A DNA stretch of 64,000 nucleotides, taken from a virus. Of the stretch, positions 1 through 64,000 are shown piece after piece. Made by a program: the position numbers and the translations under genes. The stretch spans positions 89,456-153,455 of IMG/VR virus record IMGVR_UViG_3300049434_000014, one strand, 5' to 3'. The notes under the pieces were generated by a model, which searched no databases, was not told the origin of the DNA, and saw only the letters and a program-made list of their open reading frames with translations. Position 1 is the stretch's first letter. The number at the start of each line of letters is the position of its first letter.

Positions 1-1
1 C

Positions 2-409
2 ACCAATGAGGCTCTGAGGTTCGGTTGGTTTGCCTTGTCTAACGATCCTGCGTCGCGTGCGCAGTGGGAGAAAGACGTTGTCACCAAGGTTCCTGATCTG
101 GTGACGGCTCAGATGGGTGCTCCGTACCTGCATATTGACAACATTCTGTTGCAGAAGCCCGTACCTGGCCCTGGTTTGCTGGCTGGTCTTGCTTCGAAGC
201 AGGAAGCTCAGTTGCGTTCGGATGCTGTCGATATTGACAAGGCTGCAGCTTTGAACTTCCCTGGTGGCATCAACGCGTACGCGGATTACCAGCAGAAGTT
301 GGGTGTGCTTGCTCTGCAGCGTTCGATCGCTCGCGCTATTGATGATGGCAAGGTGAAGGCTGTTCCGGTCCCTGCGGGTTCGCCCGTGATTGTCAGCCCA
401 GGCGGGTAG
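2..409 (+). CDS. Hypothetical protein, 5'-truncated
   Basis: The reading frame is open from the first bases of the window to the TAG at 407-409, so the N-terminus lies outside. About 135 residues are visible, soluble and mixed helical, with no signal peptide, membrane segment or Cys cluster. I recognise no family. The stop codon lies in a GGGTAGG string just before the next start, so the two genes are probably coupled or the stop doubles as part of a start-site element. Confidence 0.75.
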   Translation, partial: TNEALRFGWFALSNDPASRAQWEKDVVTKVPDLVTAQMGAPYLHIDNILLQKPVPGPGLLAGLASKQEAQLRSDAVDIDKAAALNFPGGINAYADYQQKLGVLALQRSIARAIDDGKVKAVPVPAGSPVIVSPGG

Positions 410-416
410 GTGTCTG

Positions 417-752
417 ATGGCTAAGGGTGAGATCTTCGTTTTCACTGCGCTTGTTCTTATGCTCGCATTGGGAATGCTGGTCTACAAGTTGTGGCAATAC
501 TTCAGTAAGATGGCGTGGGAGAGGGCGCGACGTACTGCTCCGTGGTTTTCACGATCTTCTATCAATCCTGATGGATCTGTGACGGTGTTGGTTCGTCGTG
601 AGGCGTGGGTGGGCTGGTCGGTTGAGATGGTCGGCGAGCCTGTCGAGGTCGCAACGATCAAGGTGGCGGATCTGGATCTGGGCTTGCTTCAGGAAGCTGA
701 GGGTCGTGCCGAGATCGTGGCTAATACCTACAACCGCACCAGTTTGCCCTAG
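417..752 (+). CDS. Small membrane-anchored hypothetical protein
   Basis: 111 residues. A hydrophobic stretch at about residues 5-24 followed by Lys and Arg predicts one N-terminal membrane anchor with the rest cytoplasmic. The soluble part (about 45-111) is basic, then acidic, and matches no family I know. ATG 417 was chosen over an earlier in-frame start at 390 because it follows the upstream stop closely. A strong hairpin terminator follows the gene. Confidence 0.75.
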   Translation: MAKGEIFVFTALVLMLALGMLVYKLWQYFSKMAWERARRTAPWFSRSSINPDGSVTVLVRREAWVGWSVEMVGEPVEVATIKVADLDLGLLQEAEGRAEIVANTYNRTSLP

Positions 753-763
753 CTGACACCCTG

Positions 764-805
764 CGCAGGAAGCCTCAGTTCCTTCGGGAGCTGGGGCTTC
801 CTGCG
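764..805. terminator. Rho-independent-type terminator
   Basis: A 15-bp inverted repeat (CGCAGGAAGCC... with ...GGCTTCCTGCG, one G.U pair) with a short TTCCTTCGGGA loop region, followed by TTTCT. It ends the first transcription unit. Confidence 0.8.
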
Positions 806-860
806 TTTCTATACTTTCTTGCCTGACCTAGTTGACCTCGTAGACCTTGCATGCTACCGT

Positions 861-872
861 ATGGGTAGTACT
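861..872 (+). promoter_or_regulatory. Putative promoter, GGGTAGTACT type
   Basis: ATGGGTAGTACT lies between the terminator and the gene at 903. TAGTAC (866-871) fits an actinobacterial -10 element; no convincing -35 box is seen. The same GGGTAGTACT string precedes the genes at 16773 and 52267, in each case with a leader of about 45-65 bases carrying a Shine-Dalgarno. Confidence 0.5.
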
Positions 873-902
873 TGATGACGGGGATCAACCCAGGAGGTAG
901 AC

Positions 903-1856
903 ATGGCAACGTCTGTACGGACCGACGAGCACCGCGAGGGTGTGCTGGTACCCGCGAACTACAGGTTTCGCGAGGTGCTGGATCTCTACGCTGGTGGACC
1001 CAAAGATGACGTGATCGCTCTGGCCAAGCAGGCAGCGGTCCCTCCGAGGTGGCTTCAGTTCGTAGAGCGTCAGCGCGCTCGGGTGAAGCAATACCAGGCT
1101 CGCGCAGTCGGCGATCGTCCTCGGTTGTCTCAGTGCAATATCTGTGGTGCGCACATTCGTTACGCGGTTGTGTGGGCATACAATCCCGAGCCGGGTGGTC
1201 ACTTCGCTGGTTACATTACTACGGGTACTGACTGTGCCTCGTCCGTCAATGCTGCACTCGAGTCGGAGATTGCTTCTCAGGCTGGCGCTCTGCGTGAGTT
1301 CGTCGCTGGCATGCGTAAGCAGGCGCGGTCGGCTGCAGCGGCGCACACGGAGCCTGCTGTGCCTGTTGAGGCGGCGTCACGGTGGTCTGCTGTGGATCGT
1401 CGTCGTCAGGCGTGGATCGCGGAGTCTAACGATCACTATCGGGTCGCGCACTTCCTGCACGCTGTGTCTGGTAACCACGCGGATCTCGGTTGCACTGGTA
1501 AATGTTTTCACTGTGACGTGACGGCTCAGTTGGTTGAGACCGGCTCGTTGTCGGAGCGTCAGGTTGAGGCTGTGCTGCGTTCTGTGCCTTCCTGGGAGGC
1601 GCATGGTCGGCTTCCTGAGCCTGCCTTCGAGATTCCTTCAGGTGAGACCACGATTACAGGCACGCTGGCTTCAGCGCGCAATGGGCACATGCTCATTAAG
1701 TGCAAGGGCTACCGTGTGTGGACGATTCCCCCGGAGGGTCTGCGGTCGGCTCAGACGGGTTCTCAGGTTCGGTTCACTGCTTATGTGGAGCCTTCCACGA
1801 AAGATCCTAAGTTTTTGATTGCTCGCGATGTTCGGGACGGAGAGGTTGTCGGTTGA
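903..1856 (+). CDS. Zinc-finger protein with possible OB-type C-terminus
   Basis: 317 residues. The start is fixed by AGGAGG about six bases before ATG 903. A CNIC motif occurs near residue 79 and further Cys/His pairs near 195-205 (CTGKCFHC), suggesting one or two zinc sites. The middle is Ala/Arg-rich and helical. The last 80 residues read like beta strands of a small nucleic-acid-binding barrel (TGTLASARN, then RFTAYVEP). DNA or RNA binding is an inference; no named family is recognised. Confidence 0.75.
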   Translation: MATSVRTDEHREGVLVPANYRFREVLDLYAGGPKDDVIALAKQAAVPPRWLQFVERQRARVKQYQARAVGDRPRLSQCNICGAHIRYAVVWAYNPEPGGHFAGYITTGTDCASSVNAALESEIASQAGALREFVAGMRKQARSAAAAHTEPAVPVEAASRWSAVDRRRQAWIAESNDHYRVAHFLHAVSGNHADLGCTGKCFHCDVTAQLVETGSLSERQVEAVLRSVPSWEAHGRLPEPAFEIPSGETTITGTLASARNGHMLIKCKGYRVWTIPPEGLRSAQTGSQVRFTAYVEPSTKDPKFLIARDVRDGEVVG

Positions 1857-1857
1857 A

Positions 1858-2004
1858 ATGGCTAGGGGTAGACGTCCCGTTCCGGAGGGCTTCGTTCGGA
1901 TACTAGATCGTCGTAGCTCCGGTGCGGCGGGTGCGCACAAGGGTAGGACTGTGACGAGAAGTGCTGAGAGAAGCTCAGCTATTCGATCGAGCAGGGAGAA
2001 TTAA
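1858..2004 (+). CDS. Small basic hypothetical protein
   Basis: 48 residues, very Arg/Ser-rich, starting two bases after the previous stop (ATG 1858). It has no membrane segment or motif. Its basic composition would suit nucleic-acid binding. The short length leaves open that the frame is fortuitous, since an internal start-site element (1941-1949) lies within it. Confidence 0.4.
   Translation: MARGRRPVPEGFVRILDRRSSGAAGAHKGRTVTRSAERSSAIRSSREN
1941..1949 (+). promoter_or_regulatory. GGGTAGGAC start-site element
   Basis: GGGTAGGAC followed by TGTGACG. By analogy with the copies 5-6 bases before start codons elsewhere, this would begin a transcript near 1956, about 50 bases before the gene at 2006. 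Confidence 0.4.
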
Positions 2005-2005
2005 T

Positions 2006-2338
2006 ATGTGTAAGTCGATTACTGTCGGCGAGCTTTTTGCGACCGATAATCGGACTTTGACGGAGAAGATGGACGATCATTCGAAGCAAGATAATTTCGA
2101 GAGTGCTTTGACTGGTGTTCAGTATCAGCTTCGTCAGGCTCGGATCGCTATGCTGGCTGCGGGAATGAAGATGCAGGATACTGATCGCCCGGAGATTGAG
2201 GTTGACGATTTCAGGTTGTACGACACTGCGGTGGAGGCAATTCAGAATCTTCAGGCTCGTATTCGTGACATTCTTGATGATTTGGATCCTAACGCTCCCA
2301 TCCCGTCTGAGCGGCAGCTCCGCACGGATCAGGTCTAG
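2006..2338 (+). CDS. Helical hypothetical protein
   Basis: 110 residues, acidic, predicted mostly helical with an amphipathic centre (about residues 25-95) and no Cys or membrane segment. AGGGAG at 1993-1998 gives a good ribosome site for ATG 2006. It forms a pair with the following coiled-coil gene. Function unknown. Confidence 0.75.
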   Translation: MCKSITVGELFATDNRTLTEKMDDHSKQDNFESALTGVQYQLRQARIAMLAAGMKMQDTDRPEIEVDDFRLYDTAVEAIQNLQARIRDILDDLDPNAPIPSERQLRTDQV

Positions 2339-2368
2339 TCTTCCTACGTCGTGTTCAGAGAGGTAGTT

Positions 2369-2653
2369 ATGCATCCGAATTCAGCATTTGCTTGGGATGA
2401 TACTTCTCATCCTGCTCTTGCAGCCAAGGCGCGCGAGGCTCAGTTGGAGAAATTAGATACTCTGATGTATGTGCAGAAGAAGCTGATTGAGTCTCAGCGG
2501 GCACTGCTTGATGCTTTGTCGTCTCTGGTTGATACCAAGGTTGAGTTGTCTGCTGCTAGGAAGAAAGCGGCCAGTGAGACTCAGGGTTTCTTGACGGATT
2601 TGCAGCTGGCAACGCTGGAAGCATTCGCTTTGATTCAGCAGGGATCGGTTTAG
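2369..2653 (+). CDS. Coiled-coil hypothetical protein
   Basis: 94 residues with heptad-like Leu/Ala/Lys/Glu patterning over about residues 18-90. ATG 2369 is preceded by AGAGAGGTAG and was preferred to an upstream GTG. A hairpin (AGAGTGG 2732-2738 with CCACTCT 2755-2761) follows in the non-coding stretch and may act as terminator before the first repeat array. Confidence 0.75.
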   Translation: MHPNSAFAWDDTSHPALAAKAREAQLEKLDTLMYVQKKLIESQRALLDALSSLVDTKVELSAARKKAASETQGFLTDLQLATLEAFALIQQGSV

Positions 2654-2790
2654 CGGGTACGACCAGTCGTCTTCGGACAGGGCATAGTAGAGCCTGAACA
2701 GACAGAATAAACTAGATATGGGGAGCACCGAAGAGTGGTTGTGACTGGTCATGTCCACTCTCGGTGACTCGCTACGTTACACTGCAGATC

Positions 2791-3226
2791 GACTACTCAA
2801 TTCTGTTCAGGCCCGTTCGATTCATTTGACAACCCGGCACAGGCCCTCTCGCATCCATGCGACAATGCGAGTCTTGTCTCCCCCTGGCCCATGCCGACTG
2901 TCCGTCTCGCCTCCGTATCCCATCCTTTCCGTTCTGTGCCGACGAGCCAGCTCGATCCGGGTCTCTCCCACCCACCGACTAGTCTCTGCGGATCCTCCCG
3001 GGTCAGGTGACTCTGCCGATCTAGTCCCAGCGCATCATCTCGTGTCCGACTATCCGTATCCGTGCTTGTCGTTTCCAATCGACCAGTCAGTCCCGGTCAG
3101 TTCGTGCCTTGTTCCGACAGATCGCTGCTGTTCGTTTCCCGTCAGTGCGACGGACCGAGACTGTTCGCCTCCAATCAGTTCGACTACTCGACACAAGTCA
3201 CCCCAAGGCCGACGAACCGTTAGGAC
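2791..3226 (+). repeat. GAC-core array 1
   Basis: Non-coding stretch carrying cores of the form GACNNNYC at 2791, 2828, 2861, 2896, 2941, 2977, 3009, 3048, 3081, 3116, 3149, 3182 and 3211. Spacings are 37, 33, 35, 45, 36, 32, 39, 33, 35, 33, 33 and 29 bases. Spacers are C/T-rich and not conserved. The last unit runs directly into the start-site element of the gene at 3232. Bases 2654-2790 hold only the hairpin noted above and a GGGTACGAC string at 2655-2663. Confidence 0.85.
3218..3226 (+). promoter_or_regulatory. TAGGAC start-site element
   Basis: TAGGAC (3221-3226) five bases before ATG 3232, spaced as a -10 hexamer of a leaderless transcript. It is fused to the last unit of array 1. Confidence 0.5.
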
Positions 3227-3231
3227 TAGTT

Positions 3232-3453
3232 ATGGCACTGAGTGAGTCGGTGAAGAACCGTCTGCTGAACTGGAAGTTCGAGCAGGCGTGGCAGACCTTG
3301 TCTGAGGAGATGGGCGGGGATGCTTCGGAGGCTGAGGTTCAGACGGTGCGGGCGTTGGCGATCACGTTCGGGGATCCGGGTTGGTTTGAGGGTTCGATGG
3401 CAGACATCATCCGGGCTGTGTTGTGGTTTTTAGGAGTGACTGACGATGATTAG
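3232..3453 (+). CDS. Small acidic hypothetical protein
   Basis: 73 residues, starting at ATG 3232 right after the start-site element, with no Shine-Dalgarno. It has a helical N-terminal half, an acidic middle and a hydrophobic helix near the C-terminus (about 56-67) that could contact the membrane protein encoded next. The two genes overlap by eight bases. No family recognised. Confidence 0.7.
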   Translation: MALSESVKNRLLNWKFEQAWQTLSEEMGGDASEAEVQTVRALAITFGDPGWFEGSMADIIRAVLWFLGVTDDD

Positions 3454-3670
3454 TTTTCGACAGATCGATGAGTTTCTTACTCCTAAGGATCCGTTTTTCA
3501 AGCTTTTGATACCTGCTCTGCTTGCGGCTTATGTGTTTATGTTAACTGTGGGTGCTGTTGTCGCTATCACTTTCTTTACTATCGGGATGGCTATCGTTAT
3601 CACGTCTGCTGTGATGGGTAGCTTGTCGTTGGTGATTTTCTACGTGATCGATAAGGTAGTCACCAAATGA
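3446..3670 (+). CDS. Small integral membrane protein
   Basis: 74 residues with two or three hydrophobic segments (about residues 18-36, 38-58 and 60-70) and charged ends. It overlaps both neighbours, so the 3232-4382 genes form one tightly packed operon. Size and topology resemble many phage inner-membrane proteins; function unknown. Confidence 0.7.
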   Translation: MISFRQIDEFLTPKDPFFKLLIPALLAAYVFMLTVGAVVAITFFTIGMAIVITSAVMGSLSLVIFYVIDKVVTK

Positions 3671-4080
3671 CTAGGGTGTGGCGTGCTCATGGATTGCCTC
3701 ACGGGCATGCGGATATTCCTAGGAAGATACGAACAGCTGATCATCGATTGTTTGAGCATTTTGATGGTAGTTTGTTTCGTGAGCTTTCTACGTCTCAGTG
3801 TAATTATAGGCACTGGGATGAGTTGGTGTTTCCTGTTTTTGAGGTCTCGGATGTTTCTCCAGAGGCGGTGTCTGCTTCTGCGGATGGTGTGCTCACGGGT
3901 GTGTGGATGTCTGGTCAGTTCTCGGACATCGACATGATTAACGACATCGCTGATTGGTTGTTGAAGACTAAGCTTCCTGTGTTGAACGTCAGTTTTGCTG
4001 CAGCGGTGGCGGATCGTATTCGTTACCTGCTAGAAAATGATGAGGAGACTCACCTGCTGCTAGGGAGAGAAGAGCTGTGA
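3667..4080 (+). CDS. Hypothetical protein
   Basis: 137 residues, soluble, rich in Asp/Glu and Trp, with no Cys pairs or membrane segment. The start overlaps the previous stop (ATGA), and its own stop overlaps the next GTG (GTGA), which indicates translational coupling. I recognise no family. Confidence 0.75.
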   Translation: MTRVWRAHGLPHGHADIPRKIRTADHRLFEHFDGSLFRELSTSQCNYRHWDELVFPVFEVSDVSPEAVSASADGVLTGVWMSGQFSDIDMINDIADWLLKTKLPVLNVSFAAAVADRIRYLLENDEETHLLLGREEL

Positions 4081-4382
4081 GTGATCACAAGATCGTGGAG
4101 TTTCTGAATTTGTGCGTGTCGGCTGATGAGGCAACCGGGTTAGGTTCGCCGTGGGAGTTTATCTTCAAGCGACGCATCATTGTCATTCATGCCCCACGTA
4201 AAGACGATAATGAGCAGTGGGTGTGTGATGCGTGTTCGTGGATGCATCCTGAGATACGTCAGATTGTTAATGCGTACGCACCTTGCGAGCATTTGCAGTA
4301 TATGTCTATGATCTATTCTAAGCGGGCTGGGTTTGATCCGGATTGGATTCATGACGTGATCGGGTTCGCTGAGCTTCCCTAA
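4077..4382 (+). CDS. DUF6221-like protein
   Basis: 101 residues. The N-terminal helix ending in FLNL, the VCDAC motif in the middle and the C-terminal pattern of Cys, a Tyr-containing helix and FDPDW resemble the actinobacterial DUF6221 family, whose members also end with a conserved PC..L...Y..HP..D..W pattern. The family has no known function. A bound zinc ion is possible (CDAC plus His/Cys). It is the last gene before array 2. The family call rests on pattern memory only. Confidence 0.6.
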   Translation: MSDHKIVEFLNLCVSADEATGLGSPWEFIFKRRIIVIHAPRKDDNEQWVCDACSWMHPEIRQIVNAYAPCEHLQYMSMIYSKRAGFDPDWIHDVIGFAELP

Positions 4383-4403
4383 TACTCCGGGTTTTCCGGA
4401 TAT

Positions 4404-4900
4404 GACTACACTACTCCGATCCTTTCATGTCGTTGGCGAATCGTTCCCGTCCCGACTATTCGCCGCATGTCCCTTCGTGTCTTGCCAAGTCGACTATTCG
4501 TTTCGATCCCGGCCATTTCGTTTTGACTATTCGCATCGGATCCAGCTCCTATCGATTCGACTGATCTTGTCGACTACGCAAGTCAGTTCCGTTCTTTGCA
4601 TTGCGACTTGTCGAGCCTGTCCGTGTCCGCGCGTATCGACTACCCGATCCAGTTCCGTCCTTTCCCGCTCTTTCCGACTACGCTCGTCTCATCCGGGCAT
4701 GTCATCTCGACTACTCGATTCTTTCTCGTCGCTGCGGCTCTGTTCGACTACCCGGTTCGATACGGGACATCCCTGTCCGTTCTGACTACCCGTCTCCGTT
4801 CGCTTCTAGCCCAGTCCGTCTCGACAACCCATGTCGCGGCACTGCTCTTCTTTCCGTGACGACAGGCCAGTTCCAGTCTGTTCGTCTCTGTACGACATCA
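4404..4900 (+). repeat. GAC-core array 2
   Basis: Cores at 4404, 4454, 4492, 4525, 4559, 4572, 4605, 4638, 4676, 4709, 4746, 4784, 4823, 4858 and 4893. Most spacings are 33-39 bases, with one of 13. GACTACTCG and GACTATTCG forms dominate here. The first core is part of TATGAC, which is a plausible -10 hexamer. The array ends at the start-site element of the gene at 4921. Confidence 0.85.
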
Positions 4901-4906
4901 CACATC

Positions 4907-4915
4907 GGGTAGGAG
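4907..4915 (+). promoter_or_regulatory. GGGTAGGAG start-site element
   Basis: TAGGAG (4910-4915) followed by TTGGG and ATG 4921; the spacing is that of a leaderless -10 element. The G-rich string could also act as a ribosome site. Confidence 0.45.
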
Positions 4916-4920
4916 TTGGG

Positions 4921-5124
4921 ATGTATACGTTTTCTGAGGGTGTGTTGATTACGGATGACATGATTGAGCGTGACGATTCGATCGAGCCTCGCGCGGGTCA
5001 GCCTTGCTGGTGTCCTGATTCGTTTATCGAGGCGTGTTTTTACGTGCGGTATTGCCCGCGCCACGGGTCGGTTCCTGATCAGGATCTCTGGAATTTCAGG
5101 GTTGCTCCATACGGGATCTCATAG
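4921..5124 (+). CDS. Small Cys-containing hypothetical protein
   Basis: 67 residues starting at ATG 4921, directly downstream of array 2. Cys residues near 29, 31, 39 and 45 (PCWC, AC, RYC) plus a His could form a small zinc-binding fold. Acidic N-terminal half. No family recognised. Confidence 0.65.
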   Translation: MYTFSEGVLITDDMIERDDSIEPRAGQPCWCPDSFIEACFYVRYCPRHGSVPDQDLWNFRVAPYGIS

Positions 5125-5134
5125 GTCTGCAGGG

Positions 5135-5163
5135 TTGCATGGTCTACGAGGTCATGGTATGGT
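5135..5163 (+). promoter_or_regulatory. Sigma70-type promoter
   Basis: TTGCAT (5135-5140), a 17-base spacer and TATGGT (5158-5163). This is one of the few convincing two-box promoters in the window, placed to drive the gene at 5189 with a leader of about 20 bases. Confidence 0.55.
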
Positions 5164-5188
5164 TGTTCCAACAGCAAGGGAGCCAGCC

Positions 5189-5362
5189 ATGGAGGTCAGT
5201 GACAAGATTGAGGATTACCAGTTCGAGGCGCGTGTCCAGATCCGTTGCGGGTGTGGTCGTTACGTCTCCATCGGTCCTAATGCGGTGACCGGAGATTGCT
5301 GGGGTTGTGGTCGGGTCTATCGGACGTCAGTCGAGGTGCTAGCGGGTAGGACTGGGACATGA
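5189..5362 (+). CDS. Zinc-ribbon micro-protein
   Basis: 57 residues. Two Cys pairs, CGC near residues 20-22 and CWGC near 37-40, about 15 residues apart, make a compact zinc ribbon. The start is supported by AAGGGAG seven bases upstream of ATG 5189. The stop overlaps the next start by four bases. Such ribbons bind nucleic acid or protein partners; the target is unknown. Confidence 0.7.
   Translation: MEVSDKIEDYQFEARVQIRCGCGRYVSIGPNAVTGDCWGCGRVYRTSVEVLAGRTGT
5344..5352 (+). promoter_or_regulatory. GGGTAGGAC start-site element
   Basis: TAGGAC (5347-5352) six bases before ATG 5359, inside the end of the preceding gene. Confidence 0.5.
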
Positions 5363-5658
5363 CGACAACTCGAAACACTATCACCATTAATATAGTCAAT
5401 GATGGGTCAGGTGTTACTGCTTCTGGCACTCTTGTCACGAGCCGAGTGATTGATCTCGAGGATCTTGATGAGCGTTACTGTTTGGTGTATCTCAAGATTG
5501 AAGATCCTACTGATGATCACACTCTCTCTCTTACGGTTGTAGATATGTTGGAGACGTCCGTTCCGGTTGATTTTGCTGCTATTGAGGAGTCGGTTTACAC
5601 GGCAGCGCGTGAGACTCGTAAGGCTGCGCGCGAGGCTCTTGCAGCGCAAAATCAGTAA
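5359..5658 (+). CDS. Hypothetical protein
   Basis: 99 residues: a beta-rich N-terminal two thirds (alternating Thr/Val/Ile) and a C-terminal Ala/Arg/Glu helix (about 75-97). No Cys pairs, signal or membrane segment. Translation probably starts on a leaderless message. Function unknown. Confidence 0.7.
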   Translation: MTTTRNTITINIVNDGSGVTASGTLVTSRVIDLEDLDERYCLVYLKIEDPTDDHTLSLTVVDMLETSVPVDFAAIEESVYTAARETRKAAREALAAQNQ

Positions 5659-5703
5659 CGGTTCTGACGATCGGTAGTGTATCTTCTGTAAGGGTTGTCT
5701 GCG

Positions 5704-5712
5704 GGGTAGGAC
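5704..5712 (+). promoter_or_regulatory. GGGTAGGAC start-site element
   Basis: TAGGAC (5707-5712) six bases before ATG 5719. TTCTGT lies 17 bases further upstream as a weak -35 candidate. Confidence 0.5.
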
Positions 5713-5718
5713 TCGATC

Positions 5719-5946
5719 ATGTCGAGTCGTAACTACAGTGTCGCGATTCGGATTGCTTGTGTGTGCAAGCGTGGGTTCTATGTTAAGAGAGTGGATCGAC
5801 CAGCGGTGTGTCCGCATTGTGGACATCGGTTCGCTGTGAAGATCAAGTGTGTGGAGATCGGGCCAGCTGAGGAGCCTGTCTCAGACAAACGCAAGGCGGG
5901 TAGGATTCCGGTGGGTGGTGGAGTCTTGCACGGGGCTAAGACTTAA
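5719..5946 (+). CDS. Zinc-ribbon protein
   Basis: 75 residues. CVC near residues 11-13 and CPHC near 27-30 form a typical zinc ribbon, followed by a basic tail. The last codons of the gene also form the 5' arm of the structured RNA at 5913-5980, and the TAA stop lies in the RNA's conserved core, so coding and RNA functions overlap. A second start-site element (5898-5906) inside the gene would produce the RNA separately. Confidence 0.7.
   Translation: MSSRNYSVAIRIACVCKRGFYVKRVDRPAVCPHCGHRFAVKIKCVEIGPAEEPVSDKRKAGRIPVGGGVLHGAKT
5898..5906 (+). promoter_or_regulatory. GGGTAGGAT element before a structured RNA
   Basis: TAGGAT (5901-5906) is followed by exactly six bases and then the first base of the 10-bp stem at 5913. 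This is the same spacing seen before start codons, so the element most likely sets a transcription start rather than a ribosome site. Confidence 0.5.
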
Positions 5947-5980
5947 ATGACAATGCATTAACTTGCAGCGTCCACCACCC
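5913..5980 (+). ncRNA. Structured RNA element, copy 1
   Basis: Outer stem of 10 perfect pairs (5913-5922 with 5971-5980). Inside it lie a 5-bp hairpin, GTCTT (5923-5927) with AAGAC (5938-5942), and the conserved core TTAAATGACAATG (5943-5955). Copies 2-4 have the same order with different stem sequences. The role is unknown; it lies at the head of the tRNA cluster. Confidence 0.5.
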
Positions 5981-6009
5981 GTTTGACAACTTAACAGAGA
6001 TCCCATGAT

Positions 6010-6080
6010 GGCTTCATAGACTAATGGCAGGTCACTAGCCTCTCAAGCTAGGAGTACGGGTTCGACCCCCGTTGGAGCTA
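6010..6080 (+). tRNA. tRNA-Glu (CTC)
   Basis: All four arms pair: acceptor GGCTTCA/TGGAGCT, D stem GACT/GGTC, anticodon stem CTAGC/GCTAG with loop CTCTCAA, T arm ACGGG-TTCGACC-CCCGT. Discriminator A; the CCA end is not encoded. Confidence 0.85.
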
Positions 6081-6092
6081 CGTTTGTATTAA

Positions 6093-6162
6093 CGTTCCGT
6101 GGTGTAGGGATAGCACGCCGGTCACGGGACCGGTAGTCCACGTTTAACTCGTGGCGGAACGA
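6093..6162 (+). tRNA. Irregular tRNA-like gene, C1-G72 acceptor
   Basis: The acceptor (CGTTCCG/CGGAACG), D arm (GTGT/GCAC) and T stem (CCACG/CGTGG) pair well. The anticodon arm does not fit a seven-base loop: CCGGT/ACCGG leaves six bases (CACGGG), while GCCGG/CCGGT leaves eight (TCACGGGA). The T loop is TTTAACT instead of TTCRANY. C1-G72 is typical of tRNA-Pro, but the anticodon cannot be assigned. Confidence 0.5.
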
Positions 6163-6209
6163 CGCACGGCCTAGGATCGCCTCTGCTTCGGGCATGCGCC
6201 TAGGTCTCT

Positions 6210-6283
6210 CGGGATGTAGGGAAGCCAGGTATCCCACCTGTTTTGGGTACAGGAAGCCGCAGGTTCGAATCCTGCCGTCCCGA
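6210..6283 (+). tRNA. tRNA-Pro (TGG)
   Basis: Acceptor CGGGATG/CGTCCCG with the C1-G72 pair expected of proline tRNAs, D stem GGGA/TCCC, anticodon stem CCTGT/ACAGG with loop TTTGGGT, T arm GCAGG-TTCGAAT-CCTGC. No encoded CCA. Confidence 0.9.
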
Positions 6284-6285
6284 CT

Positions 6286-6361
6286 GGATGGATGTAGCTC
6301 AATGATAGAGCCCTTGGATTAACGTCTAAGGAGACGTGGGTTTGATTCCCGCCACCATCCT
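6286..6361 (+). tRNA. Irregular tRNA-like gene, anticodon unassigned
   Basis: GGATGG/CCATCC acceptor, D arm GCTC/GAGC and T arm GTGGG-TTTGATT-CCCGC are clear. The anticodon region has two extra bases; CTTGG/CTAAG would close an eight-base loop ATTAACGT, and the acceptor has one unpaired or bulged base. It may be degenerate or have an expanded anticodon loop. Confidence 0.45.
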
Positions 6362-6365
6362 TCAT

Positions 6366-6439
6366 GGTGAATGTAGCTCAAATGGCAGAGCGCCTGATTG
6401 TGGGTCAGGTCGTTGCGGGTTCGATTCCCGTCGTTCACC
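6366..6439 (+). tRNA. tRNA-His (GTG)
   Basis: Acceptor GTGAATG/CGTTCAC with an encoded extra 5' G (6366) opposite C73, the hallmark of histidine tRNAs. D stem GCTC/GAGC, anticodon stem CCTGA/TCAGG with loop TTGTGGG, T arm GCGGG-TTCGATT-CCCGT. Confidence 0.9.
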
Positions 6440-6441
6440 CC

Positions 6442-6520
6442 GAGAGGGACGGAGTCCAAAGCACATATGGTACCTGTTGCTAGGACTTAAACGACAATGT
6501 TATGTGTGTCCGTCCTTCTC
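6442..6520 (+). ncRNA. Structured RNA element, copy 2
   Basis: Outer stem of 12 pairs (6442-6453 with 6509-6520, one G.U). An inner hairpin GTCC...GGAC (6454-6457 with 6483-6486) has a further AGCA/TGCT pairing. The core TTAAACGACAATG (6487-6499) differs from copy 1 by one base. It sits between tRNA-His and tRNA-Asn. Confidence 0.55.
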
Positions 6521-6523
6521 CTA

Positions 6524-6595
6524 TCCTCGTTAGCTCAAAGGCAGAGCGTGCGATTGTTAATCGCAGGGTTGTTGGTTCAAGTCCAGCACGGGGAG
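6524..6595 (+). tRNA. tRNA-Asn (GTT)
   Basis: Acceptor TCCTCGT/ACGGGGA, D stem GCTC/GAGC, anticodon stem TGCGA/TCGCA with loop TTGTTAA, T arm GTTGG-TTCAAGT-CCAGC. Discriminator G, no encoded CCA. Confidence 0.9.
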
Positions 6596-6606
6596 CGTTT
6601 GTTTAT

Positions 6607-6677
6607 GGGTGTGACAGGATTGTGACAGTGGAGCCCGCTGAGCGGCACTGTTGAGGGTTCGAGTCCCTCCACTTCCA
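6607..6677 (+). tRNA. tRNA-like remnant with intact T arm
   Basis: The T arm GAGGG-TTCGAGT-CCCTC and 3' acceptor half are good. The 5' acceptor (GGGTGTG against CACTTCC) has a T-T mismatch, and no normal D or anticodon arm can be folded; a CCGC-TGA-GCGG hairpin occupies that space. Total length (71) fits a tRNA. Probably a decayed gene. Confidence 0.3.
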
Positions 6678-6735
6678 CGAGATGGGCAGTCGTTGTCGCT
6701 TGCTTCTTTAGCTACGGTAATCACCCCGATGGAGC

Positions 6736-6802
6736 GAGTGACCCTTCACGCGAGGTCGGTTGGAGGCTGACAACCTGACGACAATTGGTGGGCTTGTCAC
6801 TC
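6736..6802 (+). ncRNA. Structured RNA element, copy 3
   Basis: Outer stem GAGTGAC/GTCACTC (6736-6742 with 6796-6802), inner hairpin GGTTG/CAACC (6758-6762 with 6771-6775) and core CTGACGACAATTG (6775-6787). Less conserved than copies 1, 2 and 4, but with the same order of parts. Confidence 0.4.
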
Positions 6803-6976
6803 ACCTACCTATCTCTGCTCGAACCACTTTGTTGGCGGGTTCGCTACCCGTACGGAGTGCCGGTTTGATCCAGATAGGCTCTAAGCCGAGGTGTGGGTGC
6901 GACCCCGCTAGCCCTCGGTGCCCCGAGGATCCCTTGCCAGAGAGGAACCGGATACGGATCTGGTGTTCGAGTAGTC
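6803..6976. other. Non-coding gap in the RNA cluster
   Basis: No gene seen. CCTATCT (6808-6814) and AGATAGG (6872-6878) pair at tRNA distance, but no D or T arm fits between them. CCGAGG (6886-6891) pairs with CCTCGG (6913-6918). It may hold decayed tRNAs. Confidence 0.4.
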
Positions 6977-7040
6977 GAGATGGACAGGGTCTGTGTGAAT
7001 AACGCAGCTTCAACGACACTGTGGTGTGCCTGTCCTTCTC
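6977..7040 (+). ncRNA. Structured RNA element, copy 4
   Basis: Outer stem 6977-6988 with 7029-7040 (11 of 12 pairs; the mismatch stands where copy 2 has G.U). The 3' arm ends in CCTTCTC as in copy 2. Inner hairpin CTGTGT/ACGCAG (6991-6996 with 7002-7007); core TTCAACGACACTG (7009-7021). It ends four bases before tRNA-Cys. Confidence 0.55.
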
Positions 7041-7043
7041 CAA

Positions 7044-7114
7044 GGTGGAATGACCGAGCGGCTAGGTAGCGGTCTGCAAAACCGCGCACGCGGGTTCGAT
7101 TCCCGCTTCCGCCT
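7044..7114 (+). tRNA. tRNA-Cys (GCA)
   Basis: Acceptor GGTGGAA/TTCCGCC, anticodon stem GCGGT/ACCGC with loop CTGCAAA, T arm GCGGG-TTCGATT-CCCGC, discriminator T as usual for cysteine tRNAs. Confidence 0.9.
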
Positions 7115-7118
7115 CGTT

Positions 7119-7127
7119 GGGTAGGAT
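7119..7127 (+). promoter_or_regulatory. GGGTAGGAT start-site element
   Basis: TAGGAT (7122-7127) five bases before ATG 7133, between tRNA-Cys and a protein gene. Confidence 0.5.
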
Positions 7128-7132
7128 ATGTC

Positions 7133-7528
7133 ATGACTGAAACACTGGTAACGGCGCTTCTGAGGAACAAGCCAGGGAAGTGGGCGCACGTCCTTCACGA
7201 GGACTCGGTAGCTCCTAACATTCCCTCCCATCATCTGATGGATCTTGCGTGTGACGTGAATCTGGGCAATGATGAGTGGGCTCCTGCGGGTGCGTTTTCG
7301 GCAGTGATTCGGGATGCTTCGGATCTGTATGTTCGATTCAATTCAGATAAACCTGATGTCACTGAAGTTGTGGTGTCGTACCGTGCGTCGTTGAAGTACG
7401 GTAATTGCTTTGATTGCGGCCTTCCGGGTGCGCAGTATCTGTTGGTCGACGTGGGTGTGATGAACTGTCCGCTGTGTGCGGCTGAGGCTGCGGTAGCGGG
7501 CGCTCAGGTGACTAGGTTGGAGCGTTAG
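7133..7528 (+). CDS. Zinc-ribbon hypothetical protein
   Basis: 131 residues. CFDCG near residue 88 and CPLC near 111 form a C-terminal zinc ribbon; the first 80 residues are an unrecognised mixed fold. It is embedded between tRNA-Cys and tRNA-Trp and probably starts from its own leaderless transcript, so it may not depend on tRNA transcription. Confidence 0.7.
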   Translation: MTETLVTALLRNKPGKWAHVLHEDSVAPNIPSHHLMDLACDVNLGNDEWAPAGAFSAVIRDASDLYVRFNSDKPDVTEVVVSYRASLKYGNCFDCGLPGAQYLLVDVGVMNCPLCAAEAAVAGAQVTRLER

Positions 7529-7537
7529 TTTGTTCGT

Positions 7538-7610
7538 GGGTCGTTAGTTTAACTGGTAAAACAGGAGCCTCCAAAACTCCACGATGTGGGTTCGATTCCT
7601 GCACGGCCCG
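7538..7610 (+). tRNA. tRNA-Trp (CCA)
   Basis: Acceptor GGGTCGT/ACGGCCC, D stem GTTT/AAAC, anticodon arm GGAGC-CTCCAAA-ACTCC (closing pair C-A imperfect), T arm GTGGG-TTCGATT-CCTGC. Discriminator G. Confidence 0.88.
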
Positions 7611-7619
7611 CTTATGAAT

Positions 7620-7628
7620 GGGTAGGAT
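7620..7628 (+). promoter_or_regulatory. GGGTAGGAT start-site element
   Basis: TAGGAT (7623-7628) five bases before ATG 7634. Confidence 0.5.
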
Positions 7629-7633
7629 GTGAC

Positions 7634-7783
7634 ATGTGGCAACGTGAGGATATGGCGAGGTTCCTTATTTGGCTTGACGATCAGGGTTTGCTTAATCCTC
7701 CCGTTGAGATCGAGATTGATGAGATCCTCGATTTTTATGAGGATTATACAGGCGTTTTTACCTCAAGGAGTAGAGATGGCTGA
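7634..7783 (+). CDS. Small acidic hypothetical protein
   Basis: 49 residues, rich in Asp/Glu and Trp/Phe, with no Cys. It overlaps the next gene by eight bases, whose ribosome site (AAGGAG) lies inside it, so the two are co-translated. No family recognised. Confidence 0.65.
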   Translation: MWQREDMARFLIWLDDQGLLNPPVEIEIDEILDFYEDYTGVFTSRSRDG

Positions 7784-8069
7784 GTCTCAGATTTTCGAAG
7801 AGCACACTGTTCGATACCCCGAGTGCGATAAGCTGCACCGTGTATCTGGCGATGTCTCGACGCTGCATGAGTTTCTGGAGTGGCTGGCTGAGAATGGCCT
7901 GCAGGTGTGCAGCCTTGAGGAGACTGGGAAGTTTGACTGTGATGGTCCGGTCGAGCATTACTTCCCAATCCGCGAGCAGCGAGAAGCTTTGGTGCAGCGG
8001 TTCTTTTCGATTGATCCAGCCAAGCTGGAGAGCGAGCGCAGGGCTATGCTTGCTGCACTGCAGAGTTGA
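7776..8069 (+). CDS. Hypothetical protein
   Basis: 97 residues, acidic, mostly helical. ATG 7776 is preceded by AAGGAGTAG, a strong ribosome site, and was chosen over an out-of-context upstream start. No motif. It lies between tRNA genes with its partner at 7634. Confidence 0.7.
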   Translation: MAESQIFEEHTVRYPECDKLHRVSGDVSTLHEFLEWLAENGLQVCSLEETGKFDCDGPVEHYFPIREQREALVQRFFSIDPAKLESERRAMLAALQS

Positions 8070-8079
8070 TTGAAGACAT

Positions 8080-8161
8080 TACCCCGTCGTCTATTTTGGC
8101 AGGACGCTGTGCGGTGGTCGCTCCCCGTGCGGAGGTGCACGTTCGACTCGTGCCGGGGTAG
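8080..8161 (+). tRNA. tRNA-like gene with enlarged middle
   Basis: Acceptor TACCCCG/CGGGGTA, D stem GTCT/GGAC and T arm GCACG-TTCGACT-CGTGC are perfect. The 31 bases between D and T arms are about eight too many. CTCC-CCGTGC-GGAG would be a long variable arm, but then too little is left for a normal anticodon arm. Anticodon unassigned. Confidence 0.5.
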
Positions 8162-8172
8162 CTGGAGGATAG

Positions 8173-8271
8173 ATGTTAGCTAACGTTGTTGGTACGTTAC
8201 TTGGGTTGATGCTTTTTCTGTTGGTGATCGTGTCACTTGTGATGCTAGTTCTGTCGTTTGCTCGTGATTGA
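8173..8271 (+). CDS. 32-residue membrane peptide
   Basis: ATG 8173 follows a CTGGAGGAT ribosome site. The peptide is almost entirely one hydrophobic helix (Leu/Val/Met-rich) ending in Arg-Asp. The clear ribosome site and length of the helix support a real gene for a single-pass micro-protein. Function unknown. Confidence 0.6.
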   Translation: MLANVVGTLLGLMLFLLVIVSLVMLVLSFARD

Positions 8272-8276
8272 TCCCT

Positions 8277-8349
8277 GCACCGGTAGCTCAGGGGATAGAG
8301 TGTCTGATTACGGATCAGAATGTCGCAGGTTCGATTCCTGCCCGGTGCG
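8277..8349 (+). tRNA. tRNA-Arg (ACG)
   Basis: Acceptor GCACCGG/CCGGTGC, D stem GCTC/GAGT, anticodon stem TCTGA/TCAGA with loop TTACGGA, T arm GCAGG-TTCGATT-CCTGC. A34 would normally be converted to inosine by a host deaminase. Confidence 0.9.
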
Positions 8350-8373
8350 CTCCCTAAGTTGTGGAGGCAAGTC

Positions 8374-9474
8374 TTGACTGTTCGGGAGATTTTCTTGGCG
8401 GGGACTTATCCCTGTAGGGATAGGGAGGAGTCTCAGAGTTGGGCGTTGAGTGCGTTTTCTCCTAACATTCGTCGCATTGGTGATGGCGAGACTGGTGATC
8501 GGTCTAATTGGATTGTGGGGCTGAAGGATCGGTTGAGTCGCAGCCCGGATCTCATTCTTGAGCGGGATGGTCAGTGGGTTGACTATTACGATTCCCCTCG
8601 TTTCCGGCCTACGAGTGGTTTTGTCGACCCGGCTGGTCTCGATCTCGGGTATGCCGAAAATGCGATCGATGCTCACGATGCGCTGCAGCGTTTGCTCGCG
8701 CAGCGTCGGGCTGATCCGATTCCTTACATGGGCCTTGACAATATTGATCTTCAGGTAGGCATTCCTGGCCCTGCTGATGTGGCTGAGTTTTATCTGGCGG
8801 GGCTGCCTTCCTTTAAGGATCTGCTGGGCTGGTTGCGGGGCTTCAGAGCGTTCCTGCGCCACGTTCATGCGTTCCGGGCTGCGACGGCTAGGGAGATCTC
8901 ACGGATCGTCTCAGAGGTCTCTCCGAGCCCGGTGTTCTCGATTGAGATTCCCTTCGAGACCGTGCTCGCAGTCCGCTTCGCGGGCATGCCTTCGTTGGTG
9001 CGTAAGTGGTTGTATCGCAAGATCTCAGATGAGATCAACAAGTTGGTTATCTGTACCCCGTTGGGTACGAGGTTTGGTCTGCATTTGTGCACGGGTGATT
9101 TGGAGGGCCTTCCGTTGGCACGGCCTAAGCTTGTAGATCCGGTCGCTGAGCTTGCCGCTGCGTTGATCGCTGCCTGGCCGGATGGTTATCTCTTGGAGTA
9201 CGTTCACATTCCGTTGTGTGATGGGCAGGCGCCTCCGCATCCTCAAGAAGAGTTCTACGCGTCATTGGATATGCTTAAGGATGTGAAGCCTGAGATCTTC
9301 GCTGGTATCGTGCATCCTTCTGCTACGCTCCCGCAACAGAAGTACACGCTTCGTGTCGTTGAAGAGAGGATTGGCAAGCCGGTCGGCGTCGCAATGTGGT
9401 GCGGGTGCGGACGTATGGATCCTGCTTTGCGAGATAAGGTCGCAGAGCGTCATAGGGATCTAAGCACTGCGTGA
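8374..9474 (+). CDS. MetE/UROD-like methyltransferase-fold protein
   Basis: 366 residues from TTG 8374, chosen because GTGGAGG lies seven bases upstream and any earlier start would lie in tRNA-Arg. The N-terminal RRIGDGETGDRSNW (about 33-46) and C-terminal CGCGR (about 343-347) match motifs I associate with actinobacterial proteins of the cobalamin-independent methionine synthase / uroporphyrinogen decarboxylase fold, where the late Cys is a zinc ligand. A methyl-transfer role is inferred; the substrate is unknown. It is rare cargo for a phage and could be an auxiliary metabolic gene or an RNA/DNA modification enzyme. A hairpin terminator follows. Confidence 0.65.
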   Translation: MTVREIFLAGTYPCRDREESQSWALSAFSPNIRRIGDGETGDRSNWIVGLKDRLSRSPDLILERDGQWVDYYDSPRFRPTSGFVDPAGLDLGYAENAIDAHDALQRLLAQRRADPIPYMGLDNIDLQVGIPGPADVAEFYLAGLPSFKDLLGWLRGFRAFLRHVHAFRAATAREISRIVSEVSPSPVFSIEIPFETVLAVRFAGMPSLVRKWLYRKISDEINKLVICTPLGTRFGLHLCTGDLEGLPLARPKLVDPVAELAAALIAAWPDGYLLEYVHIPLCDGQAPPHPQEEFYASLDMLKDVKPEIFAGIVHPSATLPQQKYTLRVVEERIGKPVGVAMWCGCGRMDPALRDKVAERHRDLSTA

Positions 9475-9606
9475 TGTACTCGCATACTCTGGAGAGTTGA
9501 GCTAGGTTTGCTTTGGGGAATGATCGCCCCTCCCCACCAATGGTCTCGTGGCCTGGATGGCTGAATCCCCCCCTCCCGTCCGAGGTGACTACGAGACACT
9601 CACCTA

Positions 9607-9635
9607 CTGGCCCAGATCCCCGAGGTCTGGGCCAG
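9607..9635. terminator. Hairpin terminator
   Basis: CTGGCCCAGA (9607-9616) and TCTGGGCCAG (9626-9635), ten perfect pairs with a nine-base loop. No T run follows. Confidence 0.6.
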
Positions 9636-9646
9636 TGGTGTGTCTA

Positions 9647-9655
9647 GGGTAGAAC
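9647..9655 (+). promoter_or_regulatory. GGGTAGAAC start-site element
   Basis: TAGAAC (9650-9655) six bases before ATG 9662, right after the terminator, so this copy must act as a promoter if the downstream operon is expressed from here. Confidence 0.55.
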
Positions 9656-9661
9656 TAGCAC

Positions 9662-10351
9662 ATGTCAGAAGCAGACCGGCTTGATCCGGCTAAACTTGTC
9701 GTGTGGTTAGACTTCGAGACGTCTGGCCTTGATACTGATTGCTCTACGGTAATCGAGGCTGGCTGGTCGATTACTGATACCAGTCTTGTGCAGCGGACTC
9801 CGTTGCGCTCGAGGTTGTGTGGGTTTGTCCCCATTCCTGGCACGGCTCGTGCGGTTACGCCTGCGTCTCCTGATTGGATGGACGTAGATGGTTACGTAAT
9901 CAATATGCATGAGAATTCAGGTCTTGCGGTGGAGTTTGAGAATACTTCTCCACATCAGGTTCTAGGATCTTTCGCGCAGTTGGATCGTTTGATTCTCGAT
10001 GATTTGTTTTCGGTCGGGTGGAATGGAGAGGCTAAGTTCGTCCTAGCCGGATCCGGGCTCGCTGCTTTTGACCGTAGGATCTTGATCGCTGGGCATTCTG
10101 TTTTACAGGATATGGCACATTACCGTGCTATGGATGTCTCGGTCGCCTACGAGACCGTTGGTTTGGCAGTTCCTAAGACTTCGGCGCAGATGCAGGCGAT
10201 CTTCGATGCGTGGCCTGGCGTCGCGGGTGTGCAGCGAGCTGACGATTCTTGGATCTTTCCTGCAGGTCTGGATCCTTTGCACCGGGCGGGCACGGATGTT
10301 GCTGCGTCGATCATGTTGTGTCGGGTGTTGAGGTCGAGAATTATGGCATGA
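9662..10351 (+). CDS. Oligoribonuclease-like DEDDh 3'-5' exonuclease
   Basis: 229 residues. ExoI motif WLDFET with D17 and E19, ExoII-like region GSGLAAFDR (about residues 131-139) and ExoIII-like HRAGTD near residue 213 match the DEDDh fold of Orn/DnaQ enzymes, as does the early IEAGW. The likely role is trimming short RNA or single-stranded DNA to nucleotides for reuse. First gene of an operon with overlapping starts. Proofreading use is less likely, as no polymerase is nearby. Confidence 0.75.
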   Translation: MSEADRLDPAKLVVWLDFETSGLDTDCSTVIEAGWSITDTSLVQRTPLRSRLCGFVPIPGTARAVTPASPDWMDVDGYVINMHENSGLAVEFENTSPHQVLGSFAQLDRLILDDLFSVGWNGEAKFVLAGSGLAAFDRRILIAGHSVLQDMAHYRAMDVSVAYETVGLAVPKTSAQMQAIFDAWPGVAGVQRADDSWIFPAGLDPLHRAGTDVAASIMLCRVLRSRIMA

Positions 10352-10866
10352 GCCTTATTGGGTTTGAGAGTCCCTTTCCGGTTGCTGTATCTCAGACGGG
10401 TGATACGGAATGGGAGCTTACAGCTGCGATGACTTATCATGGCAGGTATCAAACGTTTACGGTTCCTGTAGGGCAGACTACGGATTTCGCCAGTGTTCCT
10501 GCTGTGCTTACGTGGTTGGTTCCTATCGAGACGGGTATCCCCGCTGCGGTGCTTCACGACTATCTGTGGCGGGTGAAGGTCCCTGCGAGCGAGTTGGAAT
10601 ACCGGGAGGCTGACGGTATTTTGCGTCAGGCTTTGGGCTCTCTGGGTGTGCCTGGGCCACGGCGCTGGCTGATGTGGGCGGCGGTGCGCTGGGGCTCTCT
10701 GACGCGTCCTGGGGGCCATCAGGGCTGGTTGCGTGATGCCCCGGCTGTGGTGGCTGTGACGTTGCTGGGGCTGCCCCTCGCGTTGCCTGCAGTGCTTCTG
10801 TTGCCGTCGACGGGTGTGCTCACTCTCGCGGATTGGATTTTCGGTAGGAGTAAACGTGGAGCCTAA
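10348..10866 (+). CDS. DUF1353 family protein
   Basis: 172 residues, starting at ATG 10348 that overlaps the previous stop. TTDFASVP near residue 45 and AAVLHDYLW near residue 67 are the two signature motifs of DUF1353, a small phage and prophage family of unknown function. The C-terminal third has two hydrophobic stretches (about 130-165) that could span or touch the membrane, which is an extension beyond the core domain. Confidence 0.8.
   Translation: MSLIGFESPFPVAVSQTGDTEWELTAAMTYHGRYQTFTVPVGQTTDFASVPAVLTWLVPIETGIPAAVLHDYLWRVKVPASELEYREADGILRQALGSLGVPGPRRWLMWAAVRWGSLTRPGGHQGWLRDAPAVVAVTLLGLPLALPAVLLLPSTGVLTLADWIFGRSKRGA
10842..10850 (+). promoter_or_regulatory. CGGTAGGAG start-site element
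   Basis: TAGGAG (10845-10850) five bases before GTG 10856, within the end of the previous gene. It could also serve as a weak ribosome site. Confidence 0.4.
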
Positions 10867-11113
10867 ATCTGATTCTTTGGTCGATCTGCTGCGTCAAACA
10901 GTGCAAAGAATTCCTGAGATGACGGAAGAGCAGAGAGACTGGCTTTACTCGATTGTCTGTGAATGTCATATTGCAGGGTTGCGGCGCGCTGGCGATCGTC
11001 TTCGTGCGGAGGTTATTGAGGTACAGCGGGAAAACACAAAGCTGTACGCACGGATTGCTGAGTTGGAGGCCGAGTTGGCTAAGCATGCTGACGTCAGTTC
11101 AGCTCCAAGCTAG
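10856..11113 (+). CDS. Coiled-coil hypothetical protein
   Basis: 85 residues from GTG 10856. Residues about 45-78 form a coiled coil (Glu/Leu/Ala heptads). It overlaps the DUF1353 gene by 11 bases. No enzymatic motif; probably a small dimeric scaffold or regulator. Confidence 0.65.
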   Translation: MEPKSDSLVDLLRQTVQRIPEMTEEQRDWLYSIVCECHIAGLRRAGDRLRAEVIEVQRENTKLYARIAELEAELAKHADVSSAPS

Positions 11114-11145
11114 CTCCAACCTGAACCAAATTTGGGAGCACGAAG

Positions 11146-11829
11146 ATGCCTAACAATCCAAAGACTAAATACTTCTTTGATACTGAGTTCCTTGAGGATG
11201 GCAATACGATTGATCTGATCTCGATCGGTATTGTATGTGAGGATGGACGTAAGTATTACGCAGTCAATCGTGATGCTGACTGGGTTCGTATCCTTCAGCA
11301 TGAGTTCTTAATGAAAGAAGTAGTTCCACATTTGCCTTTGTTACCTGAGTCAGAGTGGTTTAATAATGGTACGTATGCCACCATCCTTAATGAAGATGAC
11401 CCTACGGTGAAGGCATATGCTCAGATTGCAGATGAGGTATACAAGTTCTTGTTAGATGATGGTCGCGGTACGAGTCGCAATAATCGTGAGTTGTGGGCGT
11501 GGTTTGCTTCTTATGATTTTGTTGCTTTGTGTCAGCTTTACGGAACGATGATAGGACTACCTGATGGCATTCCTATGTTCATTCGTGACCTGAAGCAGGA
11601 GCATGAGCGGTTGGGTAGTCCCTCACGGCCGTCTCAGGTTAAAGGGACTGCGCATAATGCATTGTTTGATGCTGAGTATGACTATCATCTCTTTAACTTC
11701 TTACGTCAGTACGAGGCTCGTCGGCTGTCTGAGATGTCTCAACAGGTTTTGTGTTGTTCGTTTGATGTCGGCGAGGCTCACGAGTTGTTAGATGCTGTGT
11801 CTGATTGGCGTCCGAATAAGAGGGCATGA
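11146..11829 (+). CDS. RNase AS-like 3'-5' exoribonuclease
   Basis: 227 residues. FFDTEF with D12 and E14, WFASYDFVAL near residue 125 and HNALFDAEYD near residue 170 match the actinobacterial RNase AS family (Mycobacterium Rv2179c), a DEDDh enzyme that prefers adenylate-containing RNA tails. Together with the Orn-like enzyme at 9662 it gives the phage two RNA-degrading exonucleases within 2.2 kb, suggesting attack on host RNA or processing of phage RNAs. Confidence 0.8.
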   Translation: MPNNPKTKYFFDTEFLEDGNTIDLISIGIVCEDGRKYYAVNRDADWVRILQHEFLMKEVVPHLPLLPESEWFNNGTYATILNEDDPTVKAYAQIADEVYKFLLDDGRGTSRNNRELWAWFASYDFVALCQLYGTMIGLPDGIPMFIRDLKQEHERLGSPSRPSQVKGTAHNALFDAEYDYHLFNFLRQYEARRLSEMSQQVLCCSFDVGEAHELLDAVSDWRPNKRA

Positions 11830-12521
11830 TCTGCCTGGTCAATAAATCGACTCTGCTCAAAGACGCCGATGTTCGGCTCATGGCGCGGGCGTGCGCTTCT
11901 CAGGTGAAGTTGCATCTGGCCTCGGCGTGGGGGTTGTCGCCGATTCCGGTTGTCTATCTTTCGAGCAAAGACGATGCCCCTCCAGGTGCGTGGGTGCTCA
12001 CGGTGTTAGATGATTCTGATCAGGCAGATGCTTTGGGCTGGCACTCTGAGGATGACTCGGGTCTGTACTACGGACGGATCTTCGCTCGCCCTGTTTTCGA
12101 CAATGGTGGTAACGCGCTCACCAAGAGTTTGTCTGTGGCCTCGGTGGGTTCTCACGAGGTGTGCGAGATTTTCTGCGATCCGGCTTGTAATCTCTACGCT
12201 GAGATGGATCAGCACACGGAGATTGCGGTGGAGGCTTGCGATCCGGTGGAATCTGATTCTTACGTGATCAAGGTTGACGGGATCTCGGTTACGGTCAGTA
12301 ACTTTGTGACGCGTCGTTGGTTCGATCCGCTGGCTCAAGGTGGCCGCTTCGACTATCTGGGGAAGGTCAACGCTCCGTTTACGATGACTAAGGGTGGTTA
12401 CGTCATCGTGAAGAAGGATGGTGTGATCTCTCAGCAGTTTGGTGAGAAGTACCCGGAGTGGAAGAAGGCGACGAAGCAGCATCGGCTGGCTCGCACCGCG
12501 CGGAGGTCTCTGCAGCGGTAG
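11826..12521 (+). CDS. Putative zincin-like protein with HEVxE motif
   Basis: 231 residues, start overlapping the previous stop (ATGA). SHEVCEIFCDP near residue 110 resembles the active helix of metallopeptidases (His-Glu), although the second His of a classic HExxH is replaced by Glu. A later ACDPVE and a VSNF..RRWFDP segment are further conserved-looking blocks. Several phages carry proteins with this pattern, but I know of no proven activity. Metal binding is an inference. Confidence 0.55.
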   Translation: MICLVNKSTLLKDADVRLMARACASQVKLHLASAWGLSPIPVVYLSSKDDAPPGAWVLTVLDDSDQADALGWHSEDDSGLYYGRIFARPVFDNGGNALTKSLSVASVGSHEVCEIFCDPACNLYAEMDQHTEIAVEACDPVESDSYVIKVDGISVTVSNFVTRRWFDPLAQGGRFDYLGKVNAPFTMTKGGYVIVKKDGVISQQFGEKYPEWKKATKQHRLARTARRSLQR

Positions 12522-12524
12522 TAC
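12516..12524 (+). promoter_or_regulatory. CGGTAGTAC start-site element
   Basis: TAGTAC (12519-12524) five bases before ATG 12530; its TAG is the stop codon of the previous gene. Confidence 0.45.
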
Positions 12525-12529
12525 CTTGC

Positions 12530-12781
12530 ATGGATTGTCCTGGTGCGCTGCCGTCTGACCCTGATGCTCTAAACGACTATCTTGATTCGTTGGTGAGCGC
12601 TAATCGTGTCTCGGCACAAGATGCTGACGCTGTGCGCCAGTTTCGACGTTTTCTTGAGGCGGTCGCTCCCTATCGTCCCGGTCCGCTGCCGGTCTCTGTG
12701 ATTCGTGAGTACCAGGGTTACCTTGGGGTCTCTGATGTTGAGCTGGCAGAGATCGAGCGGCAGCGTCGCACGGAGGGGTAG
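12530..12781 (+). CDS. Small helical hypothetical protein
   Basis: 83 residues; CPG near the start, then helices rich in Asp, Arg and Val. ATG 12530 was chosen because it follows a start-site element and an earlier start would overlap the upstream gene extensively. No family. Confidence 0.6.
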   Translation: MDCPGALPSDPDALNDYLDSLVSANRVSAQDADAVRQFRRFLEAVAPYRPGPLPVSVIREYQGYLGVSDVELAEIERQRRTEG

Positions 12782-12784
12782 GAC
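12776..12784 (+). promoter_or_regulatory. GGGTAGGAC start-site element
   Basis: TAGGAC (12779-12784) five bases before ATG 12790. Confidence 0.5.
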
Positions 12785-12789
12785 CAGAC

Positions 12790-13128
12790 ATGACTTCTCA
12801 TACGCGTACCGTTTCTCAAATGAAGCTTTCGCACATTAAAGGTATTCTCAGTACGATCCCTTCGTTTGTCTCTGAGGACTACCAAGGCATTAAGGTTGGT
12901 AGTCGTAGCTCTTTGTTCTCAGATCTTGAGCGCATCATGTGTATGCATATTCATTCTGATCTACATCCTATCTTCTGGATTGCAGTTGCTACGTGGTACT
13001 GTGATCAAGAACGTCTCTACTTGCCGGACGTGCCTGAGTGGACTCCGCTGGATTTGGCGACAGACTGTATCTTAGATGATTCGCATAACATGTCGTTTCC
13101 ACACTTTGTGCTTTTGACGGAGGAGTGA
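12790..13128 (+). CDS. Hypothetical protein
   Basis: 112 residues, His/Ser/Asp-rich, with no clear motif. ATG 12790 stands directly behind a start-site element. It overlaps the following ATPase-half gene by one base and may act with it. Confidence 0.65.
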   Translation: MTSHTRTVSQMKLSHIKGILSTIPSFVSEDYQGIKVGSRSSLFSDLERIMCMHIHSDLHPIFWIAVATWYCDQERLYLPDVPEWTPLDLATDCILDDSHNMSFPHFVLLTEE

Positions 13129-13790
13129 TGACTTCCGTTGCTGAGGTATCTGATGCGGTTCGTGCAACGCGTCAGAGGCTGTCCGTCCGGGTGGGCGAAG
13201 CCCAGGTTTTAGCCAAGCGCGGCCAAGAGTTGGTTAATGAAGTCGCTGTGCTGTCCGACGAGCGGGCTACGGCTGATCGTGTGTCGGGTGTGCTCTCGAA
13301 GATCGGTTCAGAGCGTGACGCTGCCGCTCGGGCTCAGGTCGAGGGTCTGGTGACGTCGGGGCTGCAGGCAATCTTCGAGGAGAATCTGTCGTTTCATCTT
13401 GTGGAGAGTACGTCGAGACAAACTCCACAGATTGACTTCGTGGTGCGTACTCATTTGCCGGACAGCTCATCGTTCGAGACTGATGTAATGAATGCGCGCG
13501 GTGGCGGGCTTGCTGCAGTCGTGGGTTTGTTGTTGCGCGTTGTGCTCATCCTCTTGACAAGAGCGTCGGGGAAGAAAGCACCAGATGTATTAGTTCTTGA
13601 CGAGACGCTCGCTCATCTGTCGCGTGAGTATCTTGATGCTGCGGGTCAGTTCCTTCGGACGCTGTGCGACTCCACGGGTTTGCAGCTGATCATTGTTACG
13701 CACCAGCAGGAGTTGGTTGAGTTCGCCGATGTGTCGTATCGTCTTCGTTTGGATGCAAACGGTAGAACCGTAGCAACCAAGGAGGCATGA
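13128..13790 (+). CDS. Rad50/SbcC-like C-terminal half ATPase
   Basis: 220 residues. A coiled coil (about 1-65) is followed by an ABC-type signature region ARGGGLAAVVG near residue 123, Walker B and D-loop VLVLDETLAHLS near 152 and an H-loop VTHQQE near 188. The Walker A half of a Rad50/SMC-type ATPase is absent here and in neighbouring genes. The protein may pair with a separate N-terminal subunit outside the window or with a host protein, or bind DNA without ATPase activity. A truncated gene is less likely because the start has a good GGAGGAG ribosome site. Confidence 0.7.
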   Translation: MTSVAEVSDAVRATRQRLSVRVGEAQVLAKRGQELVNEVAVLSDERATADRVSGVLSKIGSERDAAARAQVEGLVTSGLQAIFEENLSFHLVESTSRQTPQIDFVVRTHLPDSSSFETDVMNARGGGLAAVVGLLLRVVLILLTRASGKKAPDVLVLDETLAHLSREYLDAAGQFLRTLCDSTGLQLIIVTHQQELVEFADVSYRLRLDANGRTVATKEA

Positions 13791-13972
13791 TGGATCGAGA
13801 GTTGTTAACTGAGCTGTTGGGCGAGGGTTTCCATACAGCATTTCGCAAAGCTACTGACTGCGACCAGGCACCAGTCATCTACAGGTTAATTGAAGAGATG
13901 CCTGAAGATGACTGGGCCAATGTTCTAGACTTTGTTGCGGATTGTTTACCTACCGAGAAGTTCAAAGACTAG
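13790..13972 (+). CDS. Small acidic hypothetical protein
   Basis: 60 residues, acidic and helical. Two consecutive ATGs exist at 13787 and 13790; the second is better spaced from AAGGAGG. Its 3' end overlaps by four bases the end of the only minus-strand gene. No family. Confidence 0.65.
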   Translation: MDRELLTELLGEGFHTAFRKATDCDQAPVIYRLIEEMPEDDWANVLDFVADCLPTEKFKD

Positions 13973-14139
13973 AAGTCGCGATTGCGCCAGGCGGATCGGT
14001 TGTCCCAGATTCGAGACATGTCAAACCAGGCTCGCCCAGTCTCAGCTCGCCAGACACCGATATGATATCCAGAGAACAAACCGAGACCAAGCAGCACGAA
14101 ACCTCCTAAGTGGAGGATGCTGTTTATGAGATCCCACAT
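13969..14139 (-). CDS. Small membrane protein, lone minus-strand gene
   Basis: Reading the minus strand from ATG at 14139 to TAG at 13969 gives 56 residues: a hydrophobic helix at about 5-27 followed by an Arg/Trp-rich tail. GAGGAAAAG lies upstream of the start. The forward strand shows no gene in 13973-14213, and the hydrophobic-then-basic pattern looks coding. It is convergent with the gene at 13790 and divergent from that at 14214. The opposite orientation suggests separate control. Confidence 0.6.
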   Translation of the reverse strand: MWDLINSILHLGGFVLLGLGLFSGYHIGVWRAETGRAWFDMSRIWDNRSAWRNRDF

Positions 14140-14213
14140 GGCTTTTCCTCGATTCCTGTCCTTTGGGTACTACTGTAGCAACGTGTCAAGGTGACTCGTT
14201 ATCGAGGGGTGAC

Positions 14214-14441
14214 ATGATGAGTAGACAAGAAAAGTGGGAAGCACTAAGTAATATTCAGAAAGCGAAGCGTCAGGCCCTAGGCGCGGTATTCTCTGTTTTT
14301 GTGCTGGTGTTCCTGCCCTTCTGGGTGCCCCTGGACGGTATTTTCAAGATCATCTGCGCGGTGATCGTCGGCCTGTTGGGGCTAATACTGGCTTTCCAGG
14401 CTGGTGTGTACTCAAGTTCTACGGACGAGGAGACTAGATAG
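14214..14441 (+). CDS. Two-helix membrane protein
   Basis: 75 residues with two hydrophobic segments (about 25-43 and 47-66), a basic N-terminus and a polar C-terminus, giving a helical hairpin with both ends probably in the cytoplasm. GAGGGGTGAC precedes a double ATG (14214, 14217). Its stop overlaps the next GTG. Function unknown. Confidence 0.65.
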   Translation: MMSRQEKWEALSNIQKAKRQALGAVFSVFVLVFLPFWVPLDGIFKIICAVIVGLLGLILAFQAGVYSSSTDEETR

Positions 14442-14644
14442 TGACTGACTCTGCTGGTCCTTATTACGAGATCGTGGATGAAGACGATGCTGGTGTATCT
14501 GATTTGCCAGTGCAGGAGATTGTTTGGGTGGTCGACCCTGATGCCGACCCAATCGTCCCGTACGCGGGTATGGACCCTGACGAGCCAATCGTGAAGTCTG
14601 CCGATGATGGTCCTGTCGCGGGCAGTGCAGGGGATCTTCCGTGA
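14441..14644 (+). CDS. Small very acidic protein
   Basis: 67 residues with many Asp/Glu and Pro and almost no basic residues, probably disordered. GTG 14441 overlaps the previous stop by one base and its own stop overlaps the next GTG. The composition resembles DNA-mimic or interaction proteins, but there is no specific motif. Confidence 0.6.
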   Translation: MTDSAGPYYEIVDEDDAGVSDLPVQEIVWVVDPDADPIVPYAGMDPDEPIVKSADDGPVAGSAGDLP

Positions 14645-14901
14645 GTACTGCTACAGTGTGTATTCCTGGTACGCGTTCTTATCGCGCGGGTGTGACTCGA
14701 GGTTACGAACGTGCGGAGCGCATGTTTTCCATGGAGGGCTGTGCTCGTATCCCTCATCGTTCTGACGTCCTGAGGGGTCTTCCCTTTTGGGTTGAGGGTC
14801 ATGATGATATTGAGAAGTATCTTGACGGGTATGCGTTAGGATTTGCACGTCGAGTGTCCGGTCATTGGCCAAACGGTATGTTGAGGACTTTCAATGAGTG
14901 A
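14641..14901 (+). CDS. Hypothetical protein
   Basis: 86 residues, Arg/Gly-rich with alternating aromatic residues; no Cys pairs or membrane segment. GTG 14641 and the stop both overlap neighbours, so 14214-15457 is one coupled operon. No family recognised. Confidence 0.65.
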   Translation: MSTATVCIPGTRSYRAGVTRGYERAERMFSMEGCARIPHRSDVLRGLPFWVEGHDDIEKYLDGYALGFARRVSGHWPNGMLRTFNE

Positions 14902-15457
14902 ACCTGTGCTTGATACACGTGATTACAATGCTGAGATGAATGAGCTTATTTCAGAGAAGATTCCTGCTGATGGGGATTTCATTCCTTCGCTGGCTGCGTG
15001 GAGCATCGTCTCAGCTCTCACCGAGACTGATCCTGAGCTTCTCGACGGTTGGCTGCGTTTGCACGCGAAGTCGTTTCTTACGGAGTTGATGCGTGCTCAG
15101 CTTCGTTCTCATCGTGCTCGGGTTCGGTCTAGTGCGAAGGCGACGGCGTTTTCGTCTGCTGCTAAGCGCTTTGAGAAAAACGGTGACCTCGCCGAGCTGG
15201 GCGGGTGGATGAAGATTCGGTATGTAGTCGATGATCAGAGTACGCAGCGTTGTCTTGGCGATATGGATCGTAATGATCTGAATTTCGTTGCTTCACGGTA
15301 TAGTCGGACGGCTCAGACTCTGTTGCTCGAGGAGGCGTTTCATCGCGCGCTAGCATCGCGGGTGGGTAGTCTGAAGGTCAGTGAGGTTTTCACTGAGGAG
15401 CAGATTAGCGCGATGTATCGTAATCTGAGTGGCAATACGCATACTGCTACTGCCTGA
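14894..15457 (+). CDS. Conserved-looking phage hypothetical protein
   Basis: 187 residues, mostly helical. The second half has a WMKIRYVVDD block and a helix with regularly spaced aromatic residues (FVASRYS, EEAFHRAL). I have an impression of similar proteins in actinobacteriophages but no function. Last gene before array 3, whose first core overlaps its TGA stop. Confidence 0.65.
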   Translation: MSEPVLDTRDYNAEMNELISEKIPADGDFIPSLAAWSIVSALTETDPELLDGWLRLHAKSFLTELMRAQLRSHRARVRSSAKATAFSSAAKRFEKNGDLAELGGWMKIRYVVDDQSTQRCLGDMDRNDLNFVASRYSRTAQTLLLEEAFHRALASRVGSLKVSEVFTEEQISAMYRNLSGNTHTATA

Positions 15458-15795
15458 CTTACCAAGACCAGTCACGGCTCATCCGTTCGATACCGTTCCG
15501 ACATGTCTAGCCTCATCCCGTCAAGTCTTGCCATTGCCGACACGTCTAAGCACGTCTATTCACGTCCGACATTCCAAGGCCAGTCGCGTCGCGTTGGGCC
15601 ATATCGCTTCCTTTCCGACTACGCACTTCTGCCCATAACTATTCACGGCGACTTCCCGTATCAGGCCAAGTCGAGCCGTTTCGACTACACACTTCTCGCC
15701 GCGCCTAGTCGGGACCGACTTCACAAGCCGGATCGTGACAGGTCAGTTCGAGACCGACTGGGCTATCCGAATCGTTTCTCATCCGACAATGTCAG
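15456..15795 (+). repeat. GAC-core array 3
   Basis: Non-coding C/T-rich stretch with cores including GACTTACC at the stop of the previous gene, GACACGTC, GACATTCC, GACTACGC, GACTTCCC, GACTACAC, GACCGACT and GACAATGTC as the last unit. Units are looser than in arrays 2 and 5. The array ends nine bases before the gene at 15805. Confidence 0.75.
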
Positions 15796-15804
15796 GAGTG
15801 TCTA

Positions 15805-16119
15805 GTGACTATCTCTGCTCAAGAGATTCTTAACTTGCCGATGCAGTCTAACGATGCGCAGGCAGCTACAGTTGGAGAATACTTGGTTGCACTTGTTAGA
15901 GAAGTGTGGAGATTAAATGAGAATTTTAGCGGTAAGAGACCGTTTGGGAACAGTGGATGGCATTACGAGCTTTACGCACCGTTGGTGAGAGCAGGTTTAG
16001 TTGACGGGCTCACTAATGAGGATGGAGAGATTGAAGTTACTGATGGACGCAGGGCTGATGCGTTGATTGATTTGGCCATCTTGGGGCTCTGGAAGCCCAG
16101 CGCGGAGAGCACGCAATAG
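15805..16119 (+). CDS. Hypothetical protein
   Basis: 104 residues, soluble, helical N-terminus and acidic C-terminal half. GTG 15805 is preceded by AGGAGTGTCTA. Monocistronic between array 3 and a strong terminator. No family. Confidence 0.65.
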   Translation: MTISAQEILNLPMQSNDAQAATVGEYLVALVREVWRLNENFSGKRPFGNSGWHYELYAPLVRAGLVDGLTNEDGEIEVTDGRRADALIDLAILGLWKPSAESTQ

Positions 16120-16130
16120 TCACGGATCGC

Positions 16131-16173
16131 AACCACCTCAGCTCCCATCCGTTATCTGGGTGCTGAGGTGGTT
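16131..16173. terminator. Strong hairpin terminator
   Basis: AACCACCTCAGC (16131-16142) pairs with GCTGAGGTGGTT (16162-16173), and CCCA/TGGG extend the stem inward. TTTTGCGTT follows. Confidence 0.85.
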
Positions 16174-16204
16174 TTGCGTTGTCCCCTATTTTTGAGGAGA
16201 GACT

Positions 16205-16639
16205 GTGCTTGCTTACCGTAGGACGGTGCTCGCGGTGGTGAGTACTGCGACGCTTGGTGTGTCTTCTCTGCTGGCCGCTCCTGCCTTCGCTGATGACCCA
16301 TCGCTGCCTGGTGTGCCCAATCCCCCGTCGTGCACGAACCCGCTGCCGCTGCGGGGCAGTGAGGTCCCGATCTGTGTGACGGTCAATAACCCTCCCGACA
16401 ATGAGGGTGGCGTGAAGGCTCGCGTTCGGGTCGGAGACGTCTTGTGTGTGAAGGTCGACGCTCTTACCGAGCGTAAGACTGCTGACGCTCGCGTGATTCT
16501 GCCGTGCCCGATTCACTATGTTCCTGTGCCAGTTCCGGTGGAGGTGACTCCCGAGCCTGCTCCTGTCGAGACTCCTGAGCCCGCTCCTGTTGCACAGGCT
16601 CCTGAGATTGTACAGGCTCATTTGCCTGTTACGAATTAA
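16205..16639 (+). CDS. Secreted Pro-rich hypothetical protein
   Basis: 144 residues. A signal peptide is clear: basic start, hydrophobic core (about 7-24) and an AFA-DD cleavage site near residue 29. The mature part has four Cys (probably two disulfides) and a C-terminal tail of repeated Pro/Glu/Ala/Val. It would act outside the cell membrane, for example in superinfection exclusion or cell-wall interaction. GAGGAGAG precedes GTG 16205; terminators flank the gene on both sides. Confidence 0.7.
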   Translation: MLAYRRTVLAVVSTATLGVSSLLAAPAFADDPSLPGVPNPPSCTNPLPLRGSEVPICVTVNNPPDNEGGVKARVRVGDVLCVKVDALTERKTADARVILPCPIHYVPVPVPVEVTPEPAPVETPEPAPVAQAPEIVQAHLPVTN

Positions 16640-16652
16640 TTCGTTTTCCACT

Positions 16653-16692
16653 GAAAGGCCCGTCCCTTTGCGCTAAGAGGGACGGGCCTTTC
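16653..16692. terminator. Strong hairpin terminator
   Basis: GAAAGGCCCGTCCC (16653-16666) with GGGACGGGCCTTTC (16679-16692), 14 perfect pairs. Confidence 0.85.
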
Positions 16693-16696
16693 GCCT

Positions 16697-16706
16697 GGGT
16701 AGTACT
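16697..16706 (+). promoter_or_regulatory. GGGTAGTACT promoter
   Basis: TAGTAC (16700-16705) directly after a terminator. The predicted leader (about 60 bases) contains an ATGGG/CCCAT hairpin and an AGGAGG ribosome site before GTG 16773. Confidence 0.55.
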
Positions 16707-16772
16707 CGGTATGGGATTCCGGTCTGTGGATACCCCATGTCTCGATGAAAAATACATCCAGGAGGAATACTC

Positions 16773-17531
16773 GTGACGGTTTCTACTTCGGCTCCTGTCA
16801 GTGTGTTTGCAAAGTACCGTGATGTCACGTGGCCTTATAGGTATGAGGGCACTCTGCACATCGATACCATTGCTGGAGGCATTCCTTCTGACGAGAAGGT
16901 TGCTGAGGCATGGTTACGTACGAAGTTGGAGAACAAAGACGACCTCATTCGTGAGGCCGTTGCTGAGACGATGGCCGCTCGCGGTGTCGGTAAGGAAGAG
17001 GCGGCACAGATCGTCGCTTCGATGAAGCACTTCACTGGTTTTAAGCGTGACAGCAATGGGCTATACATCGAAGGTCGTCAGCTGAAAGCGGCGATCAAGG
17101 AAGCGGCGATGATTGCTGTCGCCGCTGAGCGGATTCCCCTGCGCGGGTGGGGTGTTACCTCGAAGTACCTTAAGGGTTTCGTCGCGGAACACATCATGGT
17201 TGTCGATGACATCTTGTACTTGAAGGTGGACGGCACTCCTGCAAAGGAAGCTACTGGAATCACTCAGCAGTTCGTTCACACCCAGTACGGTTCGGCTCCG
17301 CACTACAAGGAGTTCGTGTCCGGTGCTACCATTGATTTCACGGTGATTACGGACTTCTTCTTCACCGAGGAGCATTGGATGCACATCTGGGCTACGGGTG
17401 AGCAGGAAGGGATCGGTGCCTCGCGCTCTGGCGGGTTCGGTCGCTACGTGGTTACTCGGTGGAATTTGGTGACTTCCCCACCAAAGAAGAAGGCTCCTGC
17501 CAAGGAGAAGGAAGCGGCTGCAGTTAGGTAG
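16773..17531 (+). CDS. RAMP-like conserved phage protein
   Basis: 252 residues from GTG 16773 with a strong AGGAGG. Blocks include YEGTLHIDTIAGG near residue 28, GLYIEGRQLKAAIKEA near 97, and IGASRSGGFGRYVV near 224, followed by a Lys-rich tail. The last block resembles the glycine-rich loop of RAMP-fold proteins such as Cas7 (G-x-S-x-G-x-G). I believe related proteins occur in other actinobacteriophages without assigned function. A relation to CRISPR proteins would be structural only; no cas neighbours or repeats are present. RNA binding is an inference. Confidence 0.6.
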   Translation: MTVSTSAPVSVFAKYRDVTWPYRYEGTLHIDTIAGGIPSDEKVAEAWLRTKLENKDDLIREAVAETMAARGVGKEEAAQIVASMKHFTGFKRDSNGLYIEGRQLKAAIKEAAMIAVAAERIPLRGWGVTSKYLKGFVAEHIMVVDDILYLKVDGTPAKEATGITQQFVHTQYGSAPHYKEFVSGATIDFTVITDFFFTEEHWMHIWATGEQEGIGASRSGGFGRYVVTRWNLVTSPPKKKAPAKEKEAAAVR

Positions 17532-17540
17532 TGGTCTGGC

Positions 17541-17592
17541 GGCGCGTCTGGGTACGATGGCAGAGACAAGCCAAGCCGCATCCAGACGCGCC
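17541..17592. terminator. Hairpin after the RAMP-like gene
   Basis: GGCGCGTCTGG (17541-17551) and CCAGACGCGCC (17582-17592), 11 perfect pairs around a 30-base loop. It may terminate transcription or mark the edge of array 4. Confidence 0.5.
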
Positions 17593-17598
17593 ACCGCG

Positions 17599-17870
17599 CT
17601 TCGACTATTCGTGTCAGATCTATCCATCTCCTTCGACCAGCCGTGTCGCGATCATGTCGCTTCCTAGTCCTTTCGACCTGTCGCTACGTTGCGCTTCTTG
17701 GCATATCCACACCGACCATGCGCGCCGCGACCTTACAAATCCTCTCGCCCTGACGAGTCTCCACGCGGCTCTACAATACTCATCATTCTGACAAGTCTTC
17801 ACGCGGCTCTACAATACTCATCATTCTGACTAGCCAAACCGGTACATACCATTTCGCACGACTGAGGACT
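17599..17870 (+). repeat. GAC-core array 4 with a 38-bp duplication
   Basis: Cores GACTATTC, GACCAGCC, GACCTGTC, GACCATGC, GACGAGTC, GACAAGTC and GACTAGCC in C/T-rich sequence. Two copies of a 31-base string beginning CACGCGGCTCTAC (17762-17792 and 17800-17830) are identical and offset by 38 bases, showing recent duplication of one unit. The array ends at the start of the DnaX-like gene. Confidence 0.8.
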
Positions 17871-17871
17871 A

Positions 17872-18993
17872 ATGTCTACTGAGCCTTGGACTTTACGATA
17901 CCGACCACGCAAGTTTTCTGATGTTACTGGTCAGAAGGCGGTTCGGTTGGTGCTGCAGCGAATGGTCGTCACGGGTGACGTCCGCTCAGCTTTGCTGTTT
18001 CATGGTTCACACGGTTCAGGTAAGACTTCCATGGCACGGATACTTGCTGCCGCTTTGAATTGCGAAGCTGAGGATCCCGCTGCTCGCCCGTGCGGTGTGT
18101 GTGCGATTTGCGATTCGACAGCGCATGGCCGGTCTGCTGATGTCACGGAAATCGATGCTGCATCGTCCGGGCTCGCTGCGGATATGCGCGCGTTGCGCGA
18201 GACGGTGCGTTTCGCTGCTCAGGCTCGCTATCGTGTGGTGATCCTCGATGAGTGTCACGCTATGTCGCCTACGGGCTTTCAGACTTTGTTGAAGACTTTA
18301 GAGGAGCCTCCTGCCAACACGGTGATCATTCTCGTGACTACTGTCCTCGACAAGGTTCCGGACACGATCGTGTCTCGGTGTTTGTCGTTGGAGTTTCGTC
18401 GGTTGACGGAAGAGCAGATCGCTGGTCGACTGGCTCAGATCTCTGAGGCTGAGGGCCTTGAGCTGGCCCCTGCGCTTGCCAGGTCGGTTGCTGCCCGCTC
18501 GAGGGGGATCGCCCGTGACGCTGTCTCTCTGCTTGAGCAATGTGCTCTTGTGCGTGTACGGACTCCTGAGCAGCTGGCGGTTTTACTAGGCGACGATGAC
18601 CATGGGATCGCGATCCTGCGTGCGCTGGTCGGTCCTCCTGGTCATATGTCGCCAGGAGCCAATCACCCCTCAGATTTTTCTGTGGCATTCGGGTGTATTG
18701 AGAGCGCTCTGGCCACCTTGCCCTCACCGGGTGAGGTGGTGGCCGCGCTCGTGCGGACGCTGAAGCGGTTGCTGATTTTGACCTCTGGCGGGGATGGATC
18801 TTTCATGCATCCTCCTAGTACTGCGGGCGAAGTGGCTCTAGCTGGGCTTTTGGACTCAGCACGGTGTGTTACCGCGATGAGAGTAGTTTGGGAGTATTAT
18901 TCTAAAGTCGCACCGGTTGCTGATGCTTATGCAGCTATGGATCTTTTGGTAACGCTTTTGAGTCAGGCTCTTAAGTCGTCTTCTCGTACGTAG
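17872..18993 (+). CDS. dnaX: DnaX-like clamp loader subunit (DNA polymerase III gamma)
   Basis: 373 residues. LRYRPRKFSDVTGQ at the N-terminus, Walker A GSHGSGKTS (46-54), four zinc Cys (64, 74, 77, 80), Walker B VILDECH (about 123-129) and the SRC motif (168-170) are all diagnostic of the gamma/tau ATPase. The length fits gamma without the tau tail. It should load a sliding clamp for phage replication; no clamp or polymerase gene is in the window, so it probably works with products encoded elsewhere or with host parts. It stands alone behind array 4. Confidence 0.9.
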   Translation: MSTEPWTLRYRPRKFSDVTGQKAVRLVLQRMVVTGDVRSALLFHGSHGSGKTSMARILAAALNCEAEDPAARPCGVCAICDSTAHGRSADVTEIDAASSGLAADMRALRETVRFAAQARYRVVILDECHAMSPTGFQTLLKTLEEPPANTVIILVTTVLDKVPDTIVSRCLSLEFRRLTEEQIAGRLAQISEAEGLELAPALARSVAARSRGIARDAVSLLEQCALVRVRTPEQLAVLLGDDDHGIAILRALVGPPGHMSPGANHPSDFSVAFGCIESALATLPSPGEVVAALVRTLKRLLILTSGGDGSFMHPPSTAGEVALAGLLDSARCVTAMRVVWEYYSKVAPVADAYAAMDLLVTLLSQALKSSSRT

Positions 18994-19066
18994 TCGACTA
19001 ATCCCTATCACTTCGCTACTACTCTGATCGTCTCCGACGTTTCTTTGGCGTGTCGAACATTGCTGT

Positions 19067-19570
19067 GTGACGCAGCTTTATCCGGTACCTGATCAGGACA
19101 ATCTGCCTGTCTTGCAGGACCCTGACGCGACCGCGTTTGATGAGCTTCCTGAGACGATGTGGAATCTTCCCGCTGCTATTGCGGATGATTCCATGCGGGA
19201 TTTGCACGCGCAGCTCATTCGTGGGTTGCGTCGTGATGCTGCGCATTTGCCTACGGGCACGCTGCAGAGCATGCAGCTGGAGCGCATTGCGTATTACTAC
19301 ATCTTGATTCGCTACCGTGATCACACAAACACGTGGTCTTCTCCACGTGACCGGTTGGCGACTTATAAGTTATGGCGTGATCTATCGTCTGACTTTAATT
19401 CTGTGGCGTACGGAAATAAGATCTCTCCTGAGGATCTCCATGCCATTGTTGCTTCTCATACTGCCAAGCTTGTGGCGGGCGTTTTGCGCTCTATGCCGCA
19501 CAATGAGGCACGACCTCTCTACGCGAAGTTCGCCGCAGCCCTGGACTCCTCCCCAGCCGCCAGCGAGTGA
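19067..19570 (+). CDS. Hypothetical protein, possible small terminase
   Basis: 167 residues, helical, with a hydrophobic/charged centre (LRRDAAHLPTGTLQSMQLERIAYYYI split over about 53-82). Two isolated GAC cores (18996, 19036) lie between it and the dnaX-like gene. Its place at the head of the structural module and its helical make-up would suit a small terminase subunit, but no DNA-binding motif is clear. GTG 19067 has only a weak ribosome site. Confidence 0.55.
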   Translation: MTQLYPVPDQDNLPVLQDPDATAFDELPETMWNLPAAIADDSMRDLHAQLIRGLRRDAAHLPTGTLQSMQLERIAYYYILIRYRDHTNTWSSPRDRLATYKLWRDLSSDFNSVAYGNKISPEDLHAIVASHTAKLVAGVLRSMPHNEARPLYAKFAAALDSSPAASE

Positions 19571-19631
19571 TCCCGAATATTCAGGTGTCCTGAGCATTCT
19601 TTTTGAGCCACCGACCCCGCGAGGTATTGAC

Positions 19632-20183
19632 ATGACCCGAGGGGGAGATATCGTTCGCGATACGACAGAAGATCGACGCATTGCTTTGGCACATGCTGTC
19701 GCTCTGCACACTCCCAGATTTAAGGGGAGTGAAAGTAATAACAAGGCTGTTCGTCTGACAGCCTCGGAGTTGTTTAACTTTTTGTCTGGGCCGGTTGCTA
19801 TGCGGCTCACTATCGGACCGGTGCTTGATCAGATCACCGGCCTTCCAACAGGAACAACAGTAGGAGGACCAGTGACTCAGCTTCGCGATACCGAGCAGTT
19901 CAGCTTGAGCGTTGATGTTTCCGATGCAAAGGGCGCTGCGATTGGCGACCAGCCAGGCATTGAAGATGACATCAGCTGGACCGTAGACAATGGTGACGTA
20001 GCGACTCTGCAGGTTAGTGCGGATTCTCGCGAGTGCACCGTCGTCGCGGGCACGGTGGGCTCTGCCGTTGTGACTGTGGCTTTGGGTGAGTTGTTTGCCA
20101 CCTTGGCCGTCGATGTCATTCCGGGTTCGGCTTCGGTCCTGACGATCAATGAGGGTCCGATCGAGCCGCAGCCGTCTGTGTGA
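19632..20183 (+). CDS. Protein with Ig-like C-terminal domain
   Basis: 183 residues. The N-terminal third is helical; residues about 85-175 alternate hydrophobic and polar with a WTVDNGDVATL block and read as a bacterial Ig-like (BIG2-type) beta sandwich. Such domains decorate phage capsids or tails. ATG 19632 follows GAGGT; an earlier non-ATG start cannot be excluded. Confidence 0.6.
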   Translation: MTRGGDIVRDTTEDRRIALAHAVALHTPRFKGSESNNKAVRLTASELFNFLSGPVAMRLTIGPVLDQITGLPTGTTVGGPVTQLRDTEQFSLSVDVSDAKGAAIGDQPGIEDDISWTVDNGDVATLQVSADSRECTVVAGTVGSAVVTVALGELFATLAVDVIPGSASVLTINEGPIEPQPSV

Positions 20184-20220
20184 TCGTGTTATCCAGGTAG
20201 CGAGAGGAGGGGTGTGGACG

Positions 20221-20559
20221 GTGCGTTATCGCCGAGATGTACCACGTGACGATACTGATATTAATTCAGTGGTCGAGCATGTTCGGATGCACTTGGCTGG
20301 TGCCGTCTCCCACAACGACGACCCTTCTGATCGCCTTGCTGACGTCACCGTCGAGGTTCTCGACCACCTCGACGGTGACGTTGGTCAGCTCTCTGTGATT
20401 GGTGAGATTGACGGGGAGCCGGACGCGCCTTACTTGTATCCGGATTTTGATCCTTCTGCAGACCATCCTGAGATTGTGTTCGTTCCGTTCGAGCAGCCTG
20501 ATCTGGGCCGGTTTGCCGACCATAGTGAGGGAGGCCGTCATGAGCGTTGGCTTCGCTAA
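20221..20559 (+). CDS. Acidic hypothetical protein
   Basis: 112 residues, strongly acidic (many Asp), with no Cys or membrane segment. GAGAGGAGG upstream supports GTG 20221, though GTG 20212 is in frame too. The end overlaps the endolysin gene by 20 bases. Possibly a virion or lysis accessory protein; no family recognised. Confidence 0.6.
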   Translation: MRYRRDVPRDDTDINSVVEHVRMHLAGAVSHNDDPSDRLADVTVEVLDHLDGDVGQLSVIGEIDGEPDAPYLYPDFDPSADHPEIVFVPFEQPDLGRFADHSEGGRHERWLR

Positions 20560-21478
20560 TGCTGTAGCGGACGGACTTCGACATAATGGTGTTGTTGTGT
20601 CGTTTGAGCCTGGCTGGGAGACTCGAGGCAACGGGTACACGTTTCCTAATGGCCGTCCGCAGGGATTGATAACTCACCACACAGGTTCAGATTACGGCAC
20701 TGGACTTTCTATTCTTGTTAATGGCCGTTCTGACTTGGATCCACCACTGTGCAATTGCTGCACCTATCCTGATGGTCGGATTCACATCATTGCGGCTCAA
20801 CCAGCTAATCATGCTGGCGCGGCTGCGGGTAAGTCTCTCGGCCCGTTCACTCCCGGTGGATTGTTCAATCCTCGGGTGTGGGGCAACGAGGTTATGTACC
20901 CAGGTACTTTGCCGTGGACGAAACAGCAGTATCGTTCGGCTCGTGTACTCGGTGCTGTTATTTGTGGAATTCTCGGATACAAAGATGCTGAGCATGTTCG
21001 TGGGCATTATGAGACCTCCGGCGAGGGTAAGTGGGATCCGGGCATTGGTCAGGGTTCCGGTCTGAGTTTTCCCATGGCTGTGTTCCGATCTGAGACGTGG
21101 TCGGCTGTTGCTCATGAAATATCAGAAGTAGGCTACGAGGAGGATGAGATGATTCCTTTCGAGATCTCCGGTAAGGGACGAAAGGTAATCATTTGTCCTA
21201 CCGGATCAATGGCTGCTAATAACCGCAGGGCTTGGTTGTCGGCCGCGTGTGCTGCGGTAAACGGGCCAGCTTGGATTCAGGTTTATGCACAGGGGGCTAC
21301 TGATGGTATTAATCCATGGCGGTGGACAGAGAAGGAATTGACGCCTTCTCCACAGAATCTTGTGAAGCGAGTAGTTGAACCGTTAAAGGACAAGACGACT
21401 CACTTGGTTGTGTCGTGGGATCTCACTAACTGCCCTGAGGGTGGTTCTCTGTTGCTGGAGACATTGCCAGGTGTCTGA
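20540..21478 (+). CDS. Endolysin, N-acetylmuramoyl-L-alanine amidase
   Basis: 312 residues. The Amidase_2 / PGRP fold is shown by ITHHTGS with H46, HVRGHYETS with H156 and KWDPG with D167, the expected zinc ligands. It cuts the amide bond between muramic acid and the stem peptide. Residues about 190-312 form a separate C-terminal region with two Cys and repeated Trp, probably a wall-binding domain of unknown type. GGAGG precedes ATG 20540. No LysB-like mycolate esterase is seen. The gene lies before the terminase instead of next to the membrane proteins at 47.9-50.2 kb. Confidence 0.85.
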   Translation: MSVGFANAVADGLRHNGVVVSFEPGWETRGNGYTFPNGRPQGLITHHTGSDYGTGLSILVNGRSDLDPPLCNCCTYPDGRIHIIAAQPANHAGAAAGKSLGPFTPGGLFNPRVWGNEVMYPGTLPWTKQQYRSARVLGAVICGILGYKDAEHVRGHYETSGEGKWDPGIGQGSGLSFPMAVFRSETWSAVAHEISEVGYEEDEMIPFEISGKGRKVIICPTGSMAANNRRAWLSAACAAVNGPAWIQVYAQGATDGINPWRWTEKELTPSPQNLVKRVVEPLKDKTTHLVVSWDLTNCPEGGSLLLETLPGV

Positions 21479-21525
21479 GGTCGAATCCTTTGAGTAGGTC
21501 CCCTTTGCGAGGAGTGATATACAAG

Positions 21526-21858
21526 ATGGCTGAGTCAACCCGTAGGGCTGGTACCCCTACCAATACTTCTTCTGTTCGTGCGCACGATGATTCATCCGAA
21601 GAGCGTACTTCGCTGCGCAAGGATGAGGACAAGCCAAAGCCTCTTGCGGAGCGGACGTTTGAGGATCACTTTGGCGAGACTGCTGAATTGCAGGATCATC
21701 GTGTCTTTGACAAGACTGTGTTGGTCGAGCGCGAAGGCGTTACCGTGATGACGGATAGTCCTCGTGAGGGGGATCTGCCGCTCGGGATCGCTCAGGAGAT
21801 TAAGGCGCAGGAGCAGGTCGAGGATCAGAAGAAGGAGACTCGCCGCTCTAATGGCTGA
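21526..21858 (+). CDS. Charged hypothetical protein
   Basis: 110 residues rich in Glu, Asp, Lys and Arg, Ser/Thr-rich at the start and a Glu/Lys helix at the end; likely partly disordered. ATG 21526 was chosen; TTG 21490 and GTG 21514 are in-frame alternatives. It overlaps the next gene. Unknown. Confidence 0.6.
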   Translation: MAESTRRAGTPTNTSSVRAHDDSSEERTSLRKDEDKPKPLAERTFEDHFGETAELQDHRVFDKTVLVEREGVTVMTDSPREGDLPLGIAQEIKAQEQVEDQKKETRRSNG

Positions 21859-22234
21859 TCTCGCTGCGGCGCTGGAGAAGTTGACTGCGGTCGCTTCTCC
21901 AGCTATGTCATACAATACCGACCTGATTCGTCAGGCTTGGAATACTGTGACGCGCAAGCGTAGAAACGATGCTATTGCTAGCTCATCTTCACCGGAGCCG
22001 ATTCCGTATTCTTATGTGGACCAGTTGTGGTCAGATCACATCATTGTGCGCTTGGATGACGATAGCAGTATCAGTGGCTATCTGCGTGTGCCTTTCACGG
22101 TGAATGCACCGGGCGTTGGTATCGAAGATGTGGTGTTCGGGACACCAGAGAAGGTACGTGAGGTGTTTGTCGCTGCTTCGGCGCGTAGTCGTGAGCAGTC
22201 GTTGAATCGAGTTTTACTGGCTGCTAGCGATTAG
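21851..22234 (+). CDS. Hypothetical protein upstream of the packaging genes
   Basis: 127 residues: an N-terminal Ala-rich helix, a basic stretch near 38-42, a beta-rich middle and a final Arg/Ala helix. The position before the packaging genes is suggestive of a structural role but no family is recognised. Confidence 0.65.
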   Translation: MADLAAALEKLTAVASPAMSYNTDLIRQAWNTVTRKRRNDAIASSSSPEPIPYSYVDQLWSDHIIVRLDDDSSISGYLRVPFTVNAPGVGIEDVVFGTPEKVREVFVAASARSREQSLNRVLLAASD

Positions 22235-22246
22235 AGGGATCCACCC

Positions 22247-22537
22247 ATGGCATGGTCACGACAGGGGACTGGGCGCCCTACTGCAGCTAGTAGCTCATCT
22301 GCAGACAACCTCGCTGGACTTAAGTTAAAGAATGATCCCACTCTGCCTTCCACCCATCAGGCCGTTCAGACTCCTGATGGTAAGCGGGTGGGTGTGGTGA
22401 AGAAGGTTGGCGGCAAGTTTACCGGTAGCCACGATAATCATACGGCTAAGTTCGATTCTCCGCACGCTGCCGTCCGGGCGATGGCTGCAGCAAAGAAGAC
22501 GGCATCTAAGAAAGGCAGTGCTGTTCCTGCCAAGTAG
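22247..22537 (+). CDS. Small basic hypothetical protein
   Basis: 96 residues, Ser/Ala-rich then Lys-rich at the C-terminus (KKTASKKGS). A KRVGVVKKVGGKF block suggests nucleic-acid binding. ATG 22247 follows GAGGGAT. Could be a DNA-packaging or capsid-interior protein. Confidence 0.6.
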   Translation: MAWSRQGTGRPTAASSSSADNLAGLKLKNDPTLPSTHQAVQTPDGKRVGVVKKVGGKFTGSHDNHTAKFDSPHAAVRAMAAAKKTASKKGSAVPAK

Positions 22538-22548
22538 CATTCTGTAGT

Positions 22549-22557
22549 GGGTAGAAC
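22549..22557 (+). promoter_or_regulatory. GGGTAGAAC start-site element
   Basis: TAGAAC (22552-22557) five bases before ATG 22563, with no ribosome site in between. Confidence 0.5.
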
Positions 22558-22562
22558 GTTTT

Positions 22563-23231
22563 ATGTTACTTACTGTGCATGGTACTTTGGCGTGTTTTCG
22601 ACCGCGTTGTGAGCCTGTTCCTGTGCGTCTCGCGGGCCTGCCCTGGGGTTCTGTCTTAGATCTCCCGGCAGCGGCTCTGCAGCCCGTACAGGCTGCAGCA
22701 GCCTTGTTTGCTGAGGAGTGGCCTGTTGCAGCTGGCTGCATGGAAGCGATAGAGATCGTAGATAGTTTGACTGCTGAAGGTGCTGCTTCATCTGATGTGG
22801 CGTGTTCGATCACTGATTCGAGACTTGGCCGTGTAAGTTCTCGTGTTCAGATGTTGCTTTCGTTGTTCCTGGATCCCAATGCAGACCAACGGTTGCATGA
22901 CTGGAATGCCAGCGGAGACATAGTCTCGTCTGGTAGAGATGGCATCGTGTGGCATGAGTTCGGACACAGCTTGCTAAATCTGCTAGTCCTGCGAGTCAAT
23001 CCCTCGGCTCGCTCTGCGGAGTCAGCAGCTAAATTGATCGTGACTCGAGCTTTGTCTGCGATAACGACTGTTGACATCGCGCTTGCATCAACGAAGTTGT
23101 CTCGACAGGCTGGACGTTCTTGTGAGGAGTTTATTGCTGAGGCGATGGCTGACTTTGGCGTTCATGGACACAGGGCACACTATATTTCAGTAGCAGTTGC
23201 GTCGGTGCTAGCTGAGTTGTGGAAGGAATAA
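22563..23231 (+). CDS. Zincin-type metallopeptidase-like protein
   Basis: 222 residues. WHEFGHSLL near residue 126 is a HExxH zinc motif, and EEFIAEAMADF near residue 193 supplies the third ligand (Glu) in the manner of gluzincins. Similar short proteins occur near phage packaging and MuF genes. It may process a virion protein or be injected. No signal peptide, so it acts in the cell or virion. Confidence 0.7.
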   Translation: MLLTVHGTLACFRPRCEPVPVRLAGLPWGSVLDLPAAALQPVQAAAALFAEEWPVAAGCMEAIEIVDSLTAEGAASSDVACSITDSRLGRVSSRVQMLLSLFLDPNADQRLHDWNASGDIVSSGRDGIVWHEFGHSLLNLLVLRVNPSARSAESAAKLIVTRALSAITTVDIALASTKLSRQAGRSCEEFIAEAMADFGVHGHRAHYISVAVASVLAELWKE

Positions 23232-23237
23232 TAACAC

Positions 23238-25088
23238 GTGGTTCGACCTCCAGAGGTTGGCTTTAGTGCTAGTGATTGGTTGCTTGCACAAGCCGAGGCT
23301 GTGGAGGAGGCTGCTCCGGATGCTAATTCGTTATTGACAGATGTGTTTGCTGAAGAGCCAGTTCCCCTGGATGTGTTCATCCAGGACAAGAAGTTTATCG
23401 GAATGTCAGCTCTGTCGGGTCCGCAGTACTCTGCGCTTCGCGCTACCGAGCGTATTTATTATTCGGGGATCTACGCTTCGATGGCTGCGGAGTTCGATGC
23501 GTACTGGGCTCCCATCCCGATGGTGAACTTCTTGACTTTGTTGGTCGGTAAGGGTGGAGGCAAGGACCTACTTGCTCGGCTGGCCAGTCTGCGAATTGCC
23601 TACTTGCTTCTCTGTTTGAAGGATCCGAAGTCGTATTTCGGATTCCCGTCTGATGAGTCGATTCACATGCTTAATGTGGCGTCGACCAAAGACCAAGCTC
23701 GTCTTGCGTTCTTCGAGCCTATGACACGAATTGTCGCACGAGGTTGGTTTAAGCATCGTTGCAATCCGCTACGCGCGGTCATTGAGTGGGAGAAGGGCAT
23801 TACCTCGATCTCTGGATCGTCGGATGCTGAGACGCAGGAAGGTTTGAATCTCTTACTCGGTGTGGCTGACGAGGTGGATGCTTTCCGTACGGCTGAGGAA
23901 GTGTTGAGACATTCAGGTCCGTCTCAGCGGGCGCCTATGCGTTCGGCTGAGGGCATCATTAAGATGATGCGAACGTCGTCTCTTACGCGATTCCCACAGA
24001 CATTTAAGAACTTACGGATCTCTTACCCTCGTTATTATGGATCTCCTATTCTGCAACTTCACGCTGCAGCTATGGAGAACATTGCGAAAAAGGGCGAAAA
24101 CTCACGACATTTTGTGGTCGGTCCGATGCCGTCGTGGGAGTTTAATCCGCTACTAGCCCGGTCGGATTTCATTACAATCCCGCAGTCTCCCATCCCGGTT
24201 CCTATCGAGTTGGTAGAAGACTTCGAGAATGATCCTGACTGGTCACGGGCCGCGTATCTGTGCAGACCCGCACGTACAAGGCTTCCTCCATACTTTCGTA
24301 ATGAGACAGTGATCGATGCTGCTCTCATTGAGATGCCTGATGTCACGGTTAACTGGGAGCTGATGCGCGGCGCTTGGCATGCGACGTTTGCGATCCCTCG
24401 TGAGTTGCAGCCTGTTGAGGGTGCGGTCTATGCCTGCCATGCAGACCTCGCGTTAACGGGCGACCGCTGCGGGTTCGCTATGTCTCATGTTGTGTCGTGG
24501 GATCATTATGAGCAGCGTGATGCTGATACGGGAGATAAGATTCGTTACGAGGATCTCCCTGTGGTGCGGGTTGATATTGCTTTGACGCTCGAGGCCGACT
24601 TGCGCGCGGATCCTCCTCGAGAGATTCAGTTGCGAGCGGTGCGTCAGCTCATCTTCGAGTTGCGCAATCGTGGGTTCGGTATCGCTTGGGCGTCGTTGGA
24701 TGGTTGGCAGTCACAAGATACGAAGCAAGCATTGATTGTAGCTGGCATAGAATCATCCATCGTTAGTATGGATAAGACTGAGGAGCCTTATCGACTGTTA
24801 CGTTCTATGGTTGAAGAGGCACGGGTAACTATGCCGTCTTCTTTGCTTCTACGTGCTGAGATTCGTGGGCTGCAGCAAGATCCTCGCACTCGCAAGATCG
24901 ACCATCAACCGGGCGATGGGAGTAAGGATCTGTCGGATGCGGTGTGTGGGTCTGTGTGGGGAGCGGTGGCTTCTGGAGGACAAGAGGTGACGACGGACGA
25001 AGTCTCTAGCGACGACTTCTGGACGTCGTCGCCGATCGCTGCCCCGGTCGGTGCTGAGGCTGCATGGTGTTCGCTTTTTGCGCACTGA
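23238..25088 (+). CDS. terL: Terminase large subunit
   Basis: 616 residues. Walker A GKGGGKD (104-110), Walker B LLLGVADEVD (205-213, catalytic Glu in DE), and a RuvC-like nuclease region with D403 in HADLALTG and a late Asp in KDLSDAV (about 579-586). It packages DNA into the prohead by ATP hydrolysis and cuts concatemers. GTG 23238 is the most natural start. The family points to a headful or direct-repeat packager, which cannot be decided here. Confidence 0.9.
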   Translation: MVRPPEVGFSASDWLLAQAEAVEEAAPDANSLLTDVFAEEPVPLDVFIQDKKFIGMSALSGPQYSALRATERIYYSGIYASMAAEFDAYWAPIPMVNFLTLLVGKGGGKDLLARLASLRIAYLLLCLKDPKSYFGFPSDESIHMLNVASTKDQARLAFFEPMTRIVARGWFKHRCNPLRAVIEWEKGITSISGSSDAETQEGLNLLLGVADEVDAFRTAEEVLRHSGPSQRAPMRSAEGIIKMMRTSSLTRFPQTFKNLRISYPRYYGSPILQLHAAAMENIAKKGENSRHFVVGPMPSWEFNPLLARSDFITIPQSPIPVPIELVEDFENDPDWSRAAYLCRPARTRLPPYFRNETVIDAALIEMPDVTVNWELMRGAWHATFAIPRELQPVEGAVYACHADLALTGDRCGFAMSHVVSWDHYEQRDADTGDKIRYEDLPVVRVDIALTLEADLRADPPREIQLRAVRQLIFELRNRGFGIAWASLDGWQSQDTKQALIVAGIESSIVSMDKTEEPYRLLRSMVEEARVTMPSSLLLRAEIRGLQQDPRTRKIDHQPGDGSKDLSDAVCGSVWGAVASGGQEVTTDEVSSDDFWTSSPIAAPVGAEAAWCSLFAH

Positions 25089-25109
25089 TTTCCGACGAGA
25101 GGGTTGGTA

Positions 25110-26780
25110 GTGGCTACGGCTCAAACGTTGGAAATGGCGAAGCCTACGAAGCGTGATCTAGACACTGAGATTGGTGTTCAGATTCGTGGGATGCCGTTCT
25201 CGGAAGCGTTCGCAGGGTCAGATCATGTTTTGATTCGTTCGTCTGAACCTACGGTTAAGCAACTTGTTGAGATGCGTCGCAATGATGGTCAGGCCCGTGG
25301 CCTGTTTCGTCTGTTGACCATGCCGGTCCGGGCTGCCGCGAAGCGGGCGACGTGGGTGCCTGCTGACGGTGGGGATAAAGAGGCGAAGTTCGCGGAGGAG
25401 TTGTTGACGACTCCGTTCGTGCTGGGCGGCATGAAGACGTCGTTTCAGCGGGTGGTTGCTCAGATGCTGCTTGCGGTGATGGATGGGTTCTCACCGTTTG
25501 AGTTGGTGTATACGATCCCGAAGAAGGGACCGTTGAAGGGCAAGATTGCGTTGTCTAAGATTGCTTATCGTCCTTCAGAGACCATTCAGTTCCTGGTAAA
25601 CGATGTGGGAGATTTCGAGGGACTGCGTCAGCGTACTACCGCACCTGGCGGTCGGTATATTGATGAGAAGATCGATGCTGATCATTCTTTGTATTACGCG
25701 TGCGGTGATGAGGAGAATCCGTTCTATGGAGTCTCGTACTTTAATGCGGCTTTCTATCATTACGACAAGAAGATTAAGCTCTACTATCTTGCACACTTGG
25801 CCGCTCAGCACCGCGCAGTCGGCTCGCGGGTCGGCAAGTACCCCACGTCTGCATCCCCCAATGAGATTGCTCAGTTCCGCAAGGCCCTCTCAGACTTTGG
25901 TCTCGCCCAGGCAATGTCGTTTCCTGACAAGGGATGGACGGTCGAGGAGTTAGGTCTGCGGATCGGTGACTTCCCGTTTATGGACTTTGTAAACCATCAC
26001 AACTCACAGATGTCGAAGTCGGTACTTGCCCCGTTCTTAGATGATGCTCAGGGTGGGCAGAAGTCTTTGGTGGACTTCGGCGGGCAGTCGGACTCGATGT
26101 ATCATACATTGATTAATGTGTTGGTCGCTGAGTTGGAGACGTTGATTAATGAGACTTTGGTCCCTCGCTTCATCGACTGGAATTTCGGCACTGATAAGTA
26201 TCCGCAGATCAAGTTCGGTTCGTTTACTGATGAGCAGAAAAAGTCGATCAATGACACCTTCGATAAGCTGGCTACGGCTGGCACTAATGCCAATGTGACG
26301 CGTCCGTTCCTGTTGGAGCTGGAGATGCGTATGGCTGAGGAGATGGGTCTGGAGATTGACTACAAGAAGATCGAGGAGGCGCTAAAGAAGCAGGAGGAAT
26401 TGACGCTTCAGCACTTTATGGACGAGGCGGCTATTCCTCCGATGGAGCGTCCGTTTCAGGCGGTTGGTGCGCAGGCTGCGGATCAGCAGCAGGGGGCTGC
26501 GCAGAATGCTCAGTGGATGCCTGGCCCGCAGCCTGGGATGATGCCTGGGGCTCCCCCACCACCTCCTGGCAAGCCTGGCGGTGGGCCTCCTGGCGCGGCT
26601 GCACGCGGTGTTCCCGGCAAGTCGGGTAAGCCTGGGGCACAGCCTGTTTATCCTGCGTTACCGTCGAAGCTGTCGGCCGCACGGGCTTCTGAGACGTGGC
26701 TTCACGATGATGCTCCGTTGGCGTTGTCGTGGGCTGAGTTCCGTGAGGTTGAAGACTCGCTTGCGGTGTTACGGACGTGA
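25110..26780 (+). CDS. Portal protein
   Basis: 556 residues, right after the terminase. The central domain (about 60-430) follows the pattern of the Mu gp29 / DUF935-like portal family (RLLTMPVRAA, DGFSPFELVY, NPFYGVSYFNAAFYHYD). The last 120 residues are Pro/Gly/Gln-rich and probably disordered. Twelve copies should form the DNA entry ring. Its end overlaps the MuF start. Confidence 0.85.
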   Translation: MATAQTLEMAKPTKRDLDTEIGVQIRGMPFSEAFAGSDHVLIRSSEPTVKQLVEMRRNDGQARGLFRLLTMPVRAAAKRATWVPADGGDKEAKFAEELLTTPFVLGGMKTSFQRVVAQMLLAVMDGFSPFELVYTIPKKGPLKGKIALSKIAYRPSETIQFLVNDVGDFEGLRQRTTAPGGRYIDEKIDADHSLYYACGDEENPFYGVSYFNAAFYHYDKKIKLYYLAHLAAQHRAVGSRVGKYPTSASPNEIAQFRKALSDFGLAQAMSFPDKGWTVEELGLRIGDFPFMDFVNHHNSQMSKSVLAPFLDDAQGGQKSLVDFGGQSDSMYHTLINVLVAELETLINETLVPRFIDWNFGTDKYPQIKFGSFTDEQKKSINDTFDKLATAGTNANVTRPFLLELEMRMAEEMGLEIDYKKIEEALKKQEELTLQHFMDEAAIPPMERPFQAVGAQAADQQQGAAQNAQWMPGPQPGMMPGAPPPPPGKPGGGPPGAAARGVPGKSGKPGAQPVYPALPSKLSAARASETWLHDDAPLALSWAEFREVEDSLAVLRT

Positions 26781-29362
26781 CCGCACCTGCTACGTCGGTA
26801 GGGTCGCTGGCGTCTTTGCTGTCGTTGGTTGATGACTCAGCCGCACGCAATGTAGCGACTGAAGACCAACTCATTGCTGAAGTAGACAATCTTTACGCTC
26901 AGCGGTTGGTTGCCTATCTTGCGTCTTTGCAGAGCCAGCCTCAGGCACCGGAGGAGGGTGATCTTCATCCATTCTTGGATGCGGCATTGCTCGCTGCAGT
27001 GGTGCTTTTGCTGCGACGCGCGTTCCGGGCTGGAGTTGTAGAGGGCCTTAATTTCGGCGGGGAGAATTTAAGCAAAGTCGGGATCACTTTAGATCCAAGC
27101 TTAGTAAAGATCGATAACGCTTTTAGTGACTCTGTCGTTACGGACTTCTTGCAGGGTCAAGTTAATCAGGCTTCGAGTTGGGGCAGCAAAGATCCACAGG
27201 TGCTGGCTGCGACGCTGTCTCAGCGTGCTGATCTTGGTGTGTTGACGGCCTTTCATGGTGGACGTAATGCTGCGTCGGAGGCGTCGTTTGCGCAGGCACC
27301 GGGTCAGGTACATAAGTTGTGGGTCGCTCGTTTCGATTTAGAGACTGCACCTTGTAGTTTGTGTGTTCGTCTACACGGCATGCATGTTCCGTTAGCTGAT
27401 AATTTCCACGTTCATGATGATGAGCCTGGGCCTTATCTCGGGACGCTGTCTCGTCCTCCGAGGCATCCTCGTTGTCGGTGCAGTGTGGTGTTGTACATGC
27501 CTACGGAGATGAAGACCGATTCAGGTCCGGCTCCGTTGTCGATGGTGCAGTATGCCGATCAGGTGTTGCGGATAATCGGTGCGGAGCGCCACGATTTCAT
27601 CGCAGCCTCAGTAGTCCGGGTTGAGGGATATACGCGTGTTGTAGGTGGAAAGACCGAGCAGGTAAGTGGTTACTTTTATGACATTAAGACGGGGTTAAAG
27701 GTTCCGTCGTCTCAGGTTCCTGGCAATAAAGCACCGAAGGTGTCTTTGCAGAAGGCTCGCGCGATGGAGCAGAAAGCTAAGTCAGCGGGCGTTGGTAAAA
27801 CTTCTGGTGGTCCTGGACAGGCTGCTGCTGTTTGGCCTAAAGGTACGTATCACATTAATATGCCTGATGGTTCTGTGACTCAGGTGATTGTTAGTGATGA
27901 TGGTTCTTCTCGAGCTACGTCTAATGGTCAGACGGAGAATGCCGATCCTGCTCAGACACATCAGTTTATGTCTTACTGGCAAGAGCATCTTCAGCAGGTT
28001 GACAATGCTGATTCTGGACTTCACGATGTGCAGCATCCTGAGCATAATATCGGTGGTGTCTCAGTCACGTCTGACCATGTTAAAGAAGCTATCAGCATTC
28101 TGAAAAACGAGCCATCGACTTCTGTTAAGGCTCCACTAAAGATTGCAGATCACCCTCTCGCGTCTGCGGATCTGCGCGGGTTTGCGACCGAGCATGCAGG
28201 CACGCCACAGCATTACTCGAAGCTTAAGCAAGGTGTGATCGACGCGCTTCAGGCAAAGCTGAAGGGTAAGGACGGAGCTCAGCCAAATGCCGGAAAGCCT
28301 GAGGCTCCTGGTGCCCCGACGCCTCCTGATGCACCGTCTGCGCCGAGCGCTCCCGTGTCGGATAAGCAGAAGGCTCCTGACAAAAAGTCGGTTGCTAACC
28401 CACCTAGCGCTCCAAACAAGAGTGCGACTCCTCCTGCTGTGCCAGCAGATCAGGCAAAGACTTGGAAAGACCATCTGGAGAATGCGCGTGTTGCGTTCAA
28501 GGTCTCTCCACAACCTGGCGATCACGGGTCGGGGATTGCCGCCGCTCAGCAACGGGTCGCTACTACGAGACACAAGTATTACGTTCGTAGTGATCAGGGG
28601 AATACTCAGATCAGTATGAAGCCGCTTCCCGTGACGGGAAATGGACATGATTTGCTAGTGCATTCCAACGGGTCGGTGTATTCACGTTCGTTAGACGGTA
28701 GTGGTGCTGAGCAGTTGCATCCTATGTCGCCTGATGAGGTTTCGTCTTTGACGAGTCCTCATTTTCAGTCTTCTGACAAGGTGTCTCTTGATCGTGCGTT
28801 GTCTAATCCTCGTTCGATTAAAGATAATAAGCTTGACGGGTTAATGCAGGAAGCATTGACCAGTAACAATATGGATGCGTTTGATAAGTTGGCTGCTGAG
28901 GCTGATCGTCGCAGCGCGTCTGAGAAGCGTTCGTCTCAGCAGGAAGAGCAGCGTGCTGCGCAGCTAGAGAAGCTTCTGATGGAGGGTAAGAACGAGTCTG
29001 ACGCCATTGAGAAGGTATACGGCGTCTCGGGTGAAGGACAGAAACGAAAGTTAGCAATTACTTCATTGCGATCTGATGGTTACACGGGAGTTAACCTTTC
29101 GGAGCTGGCTCGTAAGGCTTTCCGAGACGATGTGTATAGCAGATATATTGAAGCTGAGAATTCGATGCAAGGACATATGCTTTCGAAGGAAGGTGAGGCT
29201 AAGAATATATCTCCAGTGAAGTTGTTTACTGGCTCAGAGGCTACGGCTATGAAGTACGCGTCTCCTGAGTTGATTGATTACTGGGGAATTCACGGCCGTC
29301 CTTCGTTCGATGAATGGTTAAATGATTTTATGGGTGGCTTCGGTAGTAGTGGAGGTGCCTGA
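26777..29362 (+). CDS. MuF-type minor head protein with long C-terminal extension
   Basis: 861 residues, GTG 26777. The MuF domain is near 150-245 with CSLC (193-196) and PRCRC (231-235), typical of the minor head protein that binds the portal. The following 600 residues go far beyond the usual length. They have Pro/Ala linkers (about 500-560), two polar globular regions and a C-terminal helical domain (about 690-861). MuF proteins with variable C-terminal toxin or effector domains are known; whether this extension is an effector is open, as no catalytic motif is clear. It would be carried in the virion. Confidence 0.8.
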   Translation: MTAPATSVGSLASLLSLVDDSAARNVATEDQLIAEVDNLYAQRLVAYLASLQSQPQAPEEGDLHPFLDAALLAAVVLLLRRAFRAGVVEGLNFGGENLSKVGITLDPSLVKIDNAFSDSVVTDFLQGQVNQASSWGSKDPQVLAATLSQRADLGVLTAFHGGRNAASEASFAQAPGQVHKLWVARFDLETAPCSLCVRLHGMHVPLADNFHVHDDEPGPYLGTLSRPPRHPRCRCSVVLYMPTEMKTDSGPAPLSMVQYADQVLRIIGAERHDFIAASVVRVEGYTRVVGGKTEQVSGYFYDIKTGLKVPSSQVPGNKAPKVSLQKARAMEQKAKSAGVGKTSGGPGQAAAVWPKGTYHINMPDGSVTQVIVSDDGSSRATSNGQTENADPAQTHQFMSYWQEHLQQVDNADSGLHDVQHPEHNIGGVSVTSDHVKEAISILKNEPSTSVKAPLKIADHPLASADLRGFATEHAGTPQHYSKLKQGVIDALQAKLKGKDGAQPNAGKPEAPGAPTPPDAPSAPSAPVSDKQKAPDKKSVANPPSAPNKSATPPAVPADQAKTWKDHLENARVAFKVSPQPGDHGSGIAAAQQRVATTRHKYYVRSDQGNTQISMKPLPVTGNGHDLLVHSNGSVYSRSLDGSGAEQLHPMSPDEVSSLTSPHFQSSDKVSLDRALSNPRSIKDNKLDGLMQEALTSNNMDAFDKLAAEADRRSASEKRSSQQEEQRAAQLEKLLMEGKNESDAIEKVYGVSGEGQKRKLAITSLRSDGYTGVNLSELARKAFRDDVYSRYIEAENSMQGHMLSKEGEAKNISPVKLFTGSEATAMKYASPELIDYWGIHGRPSFDEWLNDFMGGFGSSGGA

Positions 29363-29363
29363 G

Positions 29364-29567
29364 ATGTCTGTGGAGCGAGAGATGGTTGACGCCTACCGAG
29401 CGGGTGAGGTGGCGGCCCGCTCTGGGCAGCTGGTGGCGACTAATCCTTTCGATGCTGAAGCGACGACGGCTCGCGATCGAGTGCAGGCTTTGATGTGGAT
29501 GCGCGGGTACGGCGCGGGCAATCCGGTGGAAGACGATGCGGGGGAGACGTCTTCATCTGCCGAATAA
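29364..29567 (+). CDS. Rmf/CrpP-fold small protein
   Basis: 67 residues. The pattern AYRAGEVAARSG, then NPF, then R..ALMWMRGYGAG follows the Rmf (ribosome modulation factor) / CrpP-like fold (G..AA..G...NP......W..GY). Rmf dimerises ribosomes in resting cells. Function in the phage is unknown; a ribosome-directed or virion role are both possible. GGAGGTG precedes ATG 29364. Confidence 0.6.
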   Translation: MSVEREMVDAYRAGEVAARSGQLVATNPFDAEATTARDRVQALMWMRGYGAGNPVEDDAGETSSSAE

Positions 29568-29573
29568 TGAGGC

Positions 29574-30770
29574 ATGGATCCGAAGTGTGTAATCGCACCT
29601 AGTCCACTTTCGGACTGGACTGCGGTCGATGAAGATACGGTTGAGCTTGCCCGCAAGAAGCAGGGCACTTTGTACCGTAAGCATATCTTGAATCGTGGCG
29701 AGTTGCACCATCCACTTACCGGCACAAAGATTACCATTGACGATGCTTTTGTAACGCATCTTCAGACTAACTTCGCGAACAATGTTTGCGACATTGTTCA
29801 GGTTCCTTTGGCTAATGACCAAAATGAGCATGTTGAAAATCCTGCCGCGAATGTCGGTGAGGTTCTCGGCATTGAGGATGATAAGAAGACCGGCAAGATT
29901 TACGCATTGGTTGATGCGCGTAAGCATGCTGATGACTTCGGCAAGACGATCCTCGGTGCATCTGCTTTCCTGCATTTGAATTACAAGGACTCGAAGACCA
30001 ATAAGCGTGTCGGACCCACGCTTTTACATGTCGCTGCCACTAACCGCCCGTACGTCACGGGTCTGGATCCTTATGAGCCAGTCGTGGCAGCGAGTGCCGA
30101 ATACTTGGGCGAGCCCGCTCTTATGCAGATGAGCGGTGGGAACGATCGGGAGAGTGCTATGCCCCGCAGTTTGGAAGAGGTGCTCACCGAGCTGCGCACC
30201 GATCATGAGATCGATGTTAACGCTCTCCGCACCCAGCTTACTGATGTTGAGAAGGCGAAGGCCGACGAGGCTGCTCGGGCTGAGGCTGCAATTGTTACTG
30301 CCAAGGCTGCGGAGGACAAGTTGGCTGCTACTACCACGAAGCTTACTCAGGCTCTTGCAGGGTCTGAGGAGGGTACCAAGCTTACCGGTTCTGGCGATGT
30401 GAGTAGTGAGGATGTCGTCAATGCAGTTGCCGAGTTGGCTCAGCGCAACGTGGCTCTCAGCGCAGCTCAGGAAGCTTCGGTCGACCGCATCGCGGCTTTG
30501 GAAAAGCGCAACGTCGAAGCGGAAATCGACGGACTGATCAAGGAGGGTCGTATCCTTCCGGCCAAGCGTGAGGTTTTCCTTACGATGGCTTTGACCAGTC
30601 GTGAGATTTTTGATCAGGTTGTTCCAGACGAGCCGATTGTGGCTTTGAATGCAGAGCGTGGCGTTGCACCTCGCGCTGATGAGCACGGCAAGCGTGAGTT
30701 TGACGTGGAGGCCGAGCTTGCTCGTTTGACGGCCCCCGGTGGTCCTGCAGCGGAGTACGTGCGGTCGTAA
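29574..30770 (+). CDS. Capsid maturation protease fused to scaffold
   Basis: 398 residues. The N-terminal 180 residues with GASAFLHLNY and HVAATNRPYVTG fit the Mu gpI-type protease/scaffold family. The region 190-340 is a long coiled coil rich in Ala, Glu and Lys, typical of an internal scaffold removed at maturation. The catalytic Ser is probably in the GAS region. Decoration and capsid genes follow. Confidence 0.75.
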   Translation: MDPKCVIAPSPLSDWTAVDEDTVELARKKQGTLYRKHILNRGELHHPLTGTKITIDDAFVTHLQTNFANNVCDIVQVPLANDQNEHVENPAANVGEVLGIEDDKKTGKIYALVDARKHADDFGKTILGASAFLHLNYKDSKTNKRVGPTLLHVAATNRPYVTGLDPYEPVVAASAEYLGEPALMQMSGGNDRESAMPRSLEEVLTELRTDHEIDVNALRTQLTDVEKAKADEAARAEAAIVTAKAAEDKLAATTTKLTQALAGSEEGTKLTGSGDVSSEDVVNAVAELAQRNVALSAAQEASVDRIAALEKRNVEAEIDGLIKEGRILPAKREVFLTMALTSREIFDQVVPDEPIVALNAERGVAPRADEHGKREFDVEAELARLTAPGGPAAEYVRS

Positions 30771-30812
30771 TCGTGTGACCGCTGCCGGTCACTAGCGAGA
30801 GGATAAGCAGCC

Positions 30813-31217
30813 ATGGTTGTGGAGTACGTCGGCAATATCATCCCGGCGCCTAGTTACATTAAGGGCAACACTTCTACTGACGATGAGTTGCTCGCGTCAA
30901 CTGCACGGTTCACTCAGAAAGGTGTGACCCTCGCCCCCGGCTTGGGCATTATCAATTTGGGCACCGTTATGGCGCAGCGTACGTCGGATAAGAAGTGGAT
31001 TCCGTATAGCGACGCTGGCTCTGGGGGTGCGAGTGTCGCGCGCGGTGTTCTCCGTCGTGGTGTTGATACTGGCACTGACGTGAATGGTCGTGTGTTCCAG
31101 GGCAACGTTGTTATTTCAGGTGTCCTCAAGCTCGACCGCGTGGTCGGGTCGGATGCTGCAGCGATCTCTGATTTGAATGCACGTACCGACACTGTTTTGA
31201 ATATGTTCATCTTCTAA
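30813..31217 (+). CDS. Head decoration protein
   Basis: 134 residues, beta-rich, with the typical AxGTVMA..TSDKKW.PY and GVLRRGVD blocks of the lambda gpD-like decoration family. It would sit as trimers on the capsid surface. ATG 30813 follows GAGAGGATAAGC. Its position between scaffold and major capsid genes agrees. Confidence 0.85.
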   Translation: MVVEYVGNIIPAPSYIKGNTSTDDELLASTARFTQKGVTLAPGLGIINLGTVMAQRTSDKKWIPYSDAGSGGASVARGVLRRGVDTGTDVNGRVFQGNVVISGVLKLDRVVGSDAAAISDLNARTDTVLNMFIF

Positions 31218-31332
31218 TAGCTAGCTAGGCCAGCCGGTTGACGCGTAAGCGTGGCGCAGGTCGGGATCCAAGACGGATTCGCTGATGGATGGCAAGTTTC
31301 GCAGTCAGGTAAGGATGGCTGCATGAGCGAGA

Positions 31333-32343
31333 GTGGTGGCTACTTTGCCTGATATCGGCCTTCTAGAACCTGTGGTGTTGCGCGGGGTTGTTGAGAAGCT
31401 TCAGACCCCGGAAACGCTCATCATGAAGAATCGCATTCCTAGTGGTCCGTGGCCGTACCCGGTTGCACGTTGGGATGTGATTCGTGGTTCGCGAGCGGTG
31501 GCGCGCCCGAACGTCCCTAACTCTGAGGCGCACATTGTGCCTCGGCTGGGCCGGTCGCAGGAAAGCGCGAGCTTCATCTACCTGCGTGAGAAGAAGATCT
31601 TCGAGCCGACCACGTTGCACTGGCTTCGTGAACCGGGTCAGCTGGCTGCGATCAATGCGGAGAAGGCTGTTCTTCGTGAGATCAATGACCTGAACATTCG
31701 ATTCGACAACTTCGTTGAGTTCTGTTCTTGGCAGGCTCTGAAGGGTCGCATCGTTTTGGACTATACCGATGTGCAGGCTGACATCGACTATAAGTTCACC
31801 ACAGCGCATAAGCCCACGGCGTCGACTCTGTGGACTACTGCAACGGTTCCGCAGATCATCTCCGACATCCGGGCGTGGAAGCGGCTTATTCAGCGCGACG
31901 GCCAGGTGCCTGTTCGTGAGGCGTTCGCGACGGAGAACACGCTGGCGTTGATTTTCGAGGCGTTCGCTCGGGACAATAACGCTGCCGGTTTGATGTCGGA
32001 TCGTATGCGTGATGAGTACTACTCATCTGGCATGCTTCCGGGATTCCTTGGAATGAACTGGATTGCTGTCGAGTCAATCTATGAGACCGATGATGGTACT
32101 CAGACTCGATTCCTCGAAGAGGGCACGTTGATTCTTGCCAACATGGAAGACAACCGTCCGATTGAATTCCTTGAGGGTCCGACCGCTGACGACGACGCTC
32201 CCCCGGGCCACACTGGGAAGTTCTCGAAGACGTGGAAAGAGGAAGACCCGAGTCATCGTCAGTACCTCCTCGAGTACTCGTTCTTGCCGATCATCACCCG
32301 TCCCGAGCAATTTGTGGTGGCGTCCGTAGGCGTTCACCCCTGA
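31333..32343 (+). CDS. Major capsid protein (gpE family)
   Basis: 336 residues. Length, position and the pattern YPVARWDVIRGSR, then SFIYLREKKIF and a late PEQFVVASVG fit the lambda gpE-type (HK97 fold) capsid family. Start codon either GTG 31333 or GTG 31336. The 115-base gap upstream holds no gene. Confidence 0.85.
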   Translation: MVATLPDIGLLEPVVLRGVVEKLQTPETLIMKNRIPSGPWPYPVARWDVIRGSRAVARPNVPNSEAHIVPRLGRSQESASFIYLREKKIFEPTTLHWLREPGQLAAINAEKAVLREINDLNIRFDNFVEFCSWQALKGRIVLDYTDVQADIDYKFTTAHKPTASTLWTTATVPQIISDIRAWKRLIQRDGQVPVREAFATENTLALIFEAFARDNNAAGLMSDRMRDEYYSSGMLPGFLGMNWIAVESIYETDDGTQTRFLEEGTLILANMEDNRPIEFLEGPTADDDAPPGHTGKFSKTWKEEDPSHRQYLLEYSFLPIITRPEQFVVASVGVHP

Positions 32344-32365
32344 TAAGCAATTAGTATAGGAGCAC

Positions 32366-32857
32366 ATGATGCCCACTGATTCGCCTAAGTTTGCGAGCCC
32401 TCCTACTCGGAGGGTTATCGCTCCTAGCATTCCTGATGCTGTTCCACCTCCGTTGGATAATCAGGGGGATGTAGTAGCGAGTGCTGCTCCACTTGATGAC
32501 GATTTGAGCGATCTTCTTCCTGAGGTGACACCTTCTGTCGCTGCGCAGGATGGATCAACTGTCTTGATTCATATTCTCGAAGACGGTTTTACGGCGGCTG
32601 GTCAGGTTTGGTATCGCGGTCAGGAGATTGAGTACGTCGTCGGTGAGCAGGCTTTCGAAGACACCAAGGATCGTTATGGCCGTTCCTGGCTCGCTCTCGA
32701 TGACGCGGGTCAGATGCAGCATTGGGGTCGTGTGATGTTTCGACGCGGTCCGTGGACAGGCACTAGTTATGACGATCCTCGTGCGGCTGCAGCGGAGCTT
32801 GCTCGCGCTCGTCGTCCGAAGTCGCTAGCTGGTATCGCGCCTCCTGGTCGGAGGTGA
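32366..32857 (+). CDS. Hypothetical protein in the head-tail region
   Basis: 163 residues. The N-terminal 65 are Pro/Asp-rich and disordered; residues about 65-145 form a compact beta-rich domain (VLIHILEDGFTA, RGQEIEY). AGGAGCAC precedes ATG 32366. Position fits a capsid accessory protein; no family known to me. Confidence 0.65.
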   Translation: MMPTDSPKFASPPTRRVIAPSIPDAVPPPLDNQGDVVASAAPLDDDLSDLLPEVTPSVAAQDGSTVLIHILEDGFTAAGQVWYRGQEIEYVVGEQAFEDTKDRYGRSWLALDDAGQMQHWGRVMFRRGPWTGTSYDDPRAAAAELARARRPKSLAGIAPPGRR

Positions 32858-32864
32858 ACAAGCT

Positions 32865-32960
32865 TTGAGTATTGAACGCGCGATCGTTGTTTGTATCATG
32901 GTGATACTTGCATTGATTGTGATTGCTTTCTTGTTTCACATCCTCGGTGTTCTTATCTGA
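32865..32960 (+). CDS. 31-residue membrane peptide
   Basis: TTG 32865 is preceded by GGAGGTGA at eight bases. The peptide is a single hydrophobic helix of Ile/Val/Leu/Phe. It lies between head genes. Like the peptide at 8173 it has a clear ribosome site, which supports reality. Function unknown. Confidence 0.5.
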   Translation: MSIERAIVVCIMVILALIVIAFLFHILGVLI

Positions 32961-32972
32961 GTAGGTGAGGTC

Positions 32973-33524
32973 ATGGACTCCGGACTGACCCTCATCGACT
33001 TAGCTGATTTCACTGGTAAGGCTACTACTTATTATGGTCGCTACGTCACTGAGGCTTTGGAACAGGCGTCTGATCTCTTTGAGCTGGCCACAGCTTTGGA
33101 AGAGATGCCCGATCCTGGGTTGAACTTTCGTCTCGCCAAGCGCGGCATTCTCTCTATGGCCGAGGTGCTTTATGAGGGACAGGTTGTTCGAGATCTGCGA
33201 TTCTCTCCGTTTAAGTCTGAGACGATTGGTTCGTACACCTATTCGTTGGCCCAGGCTGCTGTGCTCGAAGGGATTCCTACGGGGATCTCCTGGTTTGACC
33301 TTGCTGTCGCTCGATTGAAGACGGGGGTAACTACAATTGGGTCCTCAAAAATACGTGTCTTCGACCGCCCAGGAGATCTCGTCACGACTCCCGACGGTGA
33401 AACCTATCTCCCTGGTCCTGCGGACTCAAACTCATTCAAGGGGTCTCCTTCATTACGTAATCGTTTTCTCCGTGGTGATATTGGCGATCCTTATTACGAA
33501 GAAATTGATGGAGTTGTCCCTTGA
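32973..33524 (+). CDS. Head-tail connector protein
   Basis: 183 residues, helical in the N-terminal half with acidic and aromatic residues. Location directly after capsid genes and size fit the adaptor that joins portal and tail (HK97 gp6-like group). The sequence itself gives only weak support. Confidence 0.6.
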   Translation: MDSGLTLIDLADFTGKATTYYGRYVTEALEQASDLFELATALEEMPDPGLNFRLAKRGILSMAEVLYEGQVVRDLRFSPFKSETIGSYTYSLAQAAVLEGIPTGISWFDLAVARLKTGVTTIGSSKIRVFDRPGDLVTTPDGETYLPGPADSNSFKGSPSLRNRFLRGDIGDPYYEEIDGVVP

Positions 33525-33538
33525 TAGGGAGTCACCTG

Positions 33539-33907
33539 ATGCCGTCTCGGGTGAGGGTTCTGAGACCGAGAGTATCGACTGAGGACGGCATTCTCTCCAC
33601 GTCATGGTCGGCTGTGTCGGGCATGGAGAGTTTGATGTGTCGCTTGGAGGTAGGGCTGTTTCGTCCGGGTAAGGATCAGCCTCTGCCTATCCAGGCGGGT
33701 CGTGCTCCTGATCGGGTGGCTGTGGTGTGGGTGGCTCCTGACACAGACTTACGCCCAGGAGATCATCTGGAGTGCGTAGGCGGGCCGGTTAAAGGTACGT
33801 GGGAGATGCGTACGACTCTTGATGCTGCGGTTGCGATGAATCGACTGCATCATTTAGAGGGGCAGGTGGTGGAGTTGCCGCCATCGGTTGTGGCTGGCTC
33901 GCAGTGA
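33539..33907 (+). CDS. Head closure protein
   Basis: 122 residues, beta-rich (RVRVLRPRV, VAVVWVAP, DHLECVGGPV). Position between connector and gp10-like protein fits the head-completion stopper. ATG 33539 follows AGGGA; an in-frame TTG at 33521 overlaps the previous gene. Confidence 0.6.
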   Translation: MPSRVRVLRPRVSTEDGILSTSWSAVSGMESLMCRLEVGLFRPGKDQPLPIQAGRAPDRVAVVWVAPDTDLRPGDHLECVGGPVKGTWEMRTTLDAAVAMNRLHHLEGQVVELPPSVVAGSQ

Positions 33908-34281
33908 CGGTTCATTTTCAGATTGAGATGCAAGGTTGGTTTGACGCTCTAGACGCTATTACGGGTCCGGGGGATGCGACTGTTGCTGCTCTGACAGCGG
34001 TAATGGAGGCAGGGTTCAAAGAGACTCAGGCGCTGGTGCACGTAATTACGGGATCGTTGAAGAATTCTGGACGCGTGGTTTTCGAGCGGTCCGCTGCGGA
34101 GTGGTCCGGGGAGATCATTTATGGTGGTGCCTCCCCTGGGTTTCCCAATGATCCCGTCGATTACGCCTCGGCTGAGTTTGGTCGTGGGGGACTTCATGAT
34201 GCATTGAAGAATACTGACCTCATGCATCATGATTTGCTTAAAGCAATGTACGCGTCAATGGAAGCGGGGATGGCTGAGTGA
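33904..34281 (+). CDS. HK97 gp10-like head-tail protein
   Basis: 125 residues. The helix with TQALVHVITGSLKNSGRV and the following GGASPGFP...YASAEFGRGG are the hallmarks of the gp10-like family (neck region). Start and stop overlap neighbours. Confidence 0.75.
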   Translation: MTVHFQIEMQGWFDALDAITGPGDATVAALTAVMEAGFKETQALVHVITGSLKNSGRVVFERSAAEWSGEIIYGGASPGFPNDPVDYASAEFGRGGLHDALKNTDLMHHDLLKAMYASMEAGMAE

Positions 34282-34787
34282 CCCTTTCCGCTCCTGCCAC
34301 TCTCGACGTTGCGCTGGCGGCTCGTAGGTTCCTTGCTGCTATTCCTGCGTGTAGGGCTGTGTTAGGGCCTTCAGGAGCGGACACGGAGTCAACGGTGTGG
34401 TTGTTTACGCGTTCGATGTCTGTGGTTGTGGAGGGCACTTCGCGGTGCGCTGCAGTGTTGTCTGTTGCCGGTCCGTGGGCTCGACCCAATGAGCACAACA
34501 CAGCGCGGTTCCCTCGTTTGCAGCTGGAGATCTTTGCGGATCCGTCTCGTTCGGGCGGTGCGATTACGACGCGAGATGCCGAGGCTCGAGCGTGGGCGGC
34601 GTGGGATCCTTTTGACAAGGTGTTGCACAGACCTCGTGGGTTCTCCGAGATGTGGGGAGCGAAGGATTCCGATTTAGGTCTACGGGTGTGGGGGTCGTTG
34701 AGGACATCAGATCCAGATACGTTTCCTACACCTGATTGGGATGGCGGTCAGAGACTCTTAGTCCATTACGGCCTGTGCACGGGGTGA
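34278..34787 (+). CDS. Tail terminator protein
   Basis: 169 residues, alpha/beta; RFPRLQLEIFADPSR and the order of genes fit the tail terminator that caps the tail tube at the neck. Overlaps both neighbours by four bases. Confidence 0.6.
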   Translation: MTLSAPATLDVALAARRFLAAIPACRAVLGPSGADTESTVWLFTRSMSVVVEGTSRCAAVLSVAGPWARPNEHNTARFPRLQLEIFADPSRSGGAITTRDAEARAWAAWDPFDKVLHRPRGFSEMWGAKDSDLGLRVWGSLRTSDPDTFPTPDWDGGQRLLVHYGLCTG

Positions 34788-35965
34788 CATTGAAGGTTTT
34801 AGTTTCTACTCCTGTTAATTCTGTTACTGGTTACGGTAACGATGGTATCGAGCTTATTCAGGCATTGGTTCGTTGGGGTGCTGATGTCTATACCGTCCCA
34901 GCGTCAGTGTTTCCGCCCGTTCCGCGCGAGGTTGCGGCTGTTTTTACGAAGCCTATTCCCTCACATGTTGACTTGCTGATCTCTCATAAATGTCCACAAG
35001 AGTTGGCTCATCCGGATCGATGTGGCATCTTCTCGGTCGCCACGGTTGCTTTGGCTTGGACGATGTGGGAGTGGGATTCGATAGCTAATGTTGACACGAT
35101 TAGTGATTTGAATTGCGAGCATGCGTTTCGGGTAACGGATAATTTGCGTGATTCGTTGGCGCGTTTCGACGCGACTCTGGCTTACGATGAAGTGTCGAAG
35201 TCTGCACTGGATCCCTTCCATGATAACATTCATGTGTTGCAGGGTGGTGTGACTCCGTTAGATTACATGGCTCGTGACTGGTTTTCGAATCCTTTTCGTT
35301 TTATAATGTGTGGTGTTCTGTCTGCTCGCAAGAACCCGTTTGCTGCGATTAATGCATTTAAGAAGTTGCGCGACGCGGGTGAGCTTGAGCATGCGACATT
35401 GACGCTGAAGAGTACGTATCCTGGACTTCACCCTCGGATGGAGAAGTGGTGTCCTGGACTGCATTTGATTCACGATTTGTGGCCTATCGAACAGGTACAT
35501 GAGTTTTTCGGACAAAGTCACGTGATGGTGGCACCCTCGTGGGGTGAAGGCAAGAACCGACCGGCTATTGAGTTTGCGACGTCTGGCGGCGCTGTAGTCG
35601 CACCCATGATTGGCGGGCATGCGCAGTGGATGTCTTCTGAGTATACGTGGCCGGTCAGATATAATCTTAAAGACTTTGGGTCTGGCTCGCACGGTGCGGA
35701 TGTAGATGTCGATCATCTTGCTGAGATCATGTTGGAGCTTTATACCGACCGTGCGTCTACGAGATTGCGCGCTGAAAGAGCAGCTCAATGCCTGCCAGCG
35801 CAGGTGGCTTGGCCGTCTGTGTTAGAGAGGCTCATGTTTCGTCTCCCGGCTATCGCGGGCGGTCGAGGCTCGGAGGTGTCCGCGCTGATGCGGGCTTGCC
35901 GCCGCGCTCCTGCGTCTGAGGGTGTTCATTTAGCTTCTGCACGTAGTGCACTTGATCCTGTATGA
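34784..35965 (+). CDS. Glycosyltransferase (GT-B, family 4-like)
   Basis: 393 residues from GTG 34784, overlapping the tail terminator stop. An N-terminal STPVNSVTGYGN loop binds donor sugar in GT-B enzymes; the C-terminal half has LSARKNPFAAINAFKKL and VMVAPSWGEGKNRPAIEF, the usual donor-binding E..RP.IE pattern near residue 260. It sits inside the tail gene order, before the major tail protein, so the acceptor may be a virion protein. Cell-surface modification is an alternative. Confidence 0.8.
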   Translation: MTLKVLVSTPVNSVTGYGNDGIELIQALVRWGADVYTVPASVFPPVPREVAAVFTKPIPSHVDLLISHKCPQELAHPDRCGIFSVATVALAWTMWEWDSIANVDTISDLNCEHAFRVTDNLRDSLARFDATLAYDEVSKSALDPFHDNIHVLQGGVTPLDYMARDWFSNPFRFIMCGVLSARKNPFAAINAFKKLRDAGELEHATLTLKSTYPGLHPRMEKWCPGLHLIHDLWPIEQVHEFFGQSHVMVAPSWGEGKNRPAIEFATSGGAVVAPMIGGHAQWMSSEYTWPVRYNLKDFGSGSHGADVDVDHLAEIMLELYTDRASTRLRAERAAQCLPAQVAWPSVLERLMFRLPAIAGGRGSEVSALMRACRRAPASEGVHLASARSALDPV

Positions 35966-36266
35966 TTCGACGCGCGCCGAATACGCAAGTGTGCCTACGG
36001 TGACATTCCCTCACGAAGTTGAGCTGCGGTGTCCTGTTGGGCCTCGGAAGTTGTTTGCCAAGCTGAGACTTGATGGCGTACAGCCGACTGTGACTTCAGG
36101 CAATCTCTTGGAGATGGCCTGTCAGGATTGTAGACGTCGGGCTCGTTCTGAGGGTCGTACTGATGTGGGATTCGTTCTCCACCGTTTCGATATTGTGGGT
36201 CGCCTTGTCGAGACTGTGATCGTCGCGCCAGTGGTTGACGGTGCCGAATACCCCAGCGAAGGCTAG
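35946..36266 (+). CDS. Com-like zinc-finger protein
   Basis: 106 residues. ELRCP, KLFAKLRL and CQDCRRRAR recall the Mu Com-type zinc finger fold, often seen next to modification genes. Start uncertain: GTG 35946 overlaps the glycosyltransferase, with GTG 35991 and 36000 possible. It may bind RNA and regulate translation of a neighbour, as Com does for Mu mom, but this is an analogy. Confidence 0.6.
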   Translation: MHLILYDSTRAEYASVPTVTFPHEVELRCPVGPRKLFAKLRLDGVQPTVTSGNLLEMACQDCRRRARSEGRTDVGFVLHRFDIVGRLVETVIVAPVVDGAEYPSEG

Positions 36267-36345
36267 CGCCGTCATCGGTGTTGAGAGCAGTGAATGCCAA
36301 TAGCCAGTTAGCGTCCGCGTTGTATGTAGACGAGAGGTTATTGGT

Positions 36346-36891
36346 ATGCCGTCAACTGGCATTTATGAGGCATTTAGCGTCTCGCATGCAGCGATTCTGG
36401 ATGGTACGACTGGCGCTGAGTCTGCGGACATCTATGGTGTTCGTCAGGGTTCTGTTTCGATCAACTCAGACTCGCACGACAATACCGGCGATAACGCTGT
36501 TTTGTCCAACTGGTTTTGGTTCAACTATGCAGAGATCACGATCTCTTCAGGTTACATTCCATTCAGTGTTATTGCCTTGCTCACTGGGGCTCCTGCTACG
36601 TCGTCTGGTGACACGTGGTCGCTACCGATGTGGACGGCGGATAGCCTCAACCAGCCTGCTCGCCCAGTCCTGATCCGGGTTCCGTCTAAGGATTCTGCTG
36701 GCGCAGCACGAATCATGGACATCATTTTGTACAAGGTTCAGTTCATGCCAATTGCGTTTGACGGTCCTAACTACAAGGACGGCATGACTTTGAACTATAC
36801 GGGTCGGGCAGTGATCTCTCCGGTTGATGAGTTGGGTGCGTCACTTACTACCCACGCTATTGGTCGGTTGGTCAACAAGCCGTCTCCGTGA
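36346..36891 (+). CDS. Major tail protein
   Basis: 181 residues, beta-rich, single gene between head completion and tail chaperones. NYAEITISSGYIP and ILYKVQFMPI strands and the gene order point to the tail tube protein. ATG 36346; the 79-base gap before it has no gene. Confidence 0.75.
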   Translation: MPSTGIYEAFSVSHAAILDGTTGAESADIYGVRQGSVSINSDSHDNTGDNAVLSNWFWFNYAEITISSGYIPFSVIALLTGAPATSSGDTWSLPMWTADSLNQPARPVLIRVPSKDSAGAARIMDIILYKVQFMPIAFDGPNYKDGMTLNYTGRAVISPVDELGASLTTHAIGRLVNKPSP

Positions 36892-36932
36892 TCCTTCGTT
36901 AATCATCTTTTACTAAGACGCCAAGGAGCGCA

Positions 36933-37610
36933 GTGAATCAGACAGTAATGCCCCCTACTGTTGTGTCCTTTCCAGATGTGATCAGTTCCGAGACTGATCG
37001 TCTCGATCCCGTTCCTGAGTTCGCCACTTTGGAGTCAGGGACTCGGGTGCGTGTCTTGTCTTTGAAGATGCGTCAGTTGTTTCGACTGCTGCGAATTGTG
37101 ACACGAGGTGGTGCGCAGTATCTGCCGTTGCTTCGCGATGCGCTACTGACGTCAGATGAGAATTCAGCCGAGGCTTTCGGTACTCAGCTGTTAGCTATTG
37201 CGTTGATCGCATTGCCTGAAGCTGAAGACGAGGCTGTGCAGTTTGTGCAGTCTGTTGTCGAGCCTGCTGATCTGCACATTCGTAATGACAAGCAGAGTCG
37301 TGAGCTTAACGAGCAGCTTCGCATTGCTCTCGATGCTGAGCTGGACAATCCTGATCTCAACGATTTGGTCACCATTCTCGAGACTGTGATTAATCGTGAG
37401 AAGGATGATTTGGTCGCTTTGGGGAAACGCCTAGGGGCGATGTTCAATCTCGCCCTCAAGACCGGCCAGGTTCCCGACGTTCCGACCCCCCAGGGATCTT
37501 CCGAGCAGACCCCACCGTCGCAGGAGCATTCGCCCGTTCCTGCGATCTCATCTCCTCAGAGTACGGGTGGACTGACGACATCGTCCTCGACCTCACCGTC
37601 TGCCGGGTAA
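36933..37610 (+). CDS. Tail assembly chaperone, upstream part
   Basis: 225 residues from GTG 36933. Acidic and helical, with a Pro/Ser/Gln-rich tail that has the look of sequence under weak protein constraint. Position just before the tape measure and the overlapping second frame identify it as the lambda gpG-type chaperone. A run of six C at 37486-37491 is the likely frameshift site. Confidence 0.8.
   Translation: MNQTVMPPTVVSFPDVISSETDRLDPVPEFATLESGTRVRVLSLKMRQLFRLLRIVTRGGAQYLPLLRDALLTSDENSAEAFGTQLLAIALIALPEAEDEAVQFVQSVVEPADLHIRNDKQSRELNEQLRIALDAELDNPDLNDLVTILETVINREKDDLVALGKRLGAMFNLALKTGQVPDVPTPQGSSEQTPPSQEHSPVPAISSPQSTGGLTTSSSTSPSAG
37486..37492 (+). other. Predicted -1 ribosomal frameshift site
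   Basis: CCCCCCA, in zero frame ACC-CCC-CAG. A -1 slip moves translation to a frame that stays open from 37490 to 37900 and reads EYGWTDDI near 37559, a motif typical of the second tail-chaperone domain, which lies upstream of any start codon of that frame. Confidence 0.7.
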
Positions 37611-37900
37611 GGCAGGTGGTTGAGGTCATTCGCGAGCGCGTTTCTTTATTTGATGCTCGGTCACGTGCTTATGTCGAATGGCAGACTAAGGTCCTAGCAG
37701 GATTCATTGCGTCTACTGCTCAGACTGAGGATGGCGCACGGAAATTGCACAAGGCAGCGGAGGGGCTGTCTATGTTGCCTTCTGATGATACTGCACCTGT
37801 TGAAGATCCATCTAAGCCCGCAGGTCCAATACCGGCTGAGGCTCGGGTTGGTTCCTTCGAGAAGTTGAGCGGATTTTTCGGAGGCGCGCTGGCGCACTAG
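37490..37900 (+). CDS. Tail assembly chaperone, frameshifted extension
   Basis: Read as a -1 fusion to the gene at 36933, this adds about 136 residues: a linker, the EYGWTDDIVLDL motif and a helical domain (VSLFDARSRAYVEWQ). A separate GTG start exists at 37616, but it would lose the conserved motif. The fusion should be the minor lambda gpGT-type product that helps load the tape measure. Confidence 0.75.
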   Translation, partial: PGIFRADPTVAGAFARSCDLISSEYGWTDDIVLDLTVCRVRQVVEVIRERVSLFDARSRAYVEWQTKVLAGFIASTAQTEDGARKLHKAAEGLSMLPSDDTAPVEDPSKPAGPIPAEARVGSFEKLSGFFGGALAH

Positions 37901-37946
37901 TGATTGACGTGAATGTGTGCTCAGCGTACGAAGTGGGGTGAATTAG

Positions 37947-40900
37947 GTGCCGTCGTCTACAGCGGTGTTCCGTGCGGTTGCCGATTTCGCTTCATTGAAT
38001 CGGGAGCTTCGCAAGACTCGTGTTGAGATGGAGTTGCTCAAACGCGAGTCTGCGGATGGGTCTTCATTTAAGGCTTTCGATTCGGCTTTGAACAAGACGG
38101 CTGCAGCTCAGACGAAGCTTCAGACTAATACGAAGAACCTCACAAAAGAACGTAAGGCTCTCGCGACTGCCGAGAGGTCACTTACAGGATCTATTGACAA
38201 GACTTCACGGTCTCAAAAGGATGCTGGGACTTCTGCGAAGTCTTATGAGAAGTCTGCTAGTTCTGCTGAGAATGCTATTCGTAAGCTGCATGAGACGCAG
38301 CAGAAAGCTCGGCAGTCTACTGACTCACTGACGACTGCGAGAGGTAAAGCGGGCGCGGCTGCTAGTGATGCAGCATCTCATCTTTCCGCACTCTCCAAGG
38401 CTGAGTCTGATGCTGTTGATTCTGCCAAACGACATACGACTGCTCTTAAAGATGAGAAGACTGCTGCTCAGTCGAAGTTGGGAATCCTGCAGAAGCTGGC
38501 TTCCGGGTTAGCCAGTCTTGCGGATAACGAGAATGCAGCTTCCGGTGGAGCAGACAATCATTCGGCTGCACTTGGGCGTGAGACTTCTGCTCTCGGTGGA
38601 GCTACGGCGGCTCATCGAACGCATGCCGACAGTATTGACCGTACTGGTAAATCTTCCGATGATGCTTCTAGGTCGAGTGATCGGTTCGGCGATTCAGTAA
38701 GACGGACAGGTTCGTCGTCTAATTCGTCACGAAGTGGTATTGACTCGCTCGAGAATTCACTTCGTAAGTATTCTAGTAGCGCTGATAGTTCTAGTAACCA
38801 CAGCGTACGACTTCGAGCGATGCTTATCGGGTTGGCGATCCCTGCCATCCCAGCAGCTGTCTCGCTTCTAGTTGGCGCCATCGTGTCTCTGGGTGGCGCG
38901 CTGGTCGGTGTTATTGGGGCAGCGGCGCCCGCAGCTGGGGCCATCGCTGCGCTCGTGCCTGCTGCCGCTGCAGCGGCAGCTGCGGTTGGCACGGTGATGT
39001 TGGCCTTCCGTGGAGTAAAGACTGCATTAAAGGAGATGACGCAGGCTCAGACCACGGCGGCTACGGATGCTGCTAATGCGGCTGAGCAGGAAAAGCAGAA
39101 TGCTGCCGCTCGAGCTGCTGCTTTGAGGCGGGTGGCTGATGCACAATATGCTCTAAAGCAGGCTCAGCAGTCGCAGGCTGATACGGCTATTTCGAATGAT
39201 CGTTCTATTGCGGCTGCTGAGAGAGATCTCATTAAGTCGCAGGACGATGTTCGTCGTTCTCTTGAACAGCTAGATGCAGAACGTAAGCAAGCTGTTCAGG
39301 ATTTAGTTGATATTAAGAATGCTTCGATTGATGCGACGTTGTCTGAAGAGGCAGCGCAGATTGCATTGATTGAAGCACAGCAGGCGCAGGTCAAGGTTAA
39401 TGCTGATCGACGTTCTACGGATCTCGATCGACGTAAGGCTGCTCTGGCTGTCGCGGAAGCACAGCAGCGGTTGTCTGAAGCTCAGACTCAGACAACTCGG
39501 ACTGCCGCTGATTTGAATACGGCTAATCAACAGGGTGTTGAGGGAGCACCTAGAGTTGTTGCGGCTAAGCAGGCTGTTGCTGATGCTAACGAGAAGCAGG
39601 GTCTTTCAGAGCAGAATCTTTCTGACGTAAAGAGGCAGTCGGCTGAGCAGCAGGCTGCTGCTGACGATGCGGTTGTTAAGGCTAATCGCAATCTACAGGA
39701 TGCGCTGGCTGCGACCACTGATGCTGTGCAGAAGCAGACTACAGCACAGACTAAGTTGCAGACGACTCTAGCGAATATGTCGCCAGCCGGACGTGCTTTT
39801 GTTCAGTATTTGATGTCGTTGCAGCCATTAATTAATTCGTTGTCGCAGGCTGCTCAGACGGCGTTGTTCCCAGGGTTGCAGAAGGCTCTGGAGATCATCA
39901 TGCCGATGATCAATACAGTAGCCATACCAACGGTTAATGCATTCGGCGCTGTGTTGAGTGATCTCGCCATTCGTGGTGGCACCGAGATCAAAGGTTTTGA
40001 GGGGGACTTAGTAAGTTTCGGAACGGGCGATGGTCCGAAACTGATGGACAAGTTTGGCACGGTGTTGCTGAACTTGATGAGTGCTCTCGAGAATATCATG
40101 ATGGCGGCATTGCCGTTTACACAATGGCTTGCCGACTGTGCTGTTAAGTTCTCGGAGTACATCAAGAACACGACTGAGGCTGCTCGCGAGTCTGGACGTT
40201 TGGCTGACTTCTTTGATCACGTCAAGGAAGTGTTGAAGGTTCTTGGTGGCATCCTGTTTAATATCGGGGGCATTTTGCACCAAGTGTTCCAGGGTGCTGC
40301 TCCTATGGGCATGCGTTTGCTAAAGACTTTCCAGGATGTTACTGGCGCCACAAATGAGTGGATGCATTCAGCTGAGGGTATTGCAACCATCAAGAAGTAC
40401 TTTGATGACATGGAACCTTCGATTCGTATTCTTTTTCACTGGGTCGATCTTCTTGCGCGAGCAATGCTTAATATCGGCGGATCAGCTACATACTTCAATC
40501 TTCTTAAGCAGATCAATGATGAATTAATACCTGCCTTCCAGCGTTTGTTTAAGGCTATTGGAGATGTAGCCGGACCGTTGGGAGGGAACTTCATTGATAC
40601 CCTCTCAAACATTGCAGACATGCTTGCCAAGCTAATCGATGCTGGCGGTGGGGGCCTCTCTGCGTTCGTCTTCGTTCTCGATGCCTTGTCAAAGGTTTTG
40701 AAGTTCATTCTCGACATTCCGGGTATGGCTCAGCTCGGGTCGATCTTGCTGGCCATCGCGGGTGGGCTGACAGCTATCAAGCTGGTAGGCAAGATCCCTG
40801 GTGTTGGAGCTATCGGGCGCGGACTTAATACTCTCGCTGGTAGCGCTATAGCTGCAGGTACTGGGGAGACGATAGCTAAGGGCTCTCCCTCGACCTTTAC

Positions 40901-43565
40901 GAAGGGTGTAGCTGCAGGTTTGAGTGGTCCTGGCGCTGCGCCTGCTAAGACGCTGACCGCTCGAGCTGGCTCCGTAGCGGGCTCGGCTGCACGTTCGTTG
41001 GCTGCTGTGACACCGGGTATTTCACGATTTATTAAGCCTGCAGAGGTGGTTGCTGCTCCTGTTGAGACTTTGCGTCCTGCGTTGCCTGTGCAGGATCCTC
41101 TGACGAAGGCTACGACTGGGCCGGTTCCTTACCCTGCTGGCTCGCCACGTACGTCTTCTACGGCTCCTATTACGGTTGAGTCTAAGGGTCCTGTCACGGT
41201 CGAGGCTAAGGGTCCGTCAAAGCTCGCTTCAGCGGCTGGTGCGGTTGGTCGGGGCGCCAAGATTGTGGGCGGTATCGGCGCGTCGATCGCGGGTTCGATC
41301 GGTGGTGGGATGGCTGGTGAGGCCATCGGTACCAAGATCGGCGGTGAGACCGGTGGGATGGTCGGGTCGCTGGCTGGCTCGGTGGCCGGTGCGTTTGCTC
41401 CCAACATCATTACTGCGGGCCTGGAGAAGATCGGTCCGCTCGCAGCGGGCGCGAAGGCTGCGCTGGGTAGCGTCATGGAGGGCTTTGGCAAGGCAGCGGG
41501 GGCTGCGGGTCAGGTTGCTGTGTCAGTGGCTAGCGCGGCTGCGAGCTTCATTAAGTTGGGCATTGAGACTTTGGCTGCTAATGCCAAGCAGCTGCTGTTC
41601 GCAGCGGGTTCTGCAATTGTTCGAGGTGCGGTACTTGCTTGGGCTGCAGTGCAGTGGGTGTTGAATGCAGCTCTAGATGCAAACCCAATTGGTCTTATTG
41701 TTATTGCGATTGCTGCATTGGTTGCAGCTTTCATTTACGCTTGGACACACTCTGAGAAGTTCCGTGAGATTGTCACTGGTGCTTTGCAGGCTGTGGGCGA
41801 CTTCTTTACATGGGTATGGACTACGCTGCTCAAGCCTGTCTTTGATATGTTCATGGAGGGCTTGCACCAAATTGGTGACGCTGCGATGTGGTTGTGGAAC
41901 AATGCAATTAAACCATCCATGGATGGTATTGGAGCTGCAGTTGGTTGGGTATGGAATAACATAGTCAAGCCTATTGTTGACGAGTACATTTTAGGGTTGC
42001 ACCAAATTGGTGACGCAGCGATGTGGTTGTGGAATAACATTATTGTTCCTGCCTGGAATGGCATAGGCGCACTGATTTCAGGTGTTTACAATAACGTCAT
42101 CAAGCCTATTTTCGATGCGTTTATGTATGTTGTACATCTTCTCGTAGATTCATTCAATATTGGCATTGAGGCCATTAAGGTTGCTTGGAATAGACTGGGG
42201 GATATCGCAAAGGCACCAGTTAACTTCGTCATTGATTTTGTGTACAACCGTGGTATCGTCCCGATGTGGAACGGGCTAGCTGGGTTGTTCGGACTAGGCA
42301 AGCTTGCGCCTGCTGCGTTGCTGGCCGAGGGTGGTGTGCTCCCTGGCTACGCGCCTGGTCGAGACACCGTTCCTGCAGTGCTGTCGCCAGGTGAAGGTGT
42401 TCTAGTTCCTGAGGCTGTGCGTGGACTTGGACCTGACTTTGTTTACAAGGCGAACGAGCACTTCTCTCGAGGACGCGCTCGCGCAGACAGTTCTAATCGT
42501 TTCGCTGGCGGCGGTATTGTTGGAGACATCGGTGGTGCCATAGCTGGGATGGTCACCGACCCGGTCGGTTCTATCAAGAGACTGTTTAGCGGTGTGTTGG
42601 GATCCGTCGTCCCAGGCTCAGGTGAGCTTCGCGAGGCAATGGTTCGGATCCCGATTAAGGTTGTCGACGCGATTGTTACGAAGGCTCAGGAATACGCATC
42701 TCGCATGATGGCTGCCGTTGGTTTCGGTAGCAGCGGTGGCTCCGTTGAGGGTGGAGGCACGGCAGGCACGGAGCGGTGGCGCGCGGTGGCGTTGCAGGCG
42801 CTCGGCATTGCTGGCCAGGATGCGGGCAACGTTGGTCGGTTGCTTATGCAGATGGGCACGGAGTCGGGCGGTAATCCTACAGCTATTAACCGACAGGATA
42901 TTAACTGGCAGAAGGGCACTCCGTCTGTCGGTCTAATGCAGGTCATCGGACCAACGTACGCGCGCTATCACAATGCAGGATATAATGCTGGACCGTTTGA
43001 GTATGGTGTGTCTGAGGATCCACTATCCAACATTCTTTCTAGTATTAACTATACGGTAGCTAATTATGGATCGCTAGCTCGTGGTTGGCAGGGCCACGGG
43101 TACGCCAAGGGCGGGATCGTCGCTGATGCATTCGGACGTATCCCGGCACAGCTTTCACGTAAGCGCAACGTTGCGTTGGGCAGTTCTCCCTCCCTAGGTA
43201 CCGGGCGAGCGGATAGCGTTCCGGCAATGCTGACGCCGGGCGAGTTCGTTATCAATCGCAAAGCAGCAGCCGTCCTTGGTCCGGACATGCTCGAGAAGCT
43301 CAATGCGGCGGATCTGTTCGCTCCGATTGGAATGCCTGCGATTCCGCACTTCGCGATGGGTGGGCATGTGCGCGCGGCGTTTGATTCAGCGCTCGCTAGT
43401 CGAGGTGGACCTACGTATAACCAGTCAGTGACGAATGCTGGAGATACCACTAATCGCCCAGTTGTTATTAATACTAACGTGTACAACCCGACTGCCGAAC
43501 CTGCAAGTGACTCGGTTGCTAGTCGTATGCGTACGTTGTCTTTGCTGGGGGCGTTCTCGTCGTGA
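37947..43565 (+). CDS. Tape measure protein with transglycosylase domain
   Basis: 1,872 residues from GTG 37947. It has Ala/Gln/Ser coiled coils (about 1-280 and 380-600), a hydrophobic Ala/Gly stretch near 290-350 and glycine-rich hydrophobic segments near 1090-1260. Two W-rich repeats share LHQIGDAAMWLWNN (about 1305-1370). The region near 1610-1715 has the SLT pattern (TESGGNP, SVGLMQVIGPTY), giving a peptidoglycan-cutting activity for DNA entry. G-rich PG motifs (PGEGVLVPEA, TPGEFVINRKAA) occur on both sides. It sets tail length. Confidence 0.92.
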   Translation: MPSSTAVFRAVADFASLNRELRKTRVEMELLKRESADGSSFKAFDSALNKTAAAQTKLQTNTKNLTKERKALATAERSLTGSIDKTSRSQKDAGTSAKSYEKSASSAENAIRKLHETQQKARQSTDSLTTARGKAGAAASDAASHLSALSKAESDAVDSAKRHTTALKDEKTAAQSKLGILQKLASGLASLADNENAASGGADNHSAALGRETSALGGATAAHRTHADSIDRTGKSSDDASRSSDRFGDSVRRTGSSSNSSRSGIDSLENSLRKYSSSADSSSNHSVRLRAMLIGLAIPAIPAAVSLLVGAIVSLGGALVGVIGAAAPAAGAIAALVPAAAAAAAAVGTVMLAFRGVKTALKEMTQAQTTAATDAANAAEQEKQNAAARAAALRRVADAQYALKQAQQSQADTAISNDRSIAAAERDLIKSQDDVRRSLEQLDAERKQAVQDLVDIKNASIDATLSEEAAQIALIEAQQAQVKVNADRRSTDLDRRKAALAVAEAQQRLSEAQTQTTRTAADLNTANQQGVEGAPRVVAAKQAVADANEKQGLSEQNLSDVKRQSAEQQAAADDAVVKANRNLQDALAATTDAVQKQTTAQTKLQTTLANMSPAGRAFVQYLMSLQPLINSLSQAAQTALFPGLQKALEIIMPMINTVAIPTVNAFGAVLSDLAIRGGTEIKGFEGDLVSFGTGDGPKLMDKFGTVLLNLMSALENIMMAALPFTQWLADCAVKFSEYIKNTTEAARESGRLADFFDHVKEVLKVLGGILFNIGGILHQVFQGAAPMGMRLLKTFQDVTGATNEWMHSAEGIATIKKYFDDMEPSIRILFHWVDLLARAMLNIGGSATYFNLLKQINDELIPAFQRLFKAIGDVAGPLGGNFIDTLSNIADMLAKLIDAGGGGLSAFVFVLDALSKVLKFILDIPGMAQLGSILLAIAGGLTAIKLVGKIPGVGAIGRGLNTLAGSAIAAGTGETIAKGSPSTFTKGVAAGLSGPGAAPAKTLTARAGSVAGSAARSLAAVTPGISRFIKPAEVVAAPVETLRPALPVQDPLTKATTGPVPYPAGSPRTSSTAPITVESKGPVTVEAKGPSKLASAAGAVGRGAKIVGGIGASIAGSIGGGMAGEAIGTKIGGETGGMVGSLAGSVAGAFAPNIITAGLEKIGPLAAGAKAALGSVMEGFGKAAGAAGQVAVSVASAAASFIKLGIETLAANAKQLLFAAGSAIVRGAVLAWAAVQWVLNAALDANPIGLIVIAIAALVAAFIYAWTHSEKFREIVTGALQAVGDFFTWVWTTLLKPVFDMFMEGLHQIGDAAMWLWNNAIKPSMDGIGAAVGWVWNNIVKPIVDEYILGLHQIGDAAMWLWNNIIVPAWNGIGALISGVYNNVIKPIFDAFMYVVHLLVDSFNIGIEAIKVAWNRLGDIAKAPVNFVIDFVYNRGIVPMWNGLAGLFGLGKLAPAALLAEGGVLPGYAPGRDTVPAVLSPGEGVLVPEAVRGLGPDFVYKANEHFSRGRARADSSNRFAGGGIVGDIGGAIAGMVTDPVGSIKRLFSGVLGSVVPGSGELREAMVRIPIKVVDAIVTKAQEYASRMMAAVGFGSSGGSVEGGGTAGTERWRAVALQALGIAGQDAGNVGRLLMQMGTESGGNPTAINRQDINWQKGTPSVGLMQVIGPTYARYHNAGYNAGPFEYGVSEDPLSNILSSINYTVANYGSLARGWQGHGYAKGGIVADAFGRIPAQLSRKRNVALGSSPSLGTGRADSVPAMLTPGEFVINRKAAAVLGPDMLEKLNAADLFAPIGMPAIPHFAMGGHVRAAFDSALASRGGPTYNQSVTNAGDTTNRPVVINTNVYNPTAEPASDSVASRMRTLSLLGAFSS

Positions 43566-44374
43566 CTCTTTATGCGAATGGCATAAATCTTTCTACTCTC
43601 GCGTTCAATATCTCAACGCTAGAGGGTCGTTGGACTACTCCGCAGCGTAGAGGTAAAGACATAGATGTTCCAGGTAGACATGGTACGGTGCGTACTCCTG
43701 GGAAGAAGTTCACTGCGGGTTCGGTCGTTCTCCCTATGTGGGTAGTGGGAGCTAATGAAGACGGAAGTATCCCGCACAATGCTTCTAGTCAAGAAGTTGT
43801 GCATGATAATATTGATCGTTTGACACGGTTGTTTAGTTCGGACACTGTGAAGTTGGTTCATGTCTTGCCTGATGGATCTGCTCGTCAGATTGTCGGCCAG
43901 GTAATGGACGCGATCGACTTCAGTGCGATGGCTGGCGCCACTCGAGCGGAGTTCGGTGTCACGCTAACTACTGCCGGTGCTTTTTGGGAAGATGTCGATG
44001 CTGTCGTTGCTACGCGCACGGGGACTGGTGCGTGGGATGTCCTTCCTTTTTCTGGTGCGACAGCTCCTATGGGCGACCTCGTCGTGAAATTCACGGGTCC
44101 GGCTACGAACCCTAGAGTTACTAGTCCGTCTGGAGTTTATGTTGCTTATAACGCAATTCTAACTGGATCTCAGACAGTTAGCGTTGATTCTTCTGCCTGG
44201 AGTCTTTCCGGTACTGGGATTACTCCTTCGTATAGCGCACTCGATCACGGTGGTGATCCTCGTTGGTTCGTAATGGATCCAGGCGATCCAGTTCCGAAAG
44301 TGACGGCATCGCAAACAGCGGGTTCTACGGGTGTGTTTTCCCTATCTGGCCGACGAAAGTACATGGTGGGATGA
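43562..44374 (+). CDS. Distal tail (Dit-like) protein
   Basis: 270 residues. The N-terminal half (TLEGRWTTPQRRGKDIDVPGRHG split over about 19-41, GSVVLPMWV) has the look of the tail-tip hub family that follows the tape measure, and the C-terminal half is beta-rich (galectin-like fold expected). Overlaps the tape measure stop by four bases. Confidence 0.75.
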   Translation: MTLYANGINLSTLAFNISTLEGRWTTPQRRGKDIDVPGRHGTVRTPGKKFTAGSVVLPMWVVGANEDGSIPHNASSQEVVHDNIDRLTRLFSSDTVKLVHVLPDGSARQIVGQVMDAIDFSAMAGATRAEFGVTLTTAGAFWEDVDAVVATRTGTGAWDVLPFSGATAPMGDLVVKFTGPATNPRVTSPSGVYVAYNAILTGSQTVSVDSSAWSLSGTGITPSYSALDHGGDPRWFVMDPGDPVPKVTASQTAGSTGVFSLSGRRKYMVG

Positions 44375-44577
44375 AAACTTTTATTTTGTATAGAGATAAA
44401 GACGTTTCCGGCGTCAGTGGCACTGGTGCGGTGGCTGAAGGTGTGCAGTTCAGCGATGGTGTTGTGGTGTTGCGCTGGCGTGGAACGAACGCATCTACGG
44501 TGGTGTGGGCATCTATAGATGACGCCTTAGCTATTCACGGCCACGATGGCTTGACGAGAGTGGTGTGGGATAGCTAG
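44371..44577 (+). CDS. Small tail-region protein
   Basis: 68 residues, beta-rich with regularly spaced Trp and Val. Overlaps the Dit-like gene by four bases (ATGA) and the fibre gene by one. A minor tail component by position only. Confidence 0.6.
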   Translation: MKTFILYRDKDVSGVSGTGAVAEGVQFSDGVVVLRWRGTNASTVVWASIDDALAIHGHDGLTRVVWDS

Positions 44578-47500
44578 TGCTAGTTGAATTCTGGGCGCTC
44601 AATACAGACGGGACACTTCGCTGTCCTTTGCCTGATGTTGAGACTTGGGGAATCTCACCCATCATTAATGATGCTGGTGCGATCACTCTTACGTATCCAG
44701 TTAGTGGTGTGAACTGGTCAGTTCTTAATGAAACTATTACGGCTGATCGTGATTTGATTGTACAGATTCGTTTTGATGGGGTAGTTCAGTCTGAGCTTCA
44801 AGCTACGTTGTCCGAGTCGTCTGGCGATGATGTAGCTGAAGGATCTATTTGGACGTATACGGGCACGCTTGCATTGGGTAGGCTTGACGAGGCTGTGGTG
44901 AAGCCTCAGGGTGGGATGGCTCCTCAAGGCGATGATACCGCCAGTATTAGCGCTAATGAGGCTCTGTACTATTCCTGCACTGCTGGTACGATTTTCTCTA
45001 CTCTCATGGTGGAGGCACAGTCTCGAGGTGCTCTTACGGATGTTACGTATGGATCGTTTACTGGTACACATGATTCGAATGGTGTTGCGTGGACTCAGGT
45101 AATCACTTTGAAGTTCACGCCAGGCATTAGTTTATTGAAGTGTTTGCAGTCTCTAGTTGAGGCTGGCATGGTCGAGGGGCATATGGTCGGTAAGGACCTA
45201 CGTCTCTACGAGCCTCCGTGGGGGGTGGATAAGACCCTCTCCAGTCCTCCTGTGGTGTTTCGGGAAGGCCAGAGCCTGCTGGACTCCCCTCGTAAGCACA
45301 CGGTGCGCAACACGGCCACGGCGGTGCTAATCGCGGGCGCGGAGGGAACGTATAAGTGGGCGGAAGACGCTGCCGCGTTGACGCGTCGTGGCCGTCGTAT
45401 TGAGATCGGCGTTTCGCAAGGACAGATTTCAGACGATGCTACGGTTACTGCTTACGCTCAGTTCTATCTGACGAATGTTGTACCTGGACGAATGGAGAAG
45501 ACTCACGGCTTATCTCTCACTGAAGGCCCTATCCCTATTCGTGATTTCAATGTTGGTGACTGGGTGTGGTCGGATCTCGGGTCGGCTCTGGAGCGTTTGC
45601 GTGTAGCGCAGTGGACGCTGTCTATGGATGTAGACGGAACCTTAACGGGAACTGTTGTTCTTAATGACTTGATTGCTGATCGTGAGTCAGCACTGGCCCG
45701 TAGGCTGCAGGGTATCGAGGGCGGAACTACAATCACGGGTACGAGTAATGCTCGTACGATTCCGGATCATCTGGTGGACGGTGTGTCGCCCGGTACGCCG
45801 GGTGGTTTGACTGCATCGTCGGTGGCTTACACTACCGATCAGAATGTGACTCTCGCTGCTGTGCATGTGGAGTGGAATCCTGTTCTGCTTAACGCTAATG
45901 GCACAGCAATGACTGATCTTGGTGTTTACACCACGTATTGGCGTTATACTAACCCGGCGATGCACACTGGATCTTCGATCCTTTCGTGGACGTTGGCTGG
46001 AAGTTCGGCGGATACGTTCGCTAACTTCTCCGCTGTCCGTCCGGGTCAGGTCATTGAGATTCGGGTCGGTGCAACGGATACGGTCGGTAACTTCAGCGGT
46101 TGGTCGACCACCATCACGCATACCACCGCTTCAGATACGTCTGCTCCTCCTGTTCCGTCTTCTCCGTTGTTGACAGCTTTGATCGGTGCTCTCCGAGTTG
46201 AGTGGAATGGGTTAGGACAATTCGGGGAGGCGATGCCTTCAGACTTCCGTTTTGTGGAAGTCCACGTTAGTACGGTAAGTGGTTTCACACCTACGTCTGC
46301 TACGCTTTATGATACGATTGGAAGCGCGGCAGCGCTTGGTTATACTAAGGGTGCTTACGGAGTTACGCAGTTCGTTAAGTTTGTTGGAGTAGATACTAGT
46401 GGGAACCGTTCATCTGCCTCTGCGCAGTCGTCGGCTACTCCCCGTCAGATTCAGACTCCTGACTATGCAGCGTTGTCTATCGGTAGCGCGCAGATTAGCG
46501 ATCTAGATGTCGGTCGAGTCACAAGCGGTACGCTCTCAGCTACGGTAACTCTTTCAGGACAGATAGCGACAGCTGCGTCTGGCGCTCGGTTTGGGATGAA
46601 CAGCTCGGAGTTCTTTGCCTTCAACGGCGCGGGAACGAAGACTGTAAGTATTACCAATGCTGGTGCTGTCTCTGTGTTGGGTGAGATTAAGACAGCTATT
46701 ACCGGCGCTCGGATAGTTATCAATCCTGGCGGCATTGCGCCTACCGAGATGCGACTCTATCCTGCCAGTAGTGCATTAGGTAAATATGTTTCATTGTTCT
46801 CATCTGATGCCACAGGTTATCCAGGATATTCACTTACTTACCTTAAGGGTGACCGCTACGCCGGGTTGGGCGGCGAGGCTGTCCTTCGCATGTGGTGGTA
46901 TGAGGCTGCGTTTGGATGGTTCGACTCGACAGCGGATGTGCTCTCGTCTACTGAATCGGCGGTCTATGCCCGACAGTATTCAGCTGGGATGAATGGTTCC
47001 AGACTGTTGTTTGTTGCTCACGGGTTACGGGATGTCCCTTATCACGAGTTTGCGTTTACTACTGACGCTTCAACAATTTCTGTCGGTATGGGACGAATGA
47101 AGAAGGACTCCCTGGATGCTTTGATCTTTGGATGCCCTGCAAAGGGTAGTGCCTTCGCTTTCCAGAATAACTGGATCTATGCTGTTGCCGAAGGTGATAC
47201 TTCTCTCCATGTTGGATTTACAGCTAACACTGTGACTCAGGATTCTGGTGTTGCTGTGAAGACAAACATCAGAGAGATTCCTCATGATGTTTTGTCTGTT
47301 TTAGACAATGCTCCTGCTAAGCAGTGGGAGTATATTCGTGATCATAAGAAGCGACCACGGCCTGATCCTATGCGTCATCGTAGACAGAATCTAAAGGAAG
47401 GAGAGGATCCTGACGAGATCATCCAGGTCGTGCTAGAGCCGTATCCGCTTTCGGTGCAGCATCACTTCGGTCCCATGGCTGAGGATCTTCCTGAGGGTGT

Positions 47501-47651
47501 TCGGGTCTACACGCCCGCTGCTCCCGACAAGCCACACATTGATCATGGTTCTATGATGGGTTTGCAGTGGGAGATCCTCCGTAAGTTGTATGGGTTGATT
47601 AAGGCTCAGGACATTGTAATTCGACAGTTGAAAGCTAAGGCGGGTTTGTGA
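44577..47651 (+). CDS. Tail-tip/fibre protein with FN3 and S74-like chaperone domains
   Basis: 1,024 residues from GTG 44577. The N-terminal 380 resemble a tail-hub protein; two fibronectin type III-like domains follow (about 400-620), then beta repeats with GTLSATVTLSGQI near 650. The C-terminal 135 residues (VKTNIREIP near 900, HHFGPMAEDLP near 960, a closing helix) match the self-cleaving intramolecular chaperone of endosialidase type (S74). The protein should bind the host surface. Confidence 0.8.
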   Translation: MLVEFWALNTDGTLRCPLPDVETWGISPIINDAGAITLTYPVSGVNWSVLNETITADRDLIVQIRFDGVVQSELQATLSESSGDDVAEGSIWTYTGTLALGRLDEAVVKPQGGMAPQGDDTASISANEALYYSCTAGTIFSTLMVEAQSRGALTDVTYGSFTGTHDSNGVAWTQVITLKFTPGISLLKCLQSLVEAGMVEGHMVGKDLRLYEPPWGVDKTLSSPPVVFREGQSLLDSPRKHTVRNTATAVLIAGAEGTYKWAEDAAALTRRGRRIEIGVSQGQISDDATVTAYAQFYLTNVVPGRMEKTHGLSLTEGPIPIRDFNVGDWVWSDLGSALERLRVAQWTLSMDVDGTLTGTVVLNDLIADRESALARRLQGIEGGTTITGTSNARTIPDHLVDGVSPGTPGGLTASSVAYTTDQNVTLAAVHVEWNPVLLNANGTAMTDLGVYTTYWRYTNPAMHTGSSILSWTLAGSSADTFANFSAVRPGQVIEIRVGATDTVGNFSGWSTTITHTTASDTSAPPVPSSPLLTALIGALRVEWNGLGQFGEAMPSDFRFVEVHVSTVSGFTPTSATLYDTIGSAAALGYTKGAYGVTQFVKFVGVDTSGNRSSASAQSSATPRQIQTPDYAALSIGSAQISDLDVGRVTSGTLSATVTLSGQIATAASGARFGMNSSEFFAFNGAGTKTVSITNAGAVSVLGEIKTAITGARIVINPGGIAPTEMRLYPASSALGKYVSLFSSDATGYPGYSLTYLKGDRYAGLGGEAVLRMWWYEAAFGWFDSTADVLSSTESAVYARQYSAGMNGSRLLFVAHGLRDVPYHEFAFTTDASTISVGMGRMKKDSLDALIFGCPAKGSAFAFQNNWIYAVAEGDTSLHVGFTANTVTQDSGVAVKTNIREIPHDVLSVLDNAPAKQWEYIRDHKKRPRPDPMRHRRQNLKEGEDPDEIIQVVLEPYPLSVQHHFGPMAEDLPEGVRVYTPAAPDKPHIDHGSMMGLQWEILRKLYGLIKAQDIVIRQLKAKAGL

Positions 47652-47845
47652 CAGTTCCAGCTGAGAAGGTTTCCGTTGATGTCGCTGAAGTAATGAAGCA
47701 TCTTGAGCAGATGCTTTTGATACATATTCGTGAGATTGCTGTTTGTCGGGCTCGTATCGATCAGCTTGAGTCTGAGAATGAAGAGTTGCAGAGACAAGTA
47801 CGTGTTAGTGAAGCTTCAAAGGTTGTAGACCTTAAGTCTTCGTAG
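47648..47845 (+). CDS. Coiled-coil small protein
   Basis: 65 residues with heptads over about 10-58 (Leu/Ile with Glu/Arg). Overlaps the fibre gene by four bases. May be a fibre accessory or lysis-region protein. Confidence 0.6.
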   Translation: MTVPAEKVSVDVAEVMKHLEQMLLIHIREIAVCRARIDQLESENEELQRQVRVSEASKVVDLKSS

Positions 47846-47909
47846 GTTTTCCACGCGCGCCGAATACTCCTGGCGAATCTCTTATTCCCAGGTTGAGGGG
47901 GTATTTGCG

Positions 47910-48269
47910 GTGGCCTTTGACGGTACGTTGGGGAATACGCTTGCGGCAATAGACATTGGTCCTACGATCATTAGTCTGCTTGTGGGTATGATCATTCCAC
48001 ATATTGTTGATTTGGTTACGCATTCCTCTGCTCCTAAGTGGATGAAGTCGTGGCTTGCTGTGGTGTGTGCGGCTATCACGGGTGCGTTGACTACTGTCAC
48101 GTGGCAGGGATGGGATGACTGGAGGGTTTTCGTATTTAACGTTTTCATTGCTACTGTGTCTGCGTTCACTTCGCATACTGCTGGCGCGAGTGAGTTCGTG
48201 CAGCGGTCGACTGCCGACTTTGGTATCGGCAAGCGACATGCCCCACCTCCTGACCCTGTGCACATCTAA
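47910..48269 (+). CDS. Holin-like membrane protein
   Basis: 119 residues with three hydrophobic segments (about 15-33, 46-62 and 68-88), a His/Pro tail and a charged end. Size, topology and position after the tail genes suit a class I holin. GTG 47910 follows GAGGGGG. Confidence 0.6.
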   Translation: MAFDGTLGNTLAAIDIGPTIISLLVGMIIPHIVDLVTHSSAPKWMKSWLAVVCAAITGALTTVTWQGWDDWRVFVFNVFIATVSAFTSHTAGASEFVQRSTADFGIGKRHAPPPDPVHI

Positions 48270-48327
48270 GTCATCCGGTCGGGCTATCGATGTTCACTAG
48301 TAGCCCTTGCACGATTGCTGGTGAGCT

Positions 48328-48522
48328 TTGATTACCCCGTCGCTCGCTAACTTTGTGATTATCATTGTCACGATTGTTTGGGTTACGTCGTTTGTCGTAT
48401 CTTTGGCGTCTGCGTCTTACCATCCTGATCCACAGATCAATGTGATTTTCATGGCCATCGTAGGTGGAGCCATGGCTCTGAAAGCCAAGCGCGGTACGGG
48501 TTCCGACGAGAAGAAGCCGTGA
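48328..48522 (+). CDS. Small membrane protein, lysis region
   Basis: 64 residues from TTG 48328: one long hydrophobic helix (about 5-27), a possible second (about 36-50) and a basic tail. A second holin or antiholin is a possible role. Coupled to the next gene by a GTGA overlap. Confidence 0.6.
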   Translation: MITPSLANFVIIIVTIVWVTSFVVSLASASYHPDPQINVIFMAIVGGAMALKAKRGTGSDEKKP

Positions 48523-49136
48523 GAGGTATAGTGCCTGGATTCTATATTATTAACTCACTGATCTGGTCGTTTGTTGGCGCAGTCGTAGGTTACAAGTATT
48601 GTAAGATGCAGCTTGATGTTAACGAGATGAAGAGGCGCCTGCACATGGTAAGTAATTCTCCGTCTGATGAGGCGTCTGTTGTTCCGATTGAGGGTCCTCT
48701 ACCGTCTGAGGAGGCTCGTTGGGCATTGCACAAGCCTAACGTGCAGCAGTTGATCGGGATCGTCGTTGTGGTTATGGCGATTATCTCGGTGAGCGTTGCC
48801 GTGGGTTACGCACGACAGCTAAACTCTGTTAGTACGTGTTTGAATGGTTATGTCAATGCGTACAACAATGTACTCAAGGAACGTGATACTTTTGCAAATC
48901 AGTCTCGAACGAGTTTGCGAGATTACGTCATCGCTAGCGATGATCTATGGGCGGGCTTTCTGAAGAATGCCCCGGCTCCTGGGGAGTCGACAACTTCAGC
49001 GCAGCGCGAAGCGTCTATCGCGGTGTTGACGCAGTACTTTGCGAAGTCGAAAGTTGTCGTTAGCTCCCTTGATGCTACGAGTGAGGCAAGGCTGCGTTTT
49101 CCAATTCCTGACAATCATTGCCCGGATTCCCATTAG
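48519..49136 (+). CDS. Two-helix membrane protein with extracytoplasmic domain
   Basis: 205 residues: a membrane segment near 8-26, a cytoplasmic loop, a second near 74-95, then a soluble domain (about 100-205) with two Cys. Topology places the C-terminal domain outside. Perhaps a spanin-like or exclusion protein; no family recognised. Confidence 0.6.
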   Translation: MRGIVPGFYIINSLIWSFVGAVVGYKYCKMQLDVNEMKRRLHMVSNSPSDEASVVPIEGPLPSEEARWALHKPNVQQLIGIVVVVMAIISVSVAVGYARQLNSVSTCLNGYVNAYNNVLKERDTFANQSRTSLRDYVIASDDLWAGFLKNAPAPGESTTSAQREASIAVLTQYFAKSKVVVSSLDATSEARLRFPIPDNHCPDSH

Positions 49137-49174
49137 AATTGGTGTTTTATTGACTTCTCTGGAAGGGGGAGTTT

Positions 49175-49819
49175 GTGCGACATTCCCCCTCGGGAAGCGG
49201 TCTGTTGTCGTGGTTGCGGAAGGATCGTCCGGCTCAGGTTGCTGCGGTGCTGATGTTGGGTTTAGGTGCTTTCGTTACTATTCATGATGTGTCTAGCAAT
49301 AGACATTTACAGGAAATGCAGGCTTCTCAAGTGGTGGCTGAGGTGGTCACTGAGAAGAATGTGGTTGCTCAACGTGGTTTGAGTCTGGCCGAGCAGGTTC
49401 GTGCAGCTTGTCTCGCGGGTGGGGCGTCTTCTGCGGAGCTGCAGCGTCAGGGAGCGTGCGGTGCAGCGGATCGAGTAGTGGCCTCTCCTGGCGTAGGGCT
49501 TCGAGGCTCGCCAGGGCCATCTGGCTCGCCAGGGCCATCTGGCTCTCCGGGTGCGCAGGGTTCCCCTGGCCCAGCAGGCTCTGTAGGCACGTCGGGTCCG
49601 GTAGGGCCTCCTGGTATAGACGGTAAGAATGGTAAGGATGGGAAAGATGGTAAGAATGGAACAGATGGTCAGCCACCGTCTGGTTGGGTAGTAACTAATT
49701 CTGATGGTTCCATGATCACGTGTTCACGAGCTAAGGATTTTAATTCGGTAGCACCACGTTATACGTGCGCCAGTAGTCCTGTTCCTGCGCCGGAGACTCC
49801 CGCTATTCCAGGAGGGTAG
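49175..49819 (+). CDS. Membrane-anchored collagen-like protein
   Basis: 214 residues. A membrane segment near 20-38, a helical stalk, and then about 18 Gly-X-Y triplets (about residues 109-165; GSPGPS, GKDGKD, GPVGPPG), then a C-terminal beta-type cap with two Cys. The triplets predict a collagen-like triple helix outside the membrane. Tandem 18-base DNA repeats near 49507-49545 show how the triplets multiplied. GTG 49175 follows GGAAGGGGGAG. Unusual next to lysis genes. Confidence 0.75.
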   Translation: MRHSPSGSGLLSWLRKDRPAQVAAVLMLGLGAFVTIHDVSSNRHLQEMQASQVVAEVVTEKNVVAQRGLSLAEQVRAACLAGGASSAELQRQGACGAADRVVASPGVGLRGSPGPSGSPGPSGSPGAQGSPGPAGSVGTSGPVGPPGIDGKNGKDGKDGKNGTDGQPPSGWVVTNSDGSMITCSRAKDFNSVAPRYTCASSPVPAPETPAIPGG

Positions 49820-49821
49820 TT

Positions 49822-50166
49822 TTGTTTTTGATTGATTGTATACCTGTGATTTGTAGTCCAGTCGGTCCTGGGATTCCTTTTGGTACATGGTATATCGCGT
49901 TGTTTGATCTTATACGTGTACTGTGTGTGATTGCTTCGTTCGTTTTGATTTCAAGTATCGTTGCTGCATGGCATCGTTCGCAACCACATGGTGGTCAGCG
50001 AGATCGGTACTTGGCTTTAGGGTTGTTTGCTTTTATTATCATCGGTACAGAGATTTCGAATCTTGGCAACATTGCGTCGTGGAGACTTGCTTTTTCTGTC
50101 GTGGCTATTGTGTTCGCTCTGCGTGGGTTGCATCGTTTTGATCACGAGCAGCCAGCGTCTCCTTAG
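49822..50166 (+). CDS. Three-helix membrane protein
   Basis: 114 residues from TTG 49822 with AGGAGGG upstream. Hydrophobic segments near 28-50, 65-80 and 84-100; two Cys near the start. Possible holin or membrane accessory protein. Confidence 0.6.
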   Translation: MFLIDCIPVICSPVGPGIPFGTWYIALFDLIRVLCVIASFVLISSIVAAWHRSQPHGGQRDRYLALGLFAFIIIGTEISNLGNIASWRLAFSVVAIVFALRGLHRFDHEQPASP

Positions 50167-50311
50167 AGTCAGCTGTGTCTCGGGTGTGTCAGTTATCGCT
50201 CTCTGCAATTGGCAGTGTAGTCTCTTTTCACGGATGCGGTGCGGTATCTGATGCCGTGAGCACTTTTCGTACGATCCGTCACATCTAACCCCACGGTCGT
50301 GCGAGGTGTCT

Positions 50312-50503
50312 GTGACGTCTGTACTTTCTGCTGACTATGTGTCAGAAGCTTTACGAGCTTTCAGTACCGATTTAGGGTACGCGGTTCAGTTGGTTACTCC
50401 GATTCCAGTCCCTCGAAAACCTGCCCCATTACCTACTCGGGTACTTTGGGGATCACCTCCACGTTTTGTGCCTGCCGTCGTCTTGGGTAGGACTGATCAC
50501 TAG
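50312..50503 (+). CDS. Small Pro-rich hypothetical protein
   Basis: 63 residues; helical start, Pro/Arg-rich middle. GTG 50312 is preferred to GTG 50306 for spacing from GCGAGG. Its last codons contain the promoter-like string GGGTAGGAC for the helicase gene. No family. Confidence 0.55.
   Translation: MTSVLSADYVSEALRAFSTDLGYAVQLVTPIPVPRKPAPLPTRVLWGSPPRFVPAVVLGRTDH
50485..50493 (+). promoter_or_regulatory. GGGTAGGAC promoter element
   Basis: TAGGAC (50488-50493) about 45 bases before GTG 50539. Here, with GGAGG in the leader, the element cannot be a ribosome site, which supports the promoter reading. Confidence 0.5.
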
Positions 50504-50538
50504 TCCGGCTTTGACGTGCGAAGTTGTGGAGGATCTCG

Positions 50539-52197
50539 GTGGCGTCGGCTTTAGATCTTGTCAATCAGGAGGCTCTTGCCCAGGCCGCTGAGCGTGCTCG
50601 TGTCGCCCACGATGTAACACTGCCGAATCTTCGTTACTGGAATGCGGCGCCGTGTTCAGCCCATGTTGAGTTGGGTGAACCACAGCAAGACTGCCGCCGC
50701 TGCGGTGTGCTAGTGCTGCGTCATCAGCGGGTCGCTGTGAGCTGGATGTTCCTTATCCGTACTGGCTTGCTTGCCGATCAGGTAGGGCTCGGTAAGACTG
50801 TAATGGTCAACGGCCTTTTGGCTATGTTGCACCAGGCTGGTGAAATGGATTCACGGCGTGGCGGTGGGCGCGCTCTGATCGTGTGTCGTCCTGCAGCGTT
50901 GGATCAGTGGCAAGACCAGCTTCGTCGGATGGTGCCTTCGCTGTCGTCTGTGATTGTTACGGGTACGCAGCGAGAGCGTAGTGATGCGTGGGCTAATCCG
51001 TGGGATGTCGCTTTCATTGGCCATCAGGCTTATCTGCGCGATGTCGAGCAAGTAACTGGTATGGGTATTCATCATCTGATTGTCGACGATGTCGATCCTA
51101 TTCGAGATACGGATAACAAGACTGCGTGGGCTGTTAAGCGAATGGCTACGCGCATCCCTCGCGCCATTCTTACGACTGCTTCTCCGTTGCAGAAGAATCT
51201 CGAGGAGTTGTACGCGGTCTTCGACTGTCTTGGTAAGGCTCGTCCTCTCTTTGGAGATATTAACGCTTTCCGTCGACGTTACATGCGTCGGGAGAAGGTG
51301 ACATTTTATACTCCCGGAGGCAAGAAACGTACGAAGATGAAGACGGTTGGTTACCGTAACATCGATGAGTTCAAGGCGAAGATTGCGCCGTGGTCTTTGC
51401 GTCGCGGGCCTGATGATGTCGAGGGCCTGGATCTTCCTTCGGTGATGCCTAACCCTGTGTATCTGGATCTGCATCCTGCGCAGCGTGATCGTTACGATGA
51501 GCTTGCGCGTGGCGTACTTCAGATGACGCGTAATGGTTTGACTACGGTTAAGCGTGTCGCCGCGTCTGCGAAGATGGTTGCTGCAGCTCACATCTGTGAG
51601 AGTTTGGCGATTCTCGACGGTGTGGATGGACCGCAGTCGTCGGTAAAGTTCGACTGGATTGTCAATCAGCTATTGGGTGACTGGGCAGGTGAGACTGAGA
51701 ATTCAGAGCCTGAGAAGGCTGTGGTGTTCATTCACTACAAGCTTGGTCTCGAATCCCTTGCTTCACGGCTAAATACACACGGCATTGGTAATGTCCGGGT
51801 GTGGGGCAACGAGCGTGATCCGAAGGTTCGGCGTGAGGCCAAGGAGCGGTTTTGGGATGATCCGACGTGTCGCGTTCTGTTGGGCACGTCGGCTATTGAG
51901 CAAAGTCTAGATTTGCAGTGTGCTCGCCATGAGATCAATGTGGATCGACTTCCTAATCCTCAGCGTATGACGCAGTTGGCTGGTCGGATTCGTCGCGGTG
52001 GATCTAAGTTTAAGACTGTGTTTGTGCATAACTTGATTGCTGTGGATACTCATGAGCAGCGGATTGTTCTGTCAAATGAGACAGAGGCTGCTCTTTCTAC
52101 GGCGGTGTGGGATGAAGACGATCCTCTGCATACTCCGCTGTCGCCTGCTCGGATGATGCAGCTTATTGCCCCTTCGGTAGGTAGGCGCGTGGCGTAG
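50539..52197 (+). CDS. SNF2-family DNA helicase/translocase
   Basis: 552 residues from GTG 50539 (GGAGG six bases upstream). Walker A DQVGLGKT (80-87), a DEAH-box equivalent IVDDVD (181-186), TTASPLQ motif III region and helicase C motifs near 400-500 (FIHYKLGLE, SAIEQSLDLQ, QLAGRIRRGG). An N-terminal CRRC pair (52-55) may bind zinc. It is shorter than cellular SNF2 enzymes but complete. Likely role: replication or recombination, or removing proteins from DNA. Confidence 0.85.
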   Translation: MASALDLVNQEALAQAAERARVAHDVTLPNLRYWNAAPCSAHVELGEPQQDCRRCGVLVLRHQRVAVSWMFLIRTGLLADQVGLGKTVMVNGLLAMLHQAGEMDSRRGGGRALIVCRPAALDQWQDQLRRMVPSLSSVIVTGTQRERSDAWANPWDVAFIGHQAYLRDVEQVTGMGIHHLIVDDVDPIRDTDNKTAWAVKRMATRIPRAILTTASPLQKNLEELYAVFDCLGKARPLFGDINAFRRRYMRREKVTFYTPGGKKRTKMKTVGYRNIDEFKAKIAPWSLRRGPDDVEGLDLPSVMPNPVYLDLHPAQRDRYDELARGVLQMTRNGLTTVKRVAASAKMVAAAHICESLAILDGVDGPQSSVKFDWIVNQLLGDWAGETENSEPEKAVVFIHYKLGLESLASRLNTHGIGNVRVWGNERDPKVRREAKERFWDDPTCRVLLGTSAIEQSLDLQCARHEINVDRLPNPQRMTQLAGRIRRGGSKFKTVFVHNLIAVDTHEQRIVLSNETEAALSTAVWDEDDPLHTPLSPARMMQLIAPSVGRRVA

Positions 52198-52202
52198 ATC
52201 TT

Positions 52203-52212
52203 GGGTAGTACT
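52203..52212 (+). promoter_or_regulatory. GGGTAGTACT promoter
   Basis: TAGTAC (52206-52211) with a second TAGTAC at 52215-52220; leader of about 45 bases with GAAGGGA before ATG 52267. Confidence 0.5.
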
Positions 52213-52266
52213 CCTAGTACATGTGACGCCATTGAGCGCGACGCTTTTTCGAAGGGATCAAGTATT

Positions 52267-54960
52267 ATGGTGGATAGTTCGAGCATTCCGCGTCCAAAGA
52301 CGAATCGGAAGCAGAACTTTGGGTTGGAGATTGCTAGGTACTTTACTTCCCCTGATCGTCATCCTTATGATGAGGTTACGTGGGAGACCACTGATATCGT
52401 TATGACGAATTGGCGGGACGGAAAGGTCAATTTCGAGCAGTGTGGTGTGGAGTTTCCCTCCGATTGGTCGTTGTCTGCACGTCAGATTGTGGCTAGTAAA
52501 TACTTCCGTGGACAGATGGGTACGTCTGAACGAGAGTATTCATTGAAACAGTTGATTGATCGTGTCGTGGATACATATGTCGATAACGGTACTTTGTTTG
52601 GTTACTTTGCTTCTGATAAGCATGCTAACATCTTCAGTGATGAATTAAAGTACATGCTCTTGCACCAGATGTTCGCATTCAATTCTCCGGTGTGGTTCAA
52701 CATTGGTACGAATGCTCCACAACAGGTGTCGGCGTGTTTCCTTCTCTCTGTAGATGATGACATGCATTCGATCCTAAATTGGATCACTGAAGAGGGCATG
52801 ATCTTCAAAGGTGGATCTGGCTCGGGTGTGAACCTTTCGAGGTTGCGCGGGTCGATGGAGTTGCTGTCCTCAGGTGGTACCGCTTCCGGACCGATCAGTT
52901 TCATGCGCGGGGCCGATGCCTCTGCGGGTGCGATCAAGTCTGGCGGGTCGACCAGGCGGGCAGCGAAGTTAGTGTGCCTCGACGTCGATCATCCTGATAT
53001 TCGTGACTTCGTGCGTTTGAAGGTGGAAGAAGAGCGCAAGATCCGAGTCCTCGCCGATGCCGGGTTCGACATGGATCTTGGCGGCAAAGACATGGCATCT
53101 GTGCAGTATCAGAACGCCAACAACTCCATTCGTTTGTCCAACGAGTTTATGCAAGCTGTGGAGAATGGAGATCAGTTCGCGCTGCGGGCTCGCCTGGATG
53201 GTTCGGTGGTAGAGCGTATTGACGCTCGCGAGTTGTTCACTGAGATGGCTGCGTCTGCACACGCATGTGCAGATCCTGGTGTTCAATATGACGACACCAT
53301 TAACGCATGGCATACGTGTCCTGAAGATGGGCGAATTACGACGAGCAATCCATGCAGTGAGTACATGCACTTGGATAACTCGTCTTGCAATCTTGCTAGT
53401 TTGAATCTTTTGATGTTCCGCACCGGACAGGGATTCAATACATCAGCTTTTATTCATGCAGTGGAGTTGGTCATCACTGCAATGGATATCTCGATTTCGT
53501 TTGCTGACTTTCCCACTGACAAGATTGCACAAGTTTCTCGAGCGTATCGTCAGTTGGGTATTGGTTACTGCAATCTCGGTGCTCTTTTGATGTCTCTCGG
53601 CAAAGCATACGATAGTGATGGTGGTCGGGCTTTGGCTGCGTCGATCACTTCGCTGATGTCTGCAGTGGCGTGGCATCGTTCGGCTGAGCTTGCTGGTGAG
53701 GTCGGTTGTTATGACGGCTATCATCGTAATGCTAACGCGCATAATGCAGTAATTAAATATCATCTGGATGCTGCTTTGTCTCCGGTATCTGCTTCCGTGG
53801 ATGCACTTGATAGTCGTATCTCTGGTGCGGCTCTCCAGGTGTGGAGCAAGGCCATCGAGCTAGGTTCGAGTTTCGGATACCGTAATTCCCAAGTGAGTTT
53901 GATTGCTCCTACGGGTACGATCAGTTTCATGATGGATGCGGATACGACTGGTATTGAGCCTGAGTTCGCTCTGGTCAAGCTTAAGAAGCTAGTTGGTGGT
54001 GGGTCGCTGCAGATCGTTAACCAGTCAGTTCCACAGGCTTTGGCTACGCTTGGTTACGATCGATCTGAGATTGATCCCATCATCGAGTATATTGCAGAGC
54101 ATGGAAATGTGATCGGTGCACCGGGATTGGATCCTCAGCATTACGAGGTATTCGATTGTGCTGTTGGTGAGCGCAGTATTGCTTCAATGGGGCATGTTCA
54201 CATGATGGCTGCGGTTCAGCCGTACCTCTGTGGAGCGATCAGTAAGACCATCAACATGCCTGAAGATGCAACGGTGGCAGACATTGAATATGTCTACATG
54301 CAGGGTTGGAAGCTGGGATTGAAGTCTCTTGCTGTCTATCGAGATAATTGTAAGTCTGGTCAGCCACTTACTCACAAGAAGAAGGAGGTTGCTTCTACCG
54401 AGGCCACTCCGCATACGGTTGTTCCGGTTCGCCATAAGCTTCCACCGCGTCGTCCCTCGGTGACCACCTCGATTCATGTAGGCGGTGCCGAGGCTTATCT
54501 GACGGCGTCTCGTTATCCGGACAACGGTGTGGGCGAGATCTTCCTGAAGTTGGGCAAGCAGGGGTCGACCCTCGCGGGTGTGCTGGATGCTCTGTCGATT
54601 GCGATCTCTATTGCTTTGCAGTACGGAGTTCCGCTGTCGACGTTCGTGGAGAAGTTCACGGGCATGCAGTTCGAGCCACGAGGAATGACCAACGATCCTG
54701 AGCTTCCTATGGCTACGTCGTTGTTGGATTACGTGTTCCGTCGCATGGCTTTGGATTATCTCCCGCTCGAGGAGCGGGCTGCGCTTTCGGTGTTCTCAGC
54801 TGCTGAGCGGACTGAAGCAACGGAGGTTCCTGTTGAGGCGTCTCCTGGGCATCGGTTCGATCAGGATGCTCCTTTGTGTTCTAGCTGTGGGATTCACATG
54901 ACACGAGCTGGTGTGTGTTTCGCGTGCAGTTCGTGTGGAAGTACCAGCGGTTGTAGCTAG
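52267..54960 (+). CDS. nrdJ: Class II (B12-dependent) ribonucleotide reductase
   Basis: 897 residues. C157 in SACF, GGSGSGVNLSRLR near 182-194, NPCSEYM with catalytic C363 and E365, a late TGTISFM block and a C-terminal Cys cluster (CSSCG, CFACSSCG) for reduction are typical of NrdJ. It makes deoxyribonucleotides using adenosylcobalamin, so no separate radical-generating subunit is needed. Coenzyme must come from the host. ATG 52267 was chosen by ribosome site over an in-frame TTG at 52201. A strong terminator follows. Confidence 0.92.
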   Translation: MVDSSSIPRPKTNRKQNFGLEIARYFTSPDRHPYDEVTWETTDIVMTNWRDGKVNFEQCGVEFPSDWSLSARQIVASKYFRGQMGTSEREYSLKQLIDRVVDTYVDNGTLFGYFASDKHANIFSDELKYMLLHQMFAFNSPVWFNIGTNAPQQVSACFLLSVDDDMHSILNWITEEGMIFKGGSGSGVNLSRLRGSMELLSSGGTASGPISFMRGADASAGAIKSGGSTRRAAKLVCLDVDHPDIRDFVRLKVEEERKIRVLADAGFDMDLGGKDMASVQYQNANNSIRLSNEFMQAVENGDQFALRARLDGSVVERIDARELFTEMAASAHACADPGVQYDDTINAWHTCPEDGRITTSNPCSEYMHLDNSSCNLASLNLLMFRTGQGFNTSAFIHAVELVITAMDISISFADFPTDKIAQVSRAYRQLGIGYCNLGALLMSLGKAYDSDGGRALAASITSLMSAVAWHRSAELAGEVGCYDGYHRNANAHNAVIKYHLDAALSPVSASVDALDSRISGAALQVWSKAIELGSSFGYRNSQVSLIAPTGTISFMMDADTTGIEPEFALVKLKKLVGGGSLQIVNQSVPQALATLGYDRSEIDPIIEYIAEHGNVIGAPGLDPQHYEVFDCAVGERSIASMGHVHMMAAVQPYLCGAISKTINMPEDATVADIEYVYMQGWKLGLKSLAVYRDNCKSGQPLTHKKKEVASTEATPHTVVPVRHKLPPRRPSVTTSIHVGGAEAYLTASRYPDNGVGEIFLKLGKQGSTLAGVLDALSIAISIALQYGVPLSTFVEKFTGMQFEPRGMTNDPELPMATSLLDYVFRRMALDYLPLEERAALSVFSAAERTEATEVPVEASPGHRFDQDAPLCSSCGIHMTRAGVCFACSSCGSTSGCS

Positions 54961-54972
54961 TCACTTAGTTTC

Positions 54973-55014
54973 GATTACCCGGCACACCAGCCATTCTAGG
55001 TGTGCCGGGTAATC
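54973..55014. terminator. Strong hairpin terminator after nrdJ
   Basis: GATTACCCGGCACACC (54973-54988) with GGTGTGCCGGGTAATC (54999-55014), 16 perfect pairs. Confidence 0.88.
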
Positions 55015-55039
55015 GTGTCTTTCCATAAGGGAGTTGATA

Positions 55040-55807
55040 GTGCTATCACCACAACAGCGTAAGTTGATTGAAGATAGAGTTGGACTGGCTCGCGCTGTAG
55101 GTCATAAAGAGTGGAAGAAGTTATCAGGATACGAACGCGACGAAGTGATCGCGTGGGCTCTGCATGGGTTGGTGTCTGCTGCGGTGCGCTGGCCAGCTTA
55201 TTGCGAAGAGCATGGTTATGAAATGTATACTGAGACTGCTCAGTCTTGGTTCAATACTTATGCGTCGCAGCGGATTCATGGTGCTGTGATTGACGCATTA
55301 CGTTCTTTAGATCCTGCTACGCGACGAGAGCGCGCGATAGTTAAGGACATTATTGCTCACGGTGTGGACTTGTATTCTCCGTGGGATCATGATTCTCCTG
55401 AGTCGATCGCTGCTGCCACGGGCCTGCCTATCGCGGACGTCTCAGCGGCGATCTCAGCGCTCATGCGGGTGCCTCTGAGCCTCGATGAGGCCGTGGAGCT
55501 TGAGCAGGCTCCTGACCCTCGCAACGTCGAAGCTGAGGCGCTGGCGGCTGATCTGGCGGGCCGTGTGGTGGCAGCGGTGTCCGCGCTGCCTCGGCTTCAT
55601 CAGCGTGTATTGATCTTGTCGGTGCATCTCGGCTATTCTGATGTTGAGGTGGCCAAGGCTCTCCCTGAGATCTCGCGGGATCCTGTTATGAGACGCTGGT
55701 CTGTGCAATGGATTGTGTTCCTTCGCAGGCAGGCCCAAGACTCATTGATTGCTACCCTGCGAGCTGAGCTAGATCCGGGTGAGGAATCTTGGGCTGCGAG
55801 CGGGTAG
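55040..55807 (+). CDS. Phage sigma factor
   Basis: 255 residues from GTG 55040 (AAGGGAG upstream). QSWFNTYASQRIHGAVIDAL near residues 68-87 follows sigma region 2 of the FliA/SigB type (helix that melts -10 DNA). Residues about 185-245 with LPRLHQRVLIL and a helix-turn-helix-like stretch fit region 4. It would redirect host RNA polymerase to phage promoters, possibly the TAGGAY elements. Its TAG stop is part of a GGGTAGGAG string that leads into array 5. Confidence 0.75.
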   Translation: MLSPQQRKLIEDRVGLARAVGHKEWKKLSGYERDEVIAWALHGLVSAAVRWPAYCEEHGYEMYTETAQSWFNTYASQRIHGAVIDALRSLDPATRRERAIVKDIIAHGVDLYSPWDHDSPESIAAATGLPIADVSAAISALMRVPLSLDEAVELEQAPDPRNVEAEALAADLAGRVVAAVSALPRLHQRVLILSVHLGYSDVEVAKALPEISRDPVMRRWSVQWIVFLRRQAQDSLIATLRAELDPGEESWAASG

Positions 55808-55810
55808 GAG
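55802..55810 (+). promoter_or_regulatory. GGGTAGGAG element before array 5
   Basis: The same element as at gene starts, but no gene follows for 4.4 kb. If active it would transcribe the array into a long non-coding RNA. Confidence 0.35.
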
Positions 55811-55944
55811 CAAACCAATCCGGGCGGGGCATAGGGATAGCCGGACAGACTTCCCATTACAGGATAATCCAGACATATACCCTATATCTCAACAGTGTAT
55901 GCTAGGATGCTTCATCGGACTCCGGGTCGCCGGATACATCTTGT

Positions 55945-58900
55945 GACTAGTCGAGTGCACTCCCCATCCCTTCTCGTCTCGCGACTAGTCGAGTTCCCGT
56001 CCCGGCACCTCCTGTCGTATCGACTAGTCGCTTACCGTCTCGTCAAGTCAGATCCGTATGACTAGCCGAACCCGTACCGTCCTCGCCGTTTCCAGACCGA
56101 CATGTCTATGCCCTGCTGAGCAGCTCGTGTCTGTCCGACTGTTCTGTCTCGACTTGTCGAGTCGGATCCTCCCGTTCCCGACAAGTCGACTCGGGTCGAT
56201 GCGGTCGACTGTTTTTATGACAAGTCGATACCGTCCAGGTCAGATCAGGTCGACCATTCTCACGACAAGCCGAGATTGTGCCGGGTCCGTCCGGGTCGAC
56301 AAGCCACGTCTTTACCAGTCTTCTCCGTTCGACAGGTCGAGTCATAGCGATTCGTGCGACTCTACTGTTTCGATTCTGCTGTCTCGACTGTATCCTCACG
56401 ACAAGCCGACTCGGGCTCACGTCCCGCCAATATGACTTATCAGTTCGACTGATCAACGCGACAAGTCAAGTCCCCTCGGGTCCATTCGTGTCATTGCGTT
56501 TCGACAAGTCAAGTCGCACCGAGTCTAGTCACGGTGACTATGCTATGCGGGTCAGTACCGTCCCAGACAATTCTGTTCTGTCGACCACGCTATCCGGGTC
56601 AGGGCTAAGCCAAGCGACCGCGCTTGCCTGTTCGTTCCATTTCATTCGACTTCTCACTTACGACTTCTCATGTCTGGGCACGTCATCTCGAGAGACAATC
56701 CAAGTCTGAACACAACAGCTCGACTCAGAAGACAACTCAAGTCACGCCTTGCCCAGTCATCCCCGTGCGACTACTCCTGTCACTGCGAACCAACCCGGTC
56801 CTTACGACTATTCCTTGCATAGCGAAGCACATCGTTTCCTTCTGACTTTGCACTCAGACCATACAGAACGACTTCTCTGTTCGAGACAGTTCGCGGCGAT
56901 TCCTTTCGACTGTTCCCTTTCCTGACAGAGCCAGTCATTTCAATTCACTGCCTTCCCGACGAGTCAGATCCGTTCGCGTCCGGGTCCTGTCTTCTCGTTT
57001 CGACCTGTCCGATCAAATCTGGGCCTGACGGTTCTGTACCGACTCTTTCAACATGACTATTTCAAACAGACTGTTCCAGCCAGGTCAATACGGCGCTCCC
57101 CGACTTATCAGTACGACAAGTCAACTCAAGGCAATGCAGCTCCTCCCCGTTTCCGACTGGCCCAGTCAGGTCAATACAGGGCTCTCTGACGGTTCTGTTC
57201 CGACAAGCCAGCTCACGACAAGTCAAAGCAAGTCAGTTCGGGTCCGTTCGTTTCGACAAGTCCTCTCAGGTCTGATCTCTCCGACAAGCCAGCTCACTGC
57301 GGATCCGTTCGTTTCGACTATTCGGGTGTGGTCACGTCAATGCGGATCGGTATGACTAATCGACTCCTGTCCGATCAGCTCTCTGCCGACTTGCCTTGTC
57401 CAACCCGACTCAGTGCAAGCGACTTGTCCTGACGCGGCGTGTCAGTCCAGCATCGACTATTCTGGTCCTGACGGCCCCGATCATGTCGCCTCGACTTCCC
57501 CTCCCACGCCGGGTCACCTCCCTTCTTTCGACAGTTCGGATCCAGTCACTTCCCATACACTTCGACATGTCCTATCCGTTCGAGTCAGATTCAGATCCTT
57601 ACCGACTACTCCTGTCAGTTTCGATACCGTTCAATCCAAGTCAGTGCGACTACGCATGTCGCGGCGAGTCATTTCCGGGTCAGCTCCGACTCTACGAACC
57701 CGACTGGTCGCGTCTGATCCTTGGCCCTTCCGTTCTTTCCCGACTGGTCAAGACAAGTCCTTTCCCGTCTGTTGACAGGTCAGATCCAGTCATGTCCCTT
57801 CATTGCGACGAGTCTCCGCACTTCGGGTCTGCACGTTCCGACGAGTCTACGCAATTCGATCCCGTACATTTTCGACTGGTCGCATCTGGTCTATGCCATT
57901 TCACGTCGACTAGTCGCACCTGCCCGCTACCTTTCCACGTCGACTGGCCAAGCCGTTGCGGTGACACGTCATTTCAGATCGCCTTCTGCCCCGACACTGC
58001 GAGTCACGTCACTGTCTCTGCGGGCCAGTTCTGATCACTTCGACTATTCGACACGAGCCTTACCGAGTCTGTTCGACTAGACGATCCGTTACCAGTCGCT
58101 ACGACTATATGTTCACGACTATCCGATGCGATCCTTAGCTGATCTAGTCGCTCTGACTACTCGATTCGTTTCGTGTTCTATCCCGACTATGCGAGTCTTC
58201 TCCCATCGAACCGTTCTGACTACTCGATCCATTTCGACGCCGCTTCGTATCTGCCCCGACTACTCGAGCCAATTCTATTCACGTCGACTCAGATGACTGG
58301 CTTATGACAATACAGCCCGCACCGTTTCCCTGCCTCCCCAATCCATGCAGTCCCGACTGCGCGCATCATCTCCATACCCTTCCACTCCCTACATCACTGA
58401 CTGACCAAGTCGAGACACGTCATTTCATCACCGACTGACCAAGTCGGGTCAACTCCACCTCATCTCCGACTCCACGGACCACTTCCCTTCCGTTCGCCAC
58501 GACTCTTTCGATACGATTCTTTTAATACGATTCTTTTAATACGATTCTTTTAATACGATTCTTTTAATACGACTGTTCAGCTCGCCTTCATTGCCACGAC
58601 CATTCCTTTCCCTTCTGACTGTTCATCTCGGTTCATGTCCGTCCATCTCTAGTCGACTACTCTTGCCGGGTCTGTGCTGCTCCGACTACTCCCGTCAGGC
58701 CCGAGCATTTCGCTTACCGACTACTCCGATCCTCCCACGTCCCATCACCTCGGTACGACTGTTTCGTTGCGACTACTCAGGTCACTCCATTCCCCTTCGA
58801 CTACCGACTGTTCGTGTCACGACATTTCCACCCTTATCAAGACGACTCATCATTACGACACGTCGTGGCGAGGCGACACATTCCGCACACGTCTTTTCCG

Positions 58901-60215
58901 ACACGTCATTATCGAGTCGTCTCGACACCGCTTCCCTTCACGTCCGACTCTACGAATCTACACATTCGACCGACCACTTCGGATCCAGTCATGGCTGCCC
59001 CCTTCCGTTCTCTTCCGACAAGTCGCATCGCGTCCTGTACGCTGTCAAGTCACTGCACATGACTAGTCGGCTTCGTTTCGCTGTCTCCCCGTGTCATTTC
59101 CCGTCCGACAAGCCGCAATCAACACGCGTCCCGTCATACCGAGACGACTGGTCAATATGACAAGCCGCTTTCAACTCGCCTACGCGTCATGCCGACAAGT
59201 CGACACGCTTACCATCCATTGCTCTGCCGACCACCCAAGCCTGCCCCCTGCCGCTGCGCCTCGATGCCGACCAAGCGCTTCTTTGCTGTCCGCGCCCGTT
59301 TCGATACCGACCAGCCGCTTCTTTGCCAGTCCGGGTCAGTTCCTTTCCGACTTGTCCCTGCTGATCAGTACAATCCGAGTCGACAAGCCATGCCAATTCA
59401 AATCACTTCACTGTGACAAGTCACGACGGATCCATTCATTTCTGAGCGACAAGTCACGACGATTCCTCCCACTTCTGGTCGACTGTTTCGGTGCGACTAC
59501 CCGTGTCCCTGCATGTCTTGTCAAGTCTTGTCAATGCCGACTATTCGGGTCATGTCTGCGCGCGTCGACAACACCACTCAAGTCCACCGCAGTCGATTCT
59601 ATTCCGACAAGTCAGGTCAAAGCGGGTCAGCTCTCACCGTTACCGACAAGTCAGATCAGGTCGAGTCAGTTCCTATCAATGCGACAAGTCGCATCCCATC
59701 CGTGCGGGTCTGCTCGCCTGCTGACAAGTCACGTCGCTTCCCCTCGCCACGACTCGTCAAATCAAGCCGTGCCATGTCTACTCGTTTCGACAAGCCAGGT
59801 CACAGCAAGTCGGCTCATTGCGACGAGCCAGGTCACGACAAGTCCCCTCCCGTCCGACGAGTCAGAGCCGTACAAGTCCCTTCCTTACCGACTACTCTGG
59901 TCAATACGATTCCAGTCCTGTCGACAAGTCAGATCAGAACGCGCCACCTCATTTCAGCCCGACAAGCCTAATCGGGTCCTGCCATTTCGGTTCAGTGCGA
60001 CTACTCGTCTCGTGTCCCTTCCTGTCATTGCGCTCCCCGTCCGACAAGTCATTTCCGCGTCGACCCAACGCGCTGCGACATGTCAAGTCGGGTGCGCGTC
60101 ATGGCTCTGCACTTCCCTTCCGACTACTCCCGACAAGACCCGTCTGGCCGGTTTCGAGCCGGATCTCTGCGAGCCAATCCGACTGCTCCGTTCGTGACAT
60201 GCCGTTGACGTCTTC
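55945..60215 (+). repeat. GAC-core array 5, 4.3 kb non-coding
   Basis: The largest array. The first cores (55945, 55983, 56022, 56060, 56099, 56137) are 38, 39, 38, 39 and 38 bases apart; then intervals of 12-14, 27-29 and 33-34 appear. In 56461-57480 I count 42 GACNNNYC cores. GACTAGTC dominates at the left end, GACTACTC near 58.1-58.8 kb and GACAAGTC near 59.1-60.1 kb. Flanks are C/T-rich. Open frames of up to 368 codons here are low-complexity Ser/Arg/Pro strings with no ribosome sites, so I read the region as non-coding. 55811-55944 holds no gene. Confidence 0.85.
58511..58569 (+). repeat. 14-bp tandem repeat inside array 5
   Basis: Four exact copies of the 14-mer ATACGATTCTTTTA, preceded by a looser copy and followed by CGACTGTTC. 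It is a local expansion of a unit in which GAC has become GAT. Confidence 0.85.
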
Positions 60216-60234
60216 ACGGGTAAGCCGGTAGGAC
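60205..60234 (+). promoter_or_regulatory. Two-box promoter at the end of array 5
   Basis: TTGACG (60205-60210), 18-base spacer, TAGGAC (60229-60234). This joins the TAGGAC element with a normal -35 box and supports its identity as a -10 element. Confidence 0.6.
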
Positions 60235-60273
60235 GGGGAGGTGACTAACCACAACTGAGCCTCGGAGGCCGTT

Positions 60274-60429
60274 GTGACAGACATGAGCTTGTTTGAGTTA
60301 CAGTTCCCGCTTTGTGGGGAAGAGTTGCACGGTAATCCTGACGAGGTGTTCGCTTGTGTAGAGCTGGAGGGGCACAAGGTGTGGGAGGTTCCGCTGCCGT
60401 GTCGTGATAGCCTGGGTCTGGTGTGGTAG
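60274..60429 (+). CDS. Small acidic hypothetical protein
   Basis: 51 residues from GTG 60274, with CTCGGAGG seven bases upstream. Cys at about 13, 27 and 43, Glu/Leu/Val-rich. First gene after the large array. No family. Confidence 0.6.
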   Translation: MTDMSLFELQFPLCGEELHGNPDEVFACVELEGHKVWEVPLPCRDSLGLVW

Positions 60430-60437
60430 GGGCTCTG

Positions 60438-60454
60438 CGTTAGGATTTTCCTAA
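60438..60454 (+). promoter_or_regulatory. TAGGAT start-site element within a palindrome
   Basis: TAGGAT (60441-60446) seven bases before ATG 60454. TTAGGA (60440-60445) and TCCTAA (60449-60454) form an inverted repeat over the element and the start, which could be an operator or a start-occluding hairpin. Confidence 0.45.
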
Positions 60455-60807
60455 TGGGGCGGGGATCTGTTGTGGGGAGTCTGTTGGCGCTTCATCGTCG
60501 GGCTGAAGGCTCCACAGAGCGAGTGAAACGACAATGGTTGGTTTGTAACTCTCCTGATTTATATCATGTTCCGAATACTCCGTGTGCGGCTCGTGATTGT
60601 AAGACGTGTGGTGAGCAGGTTTGGGTTCCGATGTTGTTTCTACCGTTGGTGGAGTCTGGGGAGTTGTCTCCGGTGTGCTGGCCGTGTCATGATGCGACGG
60701 GTCGGCGGGTGGGGATGCATCGGTTAGAAGAGCCCATCATCAAGTCGATGGGTAAGATGGGTGAAGCACAGGAACTTCTCGATTACCTGAATTCTCATCT
60801 CGACTGA
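60454..60807 (+). CDS. Zinc-finger hypothetical protein
   Basis: 117 residues. CAARDCKTCG near 43-52 and CWPCH near 75-79 form a zinc site. The final residues HLD and the TGA stop coincide with the first GACTGA unit of array 6. No family recognised. Confidence 0.7.
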   Translation: MGRGSVVGSLLALHRRAEGSTERVKRQWLVCNSPDLYHVPNTPCAARDCKTCGEQVWVPMLFLPLVESGELSPVCWPCHDATGRRVGMHRLEEPIIKSMGKMGEAQELLDYLNSHLD

Positions 60808-61490
60808 TTTATTACGACTGATTTACTACGACTGATCTAATCGTGTCCCATCGTTACGTTTCGACTGGCCGATTCTGTTCCCGACTGAGCTAGTCGCGTT
60901 CGCTCATATCAGTTCCCTTCCGACTATTCATTCGCTTCAGCGCATCTCGGTCCATACGACAAGTCCGCTCGCGGCTACTCGTGTCGAGTGACATGCCATG
61001 TCAAGTCCTTACGTTTCTTTTCGACGTGTCAAGCCAATACCTCACAGCTCCCGTCTTAAGACTCGGCTGGGCGACCCAGATCTCATCACGTCATTGCGAC
61101 CAGTCGAGCCAACCCCTGTTCGCGTCTATGTGACCAGCCGCTTCGAGCCAGCTCGCGAACGCTTCCCGTCAGTACCGACTCACCTGCTCAAGCCCATTCG
61201 GTTTCCGGCCCGACTAGCCTCGTCGCCTCTTGCCCTTTCTGTTCGACTTGTCTCCGCTCCCCCACTCATCTCCTGGCCGACTACTCACCTCGTGCCCATC
61301 CGGGTCCCCCCGTTTCGCGGCGACTACTCAAGACAGCACACGATCTCGTCTATCCGCTTCGACTACTCCAATCCGCTCAATTGCGTCTTGCCAGATCACA
61401 TCCGACTACCCATAGCCATATCGAGTCTTGTCTCGGCGACTCCGACTACCCGATCCGTCGCACTTCTTTTCATCCCTGTTCGACTGTCCT
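60802..61490 (+). repeat. GAC-core array 6
   Basis: It starts at the stop codon of the previous gene with three GACTGAT units 14 bases apart (60802, 60816, 60830), then cores such as GACTGGCC, GACTATTC, GACAAGTC, GACCAGTC, GACTAGCC and GACTACTC in C/T-rich sequence, and ends before the gene at 61509. Confidence 0.8.
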
Positions 61491-61508
61491 TATAACTGGG
61501 GAGTGAGA

Positions 61509-61706
61509 ATGGACGATGAAGAACCGATTTTTGTTAAGGGAGACAATAGTGTATATGTTGAGGGGGCTAATCACGGCACGCTTGATGGTTGGATACGGGC
61601 TGGGTGTGGTTGCTCGTGCTGTCGCTCCGCTGCCATGAAGGCGAATCTGATCTCTCCAGCGCAGCGTCCGCACAAGCCGACTCTCCCGACTCAGCGCTCG
61701 AAGTAA
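61509..61706 (+). CDS. Small Cys-rich protein
   Basis: 65 residues. HGTLDGWIRAGCGCSCC near 28-44, then a basic tail, follows an actinophage pattern (HGT..GY...GC.C..CR..) of unknown function with a probable zinc site. ATG 61509 follows GGGGAGTGAG. Confidence 0.65.
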   Translation: MDDEEPIFVKGDNSVYVEGANHGTLDGWIRAGCGCSCCRSAAMKANLISPAQRPHKPTLPTQRSK

Positions 61707-61767
61707 CGAATCGTCCCTCTGTGTCGATGTACCTCGGATCGACAGATCACAATGAGGGAGTTGCGTA

Positions 61768-61941
61768 ATGCAGATCTCGAGTATTTTCTCTGCGGGTATT
61801 AGCCCGACAGACCGGGATGGCGATCGTGAGCGTGAGCGCGACCGTGATCGTGAGCACCGCTACCACGAGGATCACCGTCGTCACGGTGGACGCTGGGATT
61901 ACGACTGGCGTCACCGCAGCTGGTACTGGCACCGCTGGTAA
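61768..61941 (+). CDS. Arg/Asp-repeat and His/Trp-rich micro-protein
   Basis: 57 residues from ATG 61768, with GAGGGAG upstream. A run of alternating Arg with Asp/Glu (about 16-29) is followed by a His/Arg/Trp/Tyr-rich end. The composition is extreme but the ribosome site and following terminator support a gene. RNA binding or phase-separating behaviour is possible by analogy with RD/RE repeats. Confidence 0.6.
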   Translation: MQISSIFSAGISPTDRDGDRERERDRDREHRYHEDHRRHGGRWDYDWRHRSWYWHRW

Positions 61942-61953
61942 ACCCGCACTATC

Positions 61954-61994
61954 GAGACCGGCCTCACTTGGATCTTTCAGGTGAGGCCGGTCTC
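61954..61994. terminator. Strong hairpin terminator
   Basis: GAGACCGGCCTCAC (61954-61967) with GTGAGGCCGGTCTC (61981-61994), 14 perfect pairs. Confidence 0.85.
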
Positions 61995-62004
61995 GTGTGT
62001 CACG

Positions 62005-62013
62005 GGGTAGGAC
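62005..62013 (+). promoter_or_regulatory. GGGTAGGAC start-site element
   Basis: TAGGAC (62008-62013) six bases before GTG 62020 and 14 bases after a terminator, so it is likely the promoter of the 62-63.3 kb operon. Confidence 0.55.
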
Positions 62014-62019
62014 CGAGAC

Positions 62020-62367
62020 GTGACTTCTAAGATCTTGTATGTGTCCGGACCTATGTCTGGCTACGATGATTACAACTGGCCTTCGTTTAAGGAGGCTACG
62101 CGCCAGCTTCGTGAGGCTGGCTATGAGGTGCGCTGTCCTACGGAGTCTGGTGCTGGATTTGACATGCCGTGGACTGAGTGTTTGAAGTTGTCGCTTAAGG
62201 CGATGATGGATTGTAATGCTGTCGCGCTCCTTCCGGGCTGGGAGGATTCTCGCGGTGCAGCGATCGAGGTTGATCTGGCTCGCAAGTTGGACATGGCGGT
62301 TTGCTCTTTAGAGCATTGGTTGAGTCCACCTGTCGTGGCGGTTTTTGCTGGGAAGGATGGTTTGTGA
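62020..62367 (+). CDS. DUF4406 family protein
   Basis: 115 residues. YVSGPMSG near residue 7, NWPSFKEA near 19 and DCNAVALLPGWEDSRGA near 64 are the DUF4406 signatures, a small relative of nucleoside 2-deoxyribosyltransferases. A role in nucleotide metabolism is likely but the reaction is unproven. GTG 62020 behind a start-site element. Confidence 0.8.
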   Translation: MTSKILYVSGPMSGYDDYNWPSFKEATRQLREAGYEVRCPTESGAGFDMPWTECLKLSLKAMMDCNAVALLPGWEDSRGAAIEVDLARKLDMAVCSLEHWLSPPVVAVFAGKDGL

Positions 62368-62615
62368 TGTATGAGTTTTATGCTGAAGATTTGCCTGATG
62401 GTGTGTGGACGTTAGTTGGGTTGGATACATTCGAGAATGAGTGGTATCCACTCGATGGTGATTTCACTTCTGAAGCGGAAGCTCGCCTGGCTGCAGCGAC
62501 TCGCCTGGATTACTTAGACGTGACTCAGCCGGTGGAGTCATCCGGGGGCCAGAGTGGGATACAAGATCAGGTATGGGTGGTCCGTCCGGACAATTCGAAG
62601 TTTCGGGTGTGGTGA
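62367..62615 (+). CDS. Hypothetical protein
   Basis: 82 residues, acidic, Trp/Tyr-rich; ATG 62367 overlaps the previous stop. No motif. Confidence 0.65.
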   Translation: MYEFYAEDLPDGVWTLVGLDTFENEWYPLDGDFTSEAEARLAAATRLDYLDVTQPVESSGGQSGIQDQVWVVRPDNSKFRVW

Positions 62616-62621
62616 TTTCTA

Positions 62622-62798
62622 ATGGCGTTACCTCCTGGATATCTGATTTTGTTTGAGGCTGCTGCGCAGCTTGATTTCGCAAATGTTACTCGTGAAGACG
62701 CGATTCAGATTGAAACATGGATGCGTGATCGAGGTTGGGTGATTGTTCCATCGTGGCTGGCGATTGATCCTCCTGTAGGTGTTGTGGTGGAGGAATGA
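62622..62798 (+). CDS. Small hypothetical protein
   Basis: 58 residues, acidic with a central helix (about 20-40) and hydrophobic ends. Overlaps the next gene by four bases (ATGA). No family. Confidence 0.6.
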   Translation: MALPPGYLILFEAAAQLDFANVTREDAIQIETWMRDRGWVIVPSWLAIDPPVGVVVEE

Positions 62799-63328
62799 CT
62801 CAAATTGTAGATATGCCAGAGCGTGTTTGTGCGAACCCGAATTGTAGTGCGAATTTCCGGCCTAAGCCTGGTGGTTGGAATGCTAAGTATTGTTCGGAAG
62901 GATGTAAGAATCAGGTTCGTTGGTCTACTAAGGCTCGTCCAAGTAGAGCAGGGCAGACGACTTATTATCGTCGAGTGACGAAACTTGATCCTGAAAAATT
63001 AGCAGCACATAATGAAAGTGTTTCTAAGGCTAGACGAGAGTTACGTCAGTGGTTGTACGATTATAAGTTAGAACGTGGGTGTATGGATTGTGGTTTTAAT
63101 TCTCATCCTGCGGCTTTGCAGTTTGATCACAACGGTGAGAAGGTTGCTGACATTTCATTGTTACGATCTAGTATTAAGCGTATGCTGATCGAGATAGAGT
63201 CGGGTAAGTGTGTTATACGATGTGCTAACTGTCATTCGATCAAGACTTGGGCCGAGAAGAACGGACTTCCCAACCCCAGTGGATTCTCTGCATATGTTCG
63301 TGCGGAGGATTTTGCTCCGGAGGCGTGA
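62795..63328 (+). CDS. HNH-type nuclease-like protein
   Basis: 177 residues. An N-terminal zinc site (CANPNC...CSEGC, about 12-37) is followed by an HNH-like domain: CMDCG near 101, LQFDHNGEK near 112 and CANCHSIKT near 147. The DH and CxxCH spacing fit HNH endonucleases of phage free-standing type. It may be a homing endonuclease or help packaging, although it is far from the terminase. Confidence 0.75.
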   Translation: MTQIVDMPERVCANPNCSANFRPKPGGWNAKYCSEGCKNQVRWSTKARPSRAGQTTYYRRVTKLDPEKLAAHNESVSKARRELRQWLYDYKLERGCMDCGFNSHPAALQFDHNGEKVADISLLRSSIKRMLIEIESGKCVIRCANCHSIKTWAEKNGLPNPSGFSAYVRAEDFAPEA

Positions 63329-63333
63329 CGAGC

Positions 63334-63342
63334 GGGTATGAC
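63334..63342 (+). promoter_or_regulatory. GGGTATGAC start-site element
   Basis: TATGAC (63337-63342) six bases before ATG 63349. This variant equals several array cores that read TATGAC. Confidence 0.45.
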
Positions 63343-63348
63343 TGTGTT

Positions 63349-63696
63349 ATGCGCACAGAGACTTTCGATCTGACTGATGAGTTGCTTACGTTGTTGAGTA
63401 GCTCTTGGGTCAACGAGCGTTTGAGTGAGGCTGAGTGGGGTGCTGCGGAGATCGATCCTAAGCGCCCTTACGGCAATGGTGACATTGTTGAAGACATTTG
63501 TAGGATACTAGGTCTGCCGTGTGATGAAGACGGGCCTAGCGCTGAGCATCGGACTCTGGCGTTTGCTTTGCACGCCAAGACTCCTATCGCGCTGCAGATC
63601 GTGCTGTCGACTCGCTCATTCGTTCCGGGTGTTTACCGTCTTAAAGAAAGCTACGGTAAGGACTGGGAGTTTGTTCGAGGGTTTGATCAGACATGA
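63349..63696 (+). CDS. Hypothetical protein
   Basis: 115 residues, acidic, mixed fold. ATG 63349 behind the start-site element; overlaps the next gene by four bases. No family recognised. Confidence 0.65.
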   Translation: MRTETFDLTDELLTLLSSSWVNERLSEAEWGAAEIDPKRPYGNGDIVEDICRILGLPCDEDGPSAEHRTLAFALHAKTPIALQIVLSTRSFVPGVYRLKESYGKDWEFVRGFDQT

Positions 63697-64000
63697 CCAG
63701 TCCTAATACGCGGCCGGTGCGCGCAGGTTCGCATTGGTATGACGATGTGCCGATGGAGGTTGTCGATCCGTCGACGTGGGATCCTGATTCGATTATCGCG
63801 GGTGAGATCGTTCCGTCGCAGCGTGCGTTGCCGGTACGTCGACGGCGTGCCCCGAGGATGCCTCGCTTGCCCGCTGTGCGCCTTCCTGCCGTGCGGATGG
63901 ACTGGGTGCGTCCGTTGGTGGTCAACGAGGATCTCCATCGCCCTCAGACGCTCGTACAGGTGTTGGCTCCTGCACTGGCTATCGCCTTGCCGCTGTTCGG
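63693..64000 (+). CDS. Hypothetical protein, 3'-truncated
   Basis: ATG 63693 (overlapping the previous stop) opens a frame that runs off the window; 102 residues are visible. A basic Arg/Pro-rich stretch (about 47-72) precedes a hydrophobic stretch beginning at about residue 90, which may be a membrane segment. Confidence 0.6.
   Translation, partial: MTSPNTRPVRAGSHWYDDVPMEVVDPSTWDPDSIIAGEIVPSQRALPVRRRRAPRMPRLPAVRLPAVRMDWVRPLVVNEDLHRPQTLVQVLAPALAIALPLF

What the first reader, a model, noticed from the sequence alone, without database searches (positions are those of the whole stretch)
55945..60215. Family of six non-coding GAC-core arrays, the largest 4.3 kb
A short oriented core, GACNNNYC (preferred GACWANTCR, often with TC three bases further), recurs in six intergenic regions (2791-3226, 4404-4900, 15456-15795, 17599-17870, 55945-60215, 60802-61490) and nearly nowhere as dense in genes. 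Phage genomes rarely spend this much space on non-coding repeats. I know of no matching family. Candidate roles: binding array for a phage protein (replication, segregation, packaging, nucleoid shaping), a long structured or decoy RNA, or a sink for a host protein.
Basis: partly seen in the sequence, partly recalled or inferred. Interest (0 to 1): 0.92.

Follow-up and report, generated by a model that had tools for sequence, protein, structure and literature searches.

The report
Phage guide-RNA arrays beside Cas7-like protein
The 4.3-kb non-coding array and its five smaller siblings are long strings of short 'GAC + five-letter-repeat' units that go with a phage gene for a Cas7-like RNA-binding protein, so they most likely encode dozens of guide RNAs of a VIPR-like (pre-CRISPR-type) RNA-guided system written in a letter code different from the published one.

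Summary
The six arrays follow a grammar: a GAC header, then usually 5-7 pentamers NNNYC, repeated head to tail with unit lengths of mainly 28, 33 and 38 nt (3+5n). GACNNNYC occurs 172 times in the arrays against 33±5 in shuffles. The rest of the 153-kb phage genome has none.

The same grammar occurs in roughly 90 loci of uncultivated phages. A relative 67% identical in NrdA has one 4-kb array and two smaller ones. In 48 of 50 array-bearing records there is one gene of a new family (window 16773-17531), usually within about 100 nt of an array and on its strand. The predicted fold matches Cas7/Csm3. Its profile aligns with Vipr of phage SUSP1 (hhalign 94%). VIPR (2026 preprint) pairs a phage RAMP with guide RNAs made of pentanucleotide repeats (YNNGG) that recognise DNA non-contiguously.

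Best reading: a VIPR-like system with a different RNA code (NNNYC, GAC-punctuated, 15-24 variable nt per unit, up to ~100 units). Guide function, targets and processing are inferred. No target was found and the pairing rule is unresolved. Whether it is one of the seven published VIPR types could not be checked.

The parts
55945..60215 (+). A5: giant array, about 120 units of GAC+(NNNYC)n; non-coding; begins about 140 nt after a sigma-factor-like gene and ends at a ribosome-binding-site-like AGGA
   Evidence: 118 GACNNNYC vs 22.3±4.3 in shuffles; C lag-5 z=21.5; unit parse
60802..61495 (+). A6: array, 17 GACNNNYC
2791..3224 (+). A1: array, 12 GACNNNYC
4404..4910 (+). A2: array, 12 GACNNNYC
15456..15798 (+). 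A3: array, directly after the 187-aa gene; a syntenic array is in relative G001 at 83649-83856
17603..17862 (+). A4: array, 71 nt after the Cas7-like gene; contains a duplicated 38-nt unit (17750-17830)
16773..17531 (+). R7: Cas7-like RAMP protein, 252 aa, C-terminal Gly-rich loop GIGASRSGGFGRY; Vipr-like; proposed array-RNA-binding effector
   Evidence: adjacent to arrays in about 60 loci; present in 48/50 array-bearing records; AlphaFold model pLDDT 88.6; Foldseek to type VII Cas7, E=4e-8; hhalign to Vipr 94%
14894..15457 (+). B2: all-helical 187-aa accessory protein immediately upstream of A3; candidate vap-like partner
   Evidence: among the most shared genes next to arrays after R7; model pLDDT 88.7, no fold match

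Best explanation
The arrays encode guide RNAs of a phage-borne, VIPR-like RNA-guided system. Shown: (1) each unit is a GAC header followed by mostly 5-7 pentamers NNNYC; (2) the arrays are genetically tied to, and nearly always co-oriented with, a Cas7-like RAMP gene (R7, 16773-17531), often with a helical partner gene (B2, 14894-15457). Inferred: the array is transcribed with the operon and cut, or loaded as is, into units. R7 subunits line up along the RNA, one per pentamer, gripping the constant YC, so that the variable NNN letters (15-24 per unit) are displayed to pair with a DNA (or RNA) target. GAC marks the end of a guide. By analogy with SUSP1 VIPR the effect would be sequence-specific silencing of competing phages, satellites or host genes.
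For: Period-5 grammar with constant YC, variable NNN and GAC punctuation in G000, in relative G001 and in viral contigs pooled. Pattern control: forward counts far exceed the reversed pattern in most array records, but not in a Nonomuraea chromosome. All-vs-all protein comparison of 22 array phages singled out R7 and B2 among the most shared families, besides general phage genes. The R7 profile finds members next to arrays, typically 5-130 nt away and on the same strand, and in 48 of 50 array-bearing records; the two without it have an array at a contig end. Independent prediction: R7 tblastn found one cultured phage, Microcystis phage Mae-JY09, which has a B2-like gene, R7 and a GAC array in a row. 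R7 is a RAMP: Foldseek to type VII Cas7 and Csm3; PADLOC Csm4 models hit 12 of 51 members, best 7.9e-7; hhalign to the SUSP1 Vipr clade prob 94.4, E 9e-8, versus 3% against unrelated B2. The same period-5 scan recovers GGY/NN arrays next to known Vipr genes. No RNA structure beyond chance.
Against: No transcript or processing data. No target found: no enrichment in 3 Mb of phage DNA under the skip rules tested, and five exact IMG/VR scans of decoded guides gave zero, which is weak because only four guides were tried. The consensus is NNNYC, not GGY/NN, and no structured 3' tail is seen. Arrays run antisense to R7 in G007 and L148. The R7 profile includes sequences from the same records, so the 48/50 count is partly by construction; the Mae-JY09 case is not.
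Confidence: 0.83

Rival explanations
1. A dsDNA binding array (centromere-, origin- or packaging-like) for a phage DNA-binding protein, with GAC...YC as the operator.
For: Oriented motif, intergenic, many copies; some cores are palindromic (GACWWGTC 36 vs 0.7 expected).
Against: Period is exactly 5 with resets of 3 at GAC, which does not follow the 10.5-bp helix. The gene families that track the arrays are B2 and an RNA-binding-type RAMP. Arrays are multiple and of very unequal size at syntenic sites.
Confidence: 0.06
2. Rho-binding (rut-like) or other pyrimidine-rich RNA sink: YC dinucleotides on an unstructured C-rich, G-poor transcript sequester or trigger Rho.
For: C>G bias, YC spacing and lack of structure resemble rut sites (rut features from general knowledge).
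Against: Does not explain the GAC header, the 3+5n unit length or the R7 linkage; a rut needs no 5-nt phase.
Confidence: 0.04
3. Same guide-array module, but the antisense strand (GRNNN...GTC) is the functional RNA; in GC-rich phages it would read GGNNN, closer to GGY/NN.
For: Y is mostly C in GC-rich phages; G007 and L148 have arrays antisense to R7.
Against: Nearly all loci are co-oriented with R7, some inside an apparent B2-array-R7 operon. N3 shows no purine preference, as a GGY reading would need. In the low-GC phages G000 and G001 Y is mostly T, giving GA rather than GG.
Confidence: 0.07

Closest known systems
VIPR systems, SUSP1 (type II) clade (PMC13142463)
   Same: Phage-encoded RAMP next to long non-coding tracts of tandem pentanucleotides that alternate constant and hypervariable letters; small locus with an accessory gene; homologous effector (hhalign 94%).
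   Different: Consensus NNNYC instead of YNNGG; GAC punctuation; 5-8 pentamers per unit rather than 9-16; up to about 100 units in one array; no structured 3' tail seen; effector 252 aa rather than about 195; accessory protein of unknown relation.
Class 1 CRISPR-Cas (type III Csm3/Csm4, type VII Cas7)
   Same: RAMP fold with Gly-rich loop; multi-unit array of variable units.
   Different: No conserved long repeats, no other cas genes recognised, period 5 inside the guide, phage-borne, single RAMP gene.
TRAP (trp RNA-binding attenuation protein) sites
   Same: RNA with short constant motifs every 5 nt.
   Different: From general knowledge: TRAP reads (G/U)AG triplets and is not a RAMP; no TRAP-like gene was seen to track the arrays. 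Analogy only.

Membership tests
VIPR (PMC13142463) | RAMP-fold Vipr protein | tested here: met
VIPR (PMC13142463) | adjacent non-coding tandem pentanucleotide repeats with constant and hypervariable positions | tested here: met
   method calibrated on known VIPR loci
VIPR (PMC13142463) | GGY/NN consensus | tested here: not met
   consensus is NNNYC; the paper allows 'a related consensus' (fig. S17), which could not be read
VIPR (PMC13142463) | conserved 3' tail on vrRNA (type II) | tested here: not met
   units abut at GAC with no room for a tail; no Rfam match, fold z=-0.21
VIPR (PMC13142463) | vap accessory gene | tested here: inconclusive
   B2 adjacent in many loci, all-helical, no known fold; not compared with the published vap families
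VIPR (PMC13142463) | mainly phage-encoded | tested here: met
   1 of 395 genomes of one bacterial class
VIPR (PMC13142463) | guide transcribed, bound by Vipr, DNA target recognised with 1-nt skip | tested here: inconclusive
   no target found; transcription and binding not testable here
CRISPR-Cas class 1 | conserved direct repeats with spacers, and cas operon | tested here: not met
   only GAC is constant between units; R7 and B2 are the only shared neighbours recognised

The most novel reading that the evidence does not exclude
A separate branch of VIPR-like systems whose guides are read as contiguous trinucleotides: each pentamer NNNYC presents three letters that pair with three adjacent target bases (no skipped target base), GAC delimits one guide of 15-24 nt, and up to about 100 guides are stockpiled in one array. 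That would be a phage-borne multi-guide memory, architecturally between VIPR and CRISPR. Support: N3 and the next pentamer's N1, although two bases apart in the array, carry the genome's dinucleotide signature (z=7.4-8.1), the only one of 16 next-pentamer pairs with a strong signal, and it is absent across GAC. Against: no codon-phase signal, no target found.
Probability: 0.25. Interest if true: 0.95.

Novelty: new variant of a known kind. Interest (0 to 1): 0.86.

Why it matters
VIPR was reported only in 2026 as a relative of CRISPR RAMPs that is proposed to predate CRISPR, with a YNNGG code; the characterised SUSP1 locus has four guides. A Cas7-like phage family with a different letter code and arrays of tens to a hundred guide-like units would show that the code varies with the protein. 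It would also show that phages can stockpile many guides without CRISPR repeats. The family is almost absent from cultured phages (1 of 50,697 records by tblastn), which may be why it has gone unnoticed. It makes the questions 'what does a RAMP need in its RNA' and 'how did arrays arise' directly testable.

Tried and rejected
DNA similarity of the array and of 25 kb around it to cultured phages: no match. Rfam: none. RNA fold of a 401-nt piece: no better than shuffles. Promoter/terminator scan: not above shuffles. Pfam, PHROGs and NCBIfam for R7: essentially nothing, apart from weak NCBIfam Csm4 hits in 4 of 51 members. A translated reading of A5: rejected (stops in every frame). Random-hit control: of 117 bacterial/archaeal loci found with the array pattern, one (Nonomuraea, L230) has R7, and that one has an 11-unit array. 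Target search in 3 Mb of array phages under the skip rules tested: no enrichment over reversed sequence that is not explained by leftover array pieces. Codon-phase test of decoded guides: weak GC signal only, well below simulated contiguous coding targets in the GC-rich phages. Five exact IMG/VR scans, four guides in all, with skip or contiguous decoding: zero hits. B2 fold search: nothing. Unit sharing between G000 and G001 arrays: no identical units, best identity close to shuffled controls. Rho/rut, TRAP and centromere ideas were considered and ranked low.

Full report
OBSERVATION. The window is the last 64 kb of a 153,455-bp uncultivated phage record with a 127-bp end overlap and siphophage genes: tape measure, portal, ribonucleotide reductase, clamp loader. 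The six arrays are real: 172 GACNNNYC against 33.3±5.2 in shuffles, 58 GACWANTC against 1.0±0.9, every array above its own shuffles, none in the other 89 kb.

GRAMMAR. Aligning all cores on GAC shows C recurring every 5 bases, 30 bases downstream and 16 bases upstream, with a 3-base reset at GAC. Parsing gives GAC + n x NNNYC, with n most often 6, 7 or 5 (30, 23 and 13 clean units). The Y-C pair is nearly constant and the three N are variable. The spacing of cores is therefore preferentially 28, 33, 38 or 43 (3 mod 5). C lag-5 autocorrelation is 1.67 in A5 and 1.04 in the rest of the window. The repeats are not simple tandem copies: only a few unit pairs are near-identical.

DISTRIBUTION. A relative found through NrdA (L007/G001, 146 kb, 67% identical) is collinear. 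It has a 4-kb array, a small array at the place of A3, and an array at the place of A5 after the same sigma-like gene. Which array is giant differs: A5 is 4.3 kb in G000 and its counterpart 0.6 kb in G001. The same scan of bacterial and archaeal genomes gave mainly single chance hits, with one convincing array, in Nonomuraea. Whole-record counts of the pattern exceed the reversed-pattern control in most of the 49 viral records but not in the Nonomuraea genome as a whole.

PARTNER GENES. I fetched whole or nearly whole sequences of 20 more array phages and compared all proteins. Besides the tape-measure protein, the most widely shared family was a 252-aa protein encoded in the window at 16773-17531 (R7, 12 of 22 by BLAST); a 187-aa protein at 14894-15457 (B2) was in 8 of 22, level with one other family. 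In the window they flank A3, and R7 ends 71 nt before A4. A profile of R7 finds it in 21 of 22 genomes and next to arrays in about 60 loci, typically 5-130 nt away, on the same strand except in L148, L098 and G007. In whole records, 48 of 50 array-bearing phages encode it; G022 and G052 do not, and both have an array at a contig end. Among array-poor control records few do. Caveat: the profile was built from the same set. An independent test: tblastn with R7 against 50,697 cultured phage records finds one, Microcystis phage Mae-JY09. It has a B2-like gene, then R7, then an array of GAC units, none annotated as such.

WHAT R7 IS. No usable Pfam, PHROG or NCBIfam assignment. The AlphaFold model (pLDDT 88.6) matches type VII Cas7 and type III Csm3 (Foldseek E 4e-8, probability 1.0). 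PADLOC Csm4 models match 12 of 51 members, best 7.9e-7. Among the top PDB sequence matches, none individually significant, is the SUSP1 Vipr protein. A profile of SUSP1-clade Vipr proteins, collected from SUSP1, LittleE, Trine, Medea1, phiHSIC and a Vibrio phage, aligns with R7 at hhalign probability 94.4%, E 9e-8, over the C-terminal two thirds. Unrelated B2 gives 3%. The alignment of R7 with a more distant Vipr group (Saal, Pipp, Cy-LDV1) is weak (8.5%), while those two Vipr groups align well with each other, so R7 is a distant branch. B2 is all-helical without a known fold.

LINK TO VIPR. PMC13142463 (read) reports phage RAMP proteins whose RNAs are tandem YNNGG repeats, in which NN pairs with target DNA with one skipped base per repeat. 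My period-5 scan recovers these repeats, or GCANN-like ones, beside the known Vipr genes, so the method is calibrated. The present arrays have the same logic with a different constant part and with GAC punctuation.

PAIRING RULE (computed, unresolved). Across 1,521 units, the letter at N3 and the letter at N1 of the next pentamer show the dinucleotide preferences of phage genomes, for example TA at 0.76 of expectation. This is z=7.4 to 8.1; the other 15 next-pentamer pairs stay at or below 3.3. It holds in G000 alone (z=4.2) and in G007 alone (4.5), is lost in the highest-GC group (0.9), and is absent across GAC (-2.5). This suggests the three letters of successive pentamers are neighbours in the target, i.e. 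contiguous 3-base reading. Against this, a codon-phase test does not show what contiguous coding targets would give, N1 and N2 composition is nearly independent of genome GC while N3 follows it, and no target was found. I leave the rule open.

FUNCTION. Inferred: the arrays encode guide RNAs for R7, used, as in VIPR, to silence rivals or host genes. The number of units and their turnover between relatives fit a changing guide repertoire. Not shown: transcription, processing, binding, targets.

VERDICT. A real, widespread, previously unannotated guide-array-like module; a new variant of a known kind (VIPR-like). It is not filed under a VIPR type, because the GGY/NN consensus and the tail were tested and not met and the type definitions could not be read.

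Noticed in passing
55034-55807: 257-aa gene immediately before A5 looks like a flagellar/stress-type sigma factor by its region-2-like motif (no Pfam hit); it is conserved before the syntenic array in G001.
   Followed up: partly
58499-58572 and 60801-60836: Perfect or near-perfect 14-bp tandem repeats (ACGATTCTTTTAAT x5.3; CGACTGATTTACTA x2.6) inside or at the edge of arrays, unlike the rest of the arrays; perhaps recent slippage.
   Followed up: no
17750-17830: A 38-nt unit of A4 is duplicated at about 95% identity, suggesting arrays grow by unit duplication.
   Followed up: no
6010-8350: Cluster of eight tRNA genes, one with a two-base anticodon call.
   Followed up: no
L372, L373, L375, L378 (phages LittleE, Trine, Saal, Pipp): Cultured Mycobacterium and Gordonia phages carry Vipr homologues annotated only as hypothetical proteins, with GGY/NN tracts beside them.
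   Followed up: partly
L368 (PP395641.1, Microcystis phage Mae-JY09): Only cultured phage record with R7; GC-rich array right after R7, followed by a strong hairpin. Its GC-rich sequence makes the stated Microcystis host worth checking.
   Followed up: partly
G004:C1:33205-33633: Weak R7-like RAMP match (E 2e-6) in a distant relative without detected GAC arrays; may be another VIPR-like type.
   Followed up: no
L288-L292 (G007): Phage contig with nine arrays on both strands, several antisense to the R7 gene, an exception to the co-orientation rule.
   Followed up: partly
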